Positions 1 to 64,000 of a stretch of 64,000 nt of DNA are shown here, one piece after another. A program made the translations under genes and the position numbers. The stretch's first letter is position 1. Each line of letters starts with the position of its first letter. Origin of the DNA: Synechococcus sp. WH 5701 (GTDB taxonomy: Bacteria > Cyanobacteriota > Cyanobacteriia > PCC-6307 > Cyanobiaceae); NCBI RefSeq assembly GCF_000153045.1, contig NZ_CH724160.1, positions 763,499 through 827,498 on the forward strand, in the 5' to 3' direction. The notes under the pieces were generated by a model. The model was not told the DNA's origin. It did not search any database and saw only the letters and a program-made list of their open reading frames with translations.

Positions 1-77
1 CTGGGTGGCTGCGGGCGGCGAATCGCGTCGTCACACTCCGTTACGTGATGATGGAAGCATTCCCGCGTGAGTGAGCG

Positions 78-1607
78 ATGACCATCGCCCCCAGTCGACC
101 CGAACCCGGCAAGGCCGCAGCAGCCTCCTCGCCCGGTTACGACCGAGCCGACTGGGCCAGTGCGTTCCGCAATGTGGGCACGGAACTCACCTCCGTGCCC
201 CTGGCCGCCGCCAGTGGCACCATCCCCTCCGAACTCAGCGGCAGCCTCTACCGCAACGGTCCCGGCCGCCTGGAGCGCGGCGGCCGCTGGGTGCACCACC
301 CCTTTGATGGCGACGGCATGATCACCGCCGTGCGCTTTGAGGGCGGTGCGGCCGAGCTGAGCAACCGTTTCGTGCGCACGGAGGGCTGGCTGGCGGAGGA
401 GAAGGCCGGCAAGGTGCTTTACCGCGGCGTCTTCGGCAGCCAGAAGCCCGGCGGACCGCTCGCCAACGCCTTCGATCTGCGCCTCAAGAACATCGCCAAC
501 ACCCACGTGGTGCGGCTGGGCGAGAAGCTGCTGGCCCTTTGGGAGGCCAGCTCGCCCCACAGCCTCGACCCCACCAGCCTCGAAACAGAGGGTGTCGAAC
601 TCCTCGGCGGCGTGCTTGCCGATGGTGAGGCCTTCAGCGCCCACCCCCGCTTCGATCCAGGCCACCACGGCCAGCAGCGCATGGTCACCTTCGGCGTCAA
701 GGCCGGTCTGCGCAGCACCATCCGCCTGATGGAGTTCGACGCCAGCCCCGGTGCCGCCGCCGGGACGCTGGTGGCGGACCAGAAGCGCAGCTTCAACGGC
801 TTCGCCTTCCTCCACGATTTCGCCATCACCCAGAACTGGGCGGTGTTCCTGCAGAACGCCATGAGCTTCAACCCGCTGGGGTTCGTGCTCGGCTGGAAGG
901 GGGCTGCCCAGTGCCTCGACTCCAAGCCTGGTGAGCGCGGCCAGTTCTGGTTGATCCCCCGCTCGGGCGATGGTGAGCCGCTGCAGGTGAGCGCCCCTGA
1001 GGGGTTCGTGTTCCACCACCTCAATGCCTTCGAGGATCCCAGTGCCGGCACGGCCGGGCAGGTGGTGGTGGATTCGATCTTCTACGACGATTTCCCCTCG
1101 ATCGGTCCTGGCGTCGATTTCCGCGCCGTCGATTTCGACAGCCTGCCGATCGGCCAGCTCAAGCGTTGCCGCATCGATCTGGCCAGCGGTGAGGTGAGCA
1201 CGGAGTTGCTGGAGGAGCGCTGCTGCGAGTTCGCCATGGTCAACCCCCGGCGGGTGGGTCTTGAGGCCCGCTACGCCTGGATGGCGGTCACCGAGCAGGA
1301 GCGGGGCAATGCCCCTCTGCAGGCCATCGAGAAGCTGGATCTGAGCAACGGCGAGCGCCTCGTCTGGAGCGCCGCTCCCCGGGGCTTCGTGAGCGAGCCC
1401 GTGATGGTGCCGCGCCCCCGGCAGGACGCCGAGGGCGATCAACCCGCCGAAGACGACGGCTGGATCCTCTGCGTGGTCTGGAACGGAGCACGCTGCGCCA
1501 GCGACCTGGTGATCCTCAACGCCGCCGACCTCTCGGAGCAGGCGGTTCTGCCCATGCCCCTGGCCCTGCCCCACGGCTTGCACGGCAGCTGGGCGGCTGC
1601 AGCATGA
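78..1607 (+). CDS. Carotenoid/apocarotenoid oxygenase (RPE65/CCD family)
   Basis: A 509-residue protein of the carotenoid cleavage oxygenase family, which uses a four-histidine Fe(II) site in a seven-bladed propeller to cleave polyene double bonds with O2. The four expected histidines are visible: SAHP near residue 189, FLHDF near 246, VFHHLNAF near 313, and HGLHGSW near 502. The N-terminal LSGSLYRNGPG and the FDGDGM segment are also typical. Length matches cyanobacterial apocarotenoid oxygenases. There is no signal peptide, so it is cytosolic or membrane-associated. The stop overlaps the next start (ATGA). The family call is firm. The substrate (carotenoid or apocarotenal, retinal-forming or not) cannot be read from the sequence. 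Confidence 0.93.
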   Translation: MTIAPSRPEPGKAAAASSPGYDRADWASAFRNVGTELTSVPLAAASGTIPSELSGSLYRNGPGRLERGGRWVHHPFDGDGMITAVRFEGGAAELSNRFVRTEGWLAEEKAGKVLYRGVFGSQKPGGPLANAFDLRLKNIANTHVVRLGEKLLALWEASSPHSLDPTSLETEGVELLGGVLADGEAFSAHPRFDPGHHGQQRMVTFGVKAGLRSTIRLMEFDASPGAAAGTLVADQKRSFNGFAFLHDFAITQNWAVFLQNAMSFNPLGFVLGWKGAAQCLDSKPGERGQFWLIPRSGDGEPLQVSAPEGFVFHHLNAFEDPSAGTAGQVVVDSIFYDDFPSIGPGVDFRAVDFDSLPIGQLKRCRIDLASGEVSTELLEERCCEFAMVNPRRVGLEARYAWMAVTEQERGNAPLQAIEKLDLSNGERLVWSAAPRGFVSEPVMVPRPRQDAEGDQPAEDDGWILCVVWNGARCASDLVILNAADLSEQAVLPMPLALPHGLHGSWAAAA

Positions 1608-2095
1608 GAACCACCACCTTCCGCCCCCTGAGGCTTCTTTCACTGCTGGGAGCCCACCTGCTGGTCTGGCTGTTGCTGCTGGGCCACCCCGGCGCCGCCC
1701 AGGCCTCCCTGCTGCATTTCTCCGGTGCGCCGCCCGCGGATCTGGGTCTGCATGATGGTCGGCTCAGGCCCTGCCCAAGCCCGGCCCACTGCGCTCGCCA
1801 GGACTGGCCGTTGGCCAACCCCGCAGCGGCTCTCCAGCAGCTGGCCCTGGAGCTGGAGACCACCCCTGGAGTGCAGATCGAAGCCAGAGTGGGATCCCCC
1901 CAACTGAGCTATCTGCATGCCACAGCCGAGAGCCGGCTGTTCGGCTTTGTCGATGATCTGGAACTGGCGCTGGATGCCTCCGGCACCGGCCTTCAGGCGC
2001 GTTCGGAATCCCGCCTGGGAGATTCCGACCTGGGCGTGAATGCCCGCCGGCTCGAGGGGCTGCGCCTGATCCTCAGCCCCGCTGGTGGCGGCTGA
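1604..2095 (+). CDS. DUF1499 family secreted protein
   Basis: A 163-residue protein with a clear N-terminal signal segment (hydrophobic stretch about residues 12-34 ending AAQA). The mature part matches the DUF1499 pattern: LRPCPSPAHC near the N-terminus, a YLHATAESRLFGFVDDLELAL block, then ARSESRLGDSDLGVNARRLEGLR near the C-terminus. The biochemical function of DUF1499 is not established. The start overlaps the stop of the carotenoid oxygenase by 4 nt, so the two are probably co-transcribed and translationally coupled. Its last 23 nt overlap the 3' end of the small Nif11 gene on the other strand. Confidence 0.85.
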   Translation: MRTTTFRPLRLLSLLGAHLLVWLLLLGHPGAAQASLLHFSGAPPADLGLHDGRLRPCPSPAHCARQDWPLANPAAALQQLALELETTPGVQIEARVGSPQLSYLHATAESRLFGFVDDLELALDASGTGLQARSESRLGDSDLGVNARRLEGLRLILSPAGGG

Positions 2096-2237
2096 GGGTG
2101 GCGGCGGAGAACACGTGGCCCCGCTCCAGAGCAATGGCGGCCACGGCGCTGGCATTGGCGGCGGTCTCCACCCGCTGGCGCAGGGCGGCATCGGCTTCCA
2201 CTTCGGTCAGGAAGGCACTCAGCTGAGCTTTGGACAT
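2073..2237 (-). CDS. Small Nif11-domain protein
   Basis: A 54-residue protein starting MSKAQLSAFLTEVEADAALR and continuing through AANASAVAAIALERGHVFSAATL. This matches the Nif11/nitrile-hydratase-like leader helix pattern common in picocyanobacteria. In related families such a domain is the leader of ribosomally made, modified peptides. Here the reading frame ends soon after the leader, with no double-glycine core and no cysteines, so a lanthipeptide precursor is unlikely. An AAGGAG-like motif lies about 20 nt upstream of the ATG, farther than usual. The gene lies 34 bp downstream of the DUF389 gene on the same strand and its 3' end overlaps the DUF1499 gene. Confidence 0.72.
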   Translation of the reverse strand: MSKAQLSAFLTEVEADAALRQRVETAANASAVAAIALERGHVFSAATLSRHQRG

Positions 2238-2271
2238 CGGTGGCGCTTTTGGTGGTGCGTACCTCTCCTTG

Positions 2272-3387
2272 CTACTCCGGCGGCGGCGGTGGCGCCACGG
2301 GCGCAGGTCCTGCGCCCGCCGCTGCCGGTGGTTGCCTGGGCGGCTCGGGGGCGGTGGTTCCGGCAGGCGGCAGCGGCGACTCTCCGTTCTCGGGCTGGGG
2401 GTTGGGTTCTGTCTCCGGACCCACCACTTCCACCGCCGATCGCTCCACCACCAGGCGGAAGCGCAGTCCCTGACGCTCGTTGACCAGCTTCTGCACGGCC
2501 GCCACCTGCTTCGGGCTGGGTACATCCGGCCGGCTGGCCCGTACCACCACCCGGATCAGGGGCGGATTCTGGCTCCAATCGATGGTCATCCCATCGAGCT
2601 GGGCCTCCTGGCCGAGGGTCACGGTCTCGCGTACCAGCAGGTTCTGGATCGTGCTCTGCAACTCGCGTTGCAGCGTCTGCTGCCGGCTCTGGCGCACCAG
2701 ATCGAGGAAACTGCTGGTGAGCGGAATCACCAGGACCGCCGTCAGGGCAAGGCTGATCAGGCTGAGCCGGCTGCGGCGCATTTGGTGGCGTAGCCCGGGC
2801 CCCGATTTGGCCAGCACCACCAGGCAGCCGCTGAGGATGCCCATCAGGTTGGTGAGGTAGAGCAGCCCGGCCCCCAGGGCCAAATTCCATTGGTCGGCGG
2901 AGAGCAGCAAGCCCATCACGCACACCGGCGGCACCAGCGCCACGGCAATGGCGGTGCCGGCAAGGGACGACACCGCCTCACTGCGCAGCTTGGCGTAGGC
3001 GGCGATGCCGCCCGCCACCAGGGCGATGCCCAGATCGAGCAGGTTCGGGGCAGTACGCGAGAGCACCTCGTTGCCGAAATCAGGCAAGCCGGCGAGTTTG
3101 CCCAGCAGCAGCGAGAGGCTCACGGTGATCATGGCCCCCACCAACAAGGTCACCAGCCCCTGGATCACCTGGGGCAGTCGACCCCGCAGGATGCCGAAGG
3201 CGGTGGCCCGCAGCGGCGTGATCCAGGGGGCGATGATCATGGCCCCGATCACCACTGCGGCACTGTTGGCCAGCAAACCGAGGGTGGCGATCAGGGTGGA
3301 GCCGAGCGTGAGCACCACGAACACCTGATCCAGCCGGGCGTCCTGCTGAAACTCGGTGAGTAGCCGCCGCATGCGCTGACGTGGCAC
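2272..3387 (-). CDS. DUF389 integral membrane protein
   Basis: A 371-residue membrane protein. The N-terminal half has the DUF389 signature: STLIATLGLLANSAAVVIGAMIIAPWITPL about residues 30-60, followed by several hydrophobic helices to about residue 235. The C-terminal part is soluble and ends in a proline/alanine-rich tail (about 310-371). DUF389 proteins are uncharacterised membrane proteins. The longest frame starts at a GTG; an ATG five codons in (position 3372) is an equal alternative. It is divergent from the first MscS gene across about 150 bp that hold no other gene and may contain both promoters. Confidence 0.85.
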   Translation of the reverse strand: MPRQRMRRLLTEFQQDARLDQVFVVLTLGSTLIATLGLLANSAAVVIGAMIIAPWITPLRATAFGILRGRLPQVIQGLVTLLVGAMITVSLSLLLGKLAGLPDFGNEVLSRTAPNLLDLGIALVAGGIAAYAKLRSEAVSSLAGTAIAVALVPPVCVMGLLLSADQWNLALGAGLLYLTNLMGILSGCLVVLAKSGPGLRHQMRRSRLSLISLALTAVLVIPLTSSFLDLVRQSRQQTLQRELQSTIQNLLVRETVTLGQEAQLDGMTIDWSQNPPLIRVVVRASRPDVPSPKQVAAVQKLVNERQGLRFRLVVERSAVEVVGPETEPNPQPENGESPLPPAGTTAPEPPRQPPAAAGAGPAPVAPPPPPE

Positions 3388-3539
3388 AGGGCGCTGTCGC
3401 GCTCGTCGGGTGCTCAGACCCTTGGGGAGAAGCGAGGTGATGGCCTTGAGCCGATCAGAATCGGCAACCTTAGGCTGATTCTCCAGGCAGAATTGTTGGT
3501 CCAGCGGCGAGGCTGGAGCACCTCCGTCGTAGGCGTTCG

Positions 3540-4481
3540 ATGCAAGCGATGCTTCCTCAGCTGATCCTGGCTGTTCCCTGGTGGCAGGCCCCAGGGGTGG
3601 TGAAACTGATGGCGGCCCTGGTGGGCCTGGTGCTGATCGTCCTGGCTGTTCGCCTGGCCCAGCACTACATCACCCGCAATCTCAAGGATTCGGACAGCCG
3701 CTACTACGGCCGCAAGCTGATCACCTTCGGGGGCTATGTGGCGGTGATTCTGCTGGTGTCGATCGTCTACCGCGATCGGCTGGTGGGACTGACCGTGGCG
3801 ATTGGTGTGGCCAGTGCCGGCATCGCCTTCGCCCTTCAGGAGGTGATCGGCAGTATCGCGGGTTGGATTGCGATTTCCTTCGGGGGCTTCTACAAACCCG
3901 GAGATCGGGTCCAGCTCGGCGGGATCAAGGGGGATGTGATCGATATCGGCATTCTCAGGACCACCATGATGGAGCTTGGCGAATGGGTCGACTCCGATCT
4001 CTACAGCGGCAGGGTGGTGCGAATCGCCAACAGTTTTGTCTTCAAGGAGCCTGTCTTCAACTACTCTGGCGACTTCCCTTTTCTATGGGATGAGATCAAG
4101 GTGCCGGTCAAGCACGGATGTGATCATCGTCTGGCCCGGACGATTCTCGAGAAGGCGGTGAATGATCTCTACACCGACGAGTTGATGCAGTCATCCCGCC
4201 AGGCCTGGCAGCAGTTGATCCGGCGTTATCTGCTCGAGTCCGCCAGTCTGGAGCCGGCCGTGAGCTTGGTGGTGACCGACAACTGGCTGTCCTTCACCGT
4301 GCGCTACATCGTCGATTGCAAGCGTCGACGCATCACCAAAGACCTGCTCTACACCAACATCCTGGATGCGTTCGAGGCCAGTCAGGGTCGGATCAGCATT
4401 GCCTCAACCACGGTGCATCTGGTGGAAATCCCCCCGCTCGATGTGCGCCTCAACGATGGCAAGGGCCCGGGCAGGAGTTGA
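3540..4481 (+). CDS. MscS-type mechanosensitive channel (short form)
   Basis: A 313-residue small-conductance mechanosensitive channel homolog. Two N-terminal membrane helices (about residues 20-45 and 60-80) precede the pore helix with the SAGIAFALQEVIGSIAGWIAI segment (about 92-115). The beta domain follows, with YKPGDRVQLGGIKGDVIDIGILRTTM (about 120-148) and the soluble C-terminal cage. In the MscS family these channels open on membrane tension after hypo-osmotic shock. The next MscS gene begins 7 nt after its stop, so the two form an operon. Here the beta domain is interrupted by a longer insertion (LGEWVDSDLYSGRVVRIAN) than in the other three channels. Confidence 0.9.
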   Translation: MQAMLPQLILAVPWWQAPGVVKLMAALVGLVLIVLAVRLAQHYITRNLKDSDSRYYGRKLITFGGYVAVILLVSIVYRDRLVGLTVAIGVASAGIAFALQEVIGSIAGWIAISFGGFYKPGDRVQLGGIKGDVIDIGILRTTMMELGEWVDSDLYSGRVVRIANSFVFKEPVFNYSGDFPFLWDEIKVPVKHGCDHRLARTILEKAVNDLYTDELMQSSRQAWQQLIRRYLLESASLEPAVSLVVTDNWLSFTVRYIVDCKRRRITKDLLYTNILDAFEASQGRISIASTTVHLVEIPPLDVRLNDGKGPGRS

Positions 4482-4488
4482 AGCTGTC

Positions 4489-6225
4489 ATGTCCAATCAA
4501 GAAACGGTGGTAGCGAGGGCCATGGGGCGAGCGCGTCGTCATGCCGGCATGGCCAGGTCGAGAGGTGTGGGGTTCTGGTGTGGATCCTTCTGGCCGCAAC
4601 GGGTGCTGGCGCTGCTTCTGCTGCTCGTGCTGCTGGTGCCGGGGCTACCGGGGCTGGCCAGCTCGCCGGTGGCCAGCCCGCTGAAGGCTCTCCCAGCCGA
4701 AAGCCTGCCGGACCACTGCTCCACCACCCCAGCGTGGGTTCAGCTCGATGGCAAGAAGGTGCTGGAGATTCGCTCGGCTCCAGGCGCCCAGCAACTGACA
4801 GTTTATGCCAACCGTGGCAGCCGAGGACTGCAACTGTGGGCTTCCAACCTCAGCTACAGCCCTGAGCAGATCGTTCTGCGCGACGATCCCCCCTACAGCC
4901 TGATCGGCATCCAGCGGGACGGATCCTTCACGGCCAGTCTGGCTGTGGATGATCGCGGAGGGGCCTGCTTCGGGCTCAAGCGCCAGCAGCTGGCTGAGCG
5001 TTATCGCGACAGCCTGCGTCTGGCGCTGGCCAATTACCGCCGCAGCCACACCGCTGGCGCCTGGTCACGAGGCACGGGGCTGGCCCTGCTGGTGCTCGGG
5101 TTCTATGTGCTGTGGGTGCGCCTGCAGCGGCGCCTCCACGGGAGCTTGCGCACTTGGATCGGGGCCCAGGAAGCCGGGCTGTTTGTGCGGGTGCAGCAGC
5201 GCAGCGGCCAGTTGCTGGATCCCGTTCAGCTGCGCGCGTCGCTGCAGCTGCTGCTTCAGGTGCTGCACTGGGCCCTGCTGCTGCTGATCAGCTATCTGCT
5301 GATTCCGCTGCTGCTGGGGTTCTTTCCGCCCACGCAGGGGATCGCCGAAGACTTGCGCGCTCAGATCCTGGCGCTGGTTGGCCGTCTGCTGGCCGCGATC
5401 GTGGCCACGATCCCGAATCTGGCCTCGATCCTGGTGATCCTGGTGCTCGCGGTGCTGGTGAATCGCTGCAGCCATGCCTGGTTTCAGGCCCTCGATCGCG
5501 GACGCATCCGCATTCCCGGTTTTTATCAGGAGTGGGCCCTGCCCACGGCACGGCTTGCCACGATCCTGATCATTCTGGCCAGTGTGGTGCTGGCTTATCC
5601 CTACATCCCCGGTTCCAGCAGCAAAGCCTTCCAGGGGGCCGGCCTGTTGCTGGGTGTGCTGGCGGCTCTGGGCTCCAGCGCCATCGCCACCAACATCATC
5701 AGCGGCCTGATGCTGATCTACACCCGTGCTTTCCGCGAAGGCGACCGTGTCGAGATCAACGGCACCATCGGCGTGGTGCAGGACCGTGCCCTGTTGGTGA
5801 CGCGGATTCAGCCCCCACGAAACGAACTCGTGAGCATTCCCAATGCCACGGTGATTGCCGCGTCGATCCTCAATTTCAGCTTCTCCCGTCGTGAGATCGC
5901 CAGGCCCGTGGCCCTGGCCACCACGATCACGATCGGCTACGACGTGCCCTGGCGCCGGGTGCATGAGTTGATGCTCGCCGCTGCCCACAGCGTCGAGGGC
6001 ATCACCGATGAGCTCAGCCCCTACGTGATCCAGACCTCCCTCAACGACTTCCACATCAGCTACGAGCTCAATGCATTCGTGCGGGATGTGAGCACCTACC
6101 GCCAGACCCTCTCTGATCTGTTGGCGGCCCTCCAGGATCAGTTTGCGGCAGCCCAGGTGGAGATTCTCTCGCCCGGCTATCACGCGATTCGCAGTGGCCG
6201 GGCCAGTACGCTGCCACCTCCCTAG
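4489..6225 (+). CDS. MscS-type channel with periplasmic N-domain (paralog 1)
   Basis: A 578-residue MscS-family channel. It has a signal-like hydrophobic segment (about residues 32-52) and a periplasmic domain of about 150 residues. A membrane region follows, then the MscS core with GSSAIATNIISGLMLIYTR and FREGDRVEINGTIGVVQDRALL, and a C-terminal cage domain. The periplasmic domain has two cysteines (DHCSTT and GGACFG) that are conserved in the paralog at 7963. The ATG at 4489 was chosen because it follows the preceding stop by 7 nt and has an AGGAG motif at 4472-4476; a longer in-frame start at 4366 would lie deep inside the upstream gene. Its TAG stop shares a CTAG palindrome with the stop of the convergent channel gene. 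Confidence 0.9.
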   Translation: MSNQETVVARAMGRARRHAGMARSRGVGFWCGSFWPQRVLALLLLLVLLVPGLPGLASSPVASPLKALPAESLPDHCSTTPAWVQLDGKKVLEIRSAPGAQQLTVYANRGSRGLQLWASNLSYSPEQIVLRDDPPYSLIGIQRDGSFTASLAVDDRGGACFGLKRQQLAERYRDSLRLALANYRRSHTAGAWSRGTGLALLVLGFYVLWVRLQRRLHGSLRTWIGAQEAGLFVRVQQRSGQLLDPVQLRASLQLLLQVLHWALLLLISYLLIPLLLGFFPPTQGIAEDLRAQILALVGRLLAAIVATIPNLASILVILVLAVLVNRCSHAWFQALDRGRIRIPGFYQEWALPTARLATILIILASVVLAYPYIPGSSSKAFQGAGLLLGVLAALGSSAIATNIISGLMLIYTRAFREGDRVEINGTIGVVQDRALLVTRIQPPRNELVSIPNATVIAASILNFSFSRREIARPVALATTITIGYDVPWRRVHELMLAAAHSVEGITDELSPYVIQTSLNDFHISYELNAFVRDVSTYRQTLSDLLAALQDQFAAAQVEILSPGYHAIRSGRASTLPPP

Positions 6226-7865
6226 GCCCCGTCCTGATCGGGCGGCGCGGCGGAGGAATTGCCACGGCCTGCCAGCACTGCCTTGAGCATCTCGCTCAGT
6301 TCAGGGGGCAGGGCAAGCTGCAGATTCTCGTTGCGCAGGTGCAGATCCCGCTGGGGAAATGGGACTGAAATCCCGTGGTGGCGCAGAACGGCCTCGATCC
6401 GGTAATTGAGATCGCTGATGATCTCATACTGGCGCATGGGTTGGTTGATCCACACCAGCAGACTGAAGTTCAAGGAGCTGTCGCCGAAACCGGTGAAGAA
6501 CACCTTTGGACTCGGTTCCTGGAGAATGCCTTGATAGTCTTTGCAGGCTTCCACCAGGGCATGGCTCACGGCGGTGCAATCGGAGCCGTAAGCCACCCCG
6601 ATGGGAAGGATCAGCCGGGAGGTGGGGCTGCCATGGCTCCAGTTCACCACCTGGGATTCGAGGAACTCGGCATTCGGCACGATGATCGCGATTCGATCCA
6701 GCGTCACCACCTCGGTGCAACGAAGGCTGATCTTCTGAACAGTGCCGTGAAGCTCGCCGATCTCGACGAAATCACCCACCTGGATCGGCCGTTCGAAGAT
6801 GATGATCAGGCCACTGATGAAGTTCTTGGTGATGCCCTGAAGCCCGAGGCCCAGGGCCACACCGAACACGCTGGCGAACAGGGCCAGGGAGCTCAGGTCG
6901 AGCCCCCAGAGCTGAAGCAGCACCAGCGAGCCGACGAACAGCAGGGCGTATTGCACCACGAAGGCGATCCCTTCCTGGGCTCCTTTACCGATCCCCGTGT
7001 ACTGCAGCACACGGGTGCGCAGCAGCCGTTGCAGCACCCCCAGCCCCTTGGCCAGGGCCAAGAACAGGGTGATCAGCACGATCACATCCAGCACTGAGTA
7101 GCTGCGTTCCCCCAGCGGCAGGAAGGGGGAAGCGAGGCTGTCGGAGAGCGCGTCTCGCAGCCGTTGCAAGGCCATCCTGCTGATCGGAAACAGCTCGGCC
7201 ACTGTTCCGGCCACGCTGATCCAGATCGCCACCTGCAGGCAACGCAGCAGGGCCCGGATCAGGAAACCGCTGCCAGCCTTCCCTGGGATCAGCTCACCAT
7301 CGGCGCCTGGATGGGGCCACGCCTGCGCGAAGGCCCGCCGGAAGATGGCACCCAGCAGGCGTTGCAGCAGGAAGGCCCCCAGCAGCAGGGCGAGCGAACG
7401 CAGCCCCATCCGCCGGATGTAGGCGGGCTGCCGCTGCAGGCGTCCTTGCTCGAGGGCCTCCACGAGGCGGCGGCGCCATGTTTCCGCCTGGTCCTGCAGG
7501 CTCAGGCCCTCAGCCACATCCAGGCGGGTCACTGTCAGCAGGGGTTTGCCATCGAGGCTGATCACCGGCAGCCCATTGCGTTCCACCACCTGGATCACAG
7601 CCGGTGTTGGGTTCTTGGCGGCGCTCTGGAGCAACCCAGTGGCCGCATCCGCCCGTTGCTCGGCGCTGTAGTCCTTCGAGCTCCGCAGCTGGAACAAGTA
7701 AGTTCCGTCCACTTCCACCTGGGCGGCAGGGATCTCAGCAGCTGCCCGGCTGGGTGACGCTGACGGCATGGCCACCAGCAGCGCCACCAGCAGCACCGCC
7801 GGCCAGAACCATCCCTGCCGTGGTGGCCTGGTGCGGCCCGGTTCACCGGAAGCGTTTGGGTTCAT
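6222..7865 (-). CDS. MscS-type channel with periplasmic N-domain (third type)
   Basis: A 547-residue MscS-family channel with a signal-like N-terminal hydrophobic segment, a periplasmic domain, several membrane helices and a very canonical core. The core has GVALGLGLQGITKNFISGL, then ERPIQVGDFVEIGELHGTVQKISLRCTEV and IIVPNAEFLESQVVNWS. The ATG at 7865 follows GGGGAGG by about 9 nt, better than the longer start at 7904. It is more like MscS/MscK proteins than its neighbours and is not their close paralog. It is convergent with the preceding channel, the two stop codons overlapping in CTAG at 6222-6225. Confidence 0.9.
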   Translation of the reverse strand: MNPNASGEPGRTRPPRQGWFWPAVLLVALLVAMPSASPSRAAAEIPAAQVEVDGTYLFQLRSSKDYSAEQRADAATGLLQSAAKNPTPAVIQVVERNGLPVISLDGKPLLTVTRLDVAEGLSLQDQAETWRRRLVEALEQGRLQRQPAYIRRMGLRSLALLLGAFLLQRLLGAIFRRAFAQAWPHPGADGELIPGKAGSGFLIRALLRCLQVAIWISVAGTVAELFPISRMALQRLRDALSDSLASPFLPLGERSYSVLDVIVLITLFLALAKGLGVLQRLLRTRVLQYTGIGKGAQEGIAFVVQYALLFVGSLVLLQLWGLDLSSLALFASVFGVALGLGLQGITKNFISGLIIIFERPIQVGDFVEIGELHGTVQKISLRCTEVVTLDRIAIIVPNAEFLESQVVNWSHGSPTSRLILPIGVAYGSDCTAVSHALVEACKDYQGILQEPSPKVFFTGFGDSSLNFSLLVWINQPMRQYEIISDLNYRIEAVLRHHGISVPFPQRDLHLRNENLQLALPPELSEMLKAVLAGRGNSSAAPPDQDGA

Positions 7866-7962
7866 GGGCTGACGTCCTCCCCAGGCTTTCGGCAACCTAT
7901 TCACTGGTCGAGGACAGCCAGGGGCTGCACCATGATCGCCATCCAGTCTGATTGAGTCAGCC

Positions 7963-9633
7963 GTGACGCCTCCCGTGGTGCGATCAGGTGGTCATGGGGG
8001 CCGGCTTCGCTCCGCCCTGCTGGTGGTGCTGGCCCTGGGGATGTCCCTGGCCATGGCGCTGCCGCTGGCGGCCCAGCAGGGGGGCAGTGCTCCCTCGGCC
8101 GCGCCGCCGCCGAAGCAGGGCTGTGCCGCGGATCCACCGTTCGTCACCCTCGACGGCCGTAAGGTGATCGAGATCCGCGATGCGGTGGGAGCCCAGAAGC
8201 CCCAGGAGTTCGCCCGACGGGCGAGCGCTCAACTGGCGCGCCTGGCCGAGGATCCTGATTTCCCGTTTGAAAAGCTCAGCCTCAAGGATGAGGCTCCTTA
8301 CACCTTCATCGGCATTCGCCAGGCGGATGGGGGCTTCGAGCAGCTGCTGGCCGTCGATGACCGCGCAGCCGCCTGCTTCGATCTGACCCGCCAGCAACTG
8401 GCCGAGCGCTATCGGAGCAGCCTGCAGACGGCCCTGAGGCAGTACCGGATCGGCCACAGCTGGGTTAACTGGCTGAAGGGGACGGTCCTGGCCCTGATCG
8501 TGCTGGCCATCTACCTGCTCTGGGTGAGGACCCAGGGCCGGCTGAACGCCCGCCTGAGCCAGTGGATCGCCGTCGATCAGAGCCGGCTGCTGCGGGGCGT
8601 GCGCCTGGGCTCCTCCGAGTTGGTGGAATCCAGGCAGGTGCGTCAGATCCTGCAGCTTGTCCGTCGTGTTCTCCACTGGGGCTTGCTGCTGCTGATCAGT
8701 TATCTGCTGATCCCGCTTCTGCTGAGCCTGTTCCCCCCCACCCAGAGCTTCGCCGAGGGCCTGCGTCAGCAGATTCTTCAGGTGATTACGAAGGGCCTGA
8801 GCCTGGTGGGCTCGGTGATTCCGAATGTGCTCTCGATCCTGTTGATCCTGGTGATCACCGTGTACTGCATCCGCGGCAGCAATTCCTTTTTCTCCGCGCT
8901 AGATCGCGGCAGGATCCGCATCCCGGGTTTCTATCAGGAATGGGCGCTGCCCACGGCTCGGCTGGCCGCGATCTTCATCACACTCGTTGGGTTGGTGCTG
9001 GCCTTCCCCTACATTCCGGGGTCGGACAGTAAGGCCTTCCAGGGCGCAGGCCTGCTGTTAGGTGCCCTGGCGGCCCTCGGCTCCAGCGCCATCGCCACCA
9101 ACATCATCAGCGGTCTGATGTTGATCTACACCCGCGCCTTCCGCATCGGCGACCGGGTGGAGATCAACGGCACCCTGGGTGTGGTGCAGGAGCGGGCTCT
9201 GCTGGTGACCCGGATCCGCACGCCACGCAATGAACTGGTGAGCATCCCCAATGCCATGGTGATCGGTGCCTCCGTGATGAACTTCAGCTTCTCCCGCCGG
9301 GAGATCCAGCAACCCGTGGCCCTCTCCACCACGATCACCATCGGCTACGACGTGCCCTGGCGCCGGGTGCATGAGTTGATGCTGGCCGCCGCTCGCAGTG
9401 TGAAGGGCATCACCAAGGAGATGGACCCCTTTGTTCTGCAGACATCCCTCAATGATTACCACATCAGTTATGAACTGACGGCCTACGTGAGCGACCCCTC
9501 CCAGTACCGCGAAACCCTCTCCGAGATGCTGGCGGCGCTGCAGGATCAGTTCGCCGCCGCCGATGTGGAGATCCTCTCCCCCGGCTATCACGCCATCCGC
9601 AACGGCAACGCCAGTACCGTGCCGAAGATCTGA
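7963..9633 (+). CDS. MscS-type channel with periplasmic N-domain (paralog 2)
   Basis: A 556-residue channel that is a clear paralog of the one at 4489. It shares the periplasmic motif with a cysteine then VTLDGRKVIEIRDAVGAQ, the AAACFDLTRQQLAERYR segment, the HWGLLLLISYLLIPLLL helix, the DRGRIRIPGFYQEWALPTARLA block and an almost identical beta domain. An N-terminal signal segment ends around LPLAAQQ. The start is a GTG with a weak ribosome-binding site, and no better in-frame start is visible. Tandem presence of two such paralogs suggests local duplication, separated by the inverted third channel gene. The expected role is osmotic tension release at the cytoplasmic membrane. Confidence 0.9.
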   Translation: MTPPVVRSGGHGGRLRSALLVVLALGMSLAMALPLAAQQGGSAPSAAPPPKQGCAADPPFVTLDGRKVIEIRDAVGAQKPQEFARRASAQLARLAEDPDFPFEKLSLKDEAPYTFIGIRQADGGFEQLLAVDDRAAACFDLTRQQLAERYRSSLQTALRQYRIGHSWVNWLKGTVLALIVLAIYLLWVRTQGRLNARLSQWIAVDQSRLLRGVRLGSSELVESRQVRQILQLVRRVLHWGLLLLISYLLIPLLLSLFPPTQSFAEGLRQQILQVITKGLSLVGSVIPNVLSILLILVITVYCIRGSNSFFSALDRGRIRIPGFYQEWALPTARLAAIFITLVGLVLAFPYIPGSDSKAFQGAGLLLGALAALGSSAIATNIISGLMLIYTRAFRIGDRVEINGTLGVVQERALLVTRIRTPRNELVSIPNAMVIGASVMNFSFSRREIQQPVALSTTITIGYDVPWRRVHELMLAAARSVKGITKEMDPFVLQTSLNDYHISYELTAYVSDPSQYRETLSEMLAALQDQFAAADVEILSPGYHAIRNGNASTVPKI

Positions 9634-9651
9634 GCGGTTGGTCCTCGTCGC

Positions 9652-11325
9652 TCAGGCCTGCTGATCCAGCCCTGCGGCGAGGTAATGCTCCACTGCACGC
9701 TCGATGTTGCGGTGCATCCGCTCTTTCCCCAGCCGTTCCCCCAGCTCCGATCGACGGATCACCTCCAGCACCGTGGGGTTCAACCCCGCCAGCCAGAGGG
9801 AGATTCCCTGCCGATCCAGGCGCCGCTCCGCTTCCGTGATCACTTTGAGGGCGGAGTATTCAATGTCGATCACGGCGCTGCCATCCAGCACCACCACCCT
9901 TGGCTGGTGCTGGTTGATCTCCGCGCGCATCCGCTGGAGCACCCCATGGGCATTGGCGAAGAACAGGCGCCCCTCGGCCCGGAGCAGCAGCAGCCCCGGC
10001 CAGGTCTCATCGCGGGGATGCCTGGCTGAGAGTGGCCGGAACACATCAGTGCCGCGCTTGCGGCCGATGGCGTACACCGGTGGGTTCACCTCCTGCTGAA
10101 CCAGGGCCAGCAGGGAGAGGATCACGGCCACGAGGATGCCTTTGAGGGTGCCCAGGAACACCACCCCCAGGAAGGCCACCAGCGCCCAGCGGAATTCGAT
10201 GTGTCGGACACGGCGGATCGCCAGGAATTCGCCCGGGGCGATTAATTCGAACGAATAGACGATCACCACCACCGCCAGGGCCGCCAGGGGCATCAGAGCG
10301 ATCAAGGGAGCGAGCAGCAGCAGGGTGGCCAGCGCGGCTCCTGCCGTGACCAGCTCCGCCATCTGACTGCGGGCCCCGGCCTGGCGGTTCACCGCCGTCT
10401 GGGTGGTGCCGCCGCCTGCCGCCATCGCTCCGAAGAAGCCGCCGCCGATGTTGGCCAGGCCGAGGGCCAGCAGCTCCCGGTCGGGTTGCGGAGAAGGTTC
10501 ATCGCTGGCGCGGAAGGCCCGCGCTGCGGCGATGCTTTCCGTGAAACTCATCATGGCGATGCCAGCCGCCCCTGGCCAGAGACCGCCGAGCAGATCCAGT
10601 CGGGGCAAACTCAGGGAAGGCAGCCCCCTGGGCACGGCGCCCACCAGCTCCACGCCGAAGCGATCGAGCCCCAGCAGGGCACAACCGGCGATCGCAACGG
10701 CCACCACCACCAGCGGTGCCGGTACCGACGGCAGACGACGCTTCAGGCCGAAGAGCAGGCCGAACAGAGCGGCCGAGAGCAGCACCGTGGCCAGCGACGC
10801 CTGCGGGATCCCAACCAGCAGCGCAGCGAGGTCGCGGAAGAAGCCTTCCTTCTCCCCATGCAGCCCCAGCAGCTTGGGCAGCTGATCCACGACGATCACC
10901 AGACCGATGCCGGACTTGAAGCCCACCAGCACCGATTCGGAGATGAAGTTGGCGATGAAACCGAGCCGCAGCAGGGCGGCGCCGCAGAGCATGGTGCCCA
11001 CCAGCAGGGCCAGGGTGGTGCTGGCCGCCACCAGGGCGCTGGGATCACCCAACGGCGAGAGCCGGTTCAGCTCGCTGCCCACCAGGATCGCCAGGGTGGT
11101 GGTGGTGCTCACGCTCAGGGGTCTGGAGCTGCCCAGCAGGGCGTACACCGCCATCGGCACCAGGGCCGTGTATAGACCCACCTGCACCGGCAGTCCGGCG
11201 ATCGTGGCGTAGGCCATCGCCTTGGGCAGCACCACCGCGGCGGCGGTCAGTCCGGCTGCCAGATCCGCCTGCCCCAGTCCACGCCGATAACCGCTGGGCA
11301 GAAGAGAAGCAGGAAACTGGGCCAT
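9652..11325 (-). CDS. SulP-family anion transporter with STAS domain
   Basis: A 557-residue SulP (SLC26-like) transporter. The membrane part (about residues 15-420) includes LPKAMAYATIAGLPVQVGLYTALVP and GGGTTQTAVNRQAGARSQMAEL. A C-terminal STAS domain (about 440-540) has VVVLDGSAVIDIEYSALKV. SulP proteins carry sulfate, bicarbonate or other anions; BicA, a cyanobacterial bicarbonate transporter, is a member. The gene is the last of a six-gene run beginning with a sulfatase, 33 nt after the BASS transporter gene, and that context favours sulfate or a sulfated anion. The substrate is inference. Confidence 0.88.
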   Translation of the reverse strand: MAQFPASLLPSGYRRGLGQADLAAGLTAAAVVLPKAMAYATIAGLPVQVGLYTALVPMAVYALLGSSRPLSVSTTTTLAILVGSELNRLSPLGDPSALVAASTTLALLVGTMLCGAALLRLGFIANFISESVLVGFKSGIGLVIVVDQLPKLLGLHGEKEGFFRDLAALLVGIPQASLATVLLSAALFGLLFGLKRRLPSVPAPLVVVAVAIAGCALLGLDRFGVELVGAVPRGLPSLSLPRLDLLGGLWPGAAGIAMMSFTESIAAARAFRASDEPSPQPDRELLALGLANIGGGFFGAMAAGGGTTQTAVNRQAGARSQMAELVTAGAALATLLLLAPLIALMPLAALAVVVIVYSFELIAPGEFLAIRRVRHIEFRWALVAFLGVVFLGTLKGILVAVILSLLALVQQEVNPPVYAIGRKRGTDVFRPLSARHPRDETWPGLLLLRAEGRLFFANAHGVLQRMRAEINQHQPRVVVLDGSAVIDIEYSALKVITEAERRLDRQGISLWLAGLNPTVLEVIRRSELGERLGKERMHRNIERAVEHYLAAGLDQQA

Positions 11326-11358
11326 GGTGCGGATGAGCAGCTCTGATGATCCGAAGAC

Positions 11359-12243
11359 TCAGGCGGATTCGGAGAGCTCACGCTGCTGCCATTTCAGAAA
11401 CAGGGTGGAGATGATGACCGTGATCAACACATAGGAGAGGATTCCGGGAATCAGCTCAGGCATCCCTGGTTGATAGGTCAGGGCCAGTTGAGCCGCCAGG
11501 CCCGTGTTGCGCATCCCCGTCACCAGCGCCACCGTTCGACTCTCCAGCGGATCCCGTCCGGCCAGGCCATAGCCGATCGCCAGGCTGAACACGCTGAGGC
11601 CGGCCATCGCGGCCAGGGCCAGCAGGTTCTGCTGGAGGAAGGGCACCAGCTGCCTGCCGCTCAGCACCAGCAGAGCCACCAGCATCAGCATCAGCAGCAG
11701 GGTGGCCAGGGCACCGAGAGCACGGCTGCAACGCTGGGCCAGCTGCGGCTGCCACTGCCCCAGCAGCACGCCGGCGATCACGGGCAGCACCTGCACCTGC
11801 AGCACCTGCATCGCCACCTGGGCCGGGTGGATCTCCCACCCGTCGATCTCCCACCCGTTGAGGGCGACGCTGGCCTTGAACACGACCGCCATCAGGGGAA
11901 TGGTGACGATGGCCAGCAGCGCCGCCGCGATCTGCAGCCGCGCCGCGAGCTCAGCCGTGCCGCCACTGCTGCGCACCCGGAAGAGGATGAGCGGGGCGCT
12001 GGGACACGCCAGCATCAGGGCCATGGCTGCCCAGGCAGGGCGTGTCAGCACCCCTTGCAAGGGCAGCAACACCAGCACCAGCCCGGCCAGGGGCACCAGC
12101 AGGCAGGTGCCGAGCACCACGCGCCAGAGAAAGGCGGGGCGATCTCTGAGCAGCACGAACGGGTAGTCCTTCAGCCCGAGTCCAAGGCTGAACATGAGTG
12201 TCACGATGGTGGCCGTGACCAGGAGCGCTGCAGATTGGGGCAT
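11359..12243 (-). CDS. BASS-type (bile acid:sodium symporter-like) transporter
   Basis: A 294-residue, almost entirely hydrophobic protein with about nine or ten membrane segments. Recognisable BASS/SBF features are TIVTLMFSLGLGLKDYPFVLL at the N-terminus, an ACPSAPLILFRVRSSGGTAELAA segment around residue 80, and TGMRNTGLAAQLAL near residue 245. Family members move organic anions, including steroid sulfates and bile-acid conjugates in animals and keto acids or pantothenate in bacteria. It starts 5 nt after the DUF202 stop. A short tandem duplication gives the repeated residues GWEIDGWEI near 128-136. Importing a sulfated organic anion for the neighbouring sulfatase is a reasonable guess but unproven. 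Confidence 0.8.
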   Translation of the reverse strand: MPQSAALLVTATIVTLMFSLGLGLKDYPFVLLRDRPAFLWRVVLGTCLLVPLAGLVLVLLPLQGVLTRPAWAAMALMLACPSAPLILFRVRSSGGTAELAARLQIAAALLAIVTIPLMAVVFKASVALNGWEIDGWEIHPAQVAMQVLQVQVLPVIAGVLLGQWQPQLAQRCSRALGALATLLLMLMLVALLVLSGRQLVPFLQQNLLALAAMAGLSVFSLAIGYGLAGRDPLESRTVALVTGMRNTGLAAQLALTYQPGMPELIPGILSYVLITVIISTLFLKWQQRELSESA

Positions 12244-12248
12244 GGGAG

Positions 12249-12635
12249 TTAGCCGACGGGGATACCCGTTACCAGCAGGGCAAAGGCCACAATGCCGATG
12301 ATCGTGAGGGCAATGGCTGTGAAGACGGTGATCGAGCGCTGATCGACATACACGAAGTCGTCGCGCCGAATCAGCTTGAGCGTGCGCAGGTGCTGCCGGG
12401 TGGCCGCCGCCATCGCCAGGATGCCGATCAGCACGAAACCGATCGCCACAAGACGCACACTCAGGCTGGCATGGGCACTGCCATCAAAGCGGCTGCGGTT
12501 GATCGCACCGATGATTTTGTCGAGGCCGAAACCAAAACTGATCAGCGACAGGCAGGTGCGAATCCAGGCCATCATCGTGCGCTCGGCGGCAGCCCGGTTG
12601 CGCTCCTTGGCCAGTTCGTTGTTGAGATTTCCCAT
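12249..12635 (-). CDS. DUF202 (YidH-like) membrane protein
   Basis: A 128-residue protein with the DUF202 signature near the N-terminus, ELAKERNRAAAERTMMAWIRTCLSL (shown in two pieces ELAKERNRAAAERTMM and AWIRTCLSL, residues 7-31). Three hydrophobic helices follow, near residues 27-45, 60-80 and 103-125. DUF202 proteins are small inner-membrane proteins of unknown function. The ATG shares one base with the stop codon of the DUF1622 gene (TGATG), so translation is coupled. It sits inside the sulfatase/FGE/transporter run. Confidence 0.85.
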   Translation of the reverse strand: MGNLNNELAKERNRAAAERTMMAWIRTCLSLISFGFGLDKIIGAINRSRFDGSAHASLSVRLVAIGFVLIGILAMAAATRQHLRTLKLIRRDDFVYVDQRSITVFTAIALTIIGIVAFALLVTGIPVG

Positions 12636-13033
12636 CAGTACGGCGTGGCTGCCAGATTGGCCGTCTGCTGACGTTGAACATCCTCCAGCTTCTGTTCGGC
12701 TTCCACCTCGCGGCCGAGGAAGACGTTGAGAAAGGTTCGAATCACAGCCACCACCGCCAGCTTGATCAGGTTCTCATTCGAGGGTGCCGTGGTGGTGGCG
12801 ACGATGTCGGCCGCCAGTTGAAATTCCAGCGCCATCGACAGCCAGCTGCCGAAAGTGAGCCGGGTGCTGTTGAAAGGCCGTCCATGAGATTGGCCGTTGC
12901 GACGCGGGCGAAGGCTCTGACGCAGGGTGACAAGGAACCCGATGGCCACGCAGACAACGGAGACGCCTTCCAGCAGCAGTCGCAACCCCCCGGCGACCAG
13001 CTCAAGCACCTCCTTGAAGAGGACAGCAGGCAC
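12635..13033 (-). CDS. DUF1622 membrane protein
   Basis: A 132-residue membrane protein with a first helix at about residues 10-36, a TRLTFGSWLSMALEFQLAADI segment typical of DUF1622 near residues 58-78, and a third helix followed by FLNVFLGREVE. DUF1622 has no assigned function. The GTG start is 3 nt after the FGE stop and is preceded by GAGGAG at good spacing inside the end of the FGE gene. The DUF1622-DUF202 pair probably forms a small membrane unit, and co-occurrence with a sulfatase system is notable. Confidence 0.82.
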   Translation of the reverse strand: MPAVLFKEVLELVAGGLRLLLEGVSVVCVAIGFLVTLRQSLRPRRNGQSHGRPFNSTRLTFGSWLSMALEFQLAADIVATTTAPSNENLIKLAVVAVIRTFLNVFLGREVEAEQKLEDVQRQQTANLAATPY

Positions 13034-13036
13034 GGT

Positions 13037-14026
13037 TCAGCTCCTCACGATGCAACGGAAGCCCATGTGGCAGGTGGAGGTGTCGATGCCCTGGGCCATG
13101 CGGGCGGCAGGGCGGTAGCGGCGGCAGTAACTGGGAGCGCAGAGAAACGAGCCGCCTTTCACCACCTTGCGAGGGATGGTGCCGTGCTGGGAGGCGGTGT
13201 CAATGCTCTCCTGCCGCGAGGCACCGCGGGGGGACTCGATCGTGCAGCAGCCCCCGGCCTGCTTATGGGCCGCCACCGTGGCGCCGTGGCCGGCGTACCA
13301 GTCGTCGGTCCACTCCCAGACATTGCCGATCATGTCGAGCAGGCCGTAGCCGTTGGGCGGGAAGCTGCCCACCGGCGAGGTGCGCTCCCAGCCATCGAGC
13401 AGGCTGTTGTGGTGGGGGAAGTCCCCCTGAAAGGTGTTGGCCATCGGCCGGCCGCCCGGATGGAGCTCCTCCCCCCAGGCGAACTCAGCCCCCTCCACTC
13501 CGCCCCGGGCGGCCCGCTCCCACTCGGCTTCGCTGGGCAAGGCCTTGCCGGCCCAGGCGGCGTACGCCAGGGCATCCTCATGGGCCACATGCACCACGGG
13601 ATGGTGGTCGCGGCTCTTGATCGAGCTGCCCGGGCCTTCCGGGTGGCGCCAGTTGGCCCCCTGCAGGTACTGCCACCAGCGGTAGGGATCGCCCGTGCTG
13701 ATGGGCCCGGGCGGAGGTACGAACACGATCGATGACGGAGCCAACAGCTCCGGCAGGGCGTCGGGGTAGGCCGCCGGATCCGCCGGCCGCTCGGCCAGGG
13801 TCACGTGACCCGTGGCCTTCACGAACTTGCGGAACTGGGCGTTGGTGACCGGTGAGCGGTCGATCCAGAAGCCCTCCACCACCACCCGGTGGGCCGGGGA
13901 TTCTTCAGGGTAGTGATCATCGGAGCCCATCAGAAAGCTGCCGGCCGGGATCCAGACCATGTCCCGCGCCGGCGGGCGCCCTGGAGGGCGGTCAGTCTGG
14001 GCCATGGACGCTGGAGCAGGCGACAT
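13037..14026 (-). CDS. Formylglycine-generating enzyme (sulfatase-modifying factor)
   Basis: A 329-residue FGE/SUMF1-family protein. Family landmarks are MVWIPAGSFLMGSDDHYPEE at residues 23-42, DRSPVTNAQFRKFV near 57, LPSEAEWERAARGG near 163, and GNVWEWTDDWY near 237. Both catalytic cysteines are kept in GGSFLCAPSYCRRYRPAAR (about residues 291-309), so it is a catalytically competent FGE rather than one of the many cysteine-lacking FGE-sulfatase-domain proteins. It oxidises the sulfatase active-site cysteine to formylglycine. There is no signal peptide, so modification occurs in the cytoplasm. The start lies 8 nt after the sulfatase stop with GAGG upstream, and the coupling suggests the adjacent sulfatase is its client. 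Confidence 0.92.
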   Translation of the reverse strand: MSPAPASMAQTDRPPGRPPARDMVWIPAGSFLMGSDDHYPEESPAHRVVVEGFWIDRSPVTNAQFRKFVKATGHVTLAERPADPAAYPDALPELLAPSSIVFVPPPGPISTGDPYRWWQYLQGANWRHPEGPGSSIKSRDHHPVVHVAHEDALAYAAWAGKALPSEAEWERAARGGVEGAEFAWGEELHPGGRPMANTFQGDFPHHNSLLDGWERTSPVGSFPPNGYGLLDMIGNVWEWTDDWYAGHGATVAAHKQAGGCCTIESPRGASRQESIDTASQHGTIPRKVVKGGSFLCAPSYCRRYRPAARMAQGIDTSTCHMGFRCIVRS

Positions 14027-14033
14027 CTGATCC

Positions 14034-15536
14034 TCAGGAGCTGCCGAGGGTGGCCGTCATCTTCTTGATTGCATCGCTCACCGTGAAGCTGGCCGCCTTC
14101 TGGCGGGGCGGGAAGTCCTTCAGGGTCTCCAGGGCCTGGGCCACCCTCGCTTGAGCGGGAACCAGCAGGAAGACATGGTCGAGCATCCAATCCCAGTAGG
14201 TGTTGGAGGTGATGTCGGCCCGCTCGTAGGGGTCGGTGAGCAGGTTGAAGATTTTGGGAACACGCAACTCCGTGAAGGGTTCAGCCCAGATCTGCAGCGT
14301 GCCGGAGCAGCGCTGCTCCATGAACACGAATTTCCAGTTGTCATAGCGCAGGGCGGTGAGATCGCCGTCGTCGGAGAAGTAGAAGAAATCGATGCGCGGA
14401 CTTTTATCGGTCTTGCCGGTCCAGTAGTCGAGCATGTTGTAGCCATCCAGGTGCACCTTGAAAGTCTTGTTGCCCACCTGATACCCCTCCAGACACTTCT
14501 GCTTGATCTCCGATTCGCCGGCTGCCGCCAGGATCGTCGGTAGCCAGTCGAGATGGCTGACGATGCCGGTGAGCAGGGTGCCGGGTTCAATGTGGCCGGG
14601 CCAGCGCACCATGCACGGCACCCGGTAGGCCCCTTCCCAGTTGGAGTTCTTCTCGTTGCGGAAGGGGGTCATGCCGGCATCGGGCCAGCTGTTCATATGG
14701 GGGCCGTTGTCGGTGCTGTACATCACGATCGTGTCATCGGTGATGCCCAGCTCATCGAGCAGATCGAGCATCTCACCGATGCAGTTGTCGTGATAGATCA
14801 TCACGTCGTGATACTCCGACTGCCACCGCCCTGACTGGCCAATGTCCTGGGGCCGTGCGTGTGTGCGGAAGTGCATGTGGGTGGTGTTGAACCACACGAA
14901 GAACGGCTCGCCGGAGGCCACCGCATCGGTGATGAAGCGCTTGGCCTCCTTCATGAACTCCTCGTCGGCCGTCTCCATCCGCTTCCTGGTGAGCGGGCCC
15001 GTGTTCTCGATGCGCTGGGTGCCGTCGCCATTGGCCCAGCAGTGCAACACGCCGCGGGGTCCGAAGTTCTTCTTGAAGTTGGGATAGTCAGCTTCGGGGG
15101 GATAGTCGCGCAGTTCCGGCTCTTCCTCGGCATTGAGGTGATAGAGATTGCCGAAGAATTCGTCGAAGCCGTGCATCGTGGGCAGGTATTCATCCCGATC
15201 CCCGAAGTGGTTCTTGCCGAACTGACCCGTGCGGTAGCCCTGGGGCTTGAGCAGCTCGGCAATCGTGGGATCCTCGTCCTGGTAACCCACCTTGGCGCCG
15301 GGCAGGCCCACCTTGCTGAGGCCGGTGCGGAACACGCTCTGGCCGGAGATGAAGGCTGCCCGGCCGGCGGTGCAGCTCTGCTCGGCGTAGTAGTGGATGA
15401 AGCGGGCCCCCTCCTTGGCCACCCGGTCGATGTTGGGGGTCTGGTACCCCATCAGCCCATCGCTGTAGCAGCTGAGGTTGCTCTGGCCGATGTCGTCGCC
15501 CCAGAGGATCAGGACGTTGGGCTTTCCGTTGGGCAT
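14034..15536 (-). CDS. Cys-type arylsulfatase-family sulfatase
   Basis: A sulfatase of about 500 residues. The N-terminus, KPNVLILWGDDIG, carries the paired metal-binding aspartates. The active-site signature CTAGRAAF (about residue 55 from this start) is the C-x-(A/P)-x-R motif whose cysteine is converted to formylglycine. MYSTDNGPHMNSWPD further on supplies further metal ligands. No signal peptide is visible, implying cytoplasmic desulfation of an imported ester. The ATG at 15536 starts just before the conserved core; longer versions reach a GTG at 15644 with a proline-rich non-conserved lead. It is first in a run with FGE and transporters and is divergent from an AraC-type regulator. The substrate is unknown. 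Confidence 0.9.
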   Translation of the reverse strand: MPNGKPNVLILWGDDIGQSNLSCYSDGLMGYQTPNIDRVAKEGARFIHYYAEQSCTAGRAAFISGQSVFRTGLSKVGLPGAKVGYQDEDPTIAELLKPQGYRTGQFGKNHFGDRDEYLPTMHGFDEFFGNLYHLNAEEEPELRDYPPEADYPNFKKNFGPRGVLHCWANGDGTQRIENTGPLTRKRMETADEEFMKEAKRFITDAVASGEPFFVWFNTTHMHFRTHARPQDIGQSGRWQSEYHDVMIYHDNCIGEMLDLLDELGITDDTIVMYSTDNGPHMNSWPDAGMTPFRNEKNSNWEGAYRVPCMVRWPGHIEPGTLLTGIVSHLDWLPTILAAAGESEIKQKCLEGYQVGNKTFKVHLDGYNMLDYWTGKTDKSPRIDFFYFSDDGDLTALRYDNWKFVFMEQRCSGTLQIWAEPFTELRVPKIFNLLTDPYERADITSNTYWDWMLDHVFLLVPAQARVAQALETLKDFPPRQKAASFTVSDAIKKMTATLGSS

Positions 15537-15663
15537 GGGAGGTGGGGCCTGTGTTGGCTGCGGGTCTGGCGCTGGAGGTGTGTCCAGCTCCGGCCCAGTG
15601 AGGAACTCACTCACAACATGCCGCCCATGGCAGGGTGGGGCCACTCAGAAAGTGCAAGCGGCG

Positions 15664-16689
15664 ATGGCTCCGCTCCACAGGTTCGAGGCTGTTGAGCAAC
15701 TGGAAACTCAGCTGCAGGAGGCGGGGCTGGATGTGCGTCTGCTCCAGCTCTCCAACGGCCGCCTCAGCGGCAGCCTCGTCATCCGCCGGCTCGGGCCACT
15801 GCGCTTGCTGCGGCTCCAGGCCAACCGTTGTCTGCACGTGGCTGGATCCAAGCCCCTGGATCAACGCCTGGTCTGTCTGAACCTTCCGCCTTCCGGCGGC
15901 GGCGCCCCTCTGCGGGCCCACGGCACCACCATCGGCCCCGATGTGCTGTTCGGTCTCGACCCCCGGGCGGAGGTCCACCTCTCCACTCCTGAGCAGATGG
16001 ATCTGGCGGTGGTGATGCTGACCCCCAGCACCCTGACGCGCTGGAGCAGCGGCCAGGGTGACCGTGATCTGGAAGCGGCGCCCTTCCGCTGCAATTGCCT
16101 GCCCATCGATGTCGACAGTCGCACGCAGCTCCAGCGCTGGTTGCTCAAGCTGTTGCCCCTCCAGGCAGAGACACCCTCAGTGCCGGTCGTGTCGCCATCG
16201 GCACCGGAGGCAGCTGGTGGTGGTCTGTTGCCTCTGCTCGTTGATGCGCTGGAGCAAGGCCTCAGGCTGCGGGGCGTGACCGACAGCCCGCCGGCACGGA
16301 TCCAAATGGTCAAGCAGTTGCAACAGTGGGTGGAGGAGCACCCCCTTGAGCCGATCAGCCTGGATGGCCTCTGCCGTCAGGCGTATGTCGGACGACGCAG
16401 CCTGATCCTGGGGTTCAAGGAGCACCTCGGCATGGGGCCGATGGCTTATTTCAAGCTTCAGCGGCTCCATGGTGTTCGCCGTGGGCTGCTGGAAGCAGCG
16501 CCTGGGGCGGTCACGATCTCAGGGTTGGCGGCCTCCTGGGGCTTCCTCAATCCGGGGCACTTCGCCCGGGATTACCGCCGGTTGTTCGGGGAGCTCCCCA
16601 GTGCCACGCTCTCCGGTCGGTTCAGCCCCGCCGTCCTGGCCCGGGGGCACGGCACAGCGGTTGACCGCCTCCCCCTCGGATCCTGCTGA
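15664..16689 (+). CDS. AraC-family transcriptional regulator
   Basis: A 341-residue protein with an N-terminal sensing domain of about 220 residues. The C-terminal AraC/XylS double helix-turn-helix (about residues 235-325) includes PISLDGLCRQAYVGRRSLIL, FKEHLGMGPMAYFKLQRLH and WGFLNPGHFARDYRRLFGELPS. The N-terminal domain is not an obvious cupin and resembles the sensor halves of cyanobacterial AraC regulators. The ATG at 15664 was chosen over an upstream extension that is only the antisense of the sulfatase gene. Its divergent position beside the sulfatase gene makes it the likely regulator of that run. Its last 171 nt overlap the convergent HAD gene. Confidence 0.85.
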   Translation: MAPLHRFEAVEQLETQLQEAGLDVRLLQLSNGRLSGSLVIRRLGPLRLLRLQANRCLHVAGSKPLDQRLVCLNLPPSGGGAPLRAHGTTIGPDVLFGLDPRAEVHLSTPEQMDLAVVMLTPSTLTRWSSGQGDRDLEAAPFRCNCLPIDVDSRTQLQRWLLKLLPLQAETPSVPVVSPSAPEAAGGGLLPLLVDALEQGLRLRGVTDSPPARIQMVKQLQQWVEEHPLEPISLDGLCRQAYVGRRSLILGFKEHLGMGPMAYFKLQRLHGVRRGLLEAAPGAVTISGLAASWGFLNPGHFARDYRRLFGELPSATLSGRFSPAVLARGHGTAVDRLPLGSC

Positions 16690-17709
16690 CCCTGAAGGAG
16701 CCGCGAACACCGTGGCCCAGTCGTCGCGCATGCTCACCACCGTCCAGCCCTGCCGCGGGGCTTCGCTCAAGGCCCGATCGAGATAGCCGAAGGCGGATTG
16801 GCGGTCGTAGGCCACCTCCCGCTCGGGGTCGTCGTGGTGAACGATCACGCCCAGGCGGGGCCCCGGCAGGCTGGTGGTCCACTCCAGCATCTCCAGATCA
16901 CCGTCGGAGTTGCCGAAGGCGGCGATCGGCCTGCGGCCGATCAGCTGCTCGATCAGGACCGGCTTCATGGCCCGATCGGCGACCGTCTGGACCTCGCTCT
17001 CGCGCAGGATCACGGGCAAGCCACCGCGCAGGGCGTAGGTGGTGACGACGCTGGAGCCGATCACCTGCTCCGGCGGGATTCCGTAGGCCTCCTCGGCGAA
17101 CACCCGCATGAACTCCACGCCGCCGGCCGAAACGATGTAGGTGCGGAAGCCATGGGCACGCAGGTGCTCGAGCAGCTCCCGCATCGGCTGGTAGGTCAGG
17201 GTGGTGTAAGGCCGCTTCAGGGTCGGGTGGCAGGCGCTGTCCAGCCATTCGCGCACCAGATCGCGGAACACATCCGTGCTCATGCCGGCATGGGTGATCC
17301 CCACCAGATCCAGCAGACCCTTGATGCCCATGGTGAGCACGGCCTCCCCGTTGCCGGCAGCGGCCGCCGCGGCGATGACCGGATTGGCAGCGAGACCGGG
17401 CTGCTGGGCCACCATGGCGCGGGCCCGCTCGATCGCGAAGGCCAGCTGCACGTACATCGGCTGCTCCGACCAGAGCGTGCCGTCGTTGTCGAAGACGGCG
17501 ATGCGCTCCTCGGGCGGCCGATAGCTCTCCCCCCCCGGCTGGCTGACGCTGGCGACGAAGGCCAGGATCCGTGACCTGGTGGCACCGTCCCGCCAGGAGG
17601 GGAGGGGCTGGCTGGCCATGGCGGGCGCCAAAGGGGACATCATCTTCAGGGTGAGCAGGCTTCCGGCAGCCGTCGCCAGGACCCGCGTCAGCCCCCCGTG
17701 GTCCTTCAC
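16519..17709 (-). CDS. HAD-superfamily phosphatase, probably exported
   Basis: A 396-residue protein with a hydrophobic N-terminal segment (about residues 8-32, ending SPLAPAMASQ). HAD motifs follow: motif I VFDNDGTLW near residue 72, motif II YIVSAGGVEFM near 195, and motif IV FGNSDGDLEMLEW near 265. The core resembles the haloacid dehalogenase-like phosphoserine-phosphatase-type proteins of about 320-340 residues. The final ~55 residues are low-complexity and lie antisense to the AraC gene, so the frame may simply have drifted past an ancestral stop. The GTG start overlaps the rdgB stop (GTGA). The substrate is unknown. Confidence 0.8.
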   Translation of the reverse strand: MKDHGGLTRVLATAAGSLLTLKMMSPLAPAMASQPLPSWRDGATRSRILAFVASVSQPGGESYRPPEERIAVFDNDGTLWSEQPMYVQLAFAIERARAMVAQQPGLAANPVIAAAAAAGNGEAVLTMGIKGLLDLVGITHAGMSTDVFRDLVREWLDSACHPTLKRPYTTLTYQPMRELLEHLRAHGFRTYIVSAGGVEFMRVFAEEAYGIPPEQVIGSSVVTTYALRGGLPVILRESEVQTVADRAMKPVLIEQLIGRRPIAAFGNSDGDLEMLEWTTSLPGPRLGVIVHHDDPEREVAYDRQSAFGYLDRALSEAPRQGWTVVSMRDDWATVFAAPSGSAGSEGEAVNRCAVPPGQDGGAEPTGERGTGELPEQPAVIPGEVPRIEEAPGGRQP

Positions 17710-18326
17710 GAGTCGGCGAACAGCCTCTGCAGGGGCGGCAGCAGGGCCTCCAGGGCACGGCCGCGGTGGCCTACGCGCCGCTTCAGCTCGGGCGTCATCT
17801 GGGCAAAGCTCAGGCCCGTTTCGGGTACCAGGAACACCGGGTCGTAACCGAAGCCGCCCTCCCCGCAGGGGGCCTTGAGGATCTCACCCGTGCAGACGCC
17901 CTCCACCTCCAGCACCGTCTGGCCGCTGGGGTCTGCCAGGGCCAGGGCTGCCGTGAACCGGGCCCCACGGTTGGATTCCCCCTCCAGGGCCTGCAGCAAG
18001 CGGGTGATTCGCTCGGGGTCGGTGGAGGCATAGCGGGCGGAGTGGATGCCGGGTGCTCCGCCGAGGGCGTCCACACTCAGCCCCGAATCATCGGCCAGCG
18101 CCCAGTGGCCCGTGATCCGCGCCACGGCTTCGGCTTTGAGACGGGCGTTGGCGGCAAAGCTGTCGCCGGTTTCCTCCACCTCCAGGCCCTGGGGCTGGCT
18201 GCGCACCTCCAGGTCCAGCTCCGGGCCCGCCGTGGCCAGCAGGGCCGTGAATTCCCTGAGCTTGCCAGCGTTGCCGCTGGCGATCACCAGCACCTTCCGG
18301 GCGGGCCACGGGCCGGGGGCGTTCAT
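17706..18326 (-). CDS. rdgB: XTP/dITP diphosphatase (RdgB/HAM1)
   Basis: A 206-residue non-canonical purine NTP pyrophosphatase. It removes dITP, XTP and ITP from nucleotide pools. Diagnostic segments are VIASGNAGKLREF at the N-terminus, TGDSFAANARLKAEAVA near residue 60, ADDSGLSVDALGGAPGIHSARYA near 85, and GEGGFGYDPVFLVPE near 155. The ATG at 18326 overlaps the stop of the phosphohexomutase gene (ATGA), which decides the start against a longer in-frame candidate at 18353. Length and motifs are complete. Confidence 0.95.
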   Translation of the reverse strand: MNAPGPWPARKVLVIASGNAGKLREFTALLATAGPELDLEVRSQPQGLEVEETGDSFAANARLKAEAVARITGHWALADDSGLSVDALGGAPGIHSARYASTDPERITRLLQALEGESNRGARFTAALALADPSGQTVLEVEGVCTGEILKAPCGEGGFGYDPVFLVPETGLSFAQMTPELKRRVGHRGRALEALLPPLQRLFADS

Positions 18327-19819
18327 GCCGCTTCCGCGAACTGGCGTGCCCAAGCCAGGATCTCGCTCACCCGCTCCCCGCTCGGGGCCTCGCTGTAGAG
18401 GCGCAGCAGCGGTTCGGTGCCCGAGAAGCGCAGCATCAGCCAGTGGCTGTCGCCAAGGCGCAGCTTCACCCCGTCGGTGCTCACCACCTCCTGCACCGGC
18501 CAGCCGGCCACGCTGGTGGGGGGCTCCTGGGCCAGCTGGCGCTCCAGCCGCTCCCGGCTGGCCATGTCCTTCAGGCGCAGGTCGAGCCGGTCGTAGGCGC
18601 TGGCCCCGCCATGGGCGACCTGCAGCCGATCGAGGCGCTCCCCCAGGGGCAGGCCGCCCTCCACCAGGGCTTCCAGCACCAGCAGGGCGGCGAACAGGGC
18701 ATCCCGCTCGGGCAGGTGCAGGCCGAAACCCACCCCGCCCGATTCCTCGCCGCCCACCAGCACCCCACCGGCGATCATCTCGCTGGCGATGTACTTGAAG
18801 CCCACGGGCTTTTCGATCACCGGTCGGCCCAGGCCCTCCGCCACCAGTTGCATCAGGTCGGAGCCGCTCACGGTCTTGACCACGGCGCCCGGCAGGGCCC
18901 GGGCCCTGGCCAGGTGATCGATCAGCAGGGGCATCAGCAGCTGGGTGCTGCAGTAGCGGCCCCGCTCATCGATGGCGGCGATGCGGTCGCCGTCGCCATC
19001 GAAGACGATGCCCACCGCCGGCCGGCCGGCCTCGCCGCTGGCCCGCACCGCGGCGATCAGCTCCTGCAGGTAGGGCGCCAGGGGCTCGGGCGGGTGGCCG
19101 CCGAAGAGCGGATCACGCCAGGAGCGGATCTCCTCGATGCAGCCTTCGCCGGACCCGTCCGCGGCTCCTTCACTGGTCCCTGAACTTCCCCCCAGCAGGG
19201 CCGGCAGCCCCCCGGCCGCAGAACCGTGCATGGGATCGACGATCACCCGCAGCCCGATGGTCTCGAGCCCCCGGCGCAGGGCGCTGGTATCCACCAGCTG
19301 GCGCAGGCCCTTCAGATAGCCATCCCAGCCATCGAAGCGTGGCGTGTCGCCGGGAATCGGCACGGTGATGCCCCCAGCCTCCAGGCGCTTCTCCACAGCG
19401 GCGGTGAAGGCCTCCTCCACCGAGCCGCCGAAATGACCCTTGATCTTCAGGCCGATCCATTCGGGGGGGTTGTGGCTGGCGGTGATCACCAGGGCCCCGA
19501 GGGCGCGCCGCTCCACCACCGCCCAGCTGCAGGCGGGTGTGGGCACGGCTGAATCCGTGAGCAGCGGCTCGAGATCGGCCCCGCGCACGGCGCTGGCGAT
19601 GGCTTCGGCCAGCTCCGGTGCCAGGAAACGGCGGTCGTAGCCGATCACCACCTCGCGGCTTGTGAGTTCAGCCGGGGCGGCGCGCTCCAGTTCGCGAGCC
19701 GCGGCCGCAGCCACCACCAGCAGGCGCTCCAGGGTCACATCGACGCCGAGGATGCCGCGCCAGCCGTCGGTGCCGAAACGGATGGGACTGGGCTCCAGGG
19801 GCAGGGGGGCAGAAGCCAT
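18323..19819 (-). CDS. Phosphoglucomutase/phosphomannomutase family protein
   Basis: A 498-residue alpha-D-phosphohexomutase. It opens with IRFGTDGWRGILG and has the phosphoserine loop LVITASHNPPEWIG (near residue 110), the metal loop VFDGDGDRIAAID (near 275), and the C-terminal phosphate-binding RFSGTEPLLRLYSEA. It should interconvert hexose 1- and 6-phosphates, feeding sugar nucleotide and glycogen or sucrose synthesis. The reading frame is open far upstream to 21358, but that extension is antisense to the TM0106-type gene; the ATG at 19819 begins just before the conserved domain. It is followed by rdgB with a 4-nt overlap. Confidence 0.92.
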   Translation of the reverse strand: MASAPLPLEPSPIRFGTDGWRGILGVDVTLERLLVVAAAAARELERAAPAELTSREVVIGYDRRFLAPELAEAIASAVRGADLEPLLTDSAVPTPACSWAVVERRALGALVITASHNPPEWIGLKIKGHFGGSVEEAFTAAVEKRLEAGGITVPIPGDTPRFDGWDGYLKGLRQLVDTSALRRGLETIGLRVIVDPMHGSAAGGLPALLGGSSGTSEGAADGSGEGCIEEIRSWRDPLFGGHPPEPLAPYLQELIAAVRASGEAGRPAVGIVFDGDGDRIAAIDERGRYCSTQLLMPLLIDHLARARALPGAVVKTVSGSDLMQLVAEGLGRPVIEKPVGFKYIASEMIAGGVLVGGEESGGVGFGLHLPERDALFAALLVLEALVEGGLPLGERLDRLQVAHGGASAYDRLDLRLKDMASRERLERQLAQEPPTSVAGWPVQEVVSTDGVKLRLGDSHWLMLRFSGTEPLLRLYSEAPSGERVSEILAWARQFAEAA

Positions 19820-19921
19820 GGGAGCAGCGGGGTTGAGTAGCTCGTAGCAGCAGTCCGGCTGGCCTGGGTTGGAGCAGGTGCCGGCCTGGCGGCAGACCAC
19901 TGCCCGCCGTAGCCTGCCCCC

Positions 19922-21514
19922 ATGCCCGCTGAACCGTCTAACCGGCTGGTGACCGACCGGTTGCTGCGCAGCTGGCTGCGCTGTCGGCGCCGGGCCTGGC
20001 TCGATCGCCATGGGGATCCGGGGCAGCGGCTGTGGAGCGCCCACCGGGCCCTTCAGCTCGACGACCAGCAGCGCTGTTTCGTGAGCTTGCTGGAGCAGCG
20101 GCCGCTTGGCGGAGAGGCCGCCTGCGCCGGTGGAGCCCCGGCGGTGGTGGGCGTGCGCCTGCGGGGCCGGGGTCCCGCAGGCCTTGAGCTGGAGGCCCAT
20201 CCGCCGCTGCTGCGCCGCATCAGCGGCGAGAGCCGCTGGGGCGCCTATGCCTACCAGCCCGTGATGGCCCGCCAGGGCCGCCGCCTCACCCGTGAGCACC
20301 GGCTGGTGATGGGGTTGTGGGGGCAGCTGCTTTCGGGGTGGCAGCAGGGGCCGGTCAGTCATGGGCTGGTGTTGGCGACAGGCCCCGGGCGGCTCGAGCG
20401 GGAACGGCTGGCGCTCGGGGAGGGGCTGCAGCGCCAGCTCGATGAGGCCCTGCCCAAAGTGGCGGCGGACCTGGAGCGCCTTCAGCCACCCCCCCTGGTG
20501 AGCGACCGCAAGAAATGCGTGCTCTGCTCCTGGCGCGGCCTCTGCGATCGCGAGGCGGCCGCGCACGGCCACCTCAGTGAGGTGAGCGGCATCGGCGCCA
20601 AGCGGCGTGAGTTGCTGATCGAGCTGGGTCTGCCCCAGCTCAGTGCCCTGGCCGCGGCTGATCCCGAGGCCCTGGCCGATGCGCTGGAGGTGCACGGGGA
20701 GCAGCACCGCGAGGTGGCGGCGCGGCTGGTGGCCCAGGCCCGCGTCCAGCAGCGGGGGGAACCCCTGCGCCTGCCGGTGGAGCCACACCAGGCGGCCACA
20801 GCCCTGCCCGAGCTGGCCACCGCCGGTGGGGTGCTCGTGTACGACATCGAATCCGACCCCGACGCCCGCGACGACTTTCTGCACGGTTTCCTGCGCATCG
20901 AGCGGGCGGCCGATGGCCGCTGGCCCGACGGCCGGGCGGCCGATGTCGGCAGCTACCGGCCCCTGCTGGCGCTGCATGAGCACGGTGAGGCCAGGCTCTG
21001 GCAGCGCCTGCGCCGGCTGCTGGCGGCCACGCCGCCCGACTGGCCCCTGCTCCATTACGGCGAAACCGAATCGATTGCCCTGGTGCGCCTGGCCCAGCGC
21101 CAGGGGGCCAGCGAGCGGGAGCTGGCAGCCCTGCGTCAGCGCCTGGTAGACCTGCATCAGCGGCTGCGGCGCCACTGGCTGCTGCCGGTGAACAGCTACG
21201 GCCTCAAGGCGGTGGCCGGCTGGCTGGGCTTTGCCTGGAGCCAGAAAGGGGTCGATGGTGCCCGCTGCCTGCTCTGGTGGCGCCAGTGGCGGGGGGATGG
21301 CACCCCGGCGGGCAGGGGCAGCCTCCATGGCCTGCGCCGGATCTTCCGCTACAACCACGACGACGGCCTGGCCACCTGGGCGGTGGCCAGCTGGCTGCTG
21401 GCTCAGGACGTCGCGCCCCCTGCCCCCACCGGTGGCGCCACCACTTCCGTGGGGATGGAGATCTCCAGGGTGATCCCCTCGCCGGTTACCAGCAGCGGCT
21501 CCTCCAGCGCCTGA
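19922..21514 (+). CDS. TM0106-type RecB-like putative nuclease
   Basis: A 530-residue protein matching the TM0106/RecB-like nuclease family. It has a RecB-type N-terminal region and a cysteine pair in KKCVLCSWRGLCD (near residue 200). A helix-hairpin-helix-like VSGIGAKRRELLIELGL follows (near 222), then an RNase H-like exonuclease domain beginning VLVYDIESDPDARDDFL (near 305). NHDDGLATWAVASWLL lies near the C-terminus. Enzymatic activity is not established for the family. The last ~112 nt overlap the convergent ygfZ-like gene, and the final ~30 residues are low-complexity. The start lies about 100 bp from the divergent phosphohexomutase gene. Confidence 0.85.
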   Translation: MPAEPSNRLVTDRLLRSWLRCRRRAWLDRHGDPGQRLWSAHRALQLDDQQRCFVSLLEQRPLGGEAACAGGAPAVVGVRLRGRGPAGLELEAHPPLLRRISGESRWGAYAYQPVMARQGRRLTREHRLVMGLWGQLLSGWQQGPVSHGLVLATGPGRLERERLALGEGLQRQLDEALPKVAADLERLQPPPLVSDRKKCVLCSWRGLCDREAAAHGHLSEVSGIGAKRRELLIELGLPQLSALAAADPEALADALEVHGEQHREVAARLVAQARVQQRGEPLRLPVEPHQAATALPELATAGGVLVYDIESDPDARDDFLHGFLRIERAADGRWPDGRAADVGSYRPLLALHEHGEARLWQRLRRLLAATPPDWPLLHYGETESIALVRLAQRQGASERELAALRQRLVDLHQRLRRHWLLPVNSYGLKAVAGWLGFAWSQKGVDGARCLLWWRQWRGDGTPAGRGSLHGLRRIFRYNHDDGLATWAVASWLLAQDVAPPAPTGGATTSVGMEISRVIPSPVTSSGSSSA

Positions 21515-22368
21515 CGCCGCACCAGGGCCAGCCCCAGCCAGACGCTGGAGCCATCGGCGCCAGCGTTCAGCCGCAGGCTGGAGGTGATCCGTCCGGCCCG
21601 CTCACCGCCGGGAGTGCGCAGCACCGCACCCACCACCGGTCGCTGAACGTCGCTGGCGGTGTCCGCGCGAGCAGCTGTGGGGGCCGGTTCCGCCCAGCAC
21701 CAGCGGCGCAGCTGCTGCTTGACGCCGTCATAAGTGGCCAGCTTGGCCAGGGTTTCCTGGCCCACGTAGCAGCCCTTGCTGAGGCTGACCCGATCAGCGA
21801 GCCCGAGTTCGAAGGGGTTCACCTCGTCACTGATCTCGTTGGGGGCCAGAGGCCGCCCCTGGCTGAGGCGCCAGTGCTCGGCCTCGATCGGCCCCAGGGC
21901 CGGGATGGCCTCGAGCTCGGCAGGGAGGCACTCCCCATCCCTGAGCACCAGCCGATGGCCGGGCAACTGCCAGCCCATGGCGGGCTCCGCCATGGCGCCG
22001 GCTCCCTCCAGGATGATCAGTGTTCCGGCCAGCAGTGGTCCCAGGGTCACCTGATCGGCGGGGAAGAGCACCCGGTCGAGGGCCTGATGGATGACGGCCC
22101 CGTCGCCGGCGGTGATCACCAGCCTGGCACCTTTGGCGTCGACCAGCACCTCGGCCAGGCCGCGCACGCGGGCGGTGGGTGTGAGGCAGCAGGTGGCCAG
22201 GCACTGGCCGGGCTGGGCACGCTCCAGATCCTGGCTGCTCTGGCCATGGAGGAAGCGCAGGCTGTCGGGGCCGTCGAGGCGGATCAGACTCACGGGCTGC
22301 TCCCAGCGGCTGGGACTGGCGGGCCGCCAGTCCCAGGGGCCTGAGGGGGTGGAGCGGTTCAGGTCCAT
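21403..22368 (-). CDS. YgfZ/GcvT-like folate-binding protein
   Basis: A 321-residue protein with the YgfZ hallmark KGCYVGQETLAKLATYDGV (near residue 215) and an FLHGQSSQDLE segment near the N-terminus corresponding to the folate-binding fold. Members assist assembly or repair of iron-sulfur clusters using tetrahydrofolate. The ATG at 22368 lies 19 nt after the pyrE stop; a longer frame to 22425 would overlap pyrE. The gene ends inside the convergent TM0106-type gene, with a low-complexity tail. Assignment to the family is confident; the client proteins are unknown, though nearby siroheme and Fe-S enzymes are candidates. Confidence 0.88.
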   Translation of the reverse strand: MDLNRSTPSGPWDWRPASPSRWEQPVSLIRLDGPDSLRFLHGQSSQDLERAQPGQCLATCCLTPTARVRGLAEVLVDAKGARLVITAGDGAVIHQALDRVLFPADQVTLGPLLAGTLIILEGAGAMAEPAMGWQLPGHRLVLRDGECLPAELEAIPALGPIEAEHWRLSQGRPLAPNEISDEVNPFELGLADRVSLSKGCYVGQETLAKLATYDGVKQQLRRWCWAEPAPTAARADTASDVQRPVVGAVLRTPGGERAGRITSSLRLNAGADGSSVWLGLALVRRQALEEPLLVTGEGITLEISIPTEVVAPPVGAGGATS

Positions 22369-22387
22369 GGCGGGCTCAGCGATGGGC

Positions 22388-22978
22388 TCACCCTTGCAAA
22401 GTCCGCGCCGCGGTGGCGATCTCATCGAGCAGGAAGAGGCTGCGCAGCTCCAGGCCCGCCGCCGTCATGGCGTCAAGCCCCCCCTCCTGGCGATCAACGA
22501 TCGTGACCACCCGCTCCACCACGTAGCCGGCCTGGCGCAGCTGCTCCACGGCCTTGAGCGAGGAACCGCCCGTGGTCACCACGTCTTCCAGCACAGTGAT
22601 GCGGGATCCTGCGGCGGGCAAGGGGCCCTCCAGCCAGGCGCCGGTGCCGTGCCCCTTGGCCTGCTTGCGCACGATCAGGGCGTCGAGGGGCAGCCCCGCC
22701 TGGGCCGCCGCCATGGCCACGCCACTCACCAGGGGATCAGCTCCGAGGGTAAGGCCGGCCACGGCCGCGGCTCCCTCTTCCACCTGCTCCAGCATGGCCA
22801 TGGCCAGCAGGGCCAGGCCGTATCCGCTGAGGCTCACCGGCTTGCAGTTCACGTAGTGGTCGCTGCTGCGGCCCGATGCCAGGGTGAACTGGCCGTGCCG
22901 GTAGGCCCTGGTGGCCAGCAGCTCCAGCAGCACCTGGCGGCGCCCCTGGGCTGTGTCGGGAATGGGAGTCAGTGGCAT
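22388..22978 (-). CDS. pyrE: Orotate phosphoribosyltransferase
   Basis: A 196-residue enzyme converting orotate and PRPP to orotidine 5'-monophosphate in pyrimidine synthesis. The [20 protein letters not shown] region (near residue 32) and the PRPP loop [15 protein letters not shown] (near 125) are clear, with [16 protein letters not shown] in between. The ATG at 22978 starts just before the conserved region; the frame extends upstream to 23050 without conserved sequence. It is upstream of the ygfZ-like gene on the same strand. Confidence 0.94.
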
Positions 22979-23111
22979 CGCAGCGGAGACAAAGCGGGGG
23001 GAGGCGGCGGCGCTCCGGCCAAGGCCCCTGGCAGAACACGGCCTTTCCACCTACTTTGCGCGATGATCTGGCTGTGATGCCCATCCCTCTGCCCAGCCGG
23101 CCTCCTGCGCC

Positions 23112-23744
23112 ATGAACTGCCGCAAAGCCATGTCCTCAGCCGCCGTCCCCTTCGCCGGCCGGCTTCAACGGGCCCCTGGGGTGGCCATCGTTGTTGGTGC
23201 CCTGGCCGGCGGCGCACTGGCTCTCCTTCCCCCCATCCCCGCCCAGGCGGGCCCGGTGATCTGCACCACCACCCTCGAGGCTCCCCTGGCCAGCACCGGC
23301 AACAGCACCCAGCCGCCCAGTGCCCCGGTGGAAGTCACCCGCTGCGGTGAGGTTCAGACCACGGCGGAACTCTTTGTGCAGCGTGCCTACACCTGGCGCT
23401 CCACCTATGCCCGCGGGGTGAGCCTCACCAACCAGATCACCGACATCCTCGGCATCGCCATGGGCGGTCCCCAGGGCAACCGCGTGATGGGGTTCGGCTT
23501 CCCCGAGCAGGCCATCGTCTGGGATTCCTCGGCCATCGGCAACACCACGGCCGCCCTGCTGGAAGAGCAGAGCGCACCGATGCCGTTTCGCGACGCCGAC
23601 CTGCCCTCGATCTTCTCCTCCAGCCTGCAAGTGGCCCCCACCACGGTGCCAGTGGAAGCGGCCCAGCCGGGGGCCAACTACTTTCCGGTGGCACTCCCCG
23701 TTGAGAGTGCTCCCGCACGCCAGCCGGCGCGTGGCCTCTGGTGA
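23112..23744 (+). CDS. Conserved hypothetical secreted protein
   Basis: A 210-residue protein with an N-terminal signal peptide (hydrophobic about residues 22-43, cleavage probably after IPAQA). The mature part has CTTTLEAP, a VTRCGEVQTTAELFVQRAYTWRS segment and MGFGFPEQAIVWDSSAIGNT. Two cysteines in the first third could pair. No known domain is recognised, though the organisation is typical of conserved cyanobacterial periplasmic proteins. The tRNA-Met gene follows closely. Divergent pyrE starts about 130 bp away. Confidence 0.75.
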   Translation: MNCRKAMSSAAVPFAGRLQRAPGVAIVVGALAGGALALLPPIPAQAGPVICTTTLEAPLASTGNSTQPPSAPVEVTRCGEVQTTAELFVQRAYTWRSTYARGVSLTNQITDILGIAMGGPQGNRVMGFGFPEQAIVWDSSAIGNTTAALLEEQSAPMPFRDADLPSIFSSSLQVAPTTVPVEAAQPGANYFPVALPVESAPARQPARGLW

Positions 23745-23761
23745 GGCAGGCGGATCAGCCT

Positions 23762-23834
23762 GGGGGTCTAGCAATCTGGTGAATGCAGCGGGCTCATAAT
23801 CCGCCTGAGGCGAGTTCGATCCTCGCGACCCCCA
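23762..23834 (+). tRNA. tRNA-Met (anticodon CAU), elongator type
   Basis: A 73-nt cloverleaf folds fully. The acceptor stem is GGGGGTC/GACCCCC with discriminator A. The D arm has GCA/TGC with a GG-containing loop. The anticodon stem is GCGGG/TCCGC around loop CTCATAA (anticodon CAT), and the T arm is GCGAG/CTCGC with loop TTCGATC. The paired first acceptor position and the single G-T closing pair in the anticodon stem argue against initiator tRNA. A lysidine-modified tRNA-Ile(CAU) cannot be fully excluded without comparison. CCA is not encoded. Confidence 0.93.
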
Positions 23835-23977
23835 TACCCCGCCTGTCCAATCCAGGCTGCCGCAGACAGCCAGGGTCCGATCTGGTCACATCCCCGTGGA
23901 ACCCGTAACCCGCCCGTACATGGTTCAGACATGGGTTCTGGCCAAGATGGAGCTGATGCCGATGCAGCTGGGGAACC

Positions 23978-24397
23978 ATGAAAGGCCTACGACAGAGCCT
24001 TGTACCAATTATTTTGCTCGCTGGCCTGGCAACGGGCCTGAGTGCGGTCCCCGCCCAGGCTCAGGTGGGAGTCACAATCCAGCTTGGTCAGCCCGGGTAT
24101 TACGGACCCGTTAATCCCAACGGCATCGGCCTGAACCAGTTGCTCTACCCGCAGCCGGTGATCATTCAGCCCGGCTATGGGACCTGGGGTAGGGGTAGGA
24201 CTGTTCAACCGATCTATCTACGGGTGCCGCCCGGACAAGCCAAGAACTGGGGAAAACATTGCCAGCGGTATGGAGCCTGCAACAGGCCCGTTTATTTCGT
24301 GCAGGACAGCTGGTACAACGACACCTACGGCCAGCGATACCGGCAGCAGCAGCCTTACTACAACAAAGGTGGCCGCGGCAAACGCGACGACGATTAG
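23978..24397 (+). CDS. Small secreted tyrosine/glycine-rich protein
   Basis: A 139-residue protein with a signal peptide (MKGLRQSLVPIILLAGLATG, cleavage near VPAQA). The middle is rich in Gly, Pro and Tyr (GYYGPVNPNG, QPGYGTWGRG). The C-terminal motif YLRVPPGQAKNWGKHCQRYGAC, then RPVYFVQDSWYNDTYGQRYR, has two cysteines. The motif resembles small periplasmic proteins I know mainly from proteobacteria, of unknown function. The upstream 140 bp after the tRNA gene contain no other gene. Confidence 0.72.
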   Translation: MKGLRQSLVPIILLAGLATGLSAVPAQAQVGVTIQLGQPGYYGPVNPNGIGLNQLLYPQPVIIQPGYGTWGRGRTVQPIYLRVPPGQAKNWGKHCQRYGACNRPVYFVQDSWYNDTYGQRYRQQQPYYNKGGRGKRDDD

Positions 24398-24414
24398 CAC
24401 CGCAGAATCTCGAC

Positions 24415-24891
24415 CTACCAGCTCACCCCATGAAGCTTCGGCAGCGGTGCCGTCTGGCTGGTGACGGCGAACAGCCGAGGAATGCGATGGCTGTTGTAGA
24501 CGTGAAACTCACGCACCAGTGAGACACCCTCCTCGCGCACGGCCTGGTTGAGCACCAGAGAGCCGTCAGGATCCGAAACCGAGCGGTGGAAGGTGCCGGG
24601 GGGGATGCGCAGGATGTCGCCGCCGGTGTCGAGGCGCACGATGTGGAAGGGGTAGTTCCAGCCCAGATTCACCAGGAAGAAGGTGCGGCCGCCATGCATC
24701 GCCAGCAGGTTGTCCTCCTGGTGGGGATGGAGATAGAACTGCCAGGCGCCGGTTTCAGGGTCGTCGGGAGGGCTTACGGCTGGGCCGCTGTGCACCACCA
24801 GGTCCCGGGCGTTGGAGGTGGGCACCGTGATGTCGAAGAAGCGCACCGCCGGGGTGTCGCGGAACTTCTCATAGGGAATCAACTCGAACAT
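24415..24891 (-). CDS. Cupin-like protein
   Basis: A 158-residue protein with a cupin-like metal-binding pattern: QFYLHPHQEDNLLAMHGGRTFFLV (H-x-H, then E) at about residues 51-74 and IPPGTFHRSVSD near 97. No signal peptide is seen from this start. The ATG at 24891 begins at MFELIPYEKFRDTPAVRFFD; the frame also allows starts at 24945 and 24993. It could be an enzyme or a small-molecule sensor; the sequence does not decide. It is convergent with the small secreted gene and divergent from the CsgG-domain gene. Confidence 0.7.
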   Translation of the reverse strand: MFELIPYEKFRDTPAVRFFDITVPTSNARDLVVHSGPAVSPPDDPETGAWQFYLHPHQEDNLLAMHGGRTFFLVNLGWNYPFHIVRLDTGGDILRIPPGTFHRSVSDPDGSLVLNQAVREEGVSLVREFHVYNSHRIPRLFAVTSQTAPLPKLHGVSW

Positions 24892-25182
24892 CGGGGCGGG
24901 CTTGGGCCCTTTCTGTTCACTGTTACGGAGCAAGGATGCGGCCATGGCGGCAACCGCCGGCCCTGACGGCCTGGCGGTGTGAAGTCTTTCCATTGAACAG
25001 AACCACGGTCCCCATCAACGTGCAGGACGCTACGGAACCAGCCCCCTGCGGACAGAAGCCGATCCGGTTATGGCGGGTCTGGCCATGGTTGTTTGAATGG
25101 ATGCTCCCTGGAATGCTTCGCCTTGTCCGATCGCCCGATCTCCCTCCCCGCGGCGCCCCTGGCCTGGCTGCCGGTCCGCTCC

Positions 25183-26007
25183 ATGCCCCTGCTCCTGGCC
25201 GCTGGACTGGGCCTGGGCATGGTTGCGGCTCCGGCCCAGGCGCAACCACGGCCCGCGGGCCGGCCCACCGTCTCGGTGCCTGATTTCAAGAACACCGTCA
25301 CCCAGCAGACCTGGTGGTGGCAGGGACCTGTGGCCACGGATCTGGCGGCCATGCTCTCCAATGAACTCCAGGCCACCGGTGACATCCAGGTGGTGGAGCG
25401 CAACAACCTCAAGGCGGTGCTCTCAGAGCAGGAACTCGCGGAGCTGGGCATCGTTCGCAAGAACGCCAATGCCGCCCAGCGGGGCCAGATGACCGGGGCC
25501 CGCTACATCGTGCTCGGCACGGTCAGTTCCTACGAGTCCAACGTCGAGAGCAAGACCTCCGGCAGTAACTTCGGCCTGCTGGGCTTCGGCACCAACAAGC
25601 AGCAGGCGGAAACCAAGGACTACGTGGCGATCGATGTGCGGGTGGTGGACAGCACAACCGGTGAGGTGGTGGGTCAGCGCACGGTGGAGGGCAGGGCCAC
25701 CAACACCGCCGCTGCTCAGGAGAACGGGGTGAATCTGCTGCCTGCCGCCGGTCTGGCGCTCTTCCTGGCCCCCAACATGGGCCGGACCGGCCAGGGGCTC
25801 ACCGGCGCTGCCGGCACCCTGCGCTTTGGCTCCAACAGCTCCGAGGCCCAGCGCACTCCTGCTGCCAAGGCGATCCGCGCCGCTCTGATCGATGCCTCCA
25901 GCTATGTGAGCTGCCTGCTGGTGCCCAAGGGCAACTGCATGGCCAGTTTCGAGGCCCAGGAGCAGCAGCGGCGTGAGCGCACCCGTGGAGTGCTGCAGCT
26001 GGAGTGA
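25183..26007 (+). CDS. CsgG/HfaB-domain secreted protein
   Basis: A 274-residue protein with a signal peptide ending around APAQAQP. A CsgG-type domain follows, with VSVPDFKNTV, LAAMLSNELQATGDIQVVERNNLKAVLSEQELAELG (residues about 45-80) and GARYIVLGTVSSYESNV. CsgG homologs are outer-membrane or periplasmic proteins; the type member is the curli secretion pore, while many bacterial relatives have other roles. No lipobox cysteine is seen and there are no curli genes nearby, so a curli role is not supported. The ATG at 25183 gives a compact signal peptide without positive charge; a TTG at 25093 would add 30 residues. Confidence 0.8.
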   Translation: MPLLLAAGLGLGMVAAPAQAQPRPAGRPTVSVPDFKNTVTQQTWWWQGPVATDLAAMLSNELQATGDIQVVERNNLKAVLSEQELAELGIVRKNANAAQRGQMTGARYIVLGTVSSYESNVESKTSGSNFGLLGFGTNKQQAETKDYVAIDVRVVDSTTGEVVGQRTVEGRATNTAAAQENGVNLLPAAGLALFLAPNMGRTGQGLTGAAGTLRFGSNSSEAQRTPAAKAIRAALIDASSYVSCLLVPKGNCMASFEAQEQQRRERTRGVLQLE

Positions 26008-26035
26008 TCCTGGCCTCAGGTCTTGGGCGGGTTCG

Positions 26036-26218
26036 TCAGCGGGGCTTGATGTTGAGCAGCTTGGCGCCGTAATCGGCCGTGAAGGCGGCCTGCATCTGCC
26101 AGGCACGCAACAGAGTCTGGGCGACCTGGCGCAGCTCCTCAATGTCGTTGCAGTTGTCGATCGCCCGGGAGTGCACTGCCGTGGAGAACTCGCGAGAGAG
26201 GGAAAGGGGGTCGTTCAT
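26036..26218 (-). CDS. Small conserved helical protein (60 aa)
   Basis: A 60-residue soluble protein, starting MNDPLSLSREFSTAVHSRAI and ending ADYGAKLLNIKPR, with two likely amphipathic helices. It has its own ATG and no overlap with other genes. I recognise the pattern as that of small proteins recurring in picocyanobacterial genomes, but no function is known to me. It lies just downstream of cobA on the same strand (79-bp gap), so it may belong to the siroheme/nitrite segment. A role as a small regulator of nitrogen metabolism is only a guess. Confidence 0.65.
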   Translation of the reverse strand: MNDPLSLSREFSTAVHSRAIDNCNDIEELRQVAQTLLRAWQMQAAFTADYGAKLLNIKPR

Positions 26219-26297
26219 GGCCTGTTTTTACATTACGTTACAAAGCAGGGGTGACCTTCCGTGGGGCGGCTTGCCGAACAGCCCCCCCCAATCTTGC

Positions 26298-27113
26298 TCA
26301 GAACGGGATCGGCATCTCCACGTCGGCCGGTTGGGGCGCGCAGGCCGGCACCCGCTCCAGCACCACCTGACCGATCACCACAATCGAGGGGGAGCCGTAG
26401 CCTTCGGCTTCTGCCGCATCAGCCAGCTCCCCCAGGGTGCTCACCAGCTGCCGCTGGCCGCTGACGGTCCCCTGTTGGATCACCGCTGCGGGAGTGTCTG
26501 ACGCCAGCTCGCCGGCGATCAGCTCATCGCAGATGCGGCGCAGATTGTGCAGCCCCATGTAGATCACGAGCCCATCGCTGCTGCGGGCCAGGCCTCTCCA
26601 GTCGACCCCGGGTCTCCCCTTGTCGATCTCCTCATGGCCCGTCACGAAGGTGACGCTCGAGCCCGCCTTGCGGTGGGTGATCGGGATGCCCGCGTAGGCG
26701 GGTGCGGCGATGCCGGCGGTGACGCCAGGCACCACCTGCACCGGCACCCCATGGCTGGCCAGGTGGGCCGCTTCCTCGCCGCCACGGCCGAACAGGAAGG
26801 GATCGCCGCCCTTCAGGCGCACGATCGTGCGGTGGCGTCGGGCCAGGTCCACCAGCACGGCATTGGTGCTTGGCTGGGGCACGGAATGGTGCCCCCGGCG
26901 CTTGCCCACGAAATGGCGCTCGCAGCCCGCCGGGGTCAGCTCCAGCAGGGCCGTGGGTACGAGGGAGTCGTAGACGAGCGCATCGCAGCATTGCAGCAGG
27001 CGCTGGGCCTTGAGGGTGATCAGTTCGGGATCGCCCGGCCCCGCGCCCACCAGATACACGGTGCCCAGGTGTTCGCCAGCGGCCTCAGCAGGATCCGGCA
27101 TCGCAGCGCTCAT
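26298..27113 (-). CDS. cobA: Uroporphyrinogen-III C-methyltransferase
   Basis: A 271-residue SAM-dependent uroporphyrinogen-III methyltransferase making precorrin-2, the precursor of siroheme and cobalamin. The motifs GTVYLVGAGPGDPELITLKA (residues 17-36), VRLKGGDPFLFGRGGEE, VVPGVTAGIAAPAYAGIPIT and VIYMG are present. It is a stand-alone CobA/SUMT rather than a CysG fusion. It starts within the last 4 nt of the CbiX-like gene (ATGA), so the two are translated together, consistent with siroheme supply to NirA. Confidence 0.95.
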   Translation of the reverse strand: MSAAMPDPAEAAGEHLGTVYLVGAGPGDPELITLKAQRLLQCCDALVYDSLVPTALLELTPAGCERHFVGKRRGHHSVPQPSTNAVLVDLARRHRTIVRLKGGDPFLFGRGGEEAAHLASHGVPVQVVPGVTAGIAAPAYAGIPITHRKAGSSVTFVTGHEEIDKGRPGVDWRGLARSSDGLVIYMGLHNLRRICDELIAGELASDTPAAVIQQGTVSGQRQLVSTLGELADAAEAEGYGSPSIVVIGQVVLERVPACAPQPADVEMPIPF

Positions 27114-28408
27114 GGCAGGGCCTCGAGCTGATCGAGCAGCAGGGCCTGGAAGCGCGGACGTTGCAGAAGCGGGGCCCCCAGCGCAGCGGGCAGGCTCTCG
27201 GTGAGCCGGTTCGCGGCCAGGGCCAGGGGCAGGACAGCGCCGCGGATCGCCAGAGCCAGGTCCTCAAGATCAGTCGCAGTGTATGGAGCGGCTTGACAAG
27301 TCGCTGAACAGCGGCGCTCGAGGTGCGCCAGATAGCGGTCGGCCACGCCCGGCTCGAGCGGGTGATGCAGCAGCAGCGGTGGCGAGTCCTGGCCGTGGCT
27401 GGCCGCCAGCTCCGCCAGCTCGTCGGCGATCGCCCCCTGCCAGCTGGGCCAGGCCCCCAGGAAGGGAATCCGCCGCAGGGGGCCGCGGCGGCGCCAGGCC
27501 GCCGCGATCGCCGGGATGTCGTGGCGCACATGGTTGCCGGGCAGCAGCAGCAGGGGCACCAGGGTGAGCGGCCGCGAAACGTTCTCCTGCCCCGGGGCGG
27601 CAAGATCGGTCGGAGCCACGTTGCCGCTGAGGGTCTGCAGCCGCACGGGAGCACGCCGGCGGCGCTCCAGGTCGCGGGCCAGGGCCTGAAGTTCTTCGGG
27701 AATCACTCCGCCGGCGCGGCCATGAACCACCAGCAGCAGCGGGCAGCGGGGCAGGGACGCCAGCCGTCGCCGGGCACGGGCTTCCGTGACGGGGTCGAGG
27801 GGGCGGCCCAGCACCTGCTCAAGCCCCTCCCGGGCGCTCGGCAGGCGGGCGAGCAGATCCACGGCCTGGGAGGCCAGCGGGCCATCGAGGTCGTTGCAGA
27901 GCTCCAGCAGCAGCTGCTGCAGCGCCGCCTGGGGCCAGACGCTCAGCCCCACCGCCAGGCCTTCGAGGGCGGCGCGGCGCAACGGAGACGGACCGGCCTG
28001 GCGGGCCAGCTGCTCGAGACAGGCAAAGTCGTGGCTGTCGCGTTGGTGCCCGAGCAGGGGCAGCAGGGCCACACTGGGCCGCTCGGCGATGGCGGCTCGC
28101 AGCAGGGCGGCGCAGGCGGGATCGCGGCGGCGACCGATCAGATCGAGCAACTCCAGTCGCTGGGCCACCACGGCAGGCTCGCTGGAGACAGGCAGGCTCA
28201 GCCACCAGCGCAGCAGACGGGCCGATCCAGCCCCATCGAGCTTCTCCACCAGTACGGCCACCAGGTCGCTGGCCGCAGGCAGAGAGCCCTGCTCCACGGC
28301 CTCCAGCCATGGAGCCGTGGCCACGGCGTCCGCTCGCCTGAGGCGCTGCAGCCAGGGCCAGCGCTCTGGGCTGCCTTCGGGCGGCAGCTGGGACGGCAGA
28401 GGTGTCAC
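27110..28408 (-). CDS. CbiX/sirohydrochlorin chelatase-like protein with helical N-domain
   Basis: A 432-residue protein. The C-terminal half contains a CbiX-type chelatase domain, with LLLVVHGRAGGVIPEELQAL (near residue 231) and LTLVPLLLLPGNHVRHDIP (near 285). Sirohydrochlorin ferrochelatases carry the equivalent HGS and PFFL-x-G-H segments. The N-terminal ~220 residues are leucine/alanine-rich helices resembling HEAT-like repeats. The chelatase domain is probably the iron-inserting step of siroheme synthesis, coupled to cobA by a 4-nt overlap. The start is a GTG. Confidence 0.8.
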   Translation of the reverse strand: MTPLPSQLPPEGSPERWPWLQRLRRADAVATAPWLEAVEQGSLPAASDLVAVLVEKLDGAGSARLLRWWLSLPVSSEPAVVAQRLELLDLIGRRRDPACAALLRAAIAERPSVALLPLLGHQRDSHDFACLEQLARQAGPSPLRRAALEGLAVGLSVWPQAALQQLLLELCNDLDGPLASQAVDLLARLPSAREGLEQVLGRPLDPVTEARARRRLASLPRCPLLLVVHGRAGGVIPEELQALARDLERRRRAPVRLQTLSGNVAPTDLAAPGQENVSRPLTLVPLLLLPGNHVRHDIPAIAAAWRRRGPLRRIPFLGAWPSWQGAIADELAELAASHGQDSPPLLLHHPLEPGVADRYLAHLERRCSATCQAAPYTATDLEDLALAIRGAVLPLALAANRLTESLPAALGAPLLQRPRFQALLLDQLEALP

Positions 28409-28557
28409 AGGGGCTGCCCCTGCGCGATCAGGCGCTTCCCCTGGGCTGAGCTGGATCGCAAAGTGTCTCCATTGATACGTTTTATAGGGCGGAGCTGGTG
28501 CGGTGCCAGCGCTGCCTTTAGCAAGGAAAGAGACACAGCTTTCAGGGCAACGACGCC

Positions 28558-29019
28558 ATGGACCCGGACCACGCCACCACAGAACTCTCGATGGATCGTG
28601 GAGACTGTGCCCGCACCGGCGGCAGGCCCAGGGCTCCGTTGCCGGCCAGTTTCGCCGAACTCAAGCAGCAGCAGCTGGTGTTCACCCTGGTGCGCCAGTT
28701 GGCCGAAGCCCAGTTTGTGCGCGCCGACCGGGAGCTCACCCGCCGGCTCTGGCAGGAAGTGGCGGACCTGGAGATCGATCCTGATCGCATCACCACCCTG
28801 CTCTATGGCGGTCAGTCCTGCGCCGACCGCCAGGGACTGATGTCCCTGGATGAGAGCTGGAGCCAGCAGGCTCAGGCTGCCGCCGAACCACGCCGTGGCT
28901 TCCGCTGGGGCTGGGGCGGCCGTGCACCCCGCCGCGGCGTTCTCAGCTCGCGTCCGTACGTGGGCGCGCGCCGTAGTGCTCCACCAGCAACGTCTCCAGC
29001 ACGTCGGGGAGCTGGCTGA
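28558..29019 (+). CDS. Hypothetical protein
   Basis: A 153-residue soluble protein. A credible helical core spans residues about 30-105 (FAELKQQQLVFTLVRQLAEA, RRLWQEVADLEIDPDRITTL). The tail is Arg/Gly/Ala-rich and lies antisense to the 3' end of nirA (77-nt overlap). No known family is recognised. It has its own ATG after a 150-bp gap from the divergent CbiX-like gene. The central part looks like real protein; the tail may be frame drift. Confidence 0.55.
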   Translation: MDPDHATTELSMDRGDCARTGGRPRAPLPASFAELKQQQLVFTLVRQLAEAQFVRADRELTRRLWQEVADLEIDPDRITTLLYGGQSCADRQGLMSLDESWSQQAQAAAEPRRGFRWGWGGRAPRRGVLSSRPYVGARRSAPPATSPARRGAG

Positions 29020-30523
29020 GGGGCACACCCTTGTCGTGCAGGGCCGCCAGTTTCGGGTTGGCGTCCATGGCGCCACCAAGAAAAATCTTGGCGGCTTCCA
29101 CCATCTGCCCGTCCACCCGGGTCTTGGCGCCCATCAGGCCGATCTGGCCCATGTAGGGCTGCCCGCAGGCGTTGGGGCAGCCTGTCCAGTGGGTGCGCAC
29201 CCCATGGGGCAGCTCCAGGCGCCGCTCCAGTTCGTCGACCACCGCCTGGGCCGTGCTCTTGGTGGGAATCAGAGCAAAGCTGCAATAGCGGTTGCCGGTG
29301 CAGCTCACCGCTTCGGCCTGCAGGGGGCCAGGGCTCACCTGGTAGCGCTCCAGCAGGGGCTCCACCAGCAGGGCATCGAGCCTGCCCTCGGGCACATTGG
29401 CGATCAGGGCGTTCTGGCTTTCGCTCAGTCGGAGTTCGCCGCTGCCGTACTCCCGGGCCAGACGGGCGAGTTCCAGCATGCTGGCGGCCTCCAGCCGGCC
29501 CATCGGCACGTGAAGACCGACCCAGTGCAGGCCCTCCTGCTTCTGAGCGTGGACGCCGCAGATGTCCCGTGGGGCCTGGGATACCAGATGGGAGCCGTCG
29601 TGGGAGGGAGTGGCGGCGGCTTCCTCCACACCCACGAACTCGGCGAAGGTGTCCAGCACCTGGGAGCGGTAGTCCTCCAGGCCGAGGGCGTCGATGAGGT
29701 ACATCAACCGGGTCTTGTTGCGGTTCTCGCGGCTGCCTTCCCGCTCGTAGTGGCGCAGCACCGCCAGGCTGAAGGCAGGCAGTAGCTCGCCCCGCAGCCA
29801 CAGCCCCAGGGGGATGGCCAGCTCGTTGCGCTGGGCGGAGAAGAAGCCTCCCACCATCACCGTGAAGCCCAGCTCACCGCCGTGATGGGCTGGCAGGAAG
29901 GCCAGATCGTTGTGCAGCAGGAAGCTGTCGGGCGCCCCGCCCACGGCCACGTTGAACTTGCGGGGCAGGTTGCGCGGGCCTTCGGGCCCCAGCAGCGCCT
30001 CCTGGATCGCGTCCACCAAGGGCCGGGTGTCGAGGAATTCCTCGGGGTCGAGGCCGGCGAGAGGATTTCCCGTGACGTTGCGGGGGTTGTCGTGCCCCGA
30101 CTGGCGGCTGGTGAGGCCCACCGACTCCAGGGCGCTCATCAGGGGCGCCATGTCCTCCAGCAGAAGGCCCCGCAGCTGAATGTTCTGGCGGGTGGTGATG
30201 TCGGCACTGCCGTGCTCTCCGCAGCGATCGACCACATCGGCCAGCACCTCCAGTTGATCGGCGCTGAGCACGCCATTGGGCAGCCGCAGGCGCACCATGA
30301 AGCGCCCCGGAGTCACGGGTCTGAAGAAGATGCCCAGCCACTTGAGATGGATGGTGAGGGTGGCCTCAGCCAGGGATTCCCAGCCCGCGGCTCCCAGTTC
30401 GGCCAGGCGCGGGGCCAGATCCAGCCCGCAGGCTTCGGCCTTGGCCTTCTCCACCTTGTTCAGCTTCACGCCGGTGGCGGCCTGGGACGCTGCCCCCCCG
30501 GCGGATGGTTGAGCTGCGCTCAC
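28943..30523 (-). CDS. nirA: Ferredoxin-nitrite reductase
   Basis: A 526-residue siroheme/[4Fe-4S] enzyme reducing nitrite to ammonium with six electrons from ferredoxin. The nitrite/sulfite reductase ferredoxin-like half-domains, the DITTRQNIQLRG segment and the cluster ligands are present: CTGNRYCSFA near residue 410 and THWTGCPNACGQPYMGQ near 448. Nitrite rather than sulfite reductase is supported by the nitrate-assimilation neighbours. The start is GTG. It is divergent from the TrpD-like/narM/nrt genes across about 80 bp, and its 3' end overlaps the convergent hypothetical gene. Confidence 0.95.
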   Translation of the reverse strand: MSAAQPSAGGAASQAATGVKLNKVEKAKAEACGLDLAPRLAELGAAGWESLAEATLTIHLKWLGIFFRPVTPGRFMVRLRLPNGVLSADQLEVLADVVDRCGEHGSADITTRQNIQLRGLLLEDMAPLMSALESVGLTSRQSGHDNPRNVTGNPLAGLDPEEFLDTRPLVDAIQEALLGPEGPRNLPRKFNVAVGGAPDSFLLHNDLAFLPAHHGGELGFTVMVGGFFSAQRNELAIPLGLWLRGELLPAFSLAVLRHYEREGSRENRNKTRLMYLIDALGLEDYRSQVLDTFAEFVGVEEAAATPSHDGSHLVSQAPRDICGVHAQKQEGLHWVGLHVPMGRLEAASMLELARLAREYGSGELRLSESQNALIANVPEGRLDALLVEPLLERYQVSPGPLQAEAVSCTGNRYCSFALIPTKSTAQAVVDELERRLELPHGVRTHWTGCPNACGQPYMGQIGLMGAKTRVDGQMVEAAKIFLGGAMDANPKLAALHDKGVPLSQLPDVLETLLVEHYGARPRTDAS

Positions 30524-30583
30524 GGTCGCTCCCGAATGCTGAGACCTGACCCTTTAGTGTCCCAGTACGTGGATCCAGTTCTT

Positions 30584-30597
30584 GTTGCAAGCTTTAC
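30584..30597 (-). promoter_or_regulatory. nirA: Candidate NtcA-type site in the nirA promoter
   Basis: On the minus strand the site reads GTA-N8-AAC, one base from the NtcA consensus GTA-N8-TAC, and lies about 60 bp upstream of the nirA start codon. NtcA is the global nitrogen regulator of cyanobacteria and nirA is a known target in other species. A site this degenerate has a substantial chance probability in 80 bp, and no convincing -10 box is seen, so this is tentative. Confidence 0.3.
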
Positions 30598-30602
30598 CAA
30601 AC

Positions 30603-31676
30603 ATGGCTCCAGAGGGGATCCGTGGGGAGTTGCCAAGGCGGCCGCCGATGCCTCCCGAGGCGGTGCGTTTCCGGGAGCTGCTGGCCAAAGTGGGCAGCGG
30701 AGAGCACACCAGCACAGGCCTGACCCGCGCTGAGGCCTGTGAGGCCATGGACCTGATGCTGCTGGGTCAGGTGAGCGATGCCCAGCTGGGGGCCTTTCTG
30801 ATCGCCCACCGCATTCGCCGGCCGTCACCGATCGAGCTCACCGGCATGCTCGAGAGCTACCGGCTGCTGGGCCCCAGCCTCCGTACCCCGGGGCGCAAGC
30901 CCCTCTGCTTCGGTGTCCCCTACGACGGCCGCAACCGCACGGCACCGGTGCTGCCCCTGCTCGCCCTGGTGCTGGCGTCGGCGGATCAGCCGGTGGTGCT
31001 GCATGGCGGCGATCCCATGCCGGTGAAGTACGGAGTCACCCTGGCTGAGTTGTTCGCGGCCCTGGGGATCGAATGGCGCGGCCTGAGCCTGGAGGCGGTG
31101 CAACAGCGGCTGGATCGCCACGGCCTGGCCCTCACCCACCAGGCTGATCACTTTCCCAGCGCTGAGCGGCTCCTCCCTGTGCGCGACGCCATCGGCAAAC
31201 GGCCGCCGGTGGCCAGCCTGGAGTTGCTCTGGACACCCCACCAGGGGGAGCACCTGCTGGTGAGCGGCTTTGTGCATCCCCCCACGGAAACCCGTGCCTG
31301 GGAGGCCCTGGGCCATGCCGACGAAACCGATGTGTACACCGTCAAGGGGCTGGAGGGTTCCACCGACCTGCCCACCACCAGGGCCGGCATCACCGCCCGG
31401 CTCCGCCACGGGGCCATGAGCCGGATCCTGCTGCATCCCCGCGACCACGGCATCACCGCCCAGGAGGTGGCCTGGCAGAACCTGGAGATCTGGCGCGATC
31501 AGGCCCTGGCAGCCCTGGTGGGGGTGGGCCCCCTGGCTGATGCCCTGCTCTGGAACCTGGCGGTGTATTGGTGGCAGGCCGACCGCTGCGAGAGCCTCGA
31601 AGCGGGAATGGAGCAGGCCAGAGCCCTGCTGGCGGCCCGCAGCGGCGAACGGTTGCGTCAGGAGCTCTCGGCGTGA
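30603..31676 (+). CDS. Anthranilate phosphoribosyltransferase-family (TrpD-like) protein
   Basis: A 357-residue protein of the TrpD-like glycosyltransferase/PRTase fold. A TrpD-type N-terminal helical domain (TRAEACEAMDLMLLGQVSDAQLGAFLIAHR) lies at residues about 38-67. The usual glycine-rich PRPP motif of TrpD is altered (CFGVPYDGRNRTAPVLPLLA). A true trpD role in tryptophan synthesis is therefore doubtful. Its stop overlaps the narM start (GTGA), tying it to nitrate assimilation. The ATG at 30603 was chosen over a TTG at 30582; an ATG at 30648 is also possible. Confidence 0.75.
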   Translation: MAPEGIRGELPRRPPMPPEAVRFRELLAKVGSGEHTSTGLTRAEACEAMDLMLLGQVSDAQLGAFLIAHRIRRPSPIELTGMLESYRLLGPSLRTPGRKPLCFGVPYDGRNRTAPVLPLLALVLASADQPVVLHGGDPMPVKYGVTLAELFAALGIEWRGLSLEAVQQRLDRHGLALTHQADHFPSAERLLPVRDAIGKRPPVASLELLWTPHQGEHLLVSGFVHPPTETRAWEALGHADETDVYTVKGLEGSTDLPTTRAGITARLRHGAMSRILLHPRDHGITAQEVAWQNLEIWRDQALAALVGVGPLADALLWNLAVYWWQADRCESLEAGMEQARALLAARSGERLRQELSA

Positions 31677-32143
31677 GTCTGCACGAGCGCTGCTTCGCCT
31701 TCGAGGCGGATTTCGTCGAGGATCTGCGCTGCCTGCCGATGGCCGTGCGCCGCAAGCTCGATCTGGCCGGTGTCAAGCTCAAGCTGAGCCACTGGCATGG
31801 CCTGGATCCCAATGAGCGGGCGCGCCTGCTGGTCTGGTCCGACGCGCCTGCTGCCATCGTTGACCTGCGCCAGTGGCTGCAGCGGCGCACCGCAGAGCTG
31901 GCTGATGGTCCGGCGAGGGCCATCGATCCGGCCATCGCCGCCGACTGGCAGCAGCTTGAGGCTGTTCCCGAACGCTTGCGGGCGGCCTGCGAGCAGCTCG
32001 GATCCGGCGTGGAGCTGGCCCAGTGGCAGAGCCTCGATGAGCTGCAGCGCTTTGCCCTGGTCAAGCTCAGCCATCCCGGGCATGAACACCGCAATCTGCC
32101 CAGGGCCCTGATGGAGTTCGGCCTGGGCCTGGGATGTCCGTGA
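31673..32143 (+). CDS. narM: Nitrate reductase-associated protein
   Basis: A 156-residue soluble protein matching the cyanobacterial nitrate reductase-associated family, which in studied species is needed for active NarB. It opens SLHERCFAFEADFVEDLRCL and has MAVRRKLDLAGVKLKLSHWH, LPRALMEFGLGLG at the end and FALVKLSHPGHEHRNLP near the C-terminus. The GTG start overlaps the stop of the TrpD-like gene by 4 nt. The frame is open further upstream but only as a shadow of that gene. The position just before the nrt transporter genes supports the call. Confidence 0.88.
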   Translation: MSLHERCFAFEADFVEDLRCLPMAVRRKLDLAGVKLKLSHWHGLDPNERARLLVWSDAPAAIVDLRQWLQRRTAELADGPARAIDPAIAADWQQLEAVPERLRAACEQLGSGVELAQWQSLDELQRFALVKLSHPGHEHRNLPRALMEFGLGLGCP

Positions 32144-32165
32144 ATGCTCGCCAGGGGCTTTCCTG

Positions 32166-32179
32166 GTAGCAATCACTAC
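32166..32179 (+). promoter_or_regulatory. nrtA: NtcA box upstream of nrtA
   Basis: A perfect GTA-GCAATCAC-TAC match to the NtcA consensus GTA-N8-TAC, 146 bp upstream of the nrtA ATG in a gene-free stretch of 181 bp. NtcA activates nitrate transport and reduction operons when ammonium is scarce. An AT-rich TGATGTAAGTG lies about 20 bp downstream where a -10 box is expected, although it is not a clean consensus. Confidence 0.75.
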
Positions 32180-32324
32180 GCTGATGTGTTGCGGATTGTG
32201 GTGATGTAAGTGTGTTGGTCAGCCTGAGCGCCAGCACCATCGCCGGTTCGGTGCGCTTGATTGCGGAGCCCGTCCGGATTGCGATTGCTCGCAGCCCGAC
32301 TCCTTCACCTTCCGTTCAGGCTCC

Positions 32325-33635
32325 ATGTCCAATCTTTCGCGCCGTAGGTTTCTGATCACCGCAGCCGGCACGGCAGCCGGTGCTGTCTGGTTGAGTGCGT
32401 GCGGTGGCAAGAAGAGCGAGACCAGTTCGGCTCCAGCAGCTGCCGGCTCCGCTGACACCGAAGTCAAAGGAGCGACGCTCGGCTTCATCGCCCTCACCGA
32501 TGCGTCCCCCCTGATCATTGCCAAGGAGAAGGGGTTCTTCGCCAAGCACGGCATGCCCGATGTGAAGGTGCTGAAGCAGACCTCCTGGGCCGCCACCCGC
32601 GACAACCTCGAGCTGGGTGCTGATCGCGGTGGCATTGATGGGGCTCACATCCTCACGCCGATGCCGTATCTGCTCACGGCGGGGACCATCACCAAGACGA
32701 GCAAGCCGCTGCCCATGTATATCCTGGCGCGGCTTAATGTAAATGGCCAGGGCCTCTCCCTCTCCAATGAATTCCTGAAGGAAAAGGTCACGCTACAAAG
32801 TCCCAAGATCAAGGAGATTGCCGATCGCAAGAAGGCTGACGGCAAGTTGCTCAAGGCCGCCATGACCTTCCCCGGCGGTACCCACGATCTCTGGATGCGC
32901 TACTGGCTTTCCGCCAACGGTGTTGACCCGGTTTCGGAAGCGGATCTGGTGGTGGTGCCCCCGGCCCAGATGGTGGCCAACCTCCAGACCGGCACCATGG
33001 ACACCTTCTGCGTGGGTGAACCCTGGAACCAGCGCACTGTCAACAAGAAGATCGGCTACACCGGTGCGATCACCGGTGAACTCTGGAAGGACCACCCCGA
33101 GAAGGCCTTCTCGATGCGCGCCGATTGGGTCGACAAGAATCCCAAGTCAGCCAAGGCCATGCTGATGGCGGTCCAGGAGGCCCAGATGTGGTGCCAGGAT
33201 CCTGCCAATCTCGATGAACTCTGCGAGATCACCTCGAAAGACAAATACTTCAAGTGCAATGTTGAAGACATCAAGCCTCGTTTGGCTGGCACTTTCGATT
33301 TCGGTGATGGCCGCAGCGTCACCGATTCACCTCTGAGGATGCACTTCTGGAAGGAGACCGATTCCTACTCCTTCCCCTACAAGAGTCACGACCTCTGGTT
33401 CCTCACCGAAGACATCCGCTGGGGCTATCTCCCCCAGACCACCGATACCAAGGGCCTGATCGACAAGGTCAACCGCTCCGACCTCTGGAAGGAAGCCGCC
33501 ATCGCCATCGGCCAGGAGAAAGCCATCCCCGCCTCTGATTCCCGGGGTAAGGAAACCTTCTTTGACGGTGTGGTCTTCGACCCCGAGAACCCCAAGGCCT
33601 ACCTCGATTCGCTCAAATTCAAGGCTCTGGCCTGA
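32325..33635 (+). CDS. nrtA: Nitrate/nitrite ABC transporter substrate-binding lipoprotein
   Basis: A 436-residue periplasmic binding protein. The N-terminus has a twin-arginine-like SRRRFLIT, a hydrophobic stretch and a lipobox ending LSACGG, followed by a Ser/Ala linker. The binding domain begins TLGFIALTDASPLIIAKEKG, with GGIDGAHILTPMPYLLT, FPGGTHDLWMRYWLSANGVDP and FCVGEPWNQRTVNKKIGY, all typical of NrtA/CmpA. The narM and narB neighbours favour nitrate over bicarbonate (CmpA). It is first gene of nrtABCD, with nrtB 38 nt downstream. Confidence 0.94.
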   Translation: MSNLSRRRFLITAAGTAAGAVWLSACGGKKSETSSAPAAAGSADTEVKGATLGFIALTDASPLIIAKEKGFFAKHGMPDVKVLKQTSWAATRDNLELGADRGGIDGAHILTPMPYLLTAGTITKTSKPLPMYILARLNVNGQGLSLSNEFLKEKVTLQSPKIKEIADRKKADGKLLKAAMTFPGGTHDLWMRYWLSANGVDPVSEADLVVVPPAQMVANLQTGTMDTFCVGEPWNQRTVNKKIGYTGAITGELWKDHPEKAFSMRADWVDKNPKSAKAMLMAVQEAQMWCQDPANLDELCEITSKDKYFKCNVEDIKPRLAGTFDFGDGRSVTDSPLRMHFWKETDSYSFPYKSHDLWFLTEDIRWGYLPQTTDTKGLIDKVNRSDLWKEAAIAIGQEKAIPASDSRGKETFFDGVVFDPENPKAYLDSLKFKALA

Positions 33636-33673
33636 CCTGATCGGGAACCAGCCCGACTCACCAACGCCTACCC

Positions 33674-34504
33674 ATGACCCTCACTGCTCCCCTCGAGCGG
33701 CGGCGCCCCCGCCCGTTCAGTTCTGCCATTCTCAAAGGAATGGTCCCCTATGTGATCTGCATCGGGGCCTTCCTGATCAGCTGGCAGTTGCTCTCGGCCA
33801 TCCTTGGTGCTGCCCGGCTGCCTGGACCCATTCAGGTGGTGGTGGACACCTGGGATCCCTACATCAGCGATCCCTTTTATGACAACGGGGGGACCAGCAA
33901 GGGCCTGGGCTGGCAAATCCTGATCTCGCTGCAGCGGGTGGCGATCGGCTACAGCCTCTCGGGCGTTGTCGGCATCGCCATCGGTGGCCTTCTTGGCCTC
34001 AACCGCTTCATCGGTAAGGGCTTTGATCCAGTGATTCAGGTGCTGCGCACAGTGCCACCTCTGGCTTGGTTCCCCATCGCCCTGATGGTGTTCCAGGACG
34101 CCAACACCTCGGCCGTCTTCGTGATTTTCATCACCTCGATCTGGCCGGTGATCATCAACACGGCCGTTGGCATTCGCCAGATTCCCCAGGATTACACCAA
34201 CGTGGCCAGGGTGTTGCGGCTGCGCAAACGCTCCTACATCCGCGAGATCGTGATTCCAGCCACGGTTCCCTATGTGTTCACCGGCCTGCGCATCGCCGTG
34301 GGTCTGGCCTGGCTGGCGATCGTGGCAGCGGAAATGCTCAAAGCTGACGGTGGCATCGGCTATTTCATCTGGGACGCCTACAACGCTGGTGGCGATACCA
34401 GTGCCAGTCAGATCATCCTGGCGATCGTTTATGTGGGCATCGTTGGCCTTGCCCTCGATCGTTTGGTGGCCTTCGTGGGCTCGAAGGTGAGTGGAGGACA
34501 CTGA
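33674..34504 (+). CDS. nrtB: Nitrate ABC transporter permease
   Basis: A 276-residue inner-membrane permease of the SsuC/TauC/NrtB type with about six helices. The binding-protein-dependent transport motif (EAA loop) is around residues 180-205 (DYTNVARVLRLRKRSYIREI). VLRTVPPLAWFPIALMVFQ precedes it. It forms the membrane channel for NrtA-delivered nitrate. It starts 38 nt after nrtA and ends 2 nt before nrtC. Confidence 0.93.
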   Translation: MTLTAPLERRRPRPFSSAILKGMVPYVICIGAFLISWQLLSAILGAARLPGPIQVVVDTWDPYISDPFYDNGGTSKGLGWQILISLQRVAIGYSLSGVVGIAIGGLLGLNRFIGKGFDPVIQVLRTVPPLAWFPIALMVFQDANTSAVFVIFITSIWPVIINTAVGIRQIPQDYTNVARVLRLRKRSYIREIVIPATVPYVFTGLRIAVGLAWLAIVAAEMLKADGGIGYFIWDAYNAGGDTSASQIILAIVYVGIVGLALDRLVAFVGSKVSGGH

Positions 34505-34506
34505 CC

Positions 34507-36534
34507 ATGCCAGCTCTATTCACCGTTGACAACGTCACCCAGACCTTCCCTCTTAAGGATGGTGGCAGCTATGTGGCCCTCAAGGATATTTTTCTGAATG
34601 TGGCCGAAGGGGAGTTCCTCTCCCTTGTGGGGCACTCCGGCTGCGGGAAATCGACCCTGCTCAATCTGCTGGCTGGCCTCACCCGCGCCAGTGAAGGAGG
34701 GATCCTGATGGAGGGCCGGGAGGTCACCGAACCTGGGCCCGACCGAATGGTGGTGTTCCAGAACTACTCGCTGCTGCCCTGGAAATCTGTCCGCCAGAAC
34801 ATCGCTCTGGCTGTTGACAATGTGATGCGTGGCTCCAGTAAGGAGGAGCGCGAATCCATCATTGATTACAACATCAAGCTAGTGGGTCTGACGGCTGCTG
34901 CCGAGAAATTCCCCCACGAAATCTCGGGAGGGATGAAGCAGCGGGTGGCGATCGCCCGGGCCCTGGCTCTGCGTCCCAAGCTGCTGCTGCTGGATGAGCC
35001 CTTCGGTGCGCTTGATGCCCTCACCCGCGGCAATCTCCAGGAGCAGCTGATGCGCATCTGCGAGGAGGCCAAGGTGACCACGGTGATGGTCACCCACGAT
35101 GTGGATGAGGCCCTGCTGCTCTCCGACCGGGTGGTTCTGATGACCAATGGCCCTGAGGCCTACATCGGTCAGATTCTCGACGTGCCCCTGGCCCGTCCCC
35201 GCACCCACCTCACGGTGGTGGAGGACCCTGGCTACTACAGCCTGCGCGGCGAGGTGGTTCAGTTTCTCACCCAGCAGAAAGAGGCGCGCAAGCGGCGGCT
35301 GAATCCCTCGGCCGCGATCGCTGCCAATGATCTCGAGAAGGTGAACCTCACCCTCGGCTTCATCCCCCTCACCGACTGCGCCCCTCTCGTGGTGGCCCTT
35401 GAGAAGGGATTCTTCGCCAAACACGGCCTGGATCAAGTCAGCCTCAGGCGCGAGACCAACTGGAAAACCCTGGAGGCCGACCTGCGCCAGGGGGTGATCG
35501 ACGGCGGTCAGGTTGTGGCCGGGATGCCCCTGGCCATCACCCTGGGCGCCCAGGGCAAGCCGCCCCTGGCCATGGTCACGGCGCTCACCCTCTCCCGCAA
35601 CGGCAATGCCGTCACCCTCCACCGCCGCTTTCACGACGCCGGCGTGCGCAGCCTTGCCGATTTCAAGGCCTGGATCAGCGCCCATCCCGAGCGCAAGCCG
35701 GTGCTGGCGATGGTGCATCCGGCCTCGATGCACAACCTGATCCTGCGGGCCTGGCTGGCTTCGGCTGGCATTGATCCCGATCGCGACGTCCGCCTGATCG
35801 TGATCCCCCCGCCCCAGATGGTGGCCACCCTCAAGGCGGGCACCATCGACGGCTTCTGCGTCGGGGAGCCCTGGAACACCCGGGCTGTTCAGCAGCAGCT
35901 GGGCACGGTGATCGCCACCGACGCCGATCTCTGGCCTGGTCACTGCGAAAAGGTGCTCGGGGTCCGCGAAGACTGGGCGGCTGCCCACCCCCGCACCCAC
36001 CAAGCCCTGATCAAGGCGCTGCTGGAGGCCTGCCGCTACTGCCAGGACCCCGCCCATCGCTCCGAAGTGGCCGAACTGCTCGCCAGGCGGGAGTACGTGG
36101 GCACCGAGCTGGCCACGATCCGGCCCGGCCTGGTGGATCCCTACGACCGCGGCACCGGTGCTCCGGGTCTGATCCCGGATTTCAACCTGTTCCACGGTGC
36201 CCAGGTCAATGCCCCCAACGCCCGCGATGGGCTCTGGATCCTCACCCAGTTGGCCCGCTGGGGGATCACCGCGTTCCCCGAGAACTGGAGCGAGGTGCTT
36301 GATCGCGTGCAGCGCCCCGATCTCTTCGCCCAGGCCAGCGCCGAGCTGGCGCCTGAGCCGAGCGCCAACGGCCACCGGCTTCTGCCCGTGCCGTTGTTCG
36401 AGAACCAGCCCCTGGATCCCAGTGATCCGATGGCCTACCTCAAGCATCTGGAGGCCTCCAGGGCCATCCGCTACGAAACGATTTCGCTGCCCGAGCGACC
36501 CACCACCCTCGAGCCGGCTGCGCCGCTTCGCTGA
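34507..36534 (+). CDS. nrtC: Nitrate transporter ATPase with fused NrtA-like domain
   Basis: A 675-residue fusion. Residues 1-260 are an ABC ATPase with Walker A GHSGCGKST, signature ISGGMKQRVAIARAL, Walker B LLLLDEPFGALD and the H-loop VTHDVDEALLL. Residues 275-660 resemble the NrtA binding protein (LGFIPLTDCAPLVVALEKG, FCVGEPWNTRAVQQQLG). This architecture is characteristic of cyanobacterial NrtC/CmpC; in studied species the C-terminal domain mediates regulation by ammonium or nitrate. Length is normal for the family. Confidence 0.94.
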   Translation: MPALFTVDNVTQTFPLKDGGSYVALKDIFLNVAEGEFLSLVGHSGCGKSTLLNLLAGLTRASEGGILMEGREVTEPGPDRMVVFQNYSLLPWKSVRQNIALAVDNVMRGSSKEERESIIDYNIKLVGLTAAAEKFPHEISGGMKQRVAIARALALRPKLLLLDEPFGALDALTRGNLQEQLMRICEEAKVTTVMVTHDVDEALLLSDRVVLMTNGPEAYIGQILDVPLARPRTHLTVVEDPGYYSLRGEVVQFLTQQKEARKRRLNPSAAIAANDLEKVNLTLGFIPLTDCAPLVVALEKGFFAKHGLDQVSLRRETNWKTLEADLRQGVIDGGQVVAGMPLAITLGAQGKPPLAMVTALTLSRNGNAVTLHRRFHDAGVRSLADFKAWISAHPERKPVLAMVHPASMHNLILRAWLASAGIDPDRDVRLIVIPPPQMVATLKAGTIDGFCVGEPWNTRAVQQQLGTVIATDADLWPGHCEKVLGVREDWAAAHPRTHQALIKALLEACRYCQDPAHRSEVAELLARREYVGTELATIRPGLVDPYDRGTGAPGLIPDFNLFHGAQVNAPNARDGLWILTQLARWGITAFPENWSEVLDRVQRPDLFAQASAELAPEPSANGHRLLPVPLFENQPLDPSDPMAYLKHLEASRAIRYETISLPERPTTLEPAAPLR

Positions 36535-36554
36535 GCTTCTTCTCCTTCCAACCG

Positions 36555-37388
36555 ATGCAGACCCTCCCCTCCACCGCCGCAGCCACCACCCAGGGATCCG
36601 AGCCGTTTCTGGTCATCGATGGGGTCTCGAAGGTGTACCCCACAGCCAACGGCCCCTACACCGTTCTCGATGATGTCCACCTCGAGGTTCGTGAAGGCGA
36701 GTTCATCTGCGTGATCGGTCACTCCGGTTGCGGCAAGTCCACCCTGCTCGACATGGTCTCCGGCTTCCGCGAGCCCACCACGGGCCAGGTGCGGCTGGAG
36801 TCGGAGCCGATCGTGGAGCCCGGCCCCGATCGCATGGTGGTGTTCCAGAACTACTGCCTGCTGCCCTGGCTTTCGGCCTACGACAACATCGCCCTGGCGG
36901 TCAACAGCGTTTTCCCCGAGCTCAAGCGCAACGGCCAGGCCCGGGCCCTGGTGGAACAGCACCTCGCCATGGTGGGCCTCACCGAGGCTGCCGCCAAGAA
37001 GCCGGGCAGCCTCTCCGGTGGCATGAAACAGCGGGTGTCGATTGCCAGGGCCCTGGCCCTGCAACCCAAGGTGCTGGTGCTCGATGAACCCTTCGGGGCC
37101 CTCGATCCGATCACCAGGGAGGAGCTCCAGGAGGAGTTGCTCAAGATCTGGTCGGAACACAAGATCACGGTGTTGATGATCACCCACGACATCGATGAGG
37201 CCTTGTTTCTGGCCGACCGGGTGGTGATGATGACCAACGGACCGGCGGCGAAGATCGGCGAAATCCTTGACCTCCCCTTCCCGCAGCCCCGCGATCGTGC
37301 CCGGCTGATGGAGCTGCCCGAATACTTTGATTACCGCAACCGCGCTCTCGATTTTCTCTACCGCCGTTTCGCCCACGACGACACGTGA
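36555..37388 (+). CDS. nrtD: Nitrate transporter ATPase
   Basis: A 277-residue ABC ATPase, the second nucleotide-binding subunit of the Nrt transporter. Walker A GHSGCGKST (near residue 56), a signature LSGGMKQRVSIARAL (near 155), Walker B VLVLDEPFGALD and MITHDIDEALFL are all present. It closely resembles the N-terminal half of NrtC. The stop overlaps the GTG of the CRP-type regulator by 4 nt. Confidence 0.94.
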   Translation: MQTLPSTAAATTQGSEPFLVIDGVSKVYPTANGPYTVLDDVHLEVREGEFICVIGHSGCGKSTLLDMVSGFREPTTGQVRLESEPIVEPGPDRMVVFQNYCLLPWLSAYDNIALAVNSVFPELKRNGQARALVEQHLAMVGLTEAAAKKPGSLSGGMKQRVSIARALALQPKVLVLDEPFGALDPITREELQEELLKIWSEHKITVLMITHDIDEALFLADRVVMMTNGPAAKIGEILDLPFPQPRDRARLMELPEYFDYRNRALDFLYRRFAHDDT

Positions 37389-37987
37389 GGACAGCCCTTC
37401 CGGTCCATCAGTCCTTCGGCCAGCTGTCGATGGCGGTTGGCCAGACCCTGCTGCTGGATGGTGGCCATGCTGCCGCCACCTCCCCGGTGCGGGTCCTTAC
37501 CGGCATCCTTCGCGTGTTTCTGCTGGCCTCCGCGGGCCAGGAAATCACGATCGGCTTTCTGCAACCGGGTGATGTCTGCGATGCCCTGGCCCTTCGCCGC
37601 GACTGGGTGGGCCTCGAAGCCCTCACCCTGGTGCAGATCGAGCGGGTGGAGCGAACCGAAGTGGTGCGTGATCTCACCGATCTCAGCACCTGGACTCTGG
37701 AGTTGCTGATGATCCGCCACCACCCGGACACGGAGAAGCGACTGAGGGCGCTGCTGGCCTTACTGGTGGAGCGGCTGGGACGGCGCAATGGCCTCTGGTA
37801 CGAATTGCCGATCCGGATCACCCATGAGCGCCTGGCCGAGTTGATCGGCAACACGCGCGTCACGGTCACCAAGATGCTCTCCCGCTTGCGCCAGTCGGGG
37901 TTGGTGGACGACCATCCCACCGGCAGTGGCCCTTTAGTGCTGCGCCTCTCCCCCGAGCTGGTGGAGGCGATGCTGCCGATCGGCTGA
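37385..37987 (+). CDS. CRP/FNR-family transcriptional regulator
   Basis: A 200-residue regulator translationally coupled to nrtD (GTGA). The N-terminal beta-roll (about residues 15-90; GQEITIGFLQPGDVCDALAL) lacks the phosphate-binding cassette of true cAMP receptors. The C-terminal winged helix has ITHERLAELIGNTRVTVTKM (residues about 143-162), whose recognition helix RVTVT is close to that of NtcA. It is shorter than NtcA (about 220 residues) and is not NtcA itself, which is a conserved housekeeping gene elsewhere. It probably adjusts expression of this nitrate cluster and may bind a related GTA-N8-TAC site. Confidence 0.82.
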   Translation: MRTALPVHQSFGQLSMAVGQTLLLDGGHAAATSPVRVLTGILRVFLLASAGQEITIGFLQPGDVCDALALRRDWVGLEALTLVQIERVERTEVVRDLTDLSTWTLELLMIRHHPDTEKRLRALLALLVERLGRRNGLWYELPIRITHERLAELIGNTRVTVTKMLSRLRQSGLVDDHPTGSGPLVLRLSPELVEAMLPIG

Positions 37988-38002
37988 GCCCCGGGTGGCG
38001 TC

Positions 38003-40177
38003 CTAGGCCCGCTCCACCTGCACGGCGGCTGCCTTGAGTTCGGGTTGCTTCGAGACCGGGCAGCCCAGGGCATGCATCAGCCGGTTGGCTTCACAGGCCT
38101 GTTCCTGGGCGGCTCCCCAGTGCATCGGCAGGAAGACGGTGCCCGGGCGAATGCGCTCGGTGATCTGTACCTTCACGCTCAGGGATCCGCGCCGGGAGCT
38201 CACCCTTGCCTGGCCGCCATCCACGAGCTGGCAGCGCTCCGCGTCGGCCGGGTTGATCTCCAGCAGGGGTTCCGGGTGACTCCGTCGCACCCGCTCCACA
38301 TGAATGGTGCGGGTCATGGTGTGCCAGTGGCCGAGGTACCGCCCCACCGTGAGCACCAGGGGGAAGCTGGCATCCGGCGGCTCCCCCAGACCCAGGGGTT
38401 GCTGGGCCAGCAGGCGGGCCTTGCCGTTGGCGGTGTGATAGACGCCCTGGGTGTGCAGTCGCGCCTGGCCGCCCCCCGGCGCTGTGCCAGCCGGGAACGG
38501 CCATTGCTGGGGCCCGTGCTCGGCCAGCAGGTCGTGGCTGAGACCGCTGTGGTCGCAGATCCGCCCGGCGGTGATCGCCGCGAACTCGGCGTAGACCTCG
38601 GCCGAGGAGCCATAGGCGAACTGCTTGGCAAAGCCCAGCCGCCGGCCCACCTCCGCGAAGATGGACCAGTCGGGGCGGGCTTCGCCGGGGGGCTGCCTGA
38701 AGGCCTGCGACAAGGTGACCCGGCGCTCCGAGTTGGTCATCACGCCGGCTTTCTCGCTCCACTGGGCGGCCGGCAGCACCAGGTGGGCCACGGCTTCGGT
38801 TTCGGTGCCCGCGTAGGCCTCGTTCAGCACCACCAGGGGGCAGCGGGCCACCGCCTGGCGCACCCGGTCCAGCCAGGGCAGGCTCACCAGCGGGTTGGTG
38901 GCCGCCACCCACCACAGACCCAGCTCGCCGCGCTCCATCGCCTCGATCTGTTCCCACACCGAGAGGCCATCGCGCTCGGAGATCGCGCCGGGGGGAAAGC
39001 CCCAGTGCTGCTCGATCGCGGCGCGGTGGCTGGCCTCGTGGATCGAGCGGTAGCCGGGCAGCAGCGCGGCCAGGCCTCCGGCTTCCCGTCCGCCCATGGC
39101 ATTGGGCTGCCCGGTGAGGGAAAAGGGGCCGGCCCCGGGTTTGCCGATCTGGCCGCTGACCAGATGGAGGTTGATGATCCCGGTCACGGTGGCCGTGCCC
39201 TCCACGCTCTGGTTCACCCCCATCGACCAGAGGCTGAGCACTCCGGCGCTGGCGGCCCAGATCGCCGCCAGGCGCCGCAGCGCCTCCTCCTCGATTCCGC
39301 AGAGGGCGCAGACCCGCTCCGGTGTCCAGCCGGCCCAGAGGGCCGCCAGTTCAGCGAAGCCATCGGCGGTGGCCGCCACCCGCTCGGGATCCACAGCCCC
39401 CAGCTGCAGCAGCAGGTGGCCCACGCCATGCAGCAGCACCAGATCCGTGCCCGGGCGGATGGCCAGGTGCAGGTCAGCCGCATCACTGGTGGCGGTGGCA
39501 CGGGGATCGACCACGATCAGCTGCAGCGCGTCCTTCTGGCGGCGTTTGCGCTTGAGCAGGCGCTGAAAGAGCACGGGGTGACACTCGGCGGTGTTGGTGC
39601 CGATCAGCACCACCGTGCCTGCCAGGTCGAGGTCGTCGTAGCAGCAGGGGGGACCATCGGAGCCCAGGCTGAGCTTGTAGCCCGACACTGCCGAGCTCAT
39701 GCACAGCCGTGAATTGGCATCGAAGTTGTTGGTGCCCAGGGCCCCTTTGATCAGTTTGTTGGCGACGTAATAGTCCTCGGTGAGGAACTGGCCGGAGCCA
39801 TACATCGCGATCCCACTAGACCCCTGCTCTGCCTGAATAGCCTGGATCCGCTCCACCAGGATTGTGAAGGCCCGCTCCCAGCTGATCGCCTGAAAGGGTT
39901 GGTCGCGCTGCTCTCGCCACAAGGGTGTGCTCAGGCGATTGCGGCCCAGGGTCTCGGCCACCGTGGCCCCCTTGACGCACACCTGACCGAGGGAGGAGGG
40001 ATGCTGCCGGTCACCGCGGACGGTCCAGATGGCCTCGGCGGCGTCTGGGAGGTCTGGACTGTTGGCGTCCGCCGCCGGTGGTTTGAGTTCCAGGCCACAG
40101 CCGACTCCGCAGTAGGGACATTGAGCCTTGGCGGGAGCGGGCACTGGGCAGGTGGTGCAACGGGAGTCGCACTCCAT
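38003..40177 (-). CDS. narB: Assimilatory nitrate reductase, ferredoxin-dependent
   Basis: A 724-residue Mo-bisMGD enzyme reducing nitrate to nitrite. The N-terminus holds the [4Fe-4S] ligands CPYCGVGC followed by VCVKG. Pterin-binding segments include MYGSGQFLTEDYYVANKL, DANSRLCMSSAVSGYK and VEGTATVTGIINLHLVSGQIGKPGAGPF. The final MPT domain ends with FLPMHWG. Length is normal for cyanobacterial NarB. The ATG at 40177 places MECDSRCTTC at the start; a longer frame reaches 40255 without conserved sequence. It is convergent with the CRP-type gene. Confidence 0.95.
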   Translation of the reverse strand: MECDSRCTTCPVPAPAKAQCPYCGVGCGLELKPPAADANSPDLPDAAEAIWTVRGDRQHPSSLGQVCVKGATVAETLGRNRLSTPLWREQRDQPFQAISWERAFTILVERIQAIQAEQGSSGIAMYGSGQFLTEDYYVANKLIKGALGTNNFDANSRLCMSSAVSGYKLSLGSDGPPCCYDDLDLAGTVVLIGTNTAECHPVLFQRLLKRKRRQKDALQLIVVDPRATATSDAADLHLAIRPGTDLVLLHGVGHLLLQLGAVDPERVAATADGFAELAALWAGWTPERVCALCGIEEEALRRLAAIWAASAGVLSLWSMGVNQSVEGTATVTGIINLHLVSGQIGKPGAGPFSLTGQPNAMGGREAGGLAALLPGYRSIHEASHRAAIEQHWGFPPGAISERDGLSVWEQIEAMERGELGLWWVAATNPLVSLPWLDRVRQAVARCPLVVLNEAYAGTETEAVAHLVLPAAQWSEKAGVMTNSERRVTLSQAFRQPPGEARPDWSIFAEVGRRLGFAKQFAYGSSAEVYAEFAAITAGRICDHSGLSHDLLAEHGPQQWPFPAGTAPGGGQARLHTQGVYHTANGKARLLAQQPLGLGEPPDASFPLVLTVGRYLGHWHTMTRTIHVERVRRSHPEPLLEINPADAERCQLVDGGQARVSSRRGSLSVKVQITERIRPGTVFLPMHWGAAQEQACEANRLMHALGCPVSKQPELKAAAVQVERA

Positions 40178-40332
40178 GCTCGCCCATGGTCTGCGGTGGC
40201 GACGGGAAAAGTGGAGTGAGCGCCGGGGCCTATGGGTCCAATCAAAAAACCTCATCGAACACAGGTTGACCCATAAGAAAAGTGCCGCCTAAGGTTCGCC
40301 CACTGACCCCCAGCCGAAGAGACCGATCCACC

Positions 40333-40914
40333 GTGAGTTCCACCATCCCCACCAGCGTCGAGTCGATCCACGCCGATCGGCCGCACTCCCAGGCTGAGCC
40401 GTTGCCGGTTCCCCCAGGCCTGAGTACCCCTCCCCCTGGCGAGGTGCGCTGGTATCAGCAGTTCCGTCGTGTCCAGATCGTTCAGTCGCTCGAGGCGATT
40501 CAGGATCTGATCGCGGTGTCGCTCTGCGTGGGCCTGTTCTGCGTGATGGTGCTGCAGATGCGCATCCTCTTCTCCACGCTGCTCTCGGCGCCGCAGTTCC
40601 ACGCGATCACCGCCGACATCCTCTTCATCCTGATCCTGGTGGAGTTGTTCCGCCTGCTGATCATTTATCTGCAGGAGCAGCGGGTCTCGATCGGTGTGTC
40701 GGTGGAGATTGCGATCGTGTCGGTGCTGCGGGAGGTGATCGTGAACGGTGTGCTGGAAACCGACTGGCACCAGATCCTCGCGGTCTGCATGTTCCTGATC
40801 ACCATGGCCGTGCTGATGGTGGTGAGGGTCTGGCTGCCGCCCACCTTCGCCGGAGTGGATCCGGAAGCCAAGGTCTCGGCGCGCATGAAGTCCGGGCCCT
40901 TCACGCGGCAGTGA
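40333..40914 (+). CDS. PsiE-family membrane protein
   Basis: A protein of about 193 residues with four predicted membrane helices (residues about 72-95, 100-122, 135-150 and 155-177 from this start) and PsiE-like features, including LFRLLIIYLQEQRVSIGVSVEI and VIVNGVLETDWHQI. PsiE was first seen as phosphate-starvation inducible in E. coli; the function is unknown. Two GTG starts are possible (40282 and 40333). The stop overlaps the next start. It is divergent from narB. Confidence 0.8.
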   Translation: MSSTIPTSVESIHADRPHSQAEPLPVPPGLSTPPPGEVRWYQQFRRVQIVQSLEAIQDLIAVSLCVGLFCVMVLQMRILFSTLLSAPQFHAITADILFILILVELFRLLIIYLQEQRVSIGVSVEIAIVSVLREVIVNGVLETDWHQILAVCMFLITMAVLMVVRVWLPPTFAGVDPEAKVSARMKSGPFTRQ

Positions 40915-41684
40915 GATCCAATCCCCCCAGGGCCCCGGTCGGTCTGCTGCTACTGCACGGCTTCAGTGGCAGCACGGCCACCTTCGCTGCCCTGGAGCCC
41001 GCCCTGGTTCAGCTCGGATTCGAGGTGCAGGCGCCGCTGCTGCGCGGCCACGGGTGCGACTCCCCCCAGGCCCTGGCCGGAGTCACCTGGTCTGACTGGC
41101 TGGACGACGCCAGCGCCGCCCTGTCCGAGCTTCGAGCACGCGCCGGGTCGGTGATTGTGGTGGGCCACAGCATGGGTGCCCTGCTGGCTGCACTCCTGGC
41201 CGCCGAGCAGCCAGCGGCGATCGACAGCCTTGTGCTGGCGGCGGCCCCGATCCAGCTGGCCTCCCCCCTGGCGCCTGGAGGCCCCCTTGAGATCCTGACC
41301 CCGCTGCTGGGTCGCCTGCTGCGCCGCTGGCCCATGCCCAGGGATTACACCGACCCGGCCCTGGATGCCAGCGATACCAGCTATCGCTGGGTGCCGATGG
41401 ACGCCCTGCTCTCCTTCCTGCAGCTGAGCGTGGTGGTCCACCGCCGCCTGGCGGAGGTGCATCAGCCGGTCCTGATTCTCCAGAGCCGTGCCGACCGCGT
41501 AGTGGCCCCGGCCGCCGCGGATCTGCTCGCCTCCGGACTGGGAACGCCCAGGGAGCAGCTGCGCATGGCCTGGTTCGAGCGCAGCGGTCATGAGCTCTTT
41601 CGTGATTGCGAGGAAGGAGCCGTGATCGAAACCGTGCTTCAGTTCGTGAATGAGCGGATCAATCGGCGGCCTGTCGCGCCTTGA
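40911..41684 (+). CDS. Alpha/beta hydrolase (carboxylesterase-like)
   Basis: A 257-residue alpha/beta hydrolase. The oxyanion HGFSGSTATF lies near residue 15. The nucleophile elbow is VVGHSMGALLA (Ser near residue 87), the acid LQSRADRVV near 195 and the histidine in ERSGHELF near 225. The LLRGHGCDSPQAL segment resembles Est30/monoglyceride lipase-type esterases. The GTG start overlaps the PsiE stop (GTGA), and the 3' end overlaps mobA by 35 nt. The substrate is unknown; nothing links it to nitrogen use other than position. Confidence 0.85.
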   Translation: MRSNPPRAPVGLLLLHGFSGSTATFAALEPALVQLGFEVQAPLLRGHGCDSPQALAGVTWSDWLDDASAALSELRARAGSVIVVGHSMGALLAALLAAEQPAAIDSLVLAAAPIQLASPLAPGGPLEILTPLLGRLLRRWPMPRDYTDPALDASDTSYRWVPMDALLSFLQLSVVVHRRLAEVHQPVLILQSRADRVVAPAAADLLASGLGTPREQLRMAWFERSGHELFRDCEEGAVIETVLQFVNERINRRPVAP

Positions 41685-42330
41685 CCCCAGACCGGAGCTG
41701 GCCTCTCTGAGGACCTGCCTGCTCAGCGGTGGTGACAGCCGGCGCATGGGCACCGACAAGGCCATGCTGAGCCACCCCAACGGCGGCACCTGGCTGGAGC
41801 AGGCCCTGCAGCTGCTGGCGGGTCTTGGCGCGCCGCTCACCCTGGTGAGCCGCCATCGCGCCCATGGCCGTCTGGCCCGCCAGTTGAACGAGCGGCTTGG
41901 GCTGGAGATCGAAGTGCTGCTGGAGCCTCCCCCCCGGGAGGGCCCTCTGCTGGCGCTCACCCGCTTGATGGCGCTCTACCCCGGTCAGCGGCTGTTGCTC
42001 GCTCCTGTCGACATGCCCCGGTTGGAGCTGGAGAGCCTGCGGGCCCTGGTGGCCGCCGCCGAGGCCGGCTTTGATCCCGACACCATTCATCTGGCCCATG
42101 ACGGCCGCCGGCTGCAGCCCCTGCTGGGCCTCTATCCGGCCACGCCATCCAACCGGGCGGCGGCGGAGGCCTTCACTGGCCGGGGCGGGCGCAGCCTGCT
42201 GCGCTGGCTCGAGCAGAATCGCTGCGTCAGTGCGGTGGAGCTCGACCCCGCCCAGCTGCTCAATGCCAACACCCCGGGCGATTGCCGGCCAGGGCCGGGC
42301 GACGGTTTCAGCGGGTCTGCGCCAGGCTGA
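41650..42330 (+). CDS. mobA: Molybdenum cofactor guanylyltransferase
   Basis: A 226-residue nucleotidyltransferase converting Mo-MPT to the guanine dinucleotide form (MGD) that NarB needs. The signature LLSGGDSRRMGTDKAML (near residue 25) matches the GGxSxRMGxDK motif, and APVDMPRLELESL supplies the metal site. RLQPLLGLYPA follows. The ATG lies 35 nt inside the hydrolase gene. It is followed 34 nt later by moaA, so MoCo synthesis sits with nitrate reductase. Confidence 0.93.
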   Translation: MSGSIGGLSRLDPRPELASLRTCLLSGGDSRRMGTDKAMLSHPNGGTWLEQALQLLAGLGAPLTLVSRHRAHGRLARQLNERLGLEIEVLLEPPPREGPLLALTRLMALYPGQRLLLAPVDMPRLELESLRALVAAAEAGFDPDTIHLAHDGRRLQPLLGLYPATPSNRAAAEAFTGRGGRSLLRWLEQNRCVSAVELDPAQLLNANTPGDCRPGPGDGFSGSAPG

Positions 42331-42364
42331 GACTCCGGCAGCCGGCCGCCCAGGCCGGGCAGAT

Positions 42365-43447
42365 GTGGCAGCTCCGACCCTTCCCCTCGATCAACTGGGC
42401 CGCCCGGCTGGAGTGTTGCGTCTCTCCCTCACCGCCCGCTGCAACCTCGCCTGCCCTTACTGCTGCCCTGACAGCCATGACCCTCCGGAGCTGCTGACCC
42501 TGACGGAGCGGGTCCAGCTGGTGAGCGCCGCGGCGGACCTGGGCTTCGGCCGGTTGCGGCTCACCGGCGGGGAGCCCCTGCTGCACCGGGGTCTTGAGGA
42601 GCTGGTGTCTGCCCTGCAGCCCCTGCGCGGTCCTCAGGCCAGCTCGGGGTCGCCGGGGCTGAGCGAGATCGCCCTCACCACCAATGGGGTGCTGCTCAGC
42701 GCCCAGCGGGCCCAAGGCCTGCGGGCGGCCGGCCTGGATCGGATCACCGTGAGCCTCGATGGCACCGATGGCGCCAGCGTGGCGCTCATGGCAGGCCTCG
42801 CCGGCGGGGTGGCGGCCGGGGAGGCCGTGCTCGACAAGGTGCTGGCCGCCCTCGACCATGCGAGTGCCGCCGGTTTCGATCCTGCGGGCGGCGCCCTCAA
42901 GCTCAATGCCGTGATCGCCAGGGGCCGCAACGAGCATCAGCTGCTGCCCCTGGCTGAGCTGGCCCGCCAACGGGGGATCGAGCTGCGGCTGATCGAGTTC
43001 ATGGACGTGGGCAACCGCAATGGCTGGCAGCCGGATCTGGTGCTGCCCGCCGCCGAGATGGTGCGCCGGATCGGTGCCCGCTGGCCCCTGGTGCCCCTGG
43101 GGCGCCAGGCCCATGGCACGGCCAGCCGCTGGCGCTATCGCGATGGGGCCGGCCATCTGGCTGTGGTGGCCTCGATTTCCGCTCCGTTCTGCGGCGACTG
43201 CGACCGGCTGCGCATCACCGCCGATGGGGTGGCCTACACGTGTCTGTTCGCCTCCAGTGGTCTTGACCTCAAGCCCTGGCTGCGGCGGCGCGCACCTTCT
43301 GCCGCTGGGGAGACCCTTGGAGGGGCCATGCGGAGCCTCTGGAGCCAACGCCACGACCGTTACAGCGAGGAGCGCGCCGAAGAGCAATCTTCAGGGACTG
43401 TCACAACTCAACGCTCCCATGCCGAGATGGCTTATCTGGGGGGGTGA
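42365..43447 (+). CDS. moaA: GTP 3',8-cyclase (MoaA)
   Basis: A 360-residue radical-SAM enzyme starting molybdopterin synthesis from GTP. The first cluster motif CNLACPYCC (CxxxCxxC) lies near residue 24, with GFGRLRLTGGEPLLHRG after it. The second cluster has CGDCDRLRITADGVAYTC. The C-terminal end HAEMAYLGG has the conserved terminal GG. No ATG is available upstream of the conserved LRLSLTARCNLAC; the GTG at 42365 was chosen because it gives the usual ~20-residue lead. The start therefore carries some uncertainty. Confidence 0.92.
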   Translation: MAAPTLPLDQLGRPAGVLRLSLTARCNLACPYCCPDSHDPPELLTLTERVQLVSAAADLGFGRLRLTGGEPLLHRGLEELVSALQPLRGPQASSGSPGLSEIALTTNGVLLSAQRAQGLRAAGLDRITVSLDGTDGASVALMAGLAGGVAAGEAVLDKVLAALDHASAAGFDPAGGALKLNAVIARGRNEHQLLPLAELARQRGIELRLIEFMDVGNRNGWQPDLVLPAAEMVRRIGARWPLVPLGRQAHGTASRWRYRDGAGHLAVVASISAPFCGDCDRLRITADGVAYTCLFASSGLDLKPWLRRRAPSAAGETLGGAMRSLWSQRHDRYSEERAEEQSSGTVTTQRSHAEMAYLGG

Positions 43448-43593
43448 TGATTGAGCTGACGCCCATGCGCTCAGCTGTCAATCGCTTTCCTGTCCATGCG
43501 CCACACGTTTCAGCTCGCGCTCGCCATCTCGGTGATCAGCTTGCCGCTGGCGGCGATCGCCCTGCCCTTCAAGCCAGATCCCACCTCCTTTGC

Positions 43594-43599
43594 CATTTA
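43594..43599. repeat. Target site duplication CATTTA (left copy, first IS)
   Basis: CATTTA directly precedes the left end of the first insertion sequence and is repeated at 45324-45329 directly after its right end. Deleting one copy plus the element rejoins the interrupted gene in frame. Confidence 0.9.
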
Positions 43600-45323
43600 G
43601 GGCTTCCTGAAGATCTCCAGACCGCTTGCAGTGCAGTGGATCTGGGCACTTCTATGGCGGTATAATGTGCGCAAATCGGCTGGATTGAGCCGAAAAGCTG
43701 CACCAAGTTTTCCACATGTACCGCCGCAAGGAAGGCAATCAGCTCTCCTTTGATGATTTCTTCCTCCCATTCGGCGGGAAGCTCTCGGGGGATAACCGCT
43801 GGGTGAAGTTGGCGGATCTGATCCCTTGGGATGAGCTGGAGCATCACTACGCCTCGCAGTTTTCAAAGGGGTTCGGAGCGCCTGCCAAGCCTTTTCGCAT
43901 GGCCCTTGGTGCCTTGATCATCAAGGAGCGCTTGCAGGTCACCGACGAAGAGCTCGTTGAGCAGATCAAGGAAAATCCCTATCTTCAGTTCTTTCTTGGC
44001 TTGGAAGGCTTCCAGTTCGAGGCACCGTTTGATCCCTCGATGATGGTGTATTTCCGTCGTCGGCTGCCAGAGAAGACCATCAATGACTGCAACGAGCGGA
44101 TCGTCCGGCATGGCAAACAACAAATTGCGCAGAATAAACAAGGCGACAATGATGATCCTGATGATGGTGACGGATCAGTGCCTGCCGCTCTTGAACGCCC
44201 CAGCCAAGATGCGAAGGCGCCCAAGAGGCATCAAGGAATCCTTCTGATTGACGCCACATGCGTGCCCAGCGATATTCGCTATCCCACTGATCTCTCTCTT
44301 CTCAATGAAGCCCGCGAAACGACAGAGAAGCTGATTGATGAGATGCACAAGCAAGTGCGTGATGTGTTTGGCCACAAACCAAGAACCAACCAGCGTCAGG
44401 CCCGTCGTCAATTCCTGGCGGTGGCCAAGAAGAAGCGTCCGCGCCTCAGCAAGATTCGCAAGGCCATTGGTCAGCAGCTCCGGCATCTGGCTCGGAACCT
44501 GTCCAGTATCGATGCTCTGATCGCCTGCGGTGCAAGAGTTTTGGCGGCTGGTCGCCATTGGTATCGCAAGCTGTTGGTGATCAGTGAGCTGGTGAGGCAG
44601 CAAAAGATCCTGTATCACTCAGACACCAGAAGTATTCAGGGTCGAATCGTCAGCTTGACACAACCTCACATCAGGCCAATCGTTCGTGGCAAGACCAGAA
44701 ATAATGTTGAATTCGGTGCCAAGATCTCGATCTCGGTCAGTGGCGATGGGTTTGCATTCCTGGATCGTCTCAGCTGGGATCCCTACAACGAAGGAGAAGA
44801 CCTAAAATCCCAGGTACGCACTTTTCACCGTCGCCATGGCTTTTATCCAAAGGTTGTCTGTGCTGATCAGATCTATCGCACACGATCCAATCGCGCCTTA
44901 TGCATGAGGCATGGAATTCGCTTGAGCGGGCCGCGTCTTGGCAGGCCAAAAAATGATCCTGATCTCGTCGCTGCAGAGAAGAAGATCGCTCTCGATGATC
45001 AGAGGCAACGCAACGGTGTAGAGGGGAAGTTCGGCCAAGGGAAACGCCGTTTCGGGCTTGGGCTCGTTCGTGAGAAGCTGGCCGAGACCTCAGGTTGCAC
45101 CATCGCCATGAATCTGTTGGTCATGAACCTCGAGAAGCTCCTGGAGCTTCTTTTTGTATTGATTGCCATATTCCAAGGCTTGCTAATGGTATGTATCGCC
45201 TCTAAGAGGCGCCCCACGCTGCTCATTTCATCGGGACTGAGTTTGGCTACATGCTGAGATGATCACGGCGCAGGCATCTCTGGATCAGAGGCTGGCCCGA
45301 GCAATAGCTTTTTCAGGAGGCCC
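43600..45323 (+). mobile_element. Insertion sequence, copy 1 (IS5/IS1182-like, 1724 bp)
   Basis: The ends were fixed by comparison with the inverted second copy: both are 1724 bp. Imperfect terminal inverted repeats begin GGGCTTCCTGAAGA at the transposase 5' end and GGGCCTCCTGAAAA (reverse complement) at the other, 12 of 14 matching. The element carries one transposase gene and a 6-bp target duplication, CATTTA. A TATAAT at 43661-43666 is a likely -10 of the transposase promoter. It splits a small secreted-protein gene. Confidence 0.93.
43716..45257 (+). CDS. Transposase of IS copy 1
   Basis: A 513-residue transposase with an N-terminal DUF772-like domain (FRMALGALIIKERLQVTDEE, then ENPYLQFFLGLEGFQ) and a DDE-type catalytic domain. 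Candidate acidic residues are in LLIDATCVPSDIRYP, KVVCADQIYRTRSN and NGVEGKFGQGKRRFG. It appears intact. The family is IS5/IS1182-like; the exact subgroup needs comparison. It differs from the second copy at roughly nine residues (for example QR versus RR in the NQRQARR stretch). Confidence 0.92.
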   Translation: MYRRKEGNQLSFDDFFLPFGGKLSGDNRWVKLADLIPWDELEHHYASQFSKGFGAPAKPFRMALGALIIKERLQVTDEELVEQIKENPYLQFFLGLEGFQFEAPFDPSMMVYFRRRLPEKTINDCNERIVRHGKQQIAQNKQGDNDDPDDGDGSVPAALERPSQDAKAPKRHQGILLIDATCVPSDIRYPTDLSLLNEARETTEKLIDEMHKQVRDVFGHKPRTNQRQARRQFLAVAKKKRPRLSKIRKAIGQQLRHLARNLSSIDALIACGARVLAAGRHWYRKLLVISELVRQQKILYHSDTRSIQGRIVSLTQPHIRPIVRGKTRNNVEFGAKISISVSGDGFAFLDRLSWDPYNEGEDLKSQVRTFHRRHGFYPKVVCADQIYRTRSNRALCMRHGIRLSGPRLGRPKNDPDLVAAEKKIALDDQRQRNGVEGKFGQGKRRFGLGLVREKLAETSGCTIAMNLLVMNLEKLLELLFVLIAIFQGLLMVCIASKRRPTLLISSGLSLATC

Positions 45324-45329
45324 CATTTA
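45324..45329. repeat. Target site duplication CATTTA (right copy, first IS)
   Basis: Partner of 43594-43599. The codon split by the insertion is completed here and the secreted-protein frame resumes. Confidence 0.9.
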
Positions 45330-45637
45330 TCTCGGCAAAAAAGCGATGGAGGATGGATCGCGGGTGACGTTCTCCAACCTGGTCGGTTGTGCCGCCAGCG
45401 GCAAGGGCATGAAGGAGACCTACAGCTGCCAGACGGGCGACGCTCTGCTCATCACTCCTGCGGGAGTGCAGCGCTCGTGCAAAGCGGTGGTTCGCGACGG
45501 CCGCCCCGGAATCACCTGGACGGCCAGGTCCAATGGCGTGGGTTCCTGGCAGGGCAACCTGGTCTGTCCTCCTCTCCCCGAGACCAGCTCAGGAATGGGT
45601 GAGGTGGTGACGCCCCAGTGATCAATGACGCTGGGGT

Positions 45638-46210
45638 TCAAATCGATGTGGTGGTGAACTCAGTTGTGTTGGTGAAATCAGCCACGCGGAGCTGCCGGCA
45701 ATAGCCGCGAAAGCAACTCAGTGCCGCCCGGTGCCGCTCGGCCGATTCGGCCATGCAGGCATCGATCAGGCAGGTCACGCTGTAGCCGCGATCGGCTGCG
45801 TCCTTGACGGTGTGATCGATGCATTGATCGGTGAGCAGGCCGGCCACCACCAGTTCGGTGATGCCGATGTTGCGCAGGAGATAATCGAGGTTGGTGGAGT
45901 TGAAGGGGGAGGAGGAACTCTTCGGCAGCACCAGTTCATCGGGCCAGGGGGCGAGGGGCTCGATCACCCGGGTCTCCCAGCTCCCCGGTGCAAAGCCCAG
46001 CCCGGAGCGCTTGTAGTCGAGGCTGCGATCGCGGCCATCGGCGGTGAGGTTGGCGATCACGGTGTGGATCACCTCCATGCCGCTCCGGCGGGCGTGGCCC
46101 AGCGCCTGCTCCAGCCGGGGCAGGACCGCCGCCCGGAAGTGGGCGTCGAAGCCGTCCCGACCGCAGGTGCCGTTCTGGACATCGACCAGGAGCAGGGCCG
46201 CTGGAGCCAA
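45638..46210 (-). CDS. Cysteine hydrolase, isochorismatase family
   Basis: A 190-residue isochorismatase-like hydrolase. The catalytic triad segments are LLLVDVQNGTCG (Asp, residue about 10), ELVLPKSSSSPFNSTNL (Lys, near 95) and LVVAGLLTDQCIDHTVKDAADRG (Cys, near 129, in pieces). Family members hydrolyse amides or related C-N bonds (nicotinamide, ureido, N-carbamoyl compounds). The longest frame starts at TTG, 14 bp from the divergent glutamine-synthetase-family gene. That pairing, with a nearby permease, suggests amide or amine nitrogen use; the substrate is unknown. Confidence 0.85.
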   Translation of the reverse strand: MAPAALLLVDVQNGTCGRDGFDAHFRAAVLPRLEQALGHARRSGMEVIHTVIANLTADGRDRSLDYKRSGLGFAPGSWETRVIEPLAPWPDELVLPKSSSSPFNSTNLDYLLRNIGITELVVAGLLTDQCIDHTVKDAADRGYSVTCLIDACMAESAERHRAALSCFRGYCRQLRVADFTNTTEFTTTSI

Positions 46211-47379
46211 GGGGATCGCTGACCGTGGCCTCCACGATGGCCGGCACCGCCGAATCGGGCAATGATTTCCCGGTGAGAGCCTGCCTTGCCGTGCCGGACC
46301 TGCCCAACGCCATCGACAGCTGCGACGCGGATGACGACTTCGCCACCGCGCTGATGGCCGAGCTGCTGGAGCGCGGGCTGCGCCGGCTGGCGATCACGTT
46401 CGTGAACCACGCCGGATCGGTGCTGGTGAAGGCGGTGCCGCTGGAGCGGCTGCCGCTTGTGTCACGCCAGGGGGTGGGTTTTTCACCGGTGGCCGATGCC
46501 TTCGGGGCCACGGGTCTGATCGATCCGCAGCAGTCGCTGGCGCGGCCTGATGGTGACCTGCGGCTGAAGCCCGATCTCGCTGCCCTGCGCCCGCTCGACC
46601 CTGGTGGCGGCTGGGCCTGGGCCCCCGGCATTCGCCATGAGCGCAACGGTGAGGTGTATGCCCTCGATCAGCGCGGCTTCTGCGCCCGGCAGCAGGCTGC
46701 CCTCGCCGCTGTGGGACTGAGCGCCCAGGCCGGTTTCGAGATCGAGTGGATGGTGGGGCTGCCTCAGCCGGCTGGCGGGGCTGGCGGCTGGACCCCGGCC
46801 GTGGCGGGTGGCCCCTACGGCGCCGATCGCCTCGTGCAGGGGCTCGATTACCTCACGGCCATGGCCGAGGCCCTCGATGCTGCCGAACTGCCCTGGCTGC
46901 AGCTGCACCCGGAGTACGGCGCTGGCCAGTTCGAGCTGTCCCTGGCGGCGGCGGCGCCGCTCGAGGCCGCCGATCACCTGGTGGTGGCGCGCCTGGTGAT
47001 TCAGCAGGTGAGCTGCCGCTTTGGCTGGGTCTGCAGCTTTGCCCCTGTGGTGACGCCTGATCTGGTGGGCAATGGTGGACACCTGCACCTGAGCGTGGCG
47101 GAGCAGGGTGTGCCGCTCCTCGGTGGCGGCGCGGGCACCGCTGGCCTCACTCCCCAGGGGGAAGCGCTGCTGGCGGGCCTGCTGGCGCAGCTGCCGGCGC
47201 TGATGCCCCTGGCTTGCGCCCTGGCGGTGTCGTACAAGCGGCTGGCTCCAGGCCGCTGGGCGGCACCCTTCCAGGTGTGGGGGGTGGAGAACCGGGAGGC
47301 GGCGCTGCGTCTGGTGCCGGCGGGAGGCGGTGAGTCGGGCCACCTGGAGCTGAAGGTGGCTGACCTCAGCGCCAACCCT

Positions 47380-47385
47380 TACCTG
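47380..47385. repeat. Target site duplication TACCTG (left copy, second IS)
   Basis: TACCTG flanks the left end of the second insertion sequence and is repeated at 49110-49115 on its right side. It corresponds to the Tyr-Leu codons of the interrupted gene. Confidence 0.9.
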
Positions 47386-49109
47386 GGGCCTCCTGAAAAA
47401 GCTATTGCTCGGGCCAGCCTCTGATCCAGAGATGCCTGCGCCGTGATCATCTCAGCATGTAGCCAAACTCAGTCCCGATGAAATGAGCAGCGTGGGACGC
47501 CTCTCAGAGGCGATACATGCCATTAGCAAGCCTTGGAGTATGGCAATCAATACAACAAGAAGCTCCAGGAGCTTCTCGAGGTTCATGACCAACAGATTTA
47601 TGGCGATGGTGCAACCTGAGGTCTCGGCCAGCTTCTCACGAACGAGCCCAAGCCCGAAACGGCGCTTCCCTTGGCCGAACTTCCCCTCTACACCGTTGCG
47701 CCGCCTCTGATCATCTAGAGCGATCTTCTTCTCTGCAGCGACGAGATCAGGATCATTTTTTGGCCTGCCAAGACGCGGCCCGCTCAAGCGAATTCCATGC
47801 CTCATGCAAAAGGCGCGGTTGGATCGTGTGCGATAGATCTGATCAGCACAGACAACCTTTGGATAAAAGCCATGGCGACGGTGAAAAGTGCGTACCTGGG
47901 ATTTTAGGTCTTCTCCTTCGTTGTAGGGATCCCAGCTGAGACGATCCAGGAATGCAAATCCATCGCCACTGACCGAGATCGAGATCTTGGCACCAAATTC
48001 AACATTATTTCTAGTCTTGCCACGAACGATTGGCCTGATGTGGGGTTGTGTCAAACTGACGATTCGATCCTGAATACTTCTGGTGTCTGAGTGATACAGG
48101 ATCTTTTGCTGCCTCACCAGCTCACTGATCACCAACAGCTTGCGATACCAATGGCGACCAGCCGCCAAAACTCTTGCACCGCAGGCGATCAGAGCATCGA
48201 TACTGGACAGGTTTCGAGCCAGATGCCGGAGCTGCTGACCAATGGCCTTGCGAATCTTGCTGAGGCGCGGACGCTTCTTCTTGGCCACCGCCAGGAATTG
48301 ACGACGGGCCTGACGCCGGTTGGTTCTTGGTTTGTGGCCAAACACATCACGCACTTGCTTGTGCATCTCATCAATCAGCTTCTCTGTCGTTTCGCGGGCT
48401 TCATTGAGAAGAGAGAGATCAGTGGGATAGCGAATATCGCTGGGCACGCATGTGGCGTCAATCAGAAGGATTCCTTGATGCCTCTTGGGCGCCTTCGCAT
48501 CTTGGCTGGGGCGTTCAAGAGCGGCAGGCACTGATCCGTCACCATCATCAGGATCATCATTGTCGCCTTGTTTATTCTGTGCAATTTGTTGTTTGCCATG
48601 CCGGACGATCCGCTCGTTGCAGTCATTGATGGTCTTCTCTGGCAGCCGACGACGGAAATACACCATCATCGAGGGATCAAACGGTGCCTCGAACTGGAAG
48701 CCTTCCAAGCCAAGAAAGAACTGAAGATAGGGATTTTCCTTGATCTGCTCAACGAGCTCTTCGTCGGTGACCTGCAAGCGCTCCTTGATGATCAAGGCAC
48801 CAAGGGCCATGCGAAAAGGCTTGGCAGGCGCTCCGAACCCCTTTGAAAACTGCGAGGCGTAGTGATGCTCCAGCTCATCCCAAGGGATCAGATCCGCCAA
48901 CTTCACCCAGCGGTTATCCCCCGAGAGCTTCCCGCCGAATGGGAGGAAGAAATCATCAAAGGAGAGCTGATTGCCTTCCTTGCGGCGGTACATGTGGAAA
49001 ACTTGGTGCAGCTTTTCGGCTCAATCCAGCCGATTTGCGCACATTATACCGCCATAGAAGTGCCCAGATCCACTGCACTGCAAGCGGTCTGGAGATCTTC
49101 AGGAAGCCC
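47386..49109 (-). mobile_element. Insertion sequence, copy 2, inverted (1724 bp)
   Basis: Same element as copy 1 in the opposite orientation, with identical length and the same GGGC-type terminal inverted repeats. The 6-bp target duplication TACCTG is different from that of copy 1, so the two inserted separately. It interrupts the glutamine-synthetase-family gene. The 2-kb segment between the two copies (45324-47385) is ordinary genome, with three genes partly or wholly inside. Confidence 0.93.
47452..48993 (-). CDS. Transposase of IS copy 2
   Basis: A 513-residue transposase nearly identical to that of copy 1, with about nine substitutions spread through the protein, several near the C-terminus (for example LLVVLIAILQ instead of LLFVLIAIFQ). 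The reading frame and DDE-type segments are intact. The divergence suggests the two copies are not a very recent local duplication. Confidence 0.92.
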   Translation of the reverse strand: MYRRKEGNQLSFDDFFLPFGGKLSGDNRWVKLADLIPWDELEHHYASQFSKGFGAPAKPFRMALGALIIKERLQVTDEELVEQIKENPYLQFFLGLEGFQFEAPFDPSMMVYFRRRLPEKTINDCNERIVRHGKQQIAQNKQGDNDDPDDGDGSVPAALERPSQDAKAPKRHQGILLIDATCVPSDIRYPTDLSLLNEARETTEKLIDEMHKQVRDVFGHKPRTNRRQARRQFLAVAKKKRPRLSKIRKAIGQQLRHLARNLSSIDALIACGARVLAAGRHWYRKLLVISELVRQQKILYHSDTRSIQDRIVSLTQPHIRPIVRGKTRNNVEFGAKISISVSGDGFAFLDRLSWDPYNEGEDLKSQVRTFHRRHGFYPKVVCADQIYRTRSNRAFCMRHGIRLSGPRLGRPKNDPDLVAAEKKIALDDQRRRNGVEGKFGQGKRRFGLGLVREKLAETSGCTIAINLLVMNLEKLLELLVVLIAILQGLLMACIASERRPTLLISSGLSLATC

Positions 49110-49115
49110 TACCTG
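49110..49115. repeat. Target site duplication TACCTG (right copy, second IS)
   Basis: Partner of 47380-47385. The glutamine-synthetase-family frame resumes immediately downstream at CTG GCG. Confidence 0.9.
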
Positions 49116-49503
49116 CTGGCGGGCGCGGTGCTGGCGGTGGTGCAGGACGCCCTGCGGCGGCCCCAGTCGCTACCGCCTCCACTGACGGGGGATCCCGCCG
49201 CCGCGACCCCGGCTGAGGCCCCAAGGCTTCCCCAGACCCTCACGGAGGCGGTGCGGGCCTTCAAGGCGAGCCCGCTGTTGCGGGAGGCCATGGGTGAGCG
49301 GCTGCAGCTCACCGTGGCGGAGGCGCGCTGGGCGGAGGTGCGCCGCAGTGATGCATTCACCGATGAGGTGTTGATCGCCACCACCCGCGCCTGGCCCTCA
49401 TGACCAGCCCCAGACCTGCACCCCCTGAACCCTGGCCGCCGAGCAGACTCGCCGCTGGTGGGAGCCTGCTCGGGTTCCGCCAGCGGCGATCGCACGGTGC
49501 CTG

Positions 49504-50880
49504 ATGTCCACATCCGAATCAGCACCAGCTCAGTCTGGCTCGCTGCTGCAGATCCTCGGGGTCAGTTTCGGGATCGCCGGGGCGGTGGGGGGCACGATCG
49601 GGGCCGGCATCCTGCGCACCCCAGGGCTGGTGGCCGAGCAGCTCGGCAGTGCGCCCCTGATCGTGGCCGCCTGGGTGGCGGGGGCGCTCTATGCCCTGTT
49701 GGGGGCCTTCGCCGTGGCCGAACTGAGCACCAGCATGCCCCGGGCCGGCGGCTGGACCGTCTACGCCCGGCGGGCCCTGGGGGATCAGGCCGGCTTCTCC
49801 GTGGGCTGGATCGACTGGGTGGGCCACTGCGCCGGCCTGGCCTGGGTGGCGGTCACCATTGGCGACTACACGATCGGCCTGCTGCCGGCCCTGCCCGTGG
49901 GCAGCAAGGTGGTGGCCCTGCTGGTGCTGCTGGCCTTTGCGCTGATTCAGCAGCTGGGCCTTGAGGCCGGCAGCCTCAGCCAGAAGATCCTCAGCCTGGG
50001 CAAGGCCATCGCCTTCCTCGGCCTGATCACGGCCTGCTTCCTGCACCCTCCGGTGAGGGAGCTGGCGGGCCTGTCCGAACCTCTGCTGGAGGCCGCGGGC
50101 CCCGCTGATCCACTGGCGGCTGGTGGGATCAGCCTCGGCATCGGCGCGGTGTTCGCCATGCAGGCCGTGATCACCACCTACGACGGCTGGCACAGCCCGA
50201 TCTATTTCGCCGAGGAATTCGCCGAGCCCAGCAAGGATCTGCCCCGATCCCTGGTGGGCGGCGTGCTCAGCGTGGCGGGTCTGTATCTGCTGGTGAACCT
50301 GGCCCTGCTGCGGCTGTTGCCCGTCTCGCGCATCGCCGGGTCGGTGCTGCCCCTGGCCGATGCCGCCGAGGTGATTTTCGGGTCGTGGAGCTCCCAGCTG
50401 ATCGTGGTACTGGCGCTGATCTCCTCCTTCGGCCTGGTGAATGCCGTGGTGATGGGCGCGCCGCGCATCCTCTACGGCCTCAGCCGTGATGGCCTCTTCC
50501 TGCCACAGTTCGCGGCCGTGAGTGCCGGCGGCACCCCCGTGCTGGCGCTGGTGCTGACCGCCTCCACGGCGGGACTGCTGGTGGCGTTCGGTGATTTCAC
50601 GATCCTGCTGGGGATCGCCTCCTTCCTCTACGTGCTGCTGTATCTGAGCGGCATCACCTCGCTGCTGCTGCTGCGCTGGCGGGAGCCTGGCCTGGAGCGG
50701 CCCTTCCGCGATCCGGGCTATCCGATCAGCGCTCTGATCGTCTGGCTGGGCTCCCTGGCCTTCCTGATCGCCGCGATCCGCAACGACACCGCCAACAGCG
50801 CTGCTGCCCTCGGCCTGATCCTGCTCAGCTTGCCCCTGCACCAGATGACGCGGCGCCTGGCACCGTCGCCAGAGGCCTGA
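49504..50880 (+). CDS. APC-family amino acid/amine permease
   Basis: A 458-residue integral membrane protein with about 12 helices. The N-terminal APC motif GGTIGAGILRTPGLVAEQLG lies near residue 29 and GAFAVAELSTSMPRAGGWTVYAR near 67. The YDGWHSPIYFAEEFAEPSKDLP loop (in the middle) and ALISSFGLVNAVVMGAPRILYGLSRDG are typical of the superfamily. It starts 100 bp after the disrupted glutamine-synthetase-family gene and probably belonged to the same operon with the hydrolase, as a nitrogen compound uptake module. The 3' end overlaps the convergent oxidoreductase gene by 56 nt. Confidence 0.88.
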   Translation: MSTSESAPAQSGSLLQILGVSFGIAGAVGGTIGAGILRTPGLVAEQLGSAPLIVAAWVAGALYALLGAFAVAELSTSMPRAGGWTVYARRALGDQAGFSVGWIDWVGHCAGLAWVAVTIGDYTIGLLPALPVGSKVVALLVLLAFALIQQLGLEAGSLSQKILSLGKAIAFLGLITACFLHPPVRELAGLSEPLLEAAGPADPLAAGGISLGIGAVFAMQAVITTYDGWHSPIYFAEEFAEPSKDLPRSLVGGVLSVAGLYLLVNLALLRLLPVSRIAGSVLPLADAAEVIFGSWSSQLIVVLALISSFGLVNAVVMGAPRILYGLSRDGLFLPQFAAVSAGGTPVLALVLTASTAGLLVAFGDFTILLGIASFLYVLLYLSGITSLLLLRWREPGLERPFRDPGYPISALIVWLGSLAFLIAAIRNDTANSAAALGLILLSLPLHQMTRRLAPSPEA

Positions 50881-53122
50881 GCCCGCCGCGCACCAGCACC
50901 GGCACCCGCTTGTAGGCCGGAGTGCCGCTGCGGGGATCCACGGGAGCGCGGATGATCGCGTTCACCTCCGGATAGAACATCAGTGCCGCGCCCTCGCGGA
51001 TTTCGCCGGGGATGATCTCGATGCCCTCCAGGTGGCCGGCCTCTCCCTGCACCGTCACCCGCTGGTGGGCAGCCAGGCCGGAGCGGGCCAGGTCGGTTCG
51101 GTTCATCAGGATCGTCTGGCGGTGAGGCATGGCCCGGTAGGCGTCGCCCGCCTTGTACACCACGGTGTTGTGCTGGCCGTAGCTGCGGGCCGTGATCAGG
51201 GCCAGGACCAGACCGCTCTCCCCCGGCGCCAGGCCGCCGAAGTGGGTTGGTTCGGGGAGCTCCAGCGCCGGCAGGGGTGTGGGCTCCATCCGTGCTTTCC
51301 CTGATGGCGTGGGAAAGCTGGGCCGCTCGAACACCCGCCCTTCCACGCTGAATTCCTGCCTGGTGGCATCGATGCCGGCAATCGGGCCATAGCCGGGCAC
51401 GGTGCGGGCGATCAGCTGGCGCACGTAGACAGGGTCCTGCAGGCGGCCCCAGTCGATCGGATCGTGGCCCATCAGCCGCCGGGCCAGCTCGGCGAGGAAA
51501 CCCACCTCACTGATCAGGTCGGCGCGTTTGAGGTGGGTGCTGCCGGGTTCGTTCAGGCGCACGAAGTTGTTGCCCGATTCGGTGGTCGTGCGGTGCGGCG
51601 TCTCGAAGCGGTTGAACACCGGCAGCACCAGGGTCTGGCGAGCGCCGAGGCCGTGGAAATGCCCCTGGTTGGGCTTGGTGGCCAGATACATCACGGTGTC
51701 AATGCGGCCCAGGGCGCGGCGGGCCTCCTCCGAATCAGGGTTGGCGCCCCAGAGGTTGCCTCCCAGGCAGAGCAGGGTGTCCACGGCCCCAGCGCCGGCC
51801 GCCTGGATCAGGGCTCTGGTGTCGTAGCCGGGCACGCGGCTGAGCGGGCGGCCCAGCAGCGCCTCGAGGGCCTTCTGCATCTCGGCGCGCAGCTTCACAG
51901 TCACGCCCATGGAGCCGAAGCCCTGCACGTTGGAGTGGCCGCGGATCGGCATCGTGCCCGCTCCGGGGCGGCCCACGTTGCCGCTGAGCAGGGCCGTATT
52001 GGCGATGGCATGGACGTTGGCGGTGCCGTTGGCGTGGTGGGTGATCCCCATCGCCCAGGCGAACACGACCCCGCTGGAGCGGGCGATCACGGCCGCGGCA
52101 TGCTCCAGTTCCTCGCGGCTGAGGCCGCAGCAGGCGGTGATCGCCTCCCAGCTGGTGACTTGCACCTGCTTCAGCACCGCTTCGGCACCTTCGGTGTGGG
52201 CGGCGAGGAACTCCCTGCGGATCTGGCCGGCCTCCAACAGCGCCTTCTGGATGCCCAGGAACACGGCCGTGTCGCTGCCTGGCACCGGTTGCAGGAACAG
52301 CGAGGCGATCTCCGAACCCCGCAGCATCGACCTGATCGGGAAGGCCGGCGAGCCGAACTTGAGCAGGCCCACCTCCAGCACCGGATTGATCACGATCACG
52401 CTGCCGCCGCGCTCGCGCAGGCGGATCAGCTCGTTCATCAGCCGCGGGTGGTTCGCCGGGGCGTTCGAGCCCACCAGCACCACGCAGTCGGCCTGTTGCA
52501 GGCTTTCCAGGCTCACCATCGAGGTGCCCGAGCCGAACACCGCGTTCAGCCCCACGGTGGAGGGGGCATGACAGAGATCGGAGCAGTCGGCCAGGTTGTT
52601 GGAGCCCAACGCCCGCAGCAGCAGCTGCAGCAGGTAGGCGGCCTCGTTGGAGGAGCGGCCGGAGCTGTAGGAGGCCAGCCGCTCCGGCGGCACCCGGAAG
52701 GCAGCCTCGGCGATGGTGAAGACGTCGTCCCAGGCGAGGCGTTCGTAGTGGCTGGTGCCCTCGCGCAGGATCAGGGGATGGCTGAGGCGGCCGAGGCGAT
52801 CGGCCTCCAGGGAGCTCAGGCGCTGGAGCTCGCCGAGACTGCGGCCGGAGAAGACGGACTCCGGCACAGCGGGCTGCAGCTCCGCACCGATCGCCTCCAC
52901 GCTCTTGAGGCAGCGCTGCAGCGGTTCACCCAGCTCGTCGCGGAAGCCGCCGTTCTGGCCGCCCGTACCCCAGGCGCAGGAGAGGCAGGCGCTCTTGTGC
53001 AGAAGGGTCTGCCAGAGCAGGGGGCCCTTCGGGGAAAGGGTGGCCTTGGCCCAGCCCTCGATCACCGGCCAGCCGCCGCCGAGCTCAGGGGCGCTGCTGG
53101 ACCCGGGCGGTTCTGCCTTCAC
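50825..53122 (-). CDS. FdhF/YdeP-type molybdopterin oxidoreductase
   Basis: A 765-residue molybdopterin oxidoreductase related to YdeP/FdhF-like proteins. The N-terminal SACLSCAWGTGGQ has only a Cys-x-x-Cys pair rather than the full four-cysteine cluster motif of formate dehydrogenases. MPT-binding segments include SYSSGRSSNEAAYLLQLLLRA, NNLADCSDLCHAPSTVGLN and GITHHANGTANVHAI. The GTG start at 53122 was preferred because GGGAG lies about 4 nt upstream and the length then matches YdeP; the frame extends upstream to 53284. Electron donor and substrate are unknown. Mo-cofactor genes occur elsewhere in the window. Confidence 0.85.
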   Translation of the reverse strand: MKAEPPGSSSAPELGGGWPVIEGWAKATLSPKGPLLWQTLLHKSACLSCAWGTGGQNGGFRDELGEPLQRCLKSVEAIGAELQPAVPESVFSGRSLGELQRLSSLEADRLGRLSHPLILREGTSHYERLAWDDVFTIAEAAFRVPPERLASYSSGRSSNEAAYLLQLLLRALGSNNLADCSDLCHAPSTVGLNAVFGSGTSMVSLESLQQADCVVLVGSNAPANHPRLMNELIRLRERGGSVIVINPVLEVGLLKFGSPAFPIRSMLRGSEIASLFLQPVPGSDTAVFLGIQKALLEAGQIRREFLAAHTEGAEAVLKQVQVTSWEAITACCGLSREELEHAAAVIARSSGVVFAWAMGITHHANGTANVHAIANTALLSGNVGRPGAGTMPIRGHSNVQGFGSMGVTVKLRAEMQKALEALLGRPLSRVPGYDTRALIQAAGAGAVDTLLCLGGNLWGANPDSEEARRALGRIDTVMYLATKPNQGHFHGLGARQTLVLPVFNRFETPHRTTTESGNNFVRLNEPGSTHLKRADLISEVGFLAELARRLMGHDPIDWGRLQDPVYVRQLIARTVPGYGPIAGIDATRQEFSVEGRVFERPSFPTPSGKARMEPTPLPALELPEPTHFGGLAPGESGLVLALITARSYGQHNTVVYKAGDAYRAMPHRQTILMNRTDLARSGLAAHQRVTVQGEAGHLEGIEIIPGEIREGAALMFYPEVNAIIRAPVDPRSGTPAYKRVPVLVRGGLRPLATVPGAASSGAGAS

Positions 53123-53535
53123 GAAGCTCCCTGCGGTGGCAACCCCTTCAGGATGGCGTGCCCCGCCGCAGGCAGCGCCGCCCCCTTGGACCGATACGAT
53201 CCACGCGGCTTCCAGGCAGGGTGCACACGCCGCGGATTTTTTACGCCTGCCTGGGACCAGGCTCGGACCGTCAAGGCTGTTCATCGCCTTGCCGTCCCTG
53301 CCGGATCTGGCCTCGGATGTCCACCTCAGCGCCCCGTCCAGTCAGGTCTCGATCTCTTTCTTGCGCCGGCTGAGACCCCTGCTCCGCATTGCGATCGGGG
53401 CCCCACGGCCTTGCTGGCTCGCCTCAACGCGCCTGGGCAAGGGCGAGAAACCCCTTCTGCGACTGACTGCCGTTGCGCCTGCACTCCTGATGGTTTGCTA
53501 TTTCTGAATGAAAGTCCTGGAGACACGATAAGGAC
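53123..53535. other. Gene-poor intergenic stretch
   Basis: About 410 bp between the oxidoreductase start and the promoter of the sucrose cluster. I see only frames antisense or shifted without domain character, no RNA gene, and no clear terminator or repeat. The minus-strand promoter of the oxidoreductase probably lies here but no clean -35/-10 pair is visible. Confidence 0.5.
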
Positions 53536-53564
53536 TTGACGGAATGCCCGGAAATGTGTATTAT
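53536..53564 (+). promoter_or_regulatory. Sigma-70-type promoter of the sucrose cluster
   Basis: TTGACG and TATTAT are separated by exactly 17 bp, close to the consensus TTGACA-N17-TATAAT, about 110 bp upstream of the sucrose-phosphate synthase ATG. It stands out against the GC-rich surroundings. Salt or other osmotic control is plausible for sucrose genes but not shown by the sequence. Confidence 0.75.
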
Positions 53565-53597
53565 TAGTGCATGGATTAATCAAGGAGGAGTAACTCC

Positions 53598-53654
53598 ATG
53601 CTCTTGCCTGGGCGTTTTGTCTCCATGCTTCTCCCGTGTGCCACGCATTCTTGA
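53598..53654 (+). CDS. Possible 18-aa leader ORF before sucrose-phosphate synthase
   Basis: An ATG preceded by an unusually strong ribosome-binding site (AAGGAGGAG, 53582-53590) at good spacing opens an 18-codon frame (MLLPGRFVSMLLPCATHS) that stops 21 bp before the synthase ATG. The purine-rich site itself can pair in GGAG-TAA-CTCC just upstream of this ATG. The synthase ATG has no strong site of its own. A short leader or attenuation element is one reading. A mis-sequenced extension of the synthase gene is another. Confidence 0.4.
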   Translation: MLLPGRFVSMLLPCATHS

Positions 53655-53675
53655 ATCACTTGTCCCCAGGCGATC

Positions 53676-55824
53676 ATGGTTGATACAGCCGGCCCCAGTG
53701 GTCTCTATATTCTTCTCATCAGTGTGCATGGATTGATTCGCGGCCAGGATCTTGAGCTCGGTCGCGATGCCGACACCGGCGGTCAGACGAAATACGTGGT
53801 TGAACTGGCCAAGGCCCTCGCCAGGCAAAAGGGCGTAGAGCGGGTGGATCTGGTCACTCGCCTGGTTGATGATGATCACGTCAGTCCAGACTATGCCGTT
53901 CCGATTGAGAAGCTGGCCGAGAATCTTCAGATCGTACGAGTCAAGGCAGGCCCGAATGAGTACCTGCCCAAGGAGCAGCTCTGGCCCCACATGGACAGTT
54001 TTGCTGACCACCTCTCCACCTGGTTGGCTGAGCAGCCCCGGATGCCGGATGTCGTCCACACCCATTACGCCGATGCTGGCTATGTGGGCGTGCGGCTCTC
54101 GAATCTCACAGGTCTGCCACTGATTCATACGGGCCACTCCCTCGGTCGCGACAAATACCGCCGGTTGCTTGCCGTTGGTATGGGCATCGATCAGATCGAG
54201 CAGCGCTATCACATGCAGGCGCGGATCAGCGCCGAAGAGGATACTCTCAGTTGTGCTGAGCTGGTGATCACCAGCACGCGCAATGAAATCGAAAGCCAAT
54301 ACGAGCTTTACGATTACTACACGCCTGAGAAGATGGCGGTGATTCCGCCGGGTACAGACCTCGAGCAATTTCACCCCCCCGTCCAGGGTCAGCCTTCACT
54401 CGCTCAAGACTTTCAGGACACGCTCAGCCTGTTCCTGCGGGAGCCGGCCAAGCCGATGATCCTGGCCCTGTCTCGGCCCGATGAGCGTAAGAACATCGTC
54501 TCGCTGCTGGAGGCCTATGGCCAGAGCAAGCGCCTTCAGGAGTTGGCCAATCTGGTGATCGTGGCTGGCAACCGTGACGACATCCGTGAGCTCAATGACG
54601 GGGCTCAGTCGGTCTTGACGGAACTGCTCTGGGTGATCGATTTCTTCGATCTTTATGGCCATGTGGCCCTGCCCAAGCACCACAGTTCCGAGCAGGTTCC
54701 TGAGATTTTACCGCCTGGGGGCGGGCTCTCAAGGGGAGTGTTTTGTCTATCTCGCCCCTCACCAGACCCTTGTGCCTCTCCCCCTTTTAAACCCCCCCCC
54801 CCACACGCGCCGCCTGGTGGCCACCGAGAACGGTGGTCCGGTCGACATCATCGGCAATTGCCACAACGGCCCTGCTGGTGGATCCCCTACAGCCGCGAGG
54901 ACATCGCTGAGGCTCATCTACTCCATCCTGGAGAAGCCCAGGCGCTGGGATGAGCTCTCTGGCAACGGACTCAGCAACATCGCCCGCTTCTATTCCTGGG
55001 AGGCCCACGCCAAGGCCTATCTGTCCATGCTCCAGCCGGTGGTGTCGAAGCCGAAACCGCTGGTCCAGCCCCCAGCGACCCATCAGTTCAGCAGTTACAG
55101 GAACCGGGCCCTGTTCACAGCCATCGACAACACCCTGCTGGGAGATACCGAAGCCCTGGAGCAGTTCGCCAAGGTGGTGCGCACCCACCGACGCCAGTTC
55201 CTGTTCGGGATTGCCACAGGCCGGCGGCTCGATTCTGTATTGACCATCCTCAAGCGCTACAACATCCCCACTCCGGATGTGCTGATCACCAGCCTGGGAA
55301 CGGAGATCTATTACACCTCCGAGCTGTTTGCCGATATTGCCTGGAGCCATCACATTGATCACTCCTGGACTCCCCAGGTGCTGCGCCGGGTGCTGGAGTC
55401 GCTGCCGGGGCTGTCTCCCCAGCCCAAGAATGAACAGAGCCGCTTCAAAGTGTCGTACTACTACGACGCCGAGCTGGCGCCTCCCCTCGAGGACATTCAT
55501 GCCTTCCTGCGCCAGCAGGAGCTCTCGGTGAATGCCACCCTCTCTTTCGGTCAATACCTCGATATTGTGCCGGCCCGGGCCTCCAAGGGGCAGGCCCTGC
55601 GGTATGTCGCCAACCAATACAACATTCCGCTCGAGCGCACCCTTGTCACGGGCGGCTCCGGTGGCGACGCCGACATGCTGCGTGGCAACACCCTTGGAGT
55701 GGTGGTCTCCAACAGGCACCAGGAAGAACTCTCCAACCTCAGTGAAAACGAGCAGATCTACTTTGCCAATGGAGCCCATGCCTGGGGAATCCTTGAAGCG
55801 ATCAGGCACTACGGCTTCTTCTGA
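53676..55824 (+). pseudogene. Sucrose-phosphate synthase, multiply frameshifted
   Basis: This encodes a two-domain sucrose-phosphate synthase (about 710 residues if repaired), making sucrose 6-phosphate from UDP-glucose and fructose 6-phosphate. The 5' part (to ~54705) carries the GT4 start (LISVHGLIRGQDLELGRDAD, TGGQTKYVVELAKALARQ) and HTGHSLGRDKYRRLL, ALSRPDERKNI and GHVALPKHHSSEQVPEI. The 3' part (from ~54920) carries WDELSGNGLSNIARFYSW and an SPP-like HAD domain with LFTAIDNTLLGD, DNTLL in place of the classic motif I, and VTGGSGGDADML. In between, frames change at least four times in about 220 bp that also hold runs such as a 12-C tract. The clean flanks suggest sequencing error rather than decay; a genuine pseudogene remains possible. 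Confidence 0.85.
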
Positions 55825-55877
55825 TCGGGTCATGATCCTTGGAACCTGACTGAACAGCCCACACCACCCCCTCAGCC

Positions 55878-56717
55878 ATGACGCGACTGCTGCTCTGCAC
55901 AGATCTCGATCGCACCCTTCTGCCCAATGGTGAGTCGCCGGAGTCGGCTGGGGCCCGCGATCGCTTTGCGGCGTTGGTGGCCCGGCCTGAGGTCACCCTG
56001 GCCTATGTCTCCGGCCGTCATCTGGCGCTGGTGGAGCAGGCGATCGAGCAGTTCGGGATCCCCAGGCCCGATTGGGTGATCGGTGATGTCGGCAGCCGGA
56101 TGTACCAGTGGCAACCGCCGGGGTATTGGCTGGAGTCGACGGCCTGGCAAGTGGAGATCGCCACCGACTGGCCAGGGCTGAGCAGTGGGGCGATCTCGGA
56201 GGCCTTCACCACCATCGAGGATCTCACCCTGCAGGGTCAGGATCGCCAGAGCACCTACAAGCTCAGTTACTTTCTGCCCCTGGGCGTTGACCTCGGCAGC
56301 CTTCGTCGGGTGATGGAGGCACGGCTGCGGGAGTTGCAGGCCCGATCCAGCTGGATCTACAGTGTCGATGAACAAGCTCAGGTGGGCCTGCTCGATATCC
56401 TGCCCGAGCGGGCCACCAAGTTGCACGCGGTGGAGTTCCTGATGCAGCAGCAGGGGTTCCTCCCCAGCAGCACGGTGTTTGCTGGTGACAGCGGCAATGA
56501 CCTGCCGATTCTGGTGAGCCCCGTCCCCTCCGTTCTGGTGGCCAATGCTCATCCAGATGTGCTCCGGGACGCCAGCGCAGGCTCCAGTCAACGGGGAACC
56601 GACCAGTCGTTGTATGTGGCCAAGGGTGACTTTCTGGGCATGAATGGCAATTACAGCGCGGGAATTCTTGAAGGCCTGGTGCACTTCCATCCTGAAACCA
56701 AGGGCTGGATTCTATAG
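55878..56717 (+). CDS. Sucrose-phosphate phosphatase-like HAD protein
   Basis: A 279-residue HAD-IIB phosphatase. Motif I LLLCTDLDRTLLPNG lies near residue 4, SGRHLALVEQAI near 46 and motif IV VFAGDSGNDLPIL near 212. Gene order directly after the sucrose-phosphate synthase supports sucrose-6-phosphate phosphatase (SPP), which releases free sucrose and makes the pathway irreversible. Glucosylglycerol- or mannosylglycerate-phosphate phosphatases are sequence relatives, so the substrate rests on context. The gap after the synthase is 53 bp. Confidence 0.85.
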   Translation: MTRLLLCTDLDRTLLPNGESPESAGARDRFAALVARPEVTLAYVSGRHLALVEQAIEQFGIPRPDWVIGDVGSRMYQWQPPGYWLESTAWQVEIATDWPGLSSGAISEAFTTIEDLTLQGQDRQSTYKLSYFLPLGVDLGSLRRVMEARLRELQARSSWIYSVDEQAQVGLLDILPERATKLHAVEFLMQQQGFLPSSTVFAGDSGNDLPILVSPVPSVLVANAHPDVLRDASAGSSQRGTDQSLYVAKGDFLGMNGNYSAGILEGLVHFHPETKGWIL

Positions 56718-56844
56718 ACCGATTCAGCGTTTACCTATTGGCGTTGCTCGCTGATTTCGCGAGGCAGATGCCAGACGCTAGTCCCGGGCCCCAGCTGATT
56801 CGATTCTCTTTTCGAGACCCTTTTCTCCCACCGTTGACTTCCTG

Positions 56845-58797
56845 ATGTACGAGCAGATCTCTCATTCCCTGTTGAACTCAATCCTCGATGAATTGAGGCC
56901 AGAGATTAAGCGACAGAATCTCAGGTATTTTTACACCCGCCTTGGCGCAAATTTTTATGCGATCCATTCGCTCTTCTCCACGCTTTATGGAGATCGAGAA
57001 GACTTTCAGCCCCAGATGGTTCGTTTGGTGGAGACCATGGCGGAGGGCTATATTTACCGATCGGAGGAATCTGAGCGGATCGATATGAGCCGCGAGCAGG
57101 ACCACAACTGGTTCCTCTCTCAGAAGTGGGTGGGCATGGCCCTCTACACCAATGGATTTGCCAATGATCTTGGGGACTTGGCTGGCAAGATCAGTTACTT
57201 CCAGGAGCTGGGAGTCAACATGGTGCATATCATGCCAATTCTTAAGTGCCCGGCGGGTCAGAGTGATGGTGGTTATGCCATCAGCAACTTCCGCGAAATC
57301 GATAGCCGAGTTGGGGATCTTAACGACATTCAGCGCATCTCTGAGCAATTCAGGAAATGCGGCATTCTGTTGGTTCTGGATATCGTTCTAAATCACACCT
57401 CAGATGAGCATGAATGGGCTTTGAAGGCGAAGGACGGAGATCCGCGCTACCAGAATTACTATCTCACCTTCGAAGACAGGTCGGTGCCGGATGTGTTTGA
57501 GCAGGGGATGCCGATGGTGTTCCCGGTAACTGATCCCGGCAACTTCACCTGGAACGAGGAGATGAAGCGCTGGGTGATGACGGTGTTTCACGATTACCAG
57601 TGGGATCTGAATTACAGCAATCCTGAAGTCTTCATCGAGATCCTCTCGATCGTGCTGTTCTGGGCCAACCAAGGCGTCGATGTGCTCAGGCTCGACGCTG
57701 TCGCCTTCCTCTGGAAGAAGCTGGGATCAACTTGCCAGAACGAACGTAAGGCTCACCTGATTCTGCAACTCCTCAAAGACTGTTGTCAGGTCACAGCCCC
57801 TGGTGTTCTGTTCATCGCTGAGGCCATTGTGGCACCAAGTGAGGTGGCGAAATACTTTGGCGAGGATGCCATCGTGGCGAAGGAATGTGAGATTGCTTAT
57901 AATGCCACATTGATGGCACTCCTCTGGGACGGTATTGCCACGCGGAACACCAAGTTGTTGCGAGAAGGGATCAAGAGTCTGCCTACGAAGTTGGATCGAG
58001 CCACCTGGCTAACCTATGTTCGCTGTCATGACGACATCGGCTTTGGCTTTGATGACAAGGATATTGCCGCTGCAGGCTATGAGCCCCATTCCCACCGCAT
58101 GTTTCTGATTGATTACTTCACCGGCAAGTTCTCTGATACCTCCAGAGGGCTGGAGTTCATGCGTAACGACTCAACTGGTGACGCAAGAATCTGTGGCTCT
58201 CTTGCCTCCTTGGCGGGGCTTGAATCGGCCTTGGAAAAAGGTGATCAAGGGTTGATCGATATGGCCATCAGCAAAATTCTGCTGCTTAATGGCGTCATTC
58301 TTTCCTTTGGCGGAATCCCGCTGATCTACAATGGTGATGCGTTGGGTCAACTCAACGACTACAGTTATATCGACGATCCCAGTAAGTCCAACGACAGCCG
58401 CTGGGTCCACCGACCCAAGATTGACTGGGAGAAGGCCGCCCTGCGGCATCAGCGCGGCACAGTGGAATGCAGGATCTTCACCGCGATGAAGCGAATGATC
58501 TCCATCCGCAAGGAGATATCCGCCTTTGCCGATTTCAACAACCGCGAGCTGATGCATTCCGACAACCAGCATCTTCTCTGTTACCTCCGCTACAACCATC
58601 TCAGGAGCTCTGAAAAGGTGTTCGTGATCGCCAACTTTGACGATCATCCTCAGCAGCTTGAGTTGGAAAGCTACAGCCGCTATGGCATCAACCCGCGGGC
58701 GAACTATACAGATCTCTACAGCGGAATCAAGCCCTCGCAATACGACGGTTGCATCGCGCTGCAGGGTGGTCAGTTCTACTGGCTGAGCGAAAGCTGA
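56845..58797 (+). CDS. Amylosucrase (GH13 family)
   Basis: A 650-residue GH13 glucansucrase. The helical N-terminal domain (ILDELRPEIKRQNLRYFYTR) precedes the (beta/alpha)8 barrel. Conserved segments are VLDIVLNHTSDEHEWAL, GVDVLRLDAVAFLWKKLG (nucleophile Asp), LFIAEAIVAPSEVAKYF (acid/base Glu) and RCHDDIGFGF (third Asp). Amylosucrases split sucrose and extend alpha-glucans, or act as sucrose hydrolases. The upstream sequence and the first ~300 codons look less GC-rich than neighbouring genes, hinting at later acquisition. The 127-bp gap from the phosphatase contains no other gene. Confidence 0.92.
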   Translation: MYEQISHSLLNSILDELRPEIKRQNLRYFYTRLGANFYAIHSLFSTLYGDREDFQPQMVRLVETMAEGYIYRSEESERIDMSREQDHNWFLSQKWVGMALYTNGFANDLGDLAGKISYFQELGVNMVHIMPILKCPAGQSDGGYAISNFREIDSRVGDLNDIQRISEQFRKCGILLVLDIVLNHTSDEHEWALKAKDGDPRYQNYYLTFEDRSVPDVFEQGMPMVFPVTDPGNFTWNEEMKRWVMTVFHDYQWDLNYSNPEVFIEILSIVLFWANQGVDVLRLDAVAFLWKKLGSTCQNERKAHLILQLLKDCCQVTAPGVLFIAEAIVAPSEVAKYFGEDAIVAKECEIAYNATLMALLWDGIATRNTKLLREGIKSLPTKLDRATWLTYVRCHDDIGFGFDDKDIAAAGYEPHSHRMFLIDYFTGKFSDTSRGLEFMRNDSTGDARICGSLASLAGLESALEKGDQGLIDMAISKILLLNGVILSFGGIPLIYNGDALGQLNDYSYIDDPSKSNDSRWVHRPKIDWEKAALRHQRGTVECRIFTAMKRMISIRKEISAFADFNNRELMHSDNQHLLCYLRYNHLRSSEKVFVIANFDDHPQQLELESYSRYGINPRANYTDLYSGIKPSQYDGCIALQGGQFYWLSES

Positions 58798-58840
58798 GGG
58801 CCTCTCCCCGAGTTGCCAGCCAGATCGATCGCCCTTGGCT

Positions 58841-59713
58841 TCAATCCAGCAGGGTGACGGGATCTCCGACGCGGACTTCGCCGGGATTGGTCACGCTCAG
58901 GCGGATCCCGGCCACCACGTTGTTGTGCCGGGCGGTGGCTCGCAGAATCTCCAGGGTTTCCGGCAGTTCCCCCTGGCCCAGCGTGGTCACCACGCAACGG
59001 GGGCAGCCGTCGTTGACCTGAAGACGCAGGTCATCCCCCAGGCCCAGGCTGTGGCCGATCCAGGATTCCTCGACAAACCCGCTGCTGCCGGCTTCCGGGC
59101 GGATCAGCAGGTTGGGACGAAAGCGCTCCACGGCAAAGTCAAGCTGAGGCTCGAGCTGCCGCAGCCGCTCCAAACTGGCAGTGCTGATGGCATGGATCGG
59201 GCAGGAATCGAAAAAGGTGCCGCTGGGGAGCACGAGTTCGTTGACCACATCCTGAAACTCCCTCTCCGGCACCTCGGGCCAGTACTGATCCAGGCTGGCC
59301 CCCTCCGGAGCCTGATCCAGCAAGCTCACCTCCCGGCCCAGCCGCTGCGAGAGCCAGCTGTCCACGGTGGGGTCGCTGCTGATCACCCTGGCTCCGTCTG
59401 GGGTGCCCTGCGCTCCGTCAGGGGCTGTGATCGCCACAGCTGTGGCTCCAGCTCCCTCCTGGGGCGACTCCAGGCAATGGGCCGCAAAGCCGAGCAGGGT
59501 CTTCCAGAGCCTGGGGTTCTTGGCGCTGGCCACCCGGCCGGTGGCGTGGTCCCAGAGGGCATAGGCCCGGTCGCCGAGCAGGCCAGCGCGGCCGATGGAC
59601 GCGGCTTCAAGGCTTTCGCCCAGCATCGACTTGACCGGGTAGCGCCAGATGGCCTCCACCCGTCCCACCATCTGTTTGGCCATTCCCGCCGCTGTGTCCG
59701 ATCGTTGAGTCAT
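58841..59713 (-). CDS. MOSC-domain protein
   Basis: A 290-residue protein with an N-terminal MOSC beta-barrel domain (VEAIWRYPVKSMLGESLEAA near residue 15) and a C-terminal MOSC domain. The latter includes RFRPNLLI and DGCPRCVVTTLGQGEL, whose conserved cysteine binds molybdenum cofactor in characterised members. These proteins carry sulfurated Mo-cofactor or act as MoCo-dependent reductases of N-hydroxylated compounds. The ATG at 59713 was preferred to a GTG at 59752; two later ATG codons are possible. It begins 44 bp after moaB, in a Mo-cofactor pair. Confidence 0.85.
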   Translation of the reverse strand: MTQRSDTAAGMAKQMVGRVEAIWRYPVKSMLGESLEAASIGRAGLLGDRAYALWDHATGRVASAKNPRLWKTLLGFAAHCLESPQEGAGATAVAITAPDGAQGTPDGARVISSDPTVDSWLSQRLGREVSLLDQAPEGASLDQYWPEVPEREFQDVVNELVLPSGTFFDSCPIHAISTASLERLRQLEPQLDFAVERFRPNLLIRPEAGSSGFVEESWIGHSLGLGDDLRLQVNDGCPRCVVTTLGQGELPETLEILRATARHNNVVAGIRLSVTNPGEVRVGDPVTLLD

Positions 59714-59756
59714 TCCACAGGTTGCCCCTGACGGGCGTGGTTCAGGGCTCACCTTT

Positions 59757-60293
59757 TCATCCAGGATTCGTCGCTGGCTGGCGTGGGTCTTCGTTCAGCC
59801 GCGGCAGCAGCTGGACCAGGTTGCAGGGTCGAGTTCCGTTGTCGAGCTGAGCGTGGATCAGGCGGTCCCAGGCGGTGGATACCGCGTCGAGGGAGCCGGG
59901 CAGCACGAACAGGATCGTGCCGTTGGCCACTCCGGCCAGGCAGCGGCTCTGCAGGGTGCTGGTGCCGATCGCCTCGAAGGAGAGCACCCGAAACAGTTCC
60001 CCAAAACCCTCGATCGTCTTGTCCAGCAGGGGAGCCACCGCCTCGGGCGTTCCGTCGCGGCCGGTGAGGCCCGTGCCACCGCTGGTGATCACCACCTGCA
60101 CCGCCGGATCGGCAATCCAGGTGCTCAACGCGGCGCGGATGGCGTAGCGGTTGTCGGCCACCAGCTGTCGTTCGGCCAGGCGGTGACCCGCTCCCTCCAG
60201 CCGTTGCAGCAGGGCATCGCCTGAGGGGTCACCGCTGGAGGGATCGGCGCTGCGGCGATCCGACACCGTAAGCAGGGCGATGGCGAGGGACAC
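59757..60293 (-). CDS. moaB: Molybdopterin biosynthesis protein MoaB/Mog-like
   Basis: A 178-residue MoaB/Mog-fold protein. The typical segments [20 protein letters not shown] (N-terminus), [20 protein letters not shown] (near residue 66) and [21 protein letters not shown] are clear, and [17 protein letters not shown] closes the domain. The family binds molybdopterin and adenylates it for metal insertion in Mog/Cnx1G relatives; MoaB itself is often considered an auxiliary. The start is GTG. It lies upstream of the MOSC gene on the same strand, away from mobA/moaA at 42 kb. Confidence 0.88.
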
Positions 60294-60319
60294 CGGAGCT
60301 GGCTGTGGCTGGATCCTCT

Positions 60320-61675
60320 CTACAGGTTGATCGGTGCCAGCTGCTCCTTGCGCCAGTGCCCCGACACCTTTTCGGTCATGAGGGGCCGGAGCGTGAGCTT
60401 CAGTGGGGCTCCCGCCGCTGCATCGACCCGAAGGGCCGTGAAGCGCCGCCGCAAGGCGCCGCCATGGCCCGTGCGTCCCACGAACAGCTCGGAGTGGGCC
60501 ACGGTCCGCTCCTGCCCCGGGGGGCCTTCCAGCAGCGTCCCCCCCTGGGGCCGCTGGCGCCGCAGGCTGTAGCCGCTTCCGCCGCAGATCAGCCAGGGAA
60601 TATGGCTGTCCCCATGGCCGGTGGCTCCGCTTCGCATCAGTTCCAGACAGTGGGCATGGCCGCTGAGCACCAGATTGAGCAGGGGCCGCTGCGGCGTGGG
60701 ATTGCCCACCTCGGCGGCCACCTGATCAAGCACCCCGCGCAGCTGACGGCGCACGGCCAGCGTCTGCGGCTCCCGCCACTTGCTGGTTTCGCTGGCATAG
60801 GGCGGATGGTGAAGCACCAGGATCCGGCCGCGCACCCGGGGGTTGCGCCAGGAGGCCACCAGCGCCTCCCGCAGCCAGTTCCGTTGGCTGGGGTCGCCAT
60901 TTCCAGCCTCCTCCAGGCCAGGCCCGTCCTGGTTGAGGGTGTTCGAATCGAGTGCAAACACATCGACGCCGGCCCATCGGAAGCGGTAATAGCGGTTGGG
61001 CAGGCGGGTGAACTGCCCCGGGCGGTAGGCCAGGCAGCGATGGCCATCCAGCTGGGCGCGGTAGTGCCGATCGAGGTGCCCGGCCAGCTCCTCCTCCGGC
61101 AGGCCAGCGAGCCCGTCGAGGAAGGCTCTGGCATAGGCCTCGCCCACGTGGGAGCCATGGCTTCCCACATCGAAGACCAGGCTCGGCCAGAGGCGGCGCA
61201 CAGGGTTTGAGAGCCCCGCCAGCAGAACCAGCGGCCGCGAGAGGTCGTAGTAGTCGTGGTTTCCCGGCACAGGCAGAAACGGCAGGCGGAAGGTCATCTC
61301 GTCGAACCGCAGGCGGCGCCAGTCGTCGCCACCCACCAGCCATTCCCGGTAGGGCCTGATGAAGTTGCGCGGGTACTGCTCACTGGAGCCCACCAGATAC
61401 ACCACATCCCCGGTGTGGAGCACAAAACCCACGCCCTCCTGGTGGGCGAAGAGCAACTCGGCCACCTGCCGTTGGGGGCTGCTGGCGCCATGGCGCGCCG
61501 AGCCGCTGTCCCCCAGCACCAGGAAGCTGAAGGGCTCGGCGGCCTCGGGTGAGCCTTCGATCACCAGCCGGGTCTGGTCGATACCCCGGCGCACCAGGTC
61601 GGCATGGCCCCGCCGAATCCGCTGGTCCATCTGCTCGATCTTGGCGCTGATGCTTGCCTCCGAGGCCAGGGTCAT
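60320..61675 (-). CDS. Calcineurin-like metallophosphoesterase
   Basis: A 451-residue metallophosphoesterase. The di-metal motifs are FLVLGDSGSA (D near 50), VLHTGDVVYL (GD), VPGNHDYYDLS (GNHD), VLHHPPYASE and SGHAHCLELM. No signal peptide is seen from this start. The acid phosphatase-like pattern suggests a broad phosphoesterase; the substrate is unknown. The ATG at 61675 was chosen over a longer frame to 61753 that runs into the upstream gene. It is 9 bp from the neighbouring lipid-kinase fusion gene. Confidence 0.88.
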   Translation of the reverse strand: MTLASEASISAKIEQMDQRIRRGHADLVRRGIDQTRLVIEGSPEAAEPFSFLVLGDSGSARHGASSPQRQVAELLFAHQEGVGFVLHTGDVVYLVGSSEQYPRNFIRPYREWLVGGDDWRRLRFDEMTFRLPFLPVPGNHDYYDLSRPLVLLAGLSNPVRRLWPSLVFDVGSHGSHVGEAYARAFLDGLAGLPEEELAGHLDRHYRAQLDGHRCLAYRPGQFTRLPNRYYRFRWAGVDVFALDSNTLNQDGPGLEEAGNGDPSQRNWLREALVASWRNPRVRGRILVLHHPPYASETSKWREPQTLAVRRQLRGVLDQVAAEVGNPTPQRPLLNLVLSGHAHCLELMRSGATGHGDSHIPWLICGGSGYSLRRQRPQGGTLLEGPPGQERTVAHSELFVGRTGHGGALRRRFTALRVDAAAGAPLKLTLRPLMTEKVSGHWRKEQLAPINL

Positions 61676-61683
61676 CGCTGGGT

Positions 61684-62988
61684 TCAGGCCACGGGGAGGG
61701 GGGTGAACACCGTGAGTGCTCCGCTCAGGCAGGTGATGCTGATCGGGTTGCACGCCAGCATTTCGCCGTCGATCACCAGGTTCTGAGGCGGATCGGTGCT
61801 GATCGTGATCGCGTGCGCCCGCAGGCAGAGCAGATCGGGCCGGTTGGTGGGCGAGCGCACCACGGCGGAGGCCACCAGCGAAGCGAAGGCGTTGAGCCCC
61901 TGCAGCCGGTTGGCGGGGGAGGCGATGGTGATCTCGAGCAGACCGTCGTCGGGGATCACCTGGCCGAAGCCCTGGGCCAGCACCGAGGTGGCGGGAGCCA
62001 CATTGGCCACCGTGATCGCTCCGCTCTGCAACTCGGTCACCTGGCCATCGATGGTCAGCCTGGCCTGGAATGGCTCCTGGGTGGCCAGTTGCTGGGCGCC
62101 GGCGAGCACATAGGCCAGGGGCCCGAGCATCGTCTTGAGCTCCCGGGTGGCCCGGTCCACCATCCCCGCTTCGAAGCCGATGCCCGCCAGCAGGATCATC
62201 GGCGTGTCATTGCAACGGGCTGCGTCCACCACCCGGGTGTGCCCGGCGAGGATCGTCTCGCAGGCTCCCTCAAGATCGGTGGGAATGGCCAGGGCGGTGG
62301 CAAAGGCGTTGGCGGTGCCCCTTGGGATCACCCCCAGGGGGATGCCGGTGTTGATCACGGCCCCCGCCACCGCCGAGACCGTGCCATCGCCACCGCTGGC
62401 CAGGATCATCACGCTGCCGCTGTGCGGCTCGGACCTGGCCTGGATCAGGTCCACCAGCTCCCGGGTCTGATCGGCGGGGTCACGATCCGGCCGGGTCACC
62501 ACCACGTTCAGCAGCAGCTGAGGTTCGAGCAGGGAGCGGATCAGGGCCAGATCCTGATTGGGTTCCCCCTGGCCGGCCACCGGGTTGAAGATCAGATAGG
62601 CGAGCCGGCTGCGGCCCAGGCCCCGCAGGGCGAGGGTGGCCGTGGCTTCGTTCAGGGCCAGGGGTATGCCGGCCAGCGCGCAGGTCCGCAGCAGCAGGCG
62701 CAGGTCGGGGGTGGTGGCCAGGGTGGTGGCGGGATCCACGAAGAACAGCACGGCGCCCACCGCCCCGGCCAGGACCCGCTCCGCGATCTGGATGTCGCCG
62801 CCGGCGGCCAGCGTCGCCAGTGGGCTCACCTTCAGGCCTGAGGAGCGCTGATCCTCAGCCAGGGCCAGGACGAGCTCCGCCGGAGCGAGCAGGGGGAACC
62901 CTTCCAGCAGCACCTGGTGCTGCTCCAGCCAGCCCAGAAGTCGTTCGTTACTGCCCGCGCTGGCCAGAAGGGCGATGGCAGCAGTCAT
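61684..62988 (-). CDS. MGS-like domain fused to a YegS/DAGK-type lipid kinase
   Basis: A 434-residue two-domain protein. Residues 1-120 follow the methylglyoxal synthase fold (GGDIQIAERVLAGAVGAVLFFVDP, ALNEATATLAL). Residues 130-430 are a diacylglycerol kinase-like catalytic domain with LIFNPVAGQG, ILASGGDGTVSAVAGAVI and LGVIPRGTANAFATAL. In the first domain the phosphate-binding ATGTTG-type loop of MgsA is not evident (LAPAELVLALAEDQ instead), so methylglyoxal synthesis is doubtful. The kinase part probably phosphorylates a lipid. The ATG at 62988 starts at MTAAIALLASAG. Confidence 0.88.
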   Translation of the reverse strand: MTAAIALLASAGSNERLLGWLEQHQVLLEGFPLLAPAELVLALAEDQRSSGLKVSPLATLAAGGDIQIAERVLAGAVGAVLFFVDPATTLATTPDLRLLLRTCALAGIPLALNEATATLALRGLGRSRLAYLIFNPVAGQGEPNQDLALIRSLLEPQLLLNVVVTRPDRDPADQTRELVDLIQARSEPHSGSVMILASGGDGTVSAVAGAVINTGIPLGVIPRGTANAFATALAIPTDLEGACETILAGHTRVVDAARCNDTPMILLAGIGFEAGMVDRATRELKTMLGPLAYVLAGAQQLATQEPFQARLTIDGQVTELQSGAITVANVAPATSVLAQGFGQVIPDDGLLEITIASPANRLQGLNAFASLVASAVVRSPTNRPDLLCLRAHAITISTDPPQNLVIDGEMLACNPISITCLSGALTVFTPLPVA

Positions 62989-62995
62989 CGCCGGA

Positions 62996-64000
62996 TCACT
63001 CCTCCAGGGCCACCAGGTCGCGCAGCTGGCCGGGATCGAGGCCTCCGAGCCACTCCTCACCGCTGCCGACGATGTCTTCGGCCAGGCGGGCCTTTTCGCG
63101 GATCATGCGGTCGATCTTCTCCTCCACCGAGCCGCTGGTGATGAACTTGTGCACCATCACCCGGTTGGTCTGGCCGATGCGGTAGGCCCGGTCGGTGGCC
63201 TGGTTCTCCACCGCCGGATTCCACCAGCGGTCGATGTGGAACACATGACTGGCCCGGGTGAGGTTGAGCCCCACGCCGCCTGCCTTGAGCGAGAGCAGGA
63301 ACAGCTGTGGTCCCCGGGGGTCGTCCTGGAAGCGATCCACCATCGCCTGACGCTCCCCCTTGCTGGTACTGCCATAGAGAAAGGGCACCTCCTGGTGGAA
63401 GCGCTGCTGCAGGTGGGTCTGGAGCAGGTGGCCCCATTCGGCGAACTGGGTAAACAGGAGGGCCCGATCGCCGGCCGCGATCACCTCCTCGACGATTTCC
63501 TCGAGCCGCTGCAACTTGGCCGAGCGGGCGCTGAAGCCGGCCCCCACCTCCCCTTCCTTGAGCATCAGGGCCGGGTGGTTGCAGACCTGCTTGAGCTTGG
63601 TGAGCAGCCCCAGCACCTGGCCGTGCTTCTGGCCCACGGGTGCCCGCGCGATCGCATCGAGGGTGTCCTCCACGGTGCGGCGGTAGAGCTTGACCTGCTC
63701 GGGTGAGAGTCCAACCCACTCCTTCAGTTCCACCTTCTCGGGCAGGTCGGAGATGATCGAGCGGTCAGTCTTGAGGCGCCGCAGGATGAACGGGCCGACG
63801 CGGGCCTTGAGGTCGCGCACCGAGGCCATGTCGCCATAGCGCTCGATCGGCAGGCGGTAGCGCTGGCGGAAGAACTCCTCCTCCCCAAGCACCTTCGGAT
63901 TGAGGAAGTCCATCAGGGCCCAGAGCTCACTGACCCGGTTCTCCACCGGGGTGCCGGTGAGTGCGATACGGAAGCGGCTCTGCTTGAGCGGGCGTGCCAG
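62996..64000 (-). CDS. SNF2-family helicase, C-terminal part (runs off the window)
   Basis: At least 335 residues of a SNF2/Rad54-type DNA translocase are present. RIALTGTPVENRVSELW (motif III) is just inside the right edge, followed by FILRRLKTDRSIISDLP, the helicase C motifs LLFTQFAEWGHLLQTHL, FLLSLKAGGVGLNLTRASHVFH (in pieces), DRWWNPAVENQATDRAYRIGQ and EEKIDRMIREK. The 5' end lies beyond 64000, so the real start is not visible; an internal ATG at 63946 is only an artificial one. It ends 7 bp before the lipid-kinase gene. Confidence 0.93.
   Translation of the reverse strand: MARPLKQSRFRIALTGTPVENRVSELWALMDFLNPKVLGEEEFFRQRYRLPIERYGDMASVRDLKARVGPFILRRLKTDRSIISDLPEKVELKEWVGLSPEQVKLYRRTVEDTLDAIARAPVGQKHGQVLGLLTKLKQVCNHPALMLKEGEVGAGFSARSAKLQRLEEIVEEVIAAGDRALLFTQFAEWGHLLQTHLQQRFHQEVPFLYGSTSKGERQAMVDRFQDDPRGPQLFLLSLKAGGVGLNLTRASHVFHIDRWWNPAVENQATDRAYRIGQTNRVMVHKFITSGSVEEKIDRMIREKARLAEDIVGSGEEWLGGLDPGQLRDLVALEE

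Follow-up and report, generated by a model that had tools for sequence, protein, structure and literature searches.

The locus examined here raises the question of what an apparently cytoplasmic sulfatase does amid genes for transporters and small membrane proteins. In the window, by which we mean the whole stretch of 64,000 nucleotides analyzed from Synechococcus sp. WH 5701, positions 9652–16689 hold six tightly packed genes on the minus strand. These encode a SulP anion transporter with a STAS domain (9652–11325; PF00916, 289 bits, and PF01740), a BASS (SBF) family transporter (11359–12243; PF01758, 47.1 bits, cut-off 24.3), a DUF202 small membrane protein (12249–12635; PF02656, 62 bits), a DUF1622 small membrane protein (12635–13033; PF07784, 82 bits), an aerobic-type formylglycine-generating enzyme (FGE, 13037–14026; PF03781, 277 bits), and a Cys-type sulfatase (14034–15536; PF00884, 163 bits, cut-off 25). 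The gaps between them, starting at the SulP end, are 33, 5, −1, 3, and 7 nt. A divergent AraC-family regulator (15665–16689, plus strand; HTH_18, 59 bits) has its ATG ~130 bp from that of the sulfatase. All seven genes have a Pfam family above its curated cut-off, and the arrangement agrees with a preliminary description of six same-strand genes with gaps of 3–33 nt or a 1-nt overlap. The spacing suggests a single transcript; a promoter scan found no promoter-like sites at the locus, and terminator-like sites were no commoner there than in shuffled sequence. To one side lies a gene for a HAD-family hydrolase (16519–17709, minus strand; PF12710, 53 bits), whose 3' end overlaps the AraC gene, and to the other a gene for an MscS-type channel (7963–9633, plus strand; PF00924, 66 bits), convergent with the operon and a possible accessory partner; an MscS-type gene also adjoins the Neorhizobium module.

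The sulfatase belongs by its sequence to the type I (formylglycine) S1 enzymes and is predicted to hydrolyze sulfate esters. Along with the PF00884 domain it carries CTAGR, which conforms to the motif C-x-[PA]-x-R, and its Cys aligns with an Ala in chain 1e2s, which we take to be a mutant. An alignment read by eye shows that the DD, Arg, Lys, His, DN, and Lys positions of human arylsulfatase A, among which are metal ligands and the catalytic Lys and His, are kept. Choline sulfatase was ruled out (TIGR03417, 90.8 bits versus an equivalog cut-off of 433.45). Translation most likely begins at ATG 15536, with GTG 15644 a less likely alternative. A start codon with the same five-residue lead is found at the ATG position in 74 of 78 homologs of >70% identity (73 ATG and one GTG, by a script that sought the start closest to the window ATG and preferred ATG). 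The preliminary description had named an export signal at the true start as one of the observations that would refute it. No hydrophobic N-terminus was seen from ATG 15536 by a simple hydrophobicity script, which was used for all signal peptide calls here in place of a trained predictor.

The FGE, likewise, has no apparent signal peptide. Both of its active-site cysteines are present (KGGSFLCAPSYC) and align with the pair in solved FGEs (best E 1.1e-69), as the preliminary description had it. In a cyanobacterial metagenome-assembled genome (MAG; L041) and in Paraburkholderia, anSME replaces FGE as the maturase.

The gene set recurs well beyond this strain. We compared the 37 loci, among 67 named, that have 9 kb on both sides of the sulfatase in a cyanobacterial family set, called Cyanobiaceae after its record titles and composed of Cyanobium and Synechococcus records, some untyped MAGs, and one MAG labelled Bifidobacterium (L070). 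In 26 of the 37, the sulfatase has FGE, DUF1622, DUF202, and BASS genes nearby; the closest copy of each shares its strand, and the order varies. An AraC gene is near in 30, the nearest one being on the opposite strand in 28. HAD genes are near in 15 (same strand in 12) and also adjoin sulfatases in other bacteria; the window HAD protein is related to PDB 4ovy (E 1e-102). Two exported-looking neighbor families each occur near in 21 of the 37 loci. Farther afield, Phyllobacterium has the same set in the order DUF202-sulfatase-BASS-FGE-DUF1622, Neorhizobium and Paraburkholderia have part of it, and parts of the module are seen again in other cyanobacteria as well as in Alpha-, Beta-, and Gammaproteobacteria. 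Gene content thus points to a real, conserved association of sulfatase, FGE, DUF1622, DUF202, and BASS. Of the synteny proposed in the preliminary description, the gene set stands, while a fixed order and the inclusion of SulP do not; nor was the module complete as drawn, the recurrent partners HAD and MscS having been left out.

SulP is better seen as a lineage-specific accessory. It occurs in only 6 of the 37 full loci, and in the close relative L081 two opposite-strand genes separate it from BASS, which led us to reject it as a core gene. It retains the TM8 Glu relative to plant SULTR4;1 and has both Sulfate_transp and STAS domains, with a TIGR00815 score (367.7 bits) below the curated cut-off of 380.45.

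DUF1622 gave 69 matches in 61 genomes in a genome search, yet it is ≤12 kb from this sulfatase in 40 of the 54 genomes that carry the enzyme, so its link to the sulfatase is not due to chance. The corresponding figure for DUF202 is 44 of 54; both counts omit three DUF202 rows that fell below the family cut-off, as well as five sulfatase rows at 36–37% identity. Counting against import and desulfation, DUF1622 also turns up at glycogen, metal, and other plasmid loci where no sulfatase is in view, and in 14 of 201 family genomes that lack this sulfatase. The AlphaFold models are of low confidence, with mean pLDDT of 62.5 for DUF1622, whose model shows three helices, and 64.9 for DUF202. Profile searches against solved structures gave no match for DUF1622 and only non-significant ones for DUF202, including a weak match to VTC1 (E 0.68).

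The remaining membrane protein, BASS, is the candidate importer of a sulfate ester. Its SBF domain passes the Pfam cut-off, and its TIGR00841 score (57.9 bits) is under the curated cut-off of 326.3. In ASBT, a Glu and a Gln belong to the Na+ site. An alignment to ASBT structures places VTGMRN of the window protein where ASBT has EVGMQN; because the Glu and Gln are replaced, we judged Na+-coupled transport unlikely. Arg, and no Glu, stands at this site in 60 of 60 aligned sequences, the window included, defining an Arg-type subfamily. Control BASS loci differ: 19 of 35 could be aligned and 18 of those read at the site, giving four Glu/Gln, 12 Asn, one Ser, and one Arg. The single Arg (L178) comes from a second Arg-type gene in the same genome as the window, and no sulfatase is found in the 19-kb stretch around it, which counts against a role in import and desulfation.

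Known systems offer partial parallels. In animal cells, sulfated organic anions brought in by SOAT, an SLC10/BASS protein, are then desulfated inside the cell by steroid sulfatase. As described in the available portion of PMC10298714, SOAT (SLC10A6) imports sulfated steroids; by analogy, this lends a precedent to the tie between BASS and a sulfated organic anion drawn in the preliminary description. SOAT, however, is Na+-dependent and has no operon, whereas in the window BASS the Glu and Gln that belong to ASBT's Na+ site are missing. Pseudomonas AtsA, encoded with AtsRBC, is a cytoplasmic formylglycine sulfatase with a dedicated ABC importer in the inner membrane. The window resembles the ats system in pairing such a sulfatase with a candidate inner-membrane importer, but differs in having BASS, DUF202, and DUF1622, an FGE gene in the operon, and AraC control; no ABC importer genes were found among the ten window ORFs scanned (6222–17709). 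The window sulfatase and 1hdh, presumably the P. aeruginosa enzyme, are no more than distant relatives (E 2e-14).

Closer in sequence are signal-bearing arylsulfatases of other bacteria (e.g., L112, L118, L119, L131, and L132), which are 58–73% identical to the window sulfatase. HAD adjoins L118, L119, and L131, FGE adjoins L118, and a divergent AraC adjoins L131; unlike the window, they have no BASS, DUF202, or DUF1622 within 9.5 kb. We compared membrane genes with predicted location over 57 rows from outside the family. Such genes are near 15 of 25 signal-less versus 2 of 32 signal-bearing sulfatases (Fisher p 1.6e-5, kinship ignored) and, in non-cyanobacteria, near 8 of 12 versus 0 of 29 (p 5e-6, kinship ignored). 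HAD and FGE proximity did not differ between the two groups. There are exceptions: 10 of the 25 signal-less sulfatases lack BASS, DUF202, and DUF1622, and L117 and L147, from other cyanobacteria, have BASS and DUF202 beside a signal-bearing sulfatase. The comparison omitted family members (L105, L106, L108, and L111), a duplicate of L041 (L141), and a row with a cut N-terminus (L164), and a filter dropped L172–L174 and other matches of <53% identity or <350 aligned residues. L162 was set as signal-bearing by hand, the script having missed its hydrophobic stretch, and the near-duplicates L120 and L136 were both counted. On a sulfatase tree of 73 rows (56 of the 57, without L136, plus the window and 16 loci picked from the family), the signal peptide changes only four times. 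This gives only four independent pairs; on average, any module gene changes along with location in 1.3 of them and against it in 0.1 (median p 1), so the tree-corrected test had no power to separate the link between location and transporter from descent.

The best reading of these results, which we hold to be probable, is that the module imports small sulfate esters and desulfates them in the cytoplasm. It is the most economical account of a sulfatase and an FGE without export signals, and the order of events given in the preliminary description, import and then desulfation, is retained. AraC would sense a signal and control the divergent operon. The Arg-type BASS would carry an organic sulfate monoester over the inner membrane, probably not by Na+ symport, perhaps aided by DUF202 and DUF1622. 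FGE would oxidize the CTAGR cysteine to formylglycine in the cytoplasm, a step well founded in family knowledge, and the sulfatase would hydrolyze the ester, yielding sulfate for assimilation; the other product, an alcohol or a phenol, would be metabolized or released. SulP is read as an extra anion transporter adjoining the operon in this lineage. Two further roles are guesses: HAD could take as its target a phosphorylated relative or product of the substrate, and MscS could ease an accumulation of solutes.

A different direction of transport is conceivable but unlikely: the enzymes may process an internal or signaling sulfated metabolite, with BASS, DUF202, and DUF1622 exporting the desulfated product or a conjugate, and no part in sulfur nutrition. 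Control by AraC, which is no known sulfur regulator, the HAD partner, and the two exported-looking families do not suggest sulfur starvation. The module also occurs in a Black Sea strain (L081), from water that is not sulfate-poor. The regulator and this habitat both count against import and desulfation. Export is opposed by the SLC10 precedent with sulfated anions, which is one of import (PMC10298714, available portion). It also fits poorly with the S1 arylsulfatase CK_00006730, which the available portion of PMC9361551 places in freshwater picocyanobacteria and not in marine strains, a bias that fits scavenging; that portion names CK_00006730 as a gene cluster and mentions no module, and its likeness to the window sulfatase is by description.

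Less likely again is an osmotic or turgor role, in which a sulfated solute would be imported and degraded and MscS, DUF202, and DUF1622 would form a membrane-stress set. An MscS-type gene is near in 15 of the 37 loci; outside the family, one lies near 5 of 25 signal-less sulfatases and near none of the 32 that bear a signal (p 0.013). However, 22 of the 37 loci are without MscS, three MscS genes stand side by side in the window alone, making proximity cheap, and the sulfatase is far under the choline-sulfatase cut-off. Least credible, to the point of being very improbable, is an ordinary stand-alone sulfatase-FGE pair with membrane genes retained as neighbors through descent: several sulfatase loci (e.g., L066, L107, L109, and L110) have no BASS, DUF202, or DUF1622 in view and the tree-corrected test had no power, but the membrane genes remain linked despite changes in order and recur in the three proteobacterial classes.

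The sulfatase is itself a known kind of enzyme, and what is undescribed in the literature searched is its set of membrane partners. The matches listed in the sulfatase, DUF1622/DUF202/DUF1254, and transporter literature include no account of the module. None joined a sulfatase with DUF1254, those for DUF1622 and for arylsulfatase with DUF202 were off topic, and PMC2491639, in its available portion, mentions sulfatases only in other organisms. The earlier statement that no cyanobacterial operon of this composition has been described holds in this respect, with the amendment that the module is not limited to cyanobacteria. More tentatively, and as less likely than not, we propose a so far unrecognized, horizontally spread organic-sulfate uptake system, in which an Arg-type BASS with its Na+ sites exchanged for guanidinium and a DUF202/DUF1622 membrane complex would serve a cytoplasmic sulfatase matured by FGE or anSME, and which would be the first role for DUF1622. 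Organic sulfates are a freshwater sulfur pool that picocyanobacteria may draw on. If the import reading is right, the importer would be named, two DUF families would be tied to a function, and an Arg replacing the Na+ site would provide a sequence mark for such carriers in other bacteria.

The window encodes, on the minus strand (9652–15536), a sulfatase, a formylglycine-generating enzyme (FGE), DUF1622, DUF202, BASS, and SulP, in that order, with intergenic gaps of 7, 3, -1, 5, and 33 nt. All six families score above the Pfam cut-off in a profile search, confirming the gene content given in the preliminary description, which had six same-strand genes with gaps of 3–33 nt or a 1-nt overlap; its interpretation, import of a sulfate ester through BASS and desulfation in the cytoplasm, is partly supported. 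An AraC gene (15665–16689, plus strand) is divergent from the sulfatase. Beyond it, on the sulfatase strand, lies a HAD hydrolase gene, which overlaps AraC tail to tail by ~170 nt (16519–16689); the overlap is likewise present in L081, the named relative closest in sulfatase identity. SulP and an MscS-type gene converge, and three adjoining MscS-type channel genes occupy 4276–9633 (strands +, -, +). The surrounding genome is 3.28 Mb.

The longest sulfatase ORF starts at a GTG (15644). The five-residue lead of the ATG at 15536 is common to 74 of 78 homologs of >70% identity (73 ATG, one GTG), but the script took the homolog start nearest to this ATG, and so the comparison shows the presence of a start codon at this place rather than its use. 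From either start the sulfatase lacks a hydrophobic stretch, and for this reason is taken as cytoplasmic; the FGE N-terminus has no clear hydrophobic stretch either. The lack of signal peptides on both proteins given in the preliminary description is supported. The sulfatase motif is CTAGR, and alignment with human arylsulfatase A, inspected by eye, matches the metal, Lys, and His positions. The FGE matches solved FGEs with E-values down to 1.1e-69 and keeps the active-site Cys pair. The sulfatase falls below the choline-sulfatase cut-off. A further FGE-sulfatase-HAD set occurs in the same genome (L211:7389–12314, contig C8 at ~327 kb); its sulfatase may be broken or misassembled, as its matches fall in two overlapping frames.

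Many sulfatase relatives do carry a signal peptide. Import would predict membrane genes near signal-less sulfatases, and this bias is observed among 57 sulfatases from other cyanobacteria and other bacteria (25 signal-less, 32 signal-bearing; neighbors within 9.5 kb). BASS, DUF202, or DUF1622 lies near 15/25 signal-less versus 2/32 signal-bearing sulfatases (Fisher p 1.6e-5), with BASS alone at 11/25 versus 2/32, DUF202 at 14/25 versus 2/32, and DUF1622 at 6/25 versus 1/32 (p 0.036). The bias persists at loci of at least 12 kb (15/25 versus 2/25, p 2e-4) and in non-cyanobacteria only (8/12 versus 0/29), whereas FGE (9/25 versus 9/32) and HAD (6/25 versus 7/32) show no difference. A tree of 73 sulfatases has four signal-peptide changes and ten module-presence changes; the tree-corrected sign test (same-way count 1.3 versus 0.1) has no power at four independent pairs. 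Another clade without signal peptides (L149, L165, L120, L148) sits within the exported sulfatases; module genes occur at three of its four loci, which helps the import idea. Two signal-bearing sulfatases that nonetheless have module genes (L117, L147) are counterexamples.

Across 201 genomes of the family, taken to be Cyanobiaceae on the basis of record titles, a protein search at E 1e-60 detected the sulfatase in 54; DUF1622 is present in 61 and DUF202 in 64 (61 above cut-off). Among sulfatase-bearing genomes, DUF1622 lies within 12 kb of the sulfatase in 40/54 and DUF202 in 44/54, while seven have no DUF1622 and five no above-cut-off DUF202 genome-wide. Chance linkage is excluded, since a 25-kb stretch is <1% of a 3-Mb genome, but common descent could explain the linkage. 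Gene order, however, varies by lineage (sulfatase-FGE-DUF1622-DUF202-BASS, DUF1622-DUF202-BASS-sulfatase-FGE, and others), and linkage that survives rearrangement speaks for a functional association. Among the 37 of 67 named loci with 9 kb on both sides, FGE, BASS, DUF202, and DUF1622 occur together in 26. Individually, the sulfatase has nearby FGE in 34 loci, BASS in 33, DUF202 in 31, AraC in 30 (nearest copy on the opposite strand in 28), DUF1622 in 29, HAD and MscS in 15 each, SulP in six, and DUF1254/1214 in four. Two exported-looking families, each near 21 of the 37 sulfatases, adjoin one another (L081:14360–15807; L048:12615–14326), one Gly/Arg/Asn-rich and the other with conserved Cys; the L048 pair has no Pfam match, and neither pair has a meaningful NCBIfam match. 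DUF1254/DUF1214 proteins lie near sulfatases of the family (for example L039:13230–15311 and L103:12017–13990); none of the literature covered joins DUF1254 with a sulfatase.

Of the two transporters originally assigned to the module, BASS is thus recurrent and SulP is not. In L081, two opposite-strand genes separate SulP from BASS, and SulP is most plausibly an accessory specific to the window's lineage. It may transport sulfate, because it keeps the TM8 Glu, which aligns with plant SULTR4;1.

The BASS sequence TVALVTGMRN aligns with TLAIEVGMQN of the ASBT structure 4n7w. Arg replaces Gln, and Glu is missing, in all 60 aligned sequences (the window and 57 other loci); in a wider set Arg is kept in 21/21 readable module rows. 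Of 18 readable control SBF proteins, four have Glu/Gln, 12 Asn, one Ser, and one Arg. The sole Arg-type control is a second BASS copy in the window's own genome (L210:9102–9959, contig C8 at ~125 kb), with no sulfatase within its 19-kb stretch; a gene ~3.6 kb away is presumably a sulfate adenylyltransferase, judging from its sequence family. Replacement of Glu/Gln makes Na+ coupling of the ASBT type unlikely in the module BASS, and the crossover Arg is a candidate contact for the sulfate group.

Outside the family, a Phyllobacterium plasmid carries DUF202-sulfatase-BASS-FGE-DUF1622 (sulfatase matched in two pieces), and a Neorhizobium locus combines two sulfatases with DUF202, DUF1622, MscS, and AraC. 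An alternative maturase (anSME) accompanies BASS, DUF202, and sulfatase in Paraburkholderia, and sulfatase, BASS, HAD, DUF202, and DUF1622 in a cyanobacterial MAG (L041). At E 1e-150 or better, with the centre genome of each set counted, the sulfatase occurs in 14/292 cyanobacterial genomes, 8/385 in the class of a Phenylobacterium, and 13/369 in that of a Methylococcaceae MAG. The distribution is patchy, and horizontal transfer likely spread the module.

Freshwater picocyanobacteria are reported to carry S1 (aryl)sulfatases and marine strains to lack them; the reported cluster may or may not be the window gene (PMC9361551). The record Prochlorococcus sp. MIT 0701 (L092) has the full module at 54.7% G+C, and is either a marine exception or a contaminating or misassigned contig. 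SOAT, of the SLC10 family, is described as importing sulfated steroids (PMC10298714). Titles and abstract openings from a library with few subscription journals yielded no description of the module. Overall, the conserved association and missing export signal stand and SulP drops out of the module. The picture, partly supported, is a variant on a known kind of system: a probably cytoplasmic sulfatase, a maturase encoded beside it, and an unusual set of putative importers.
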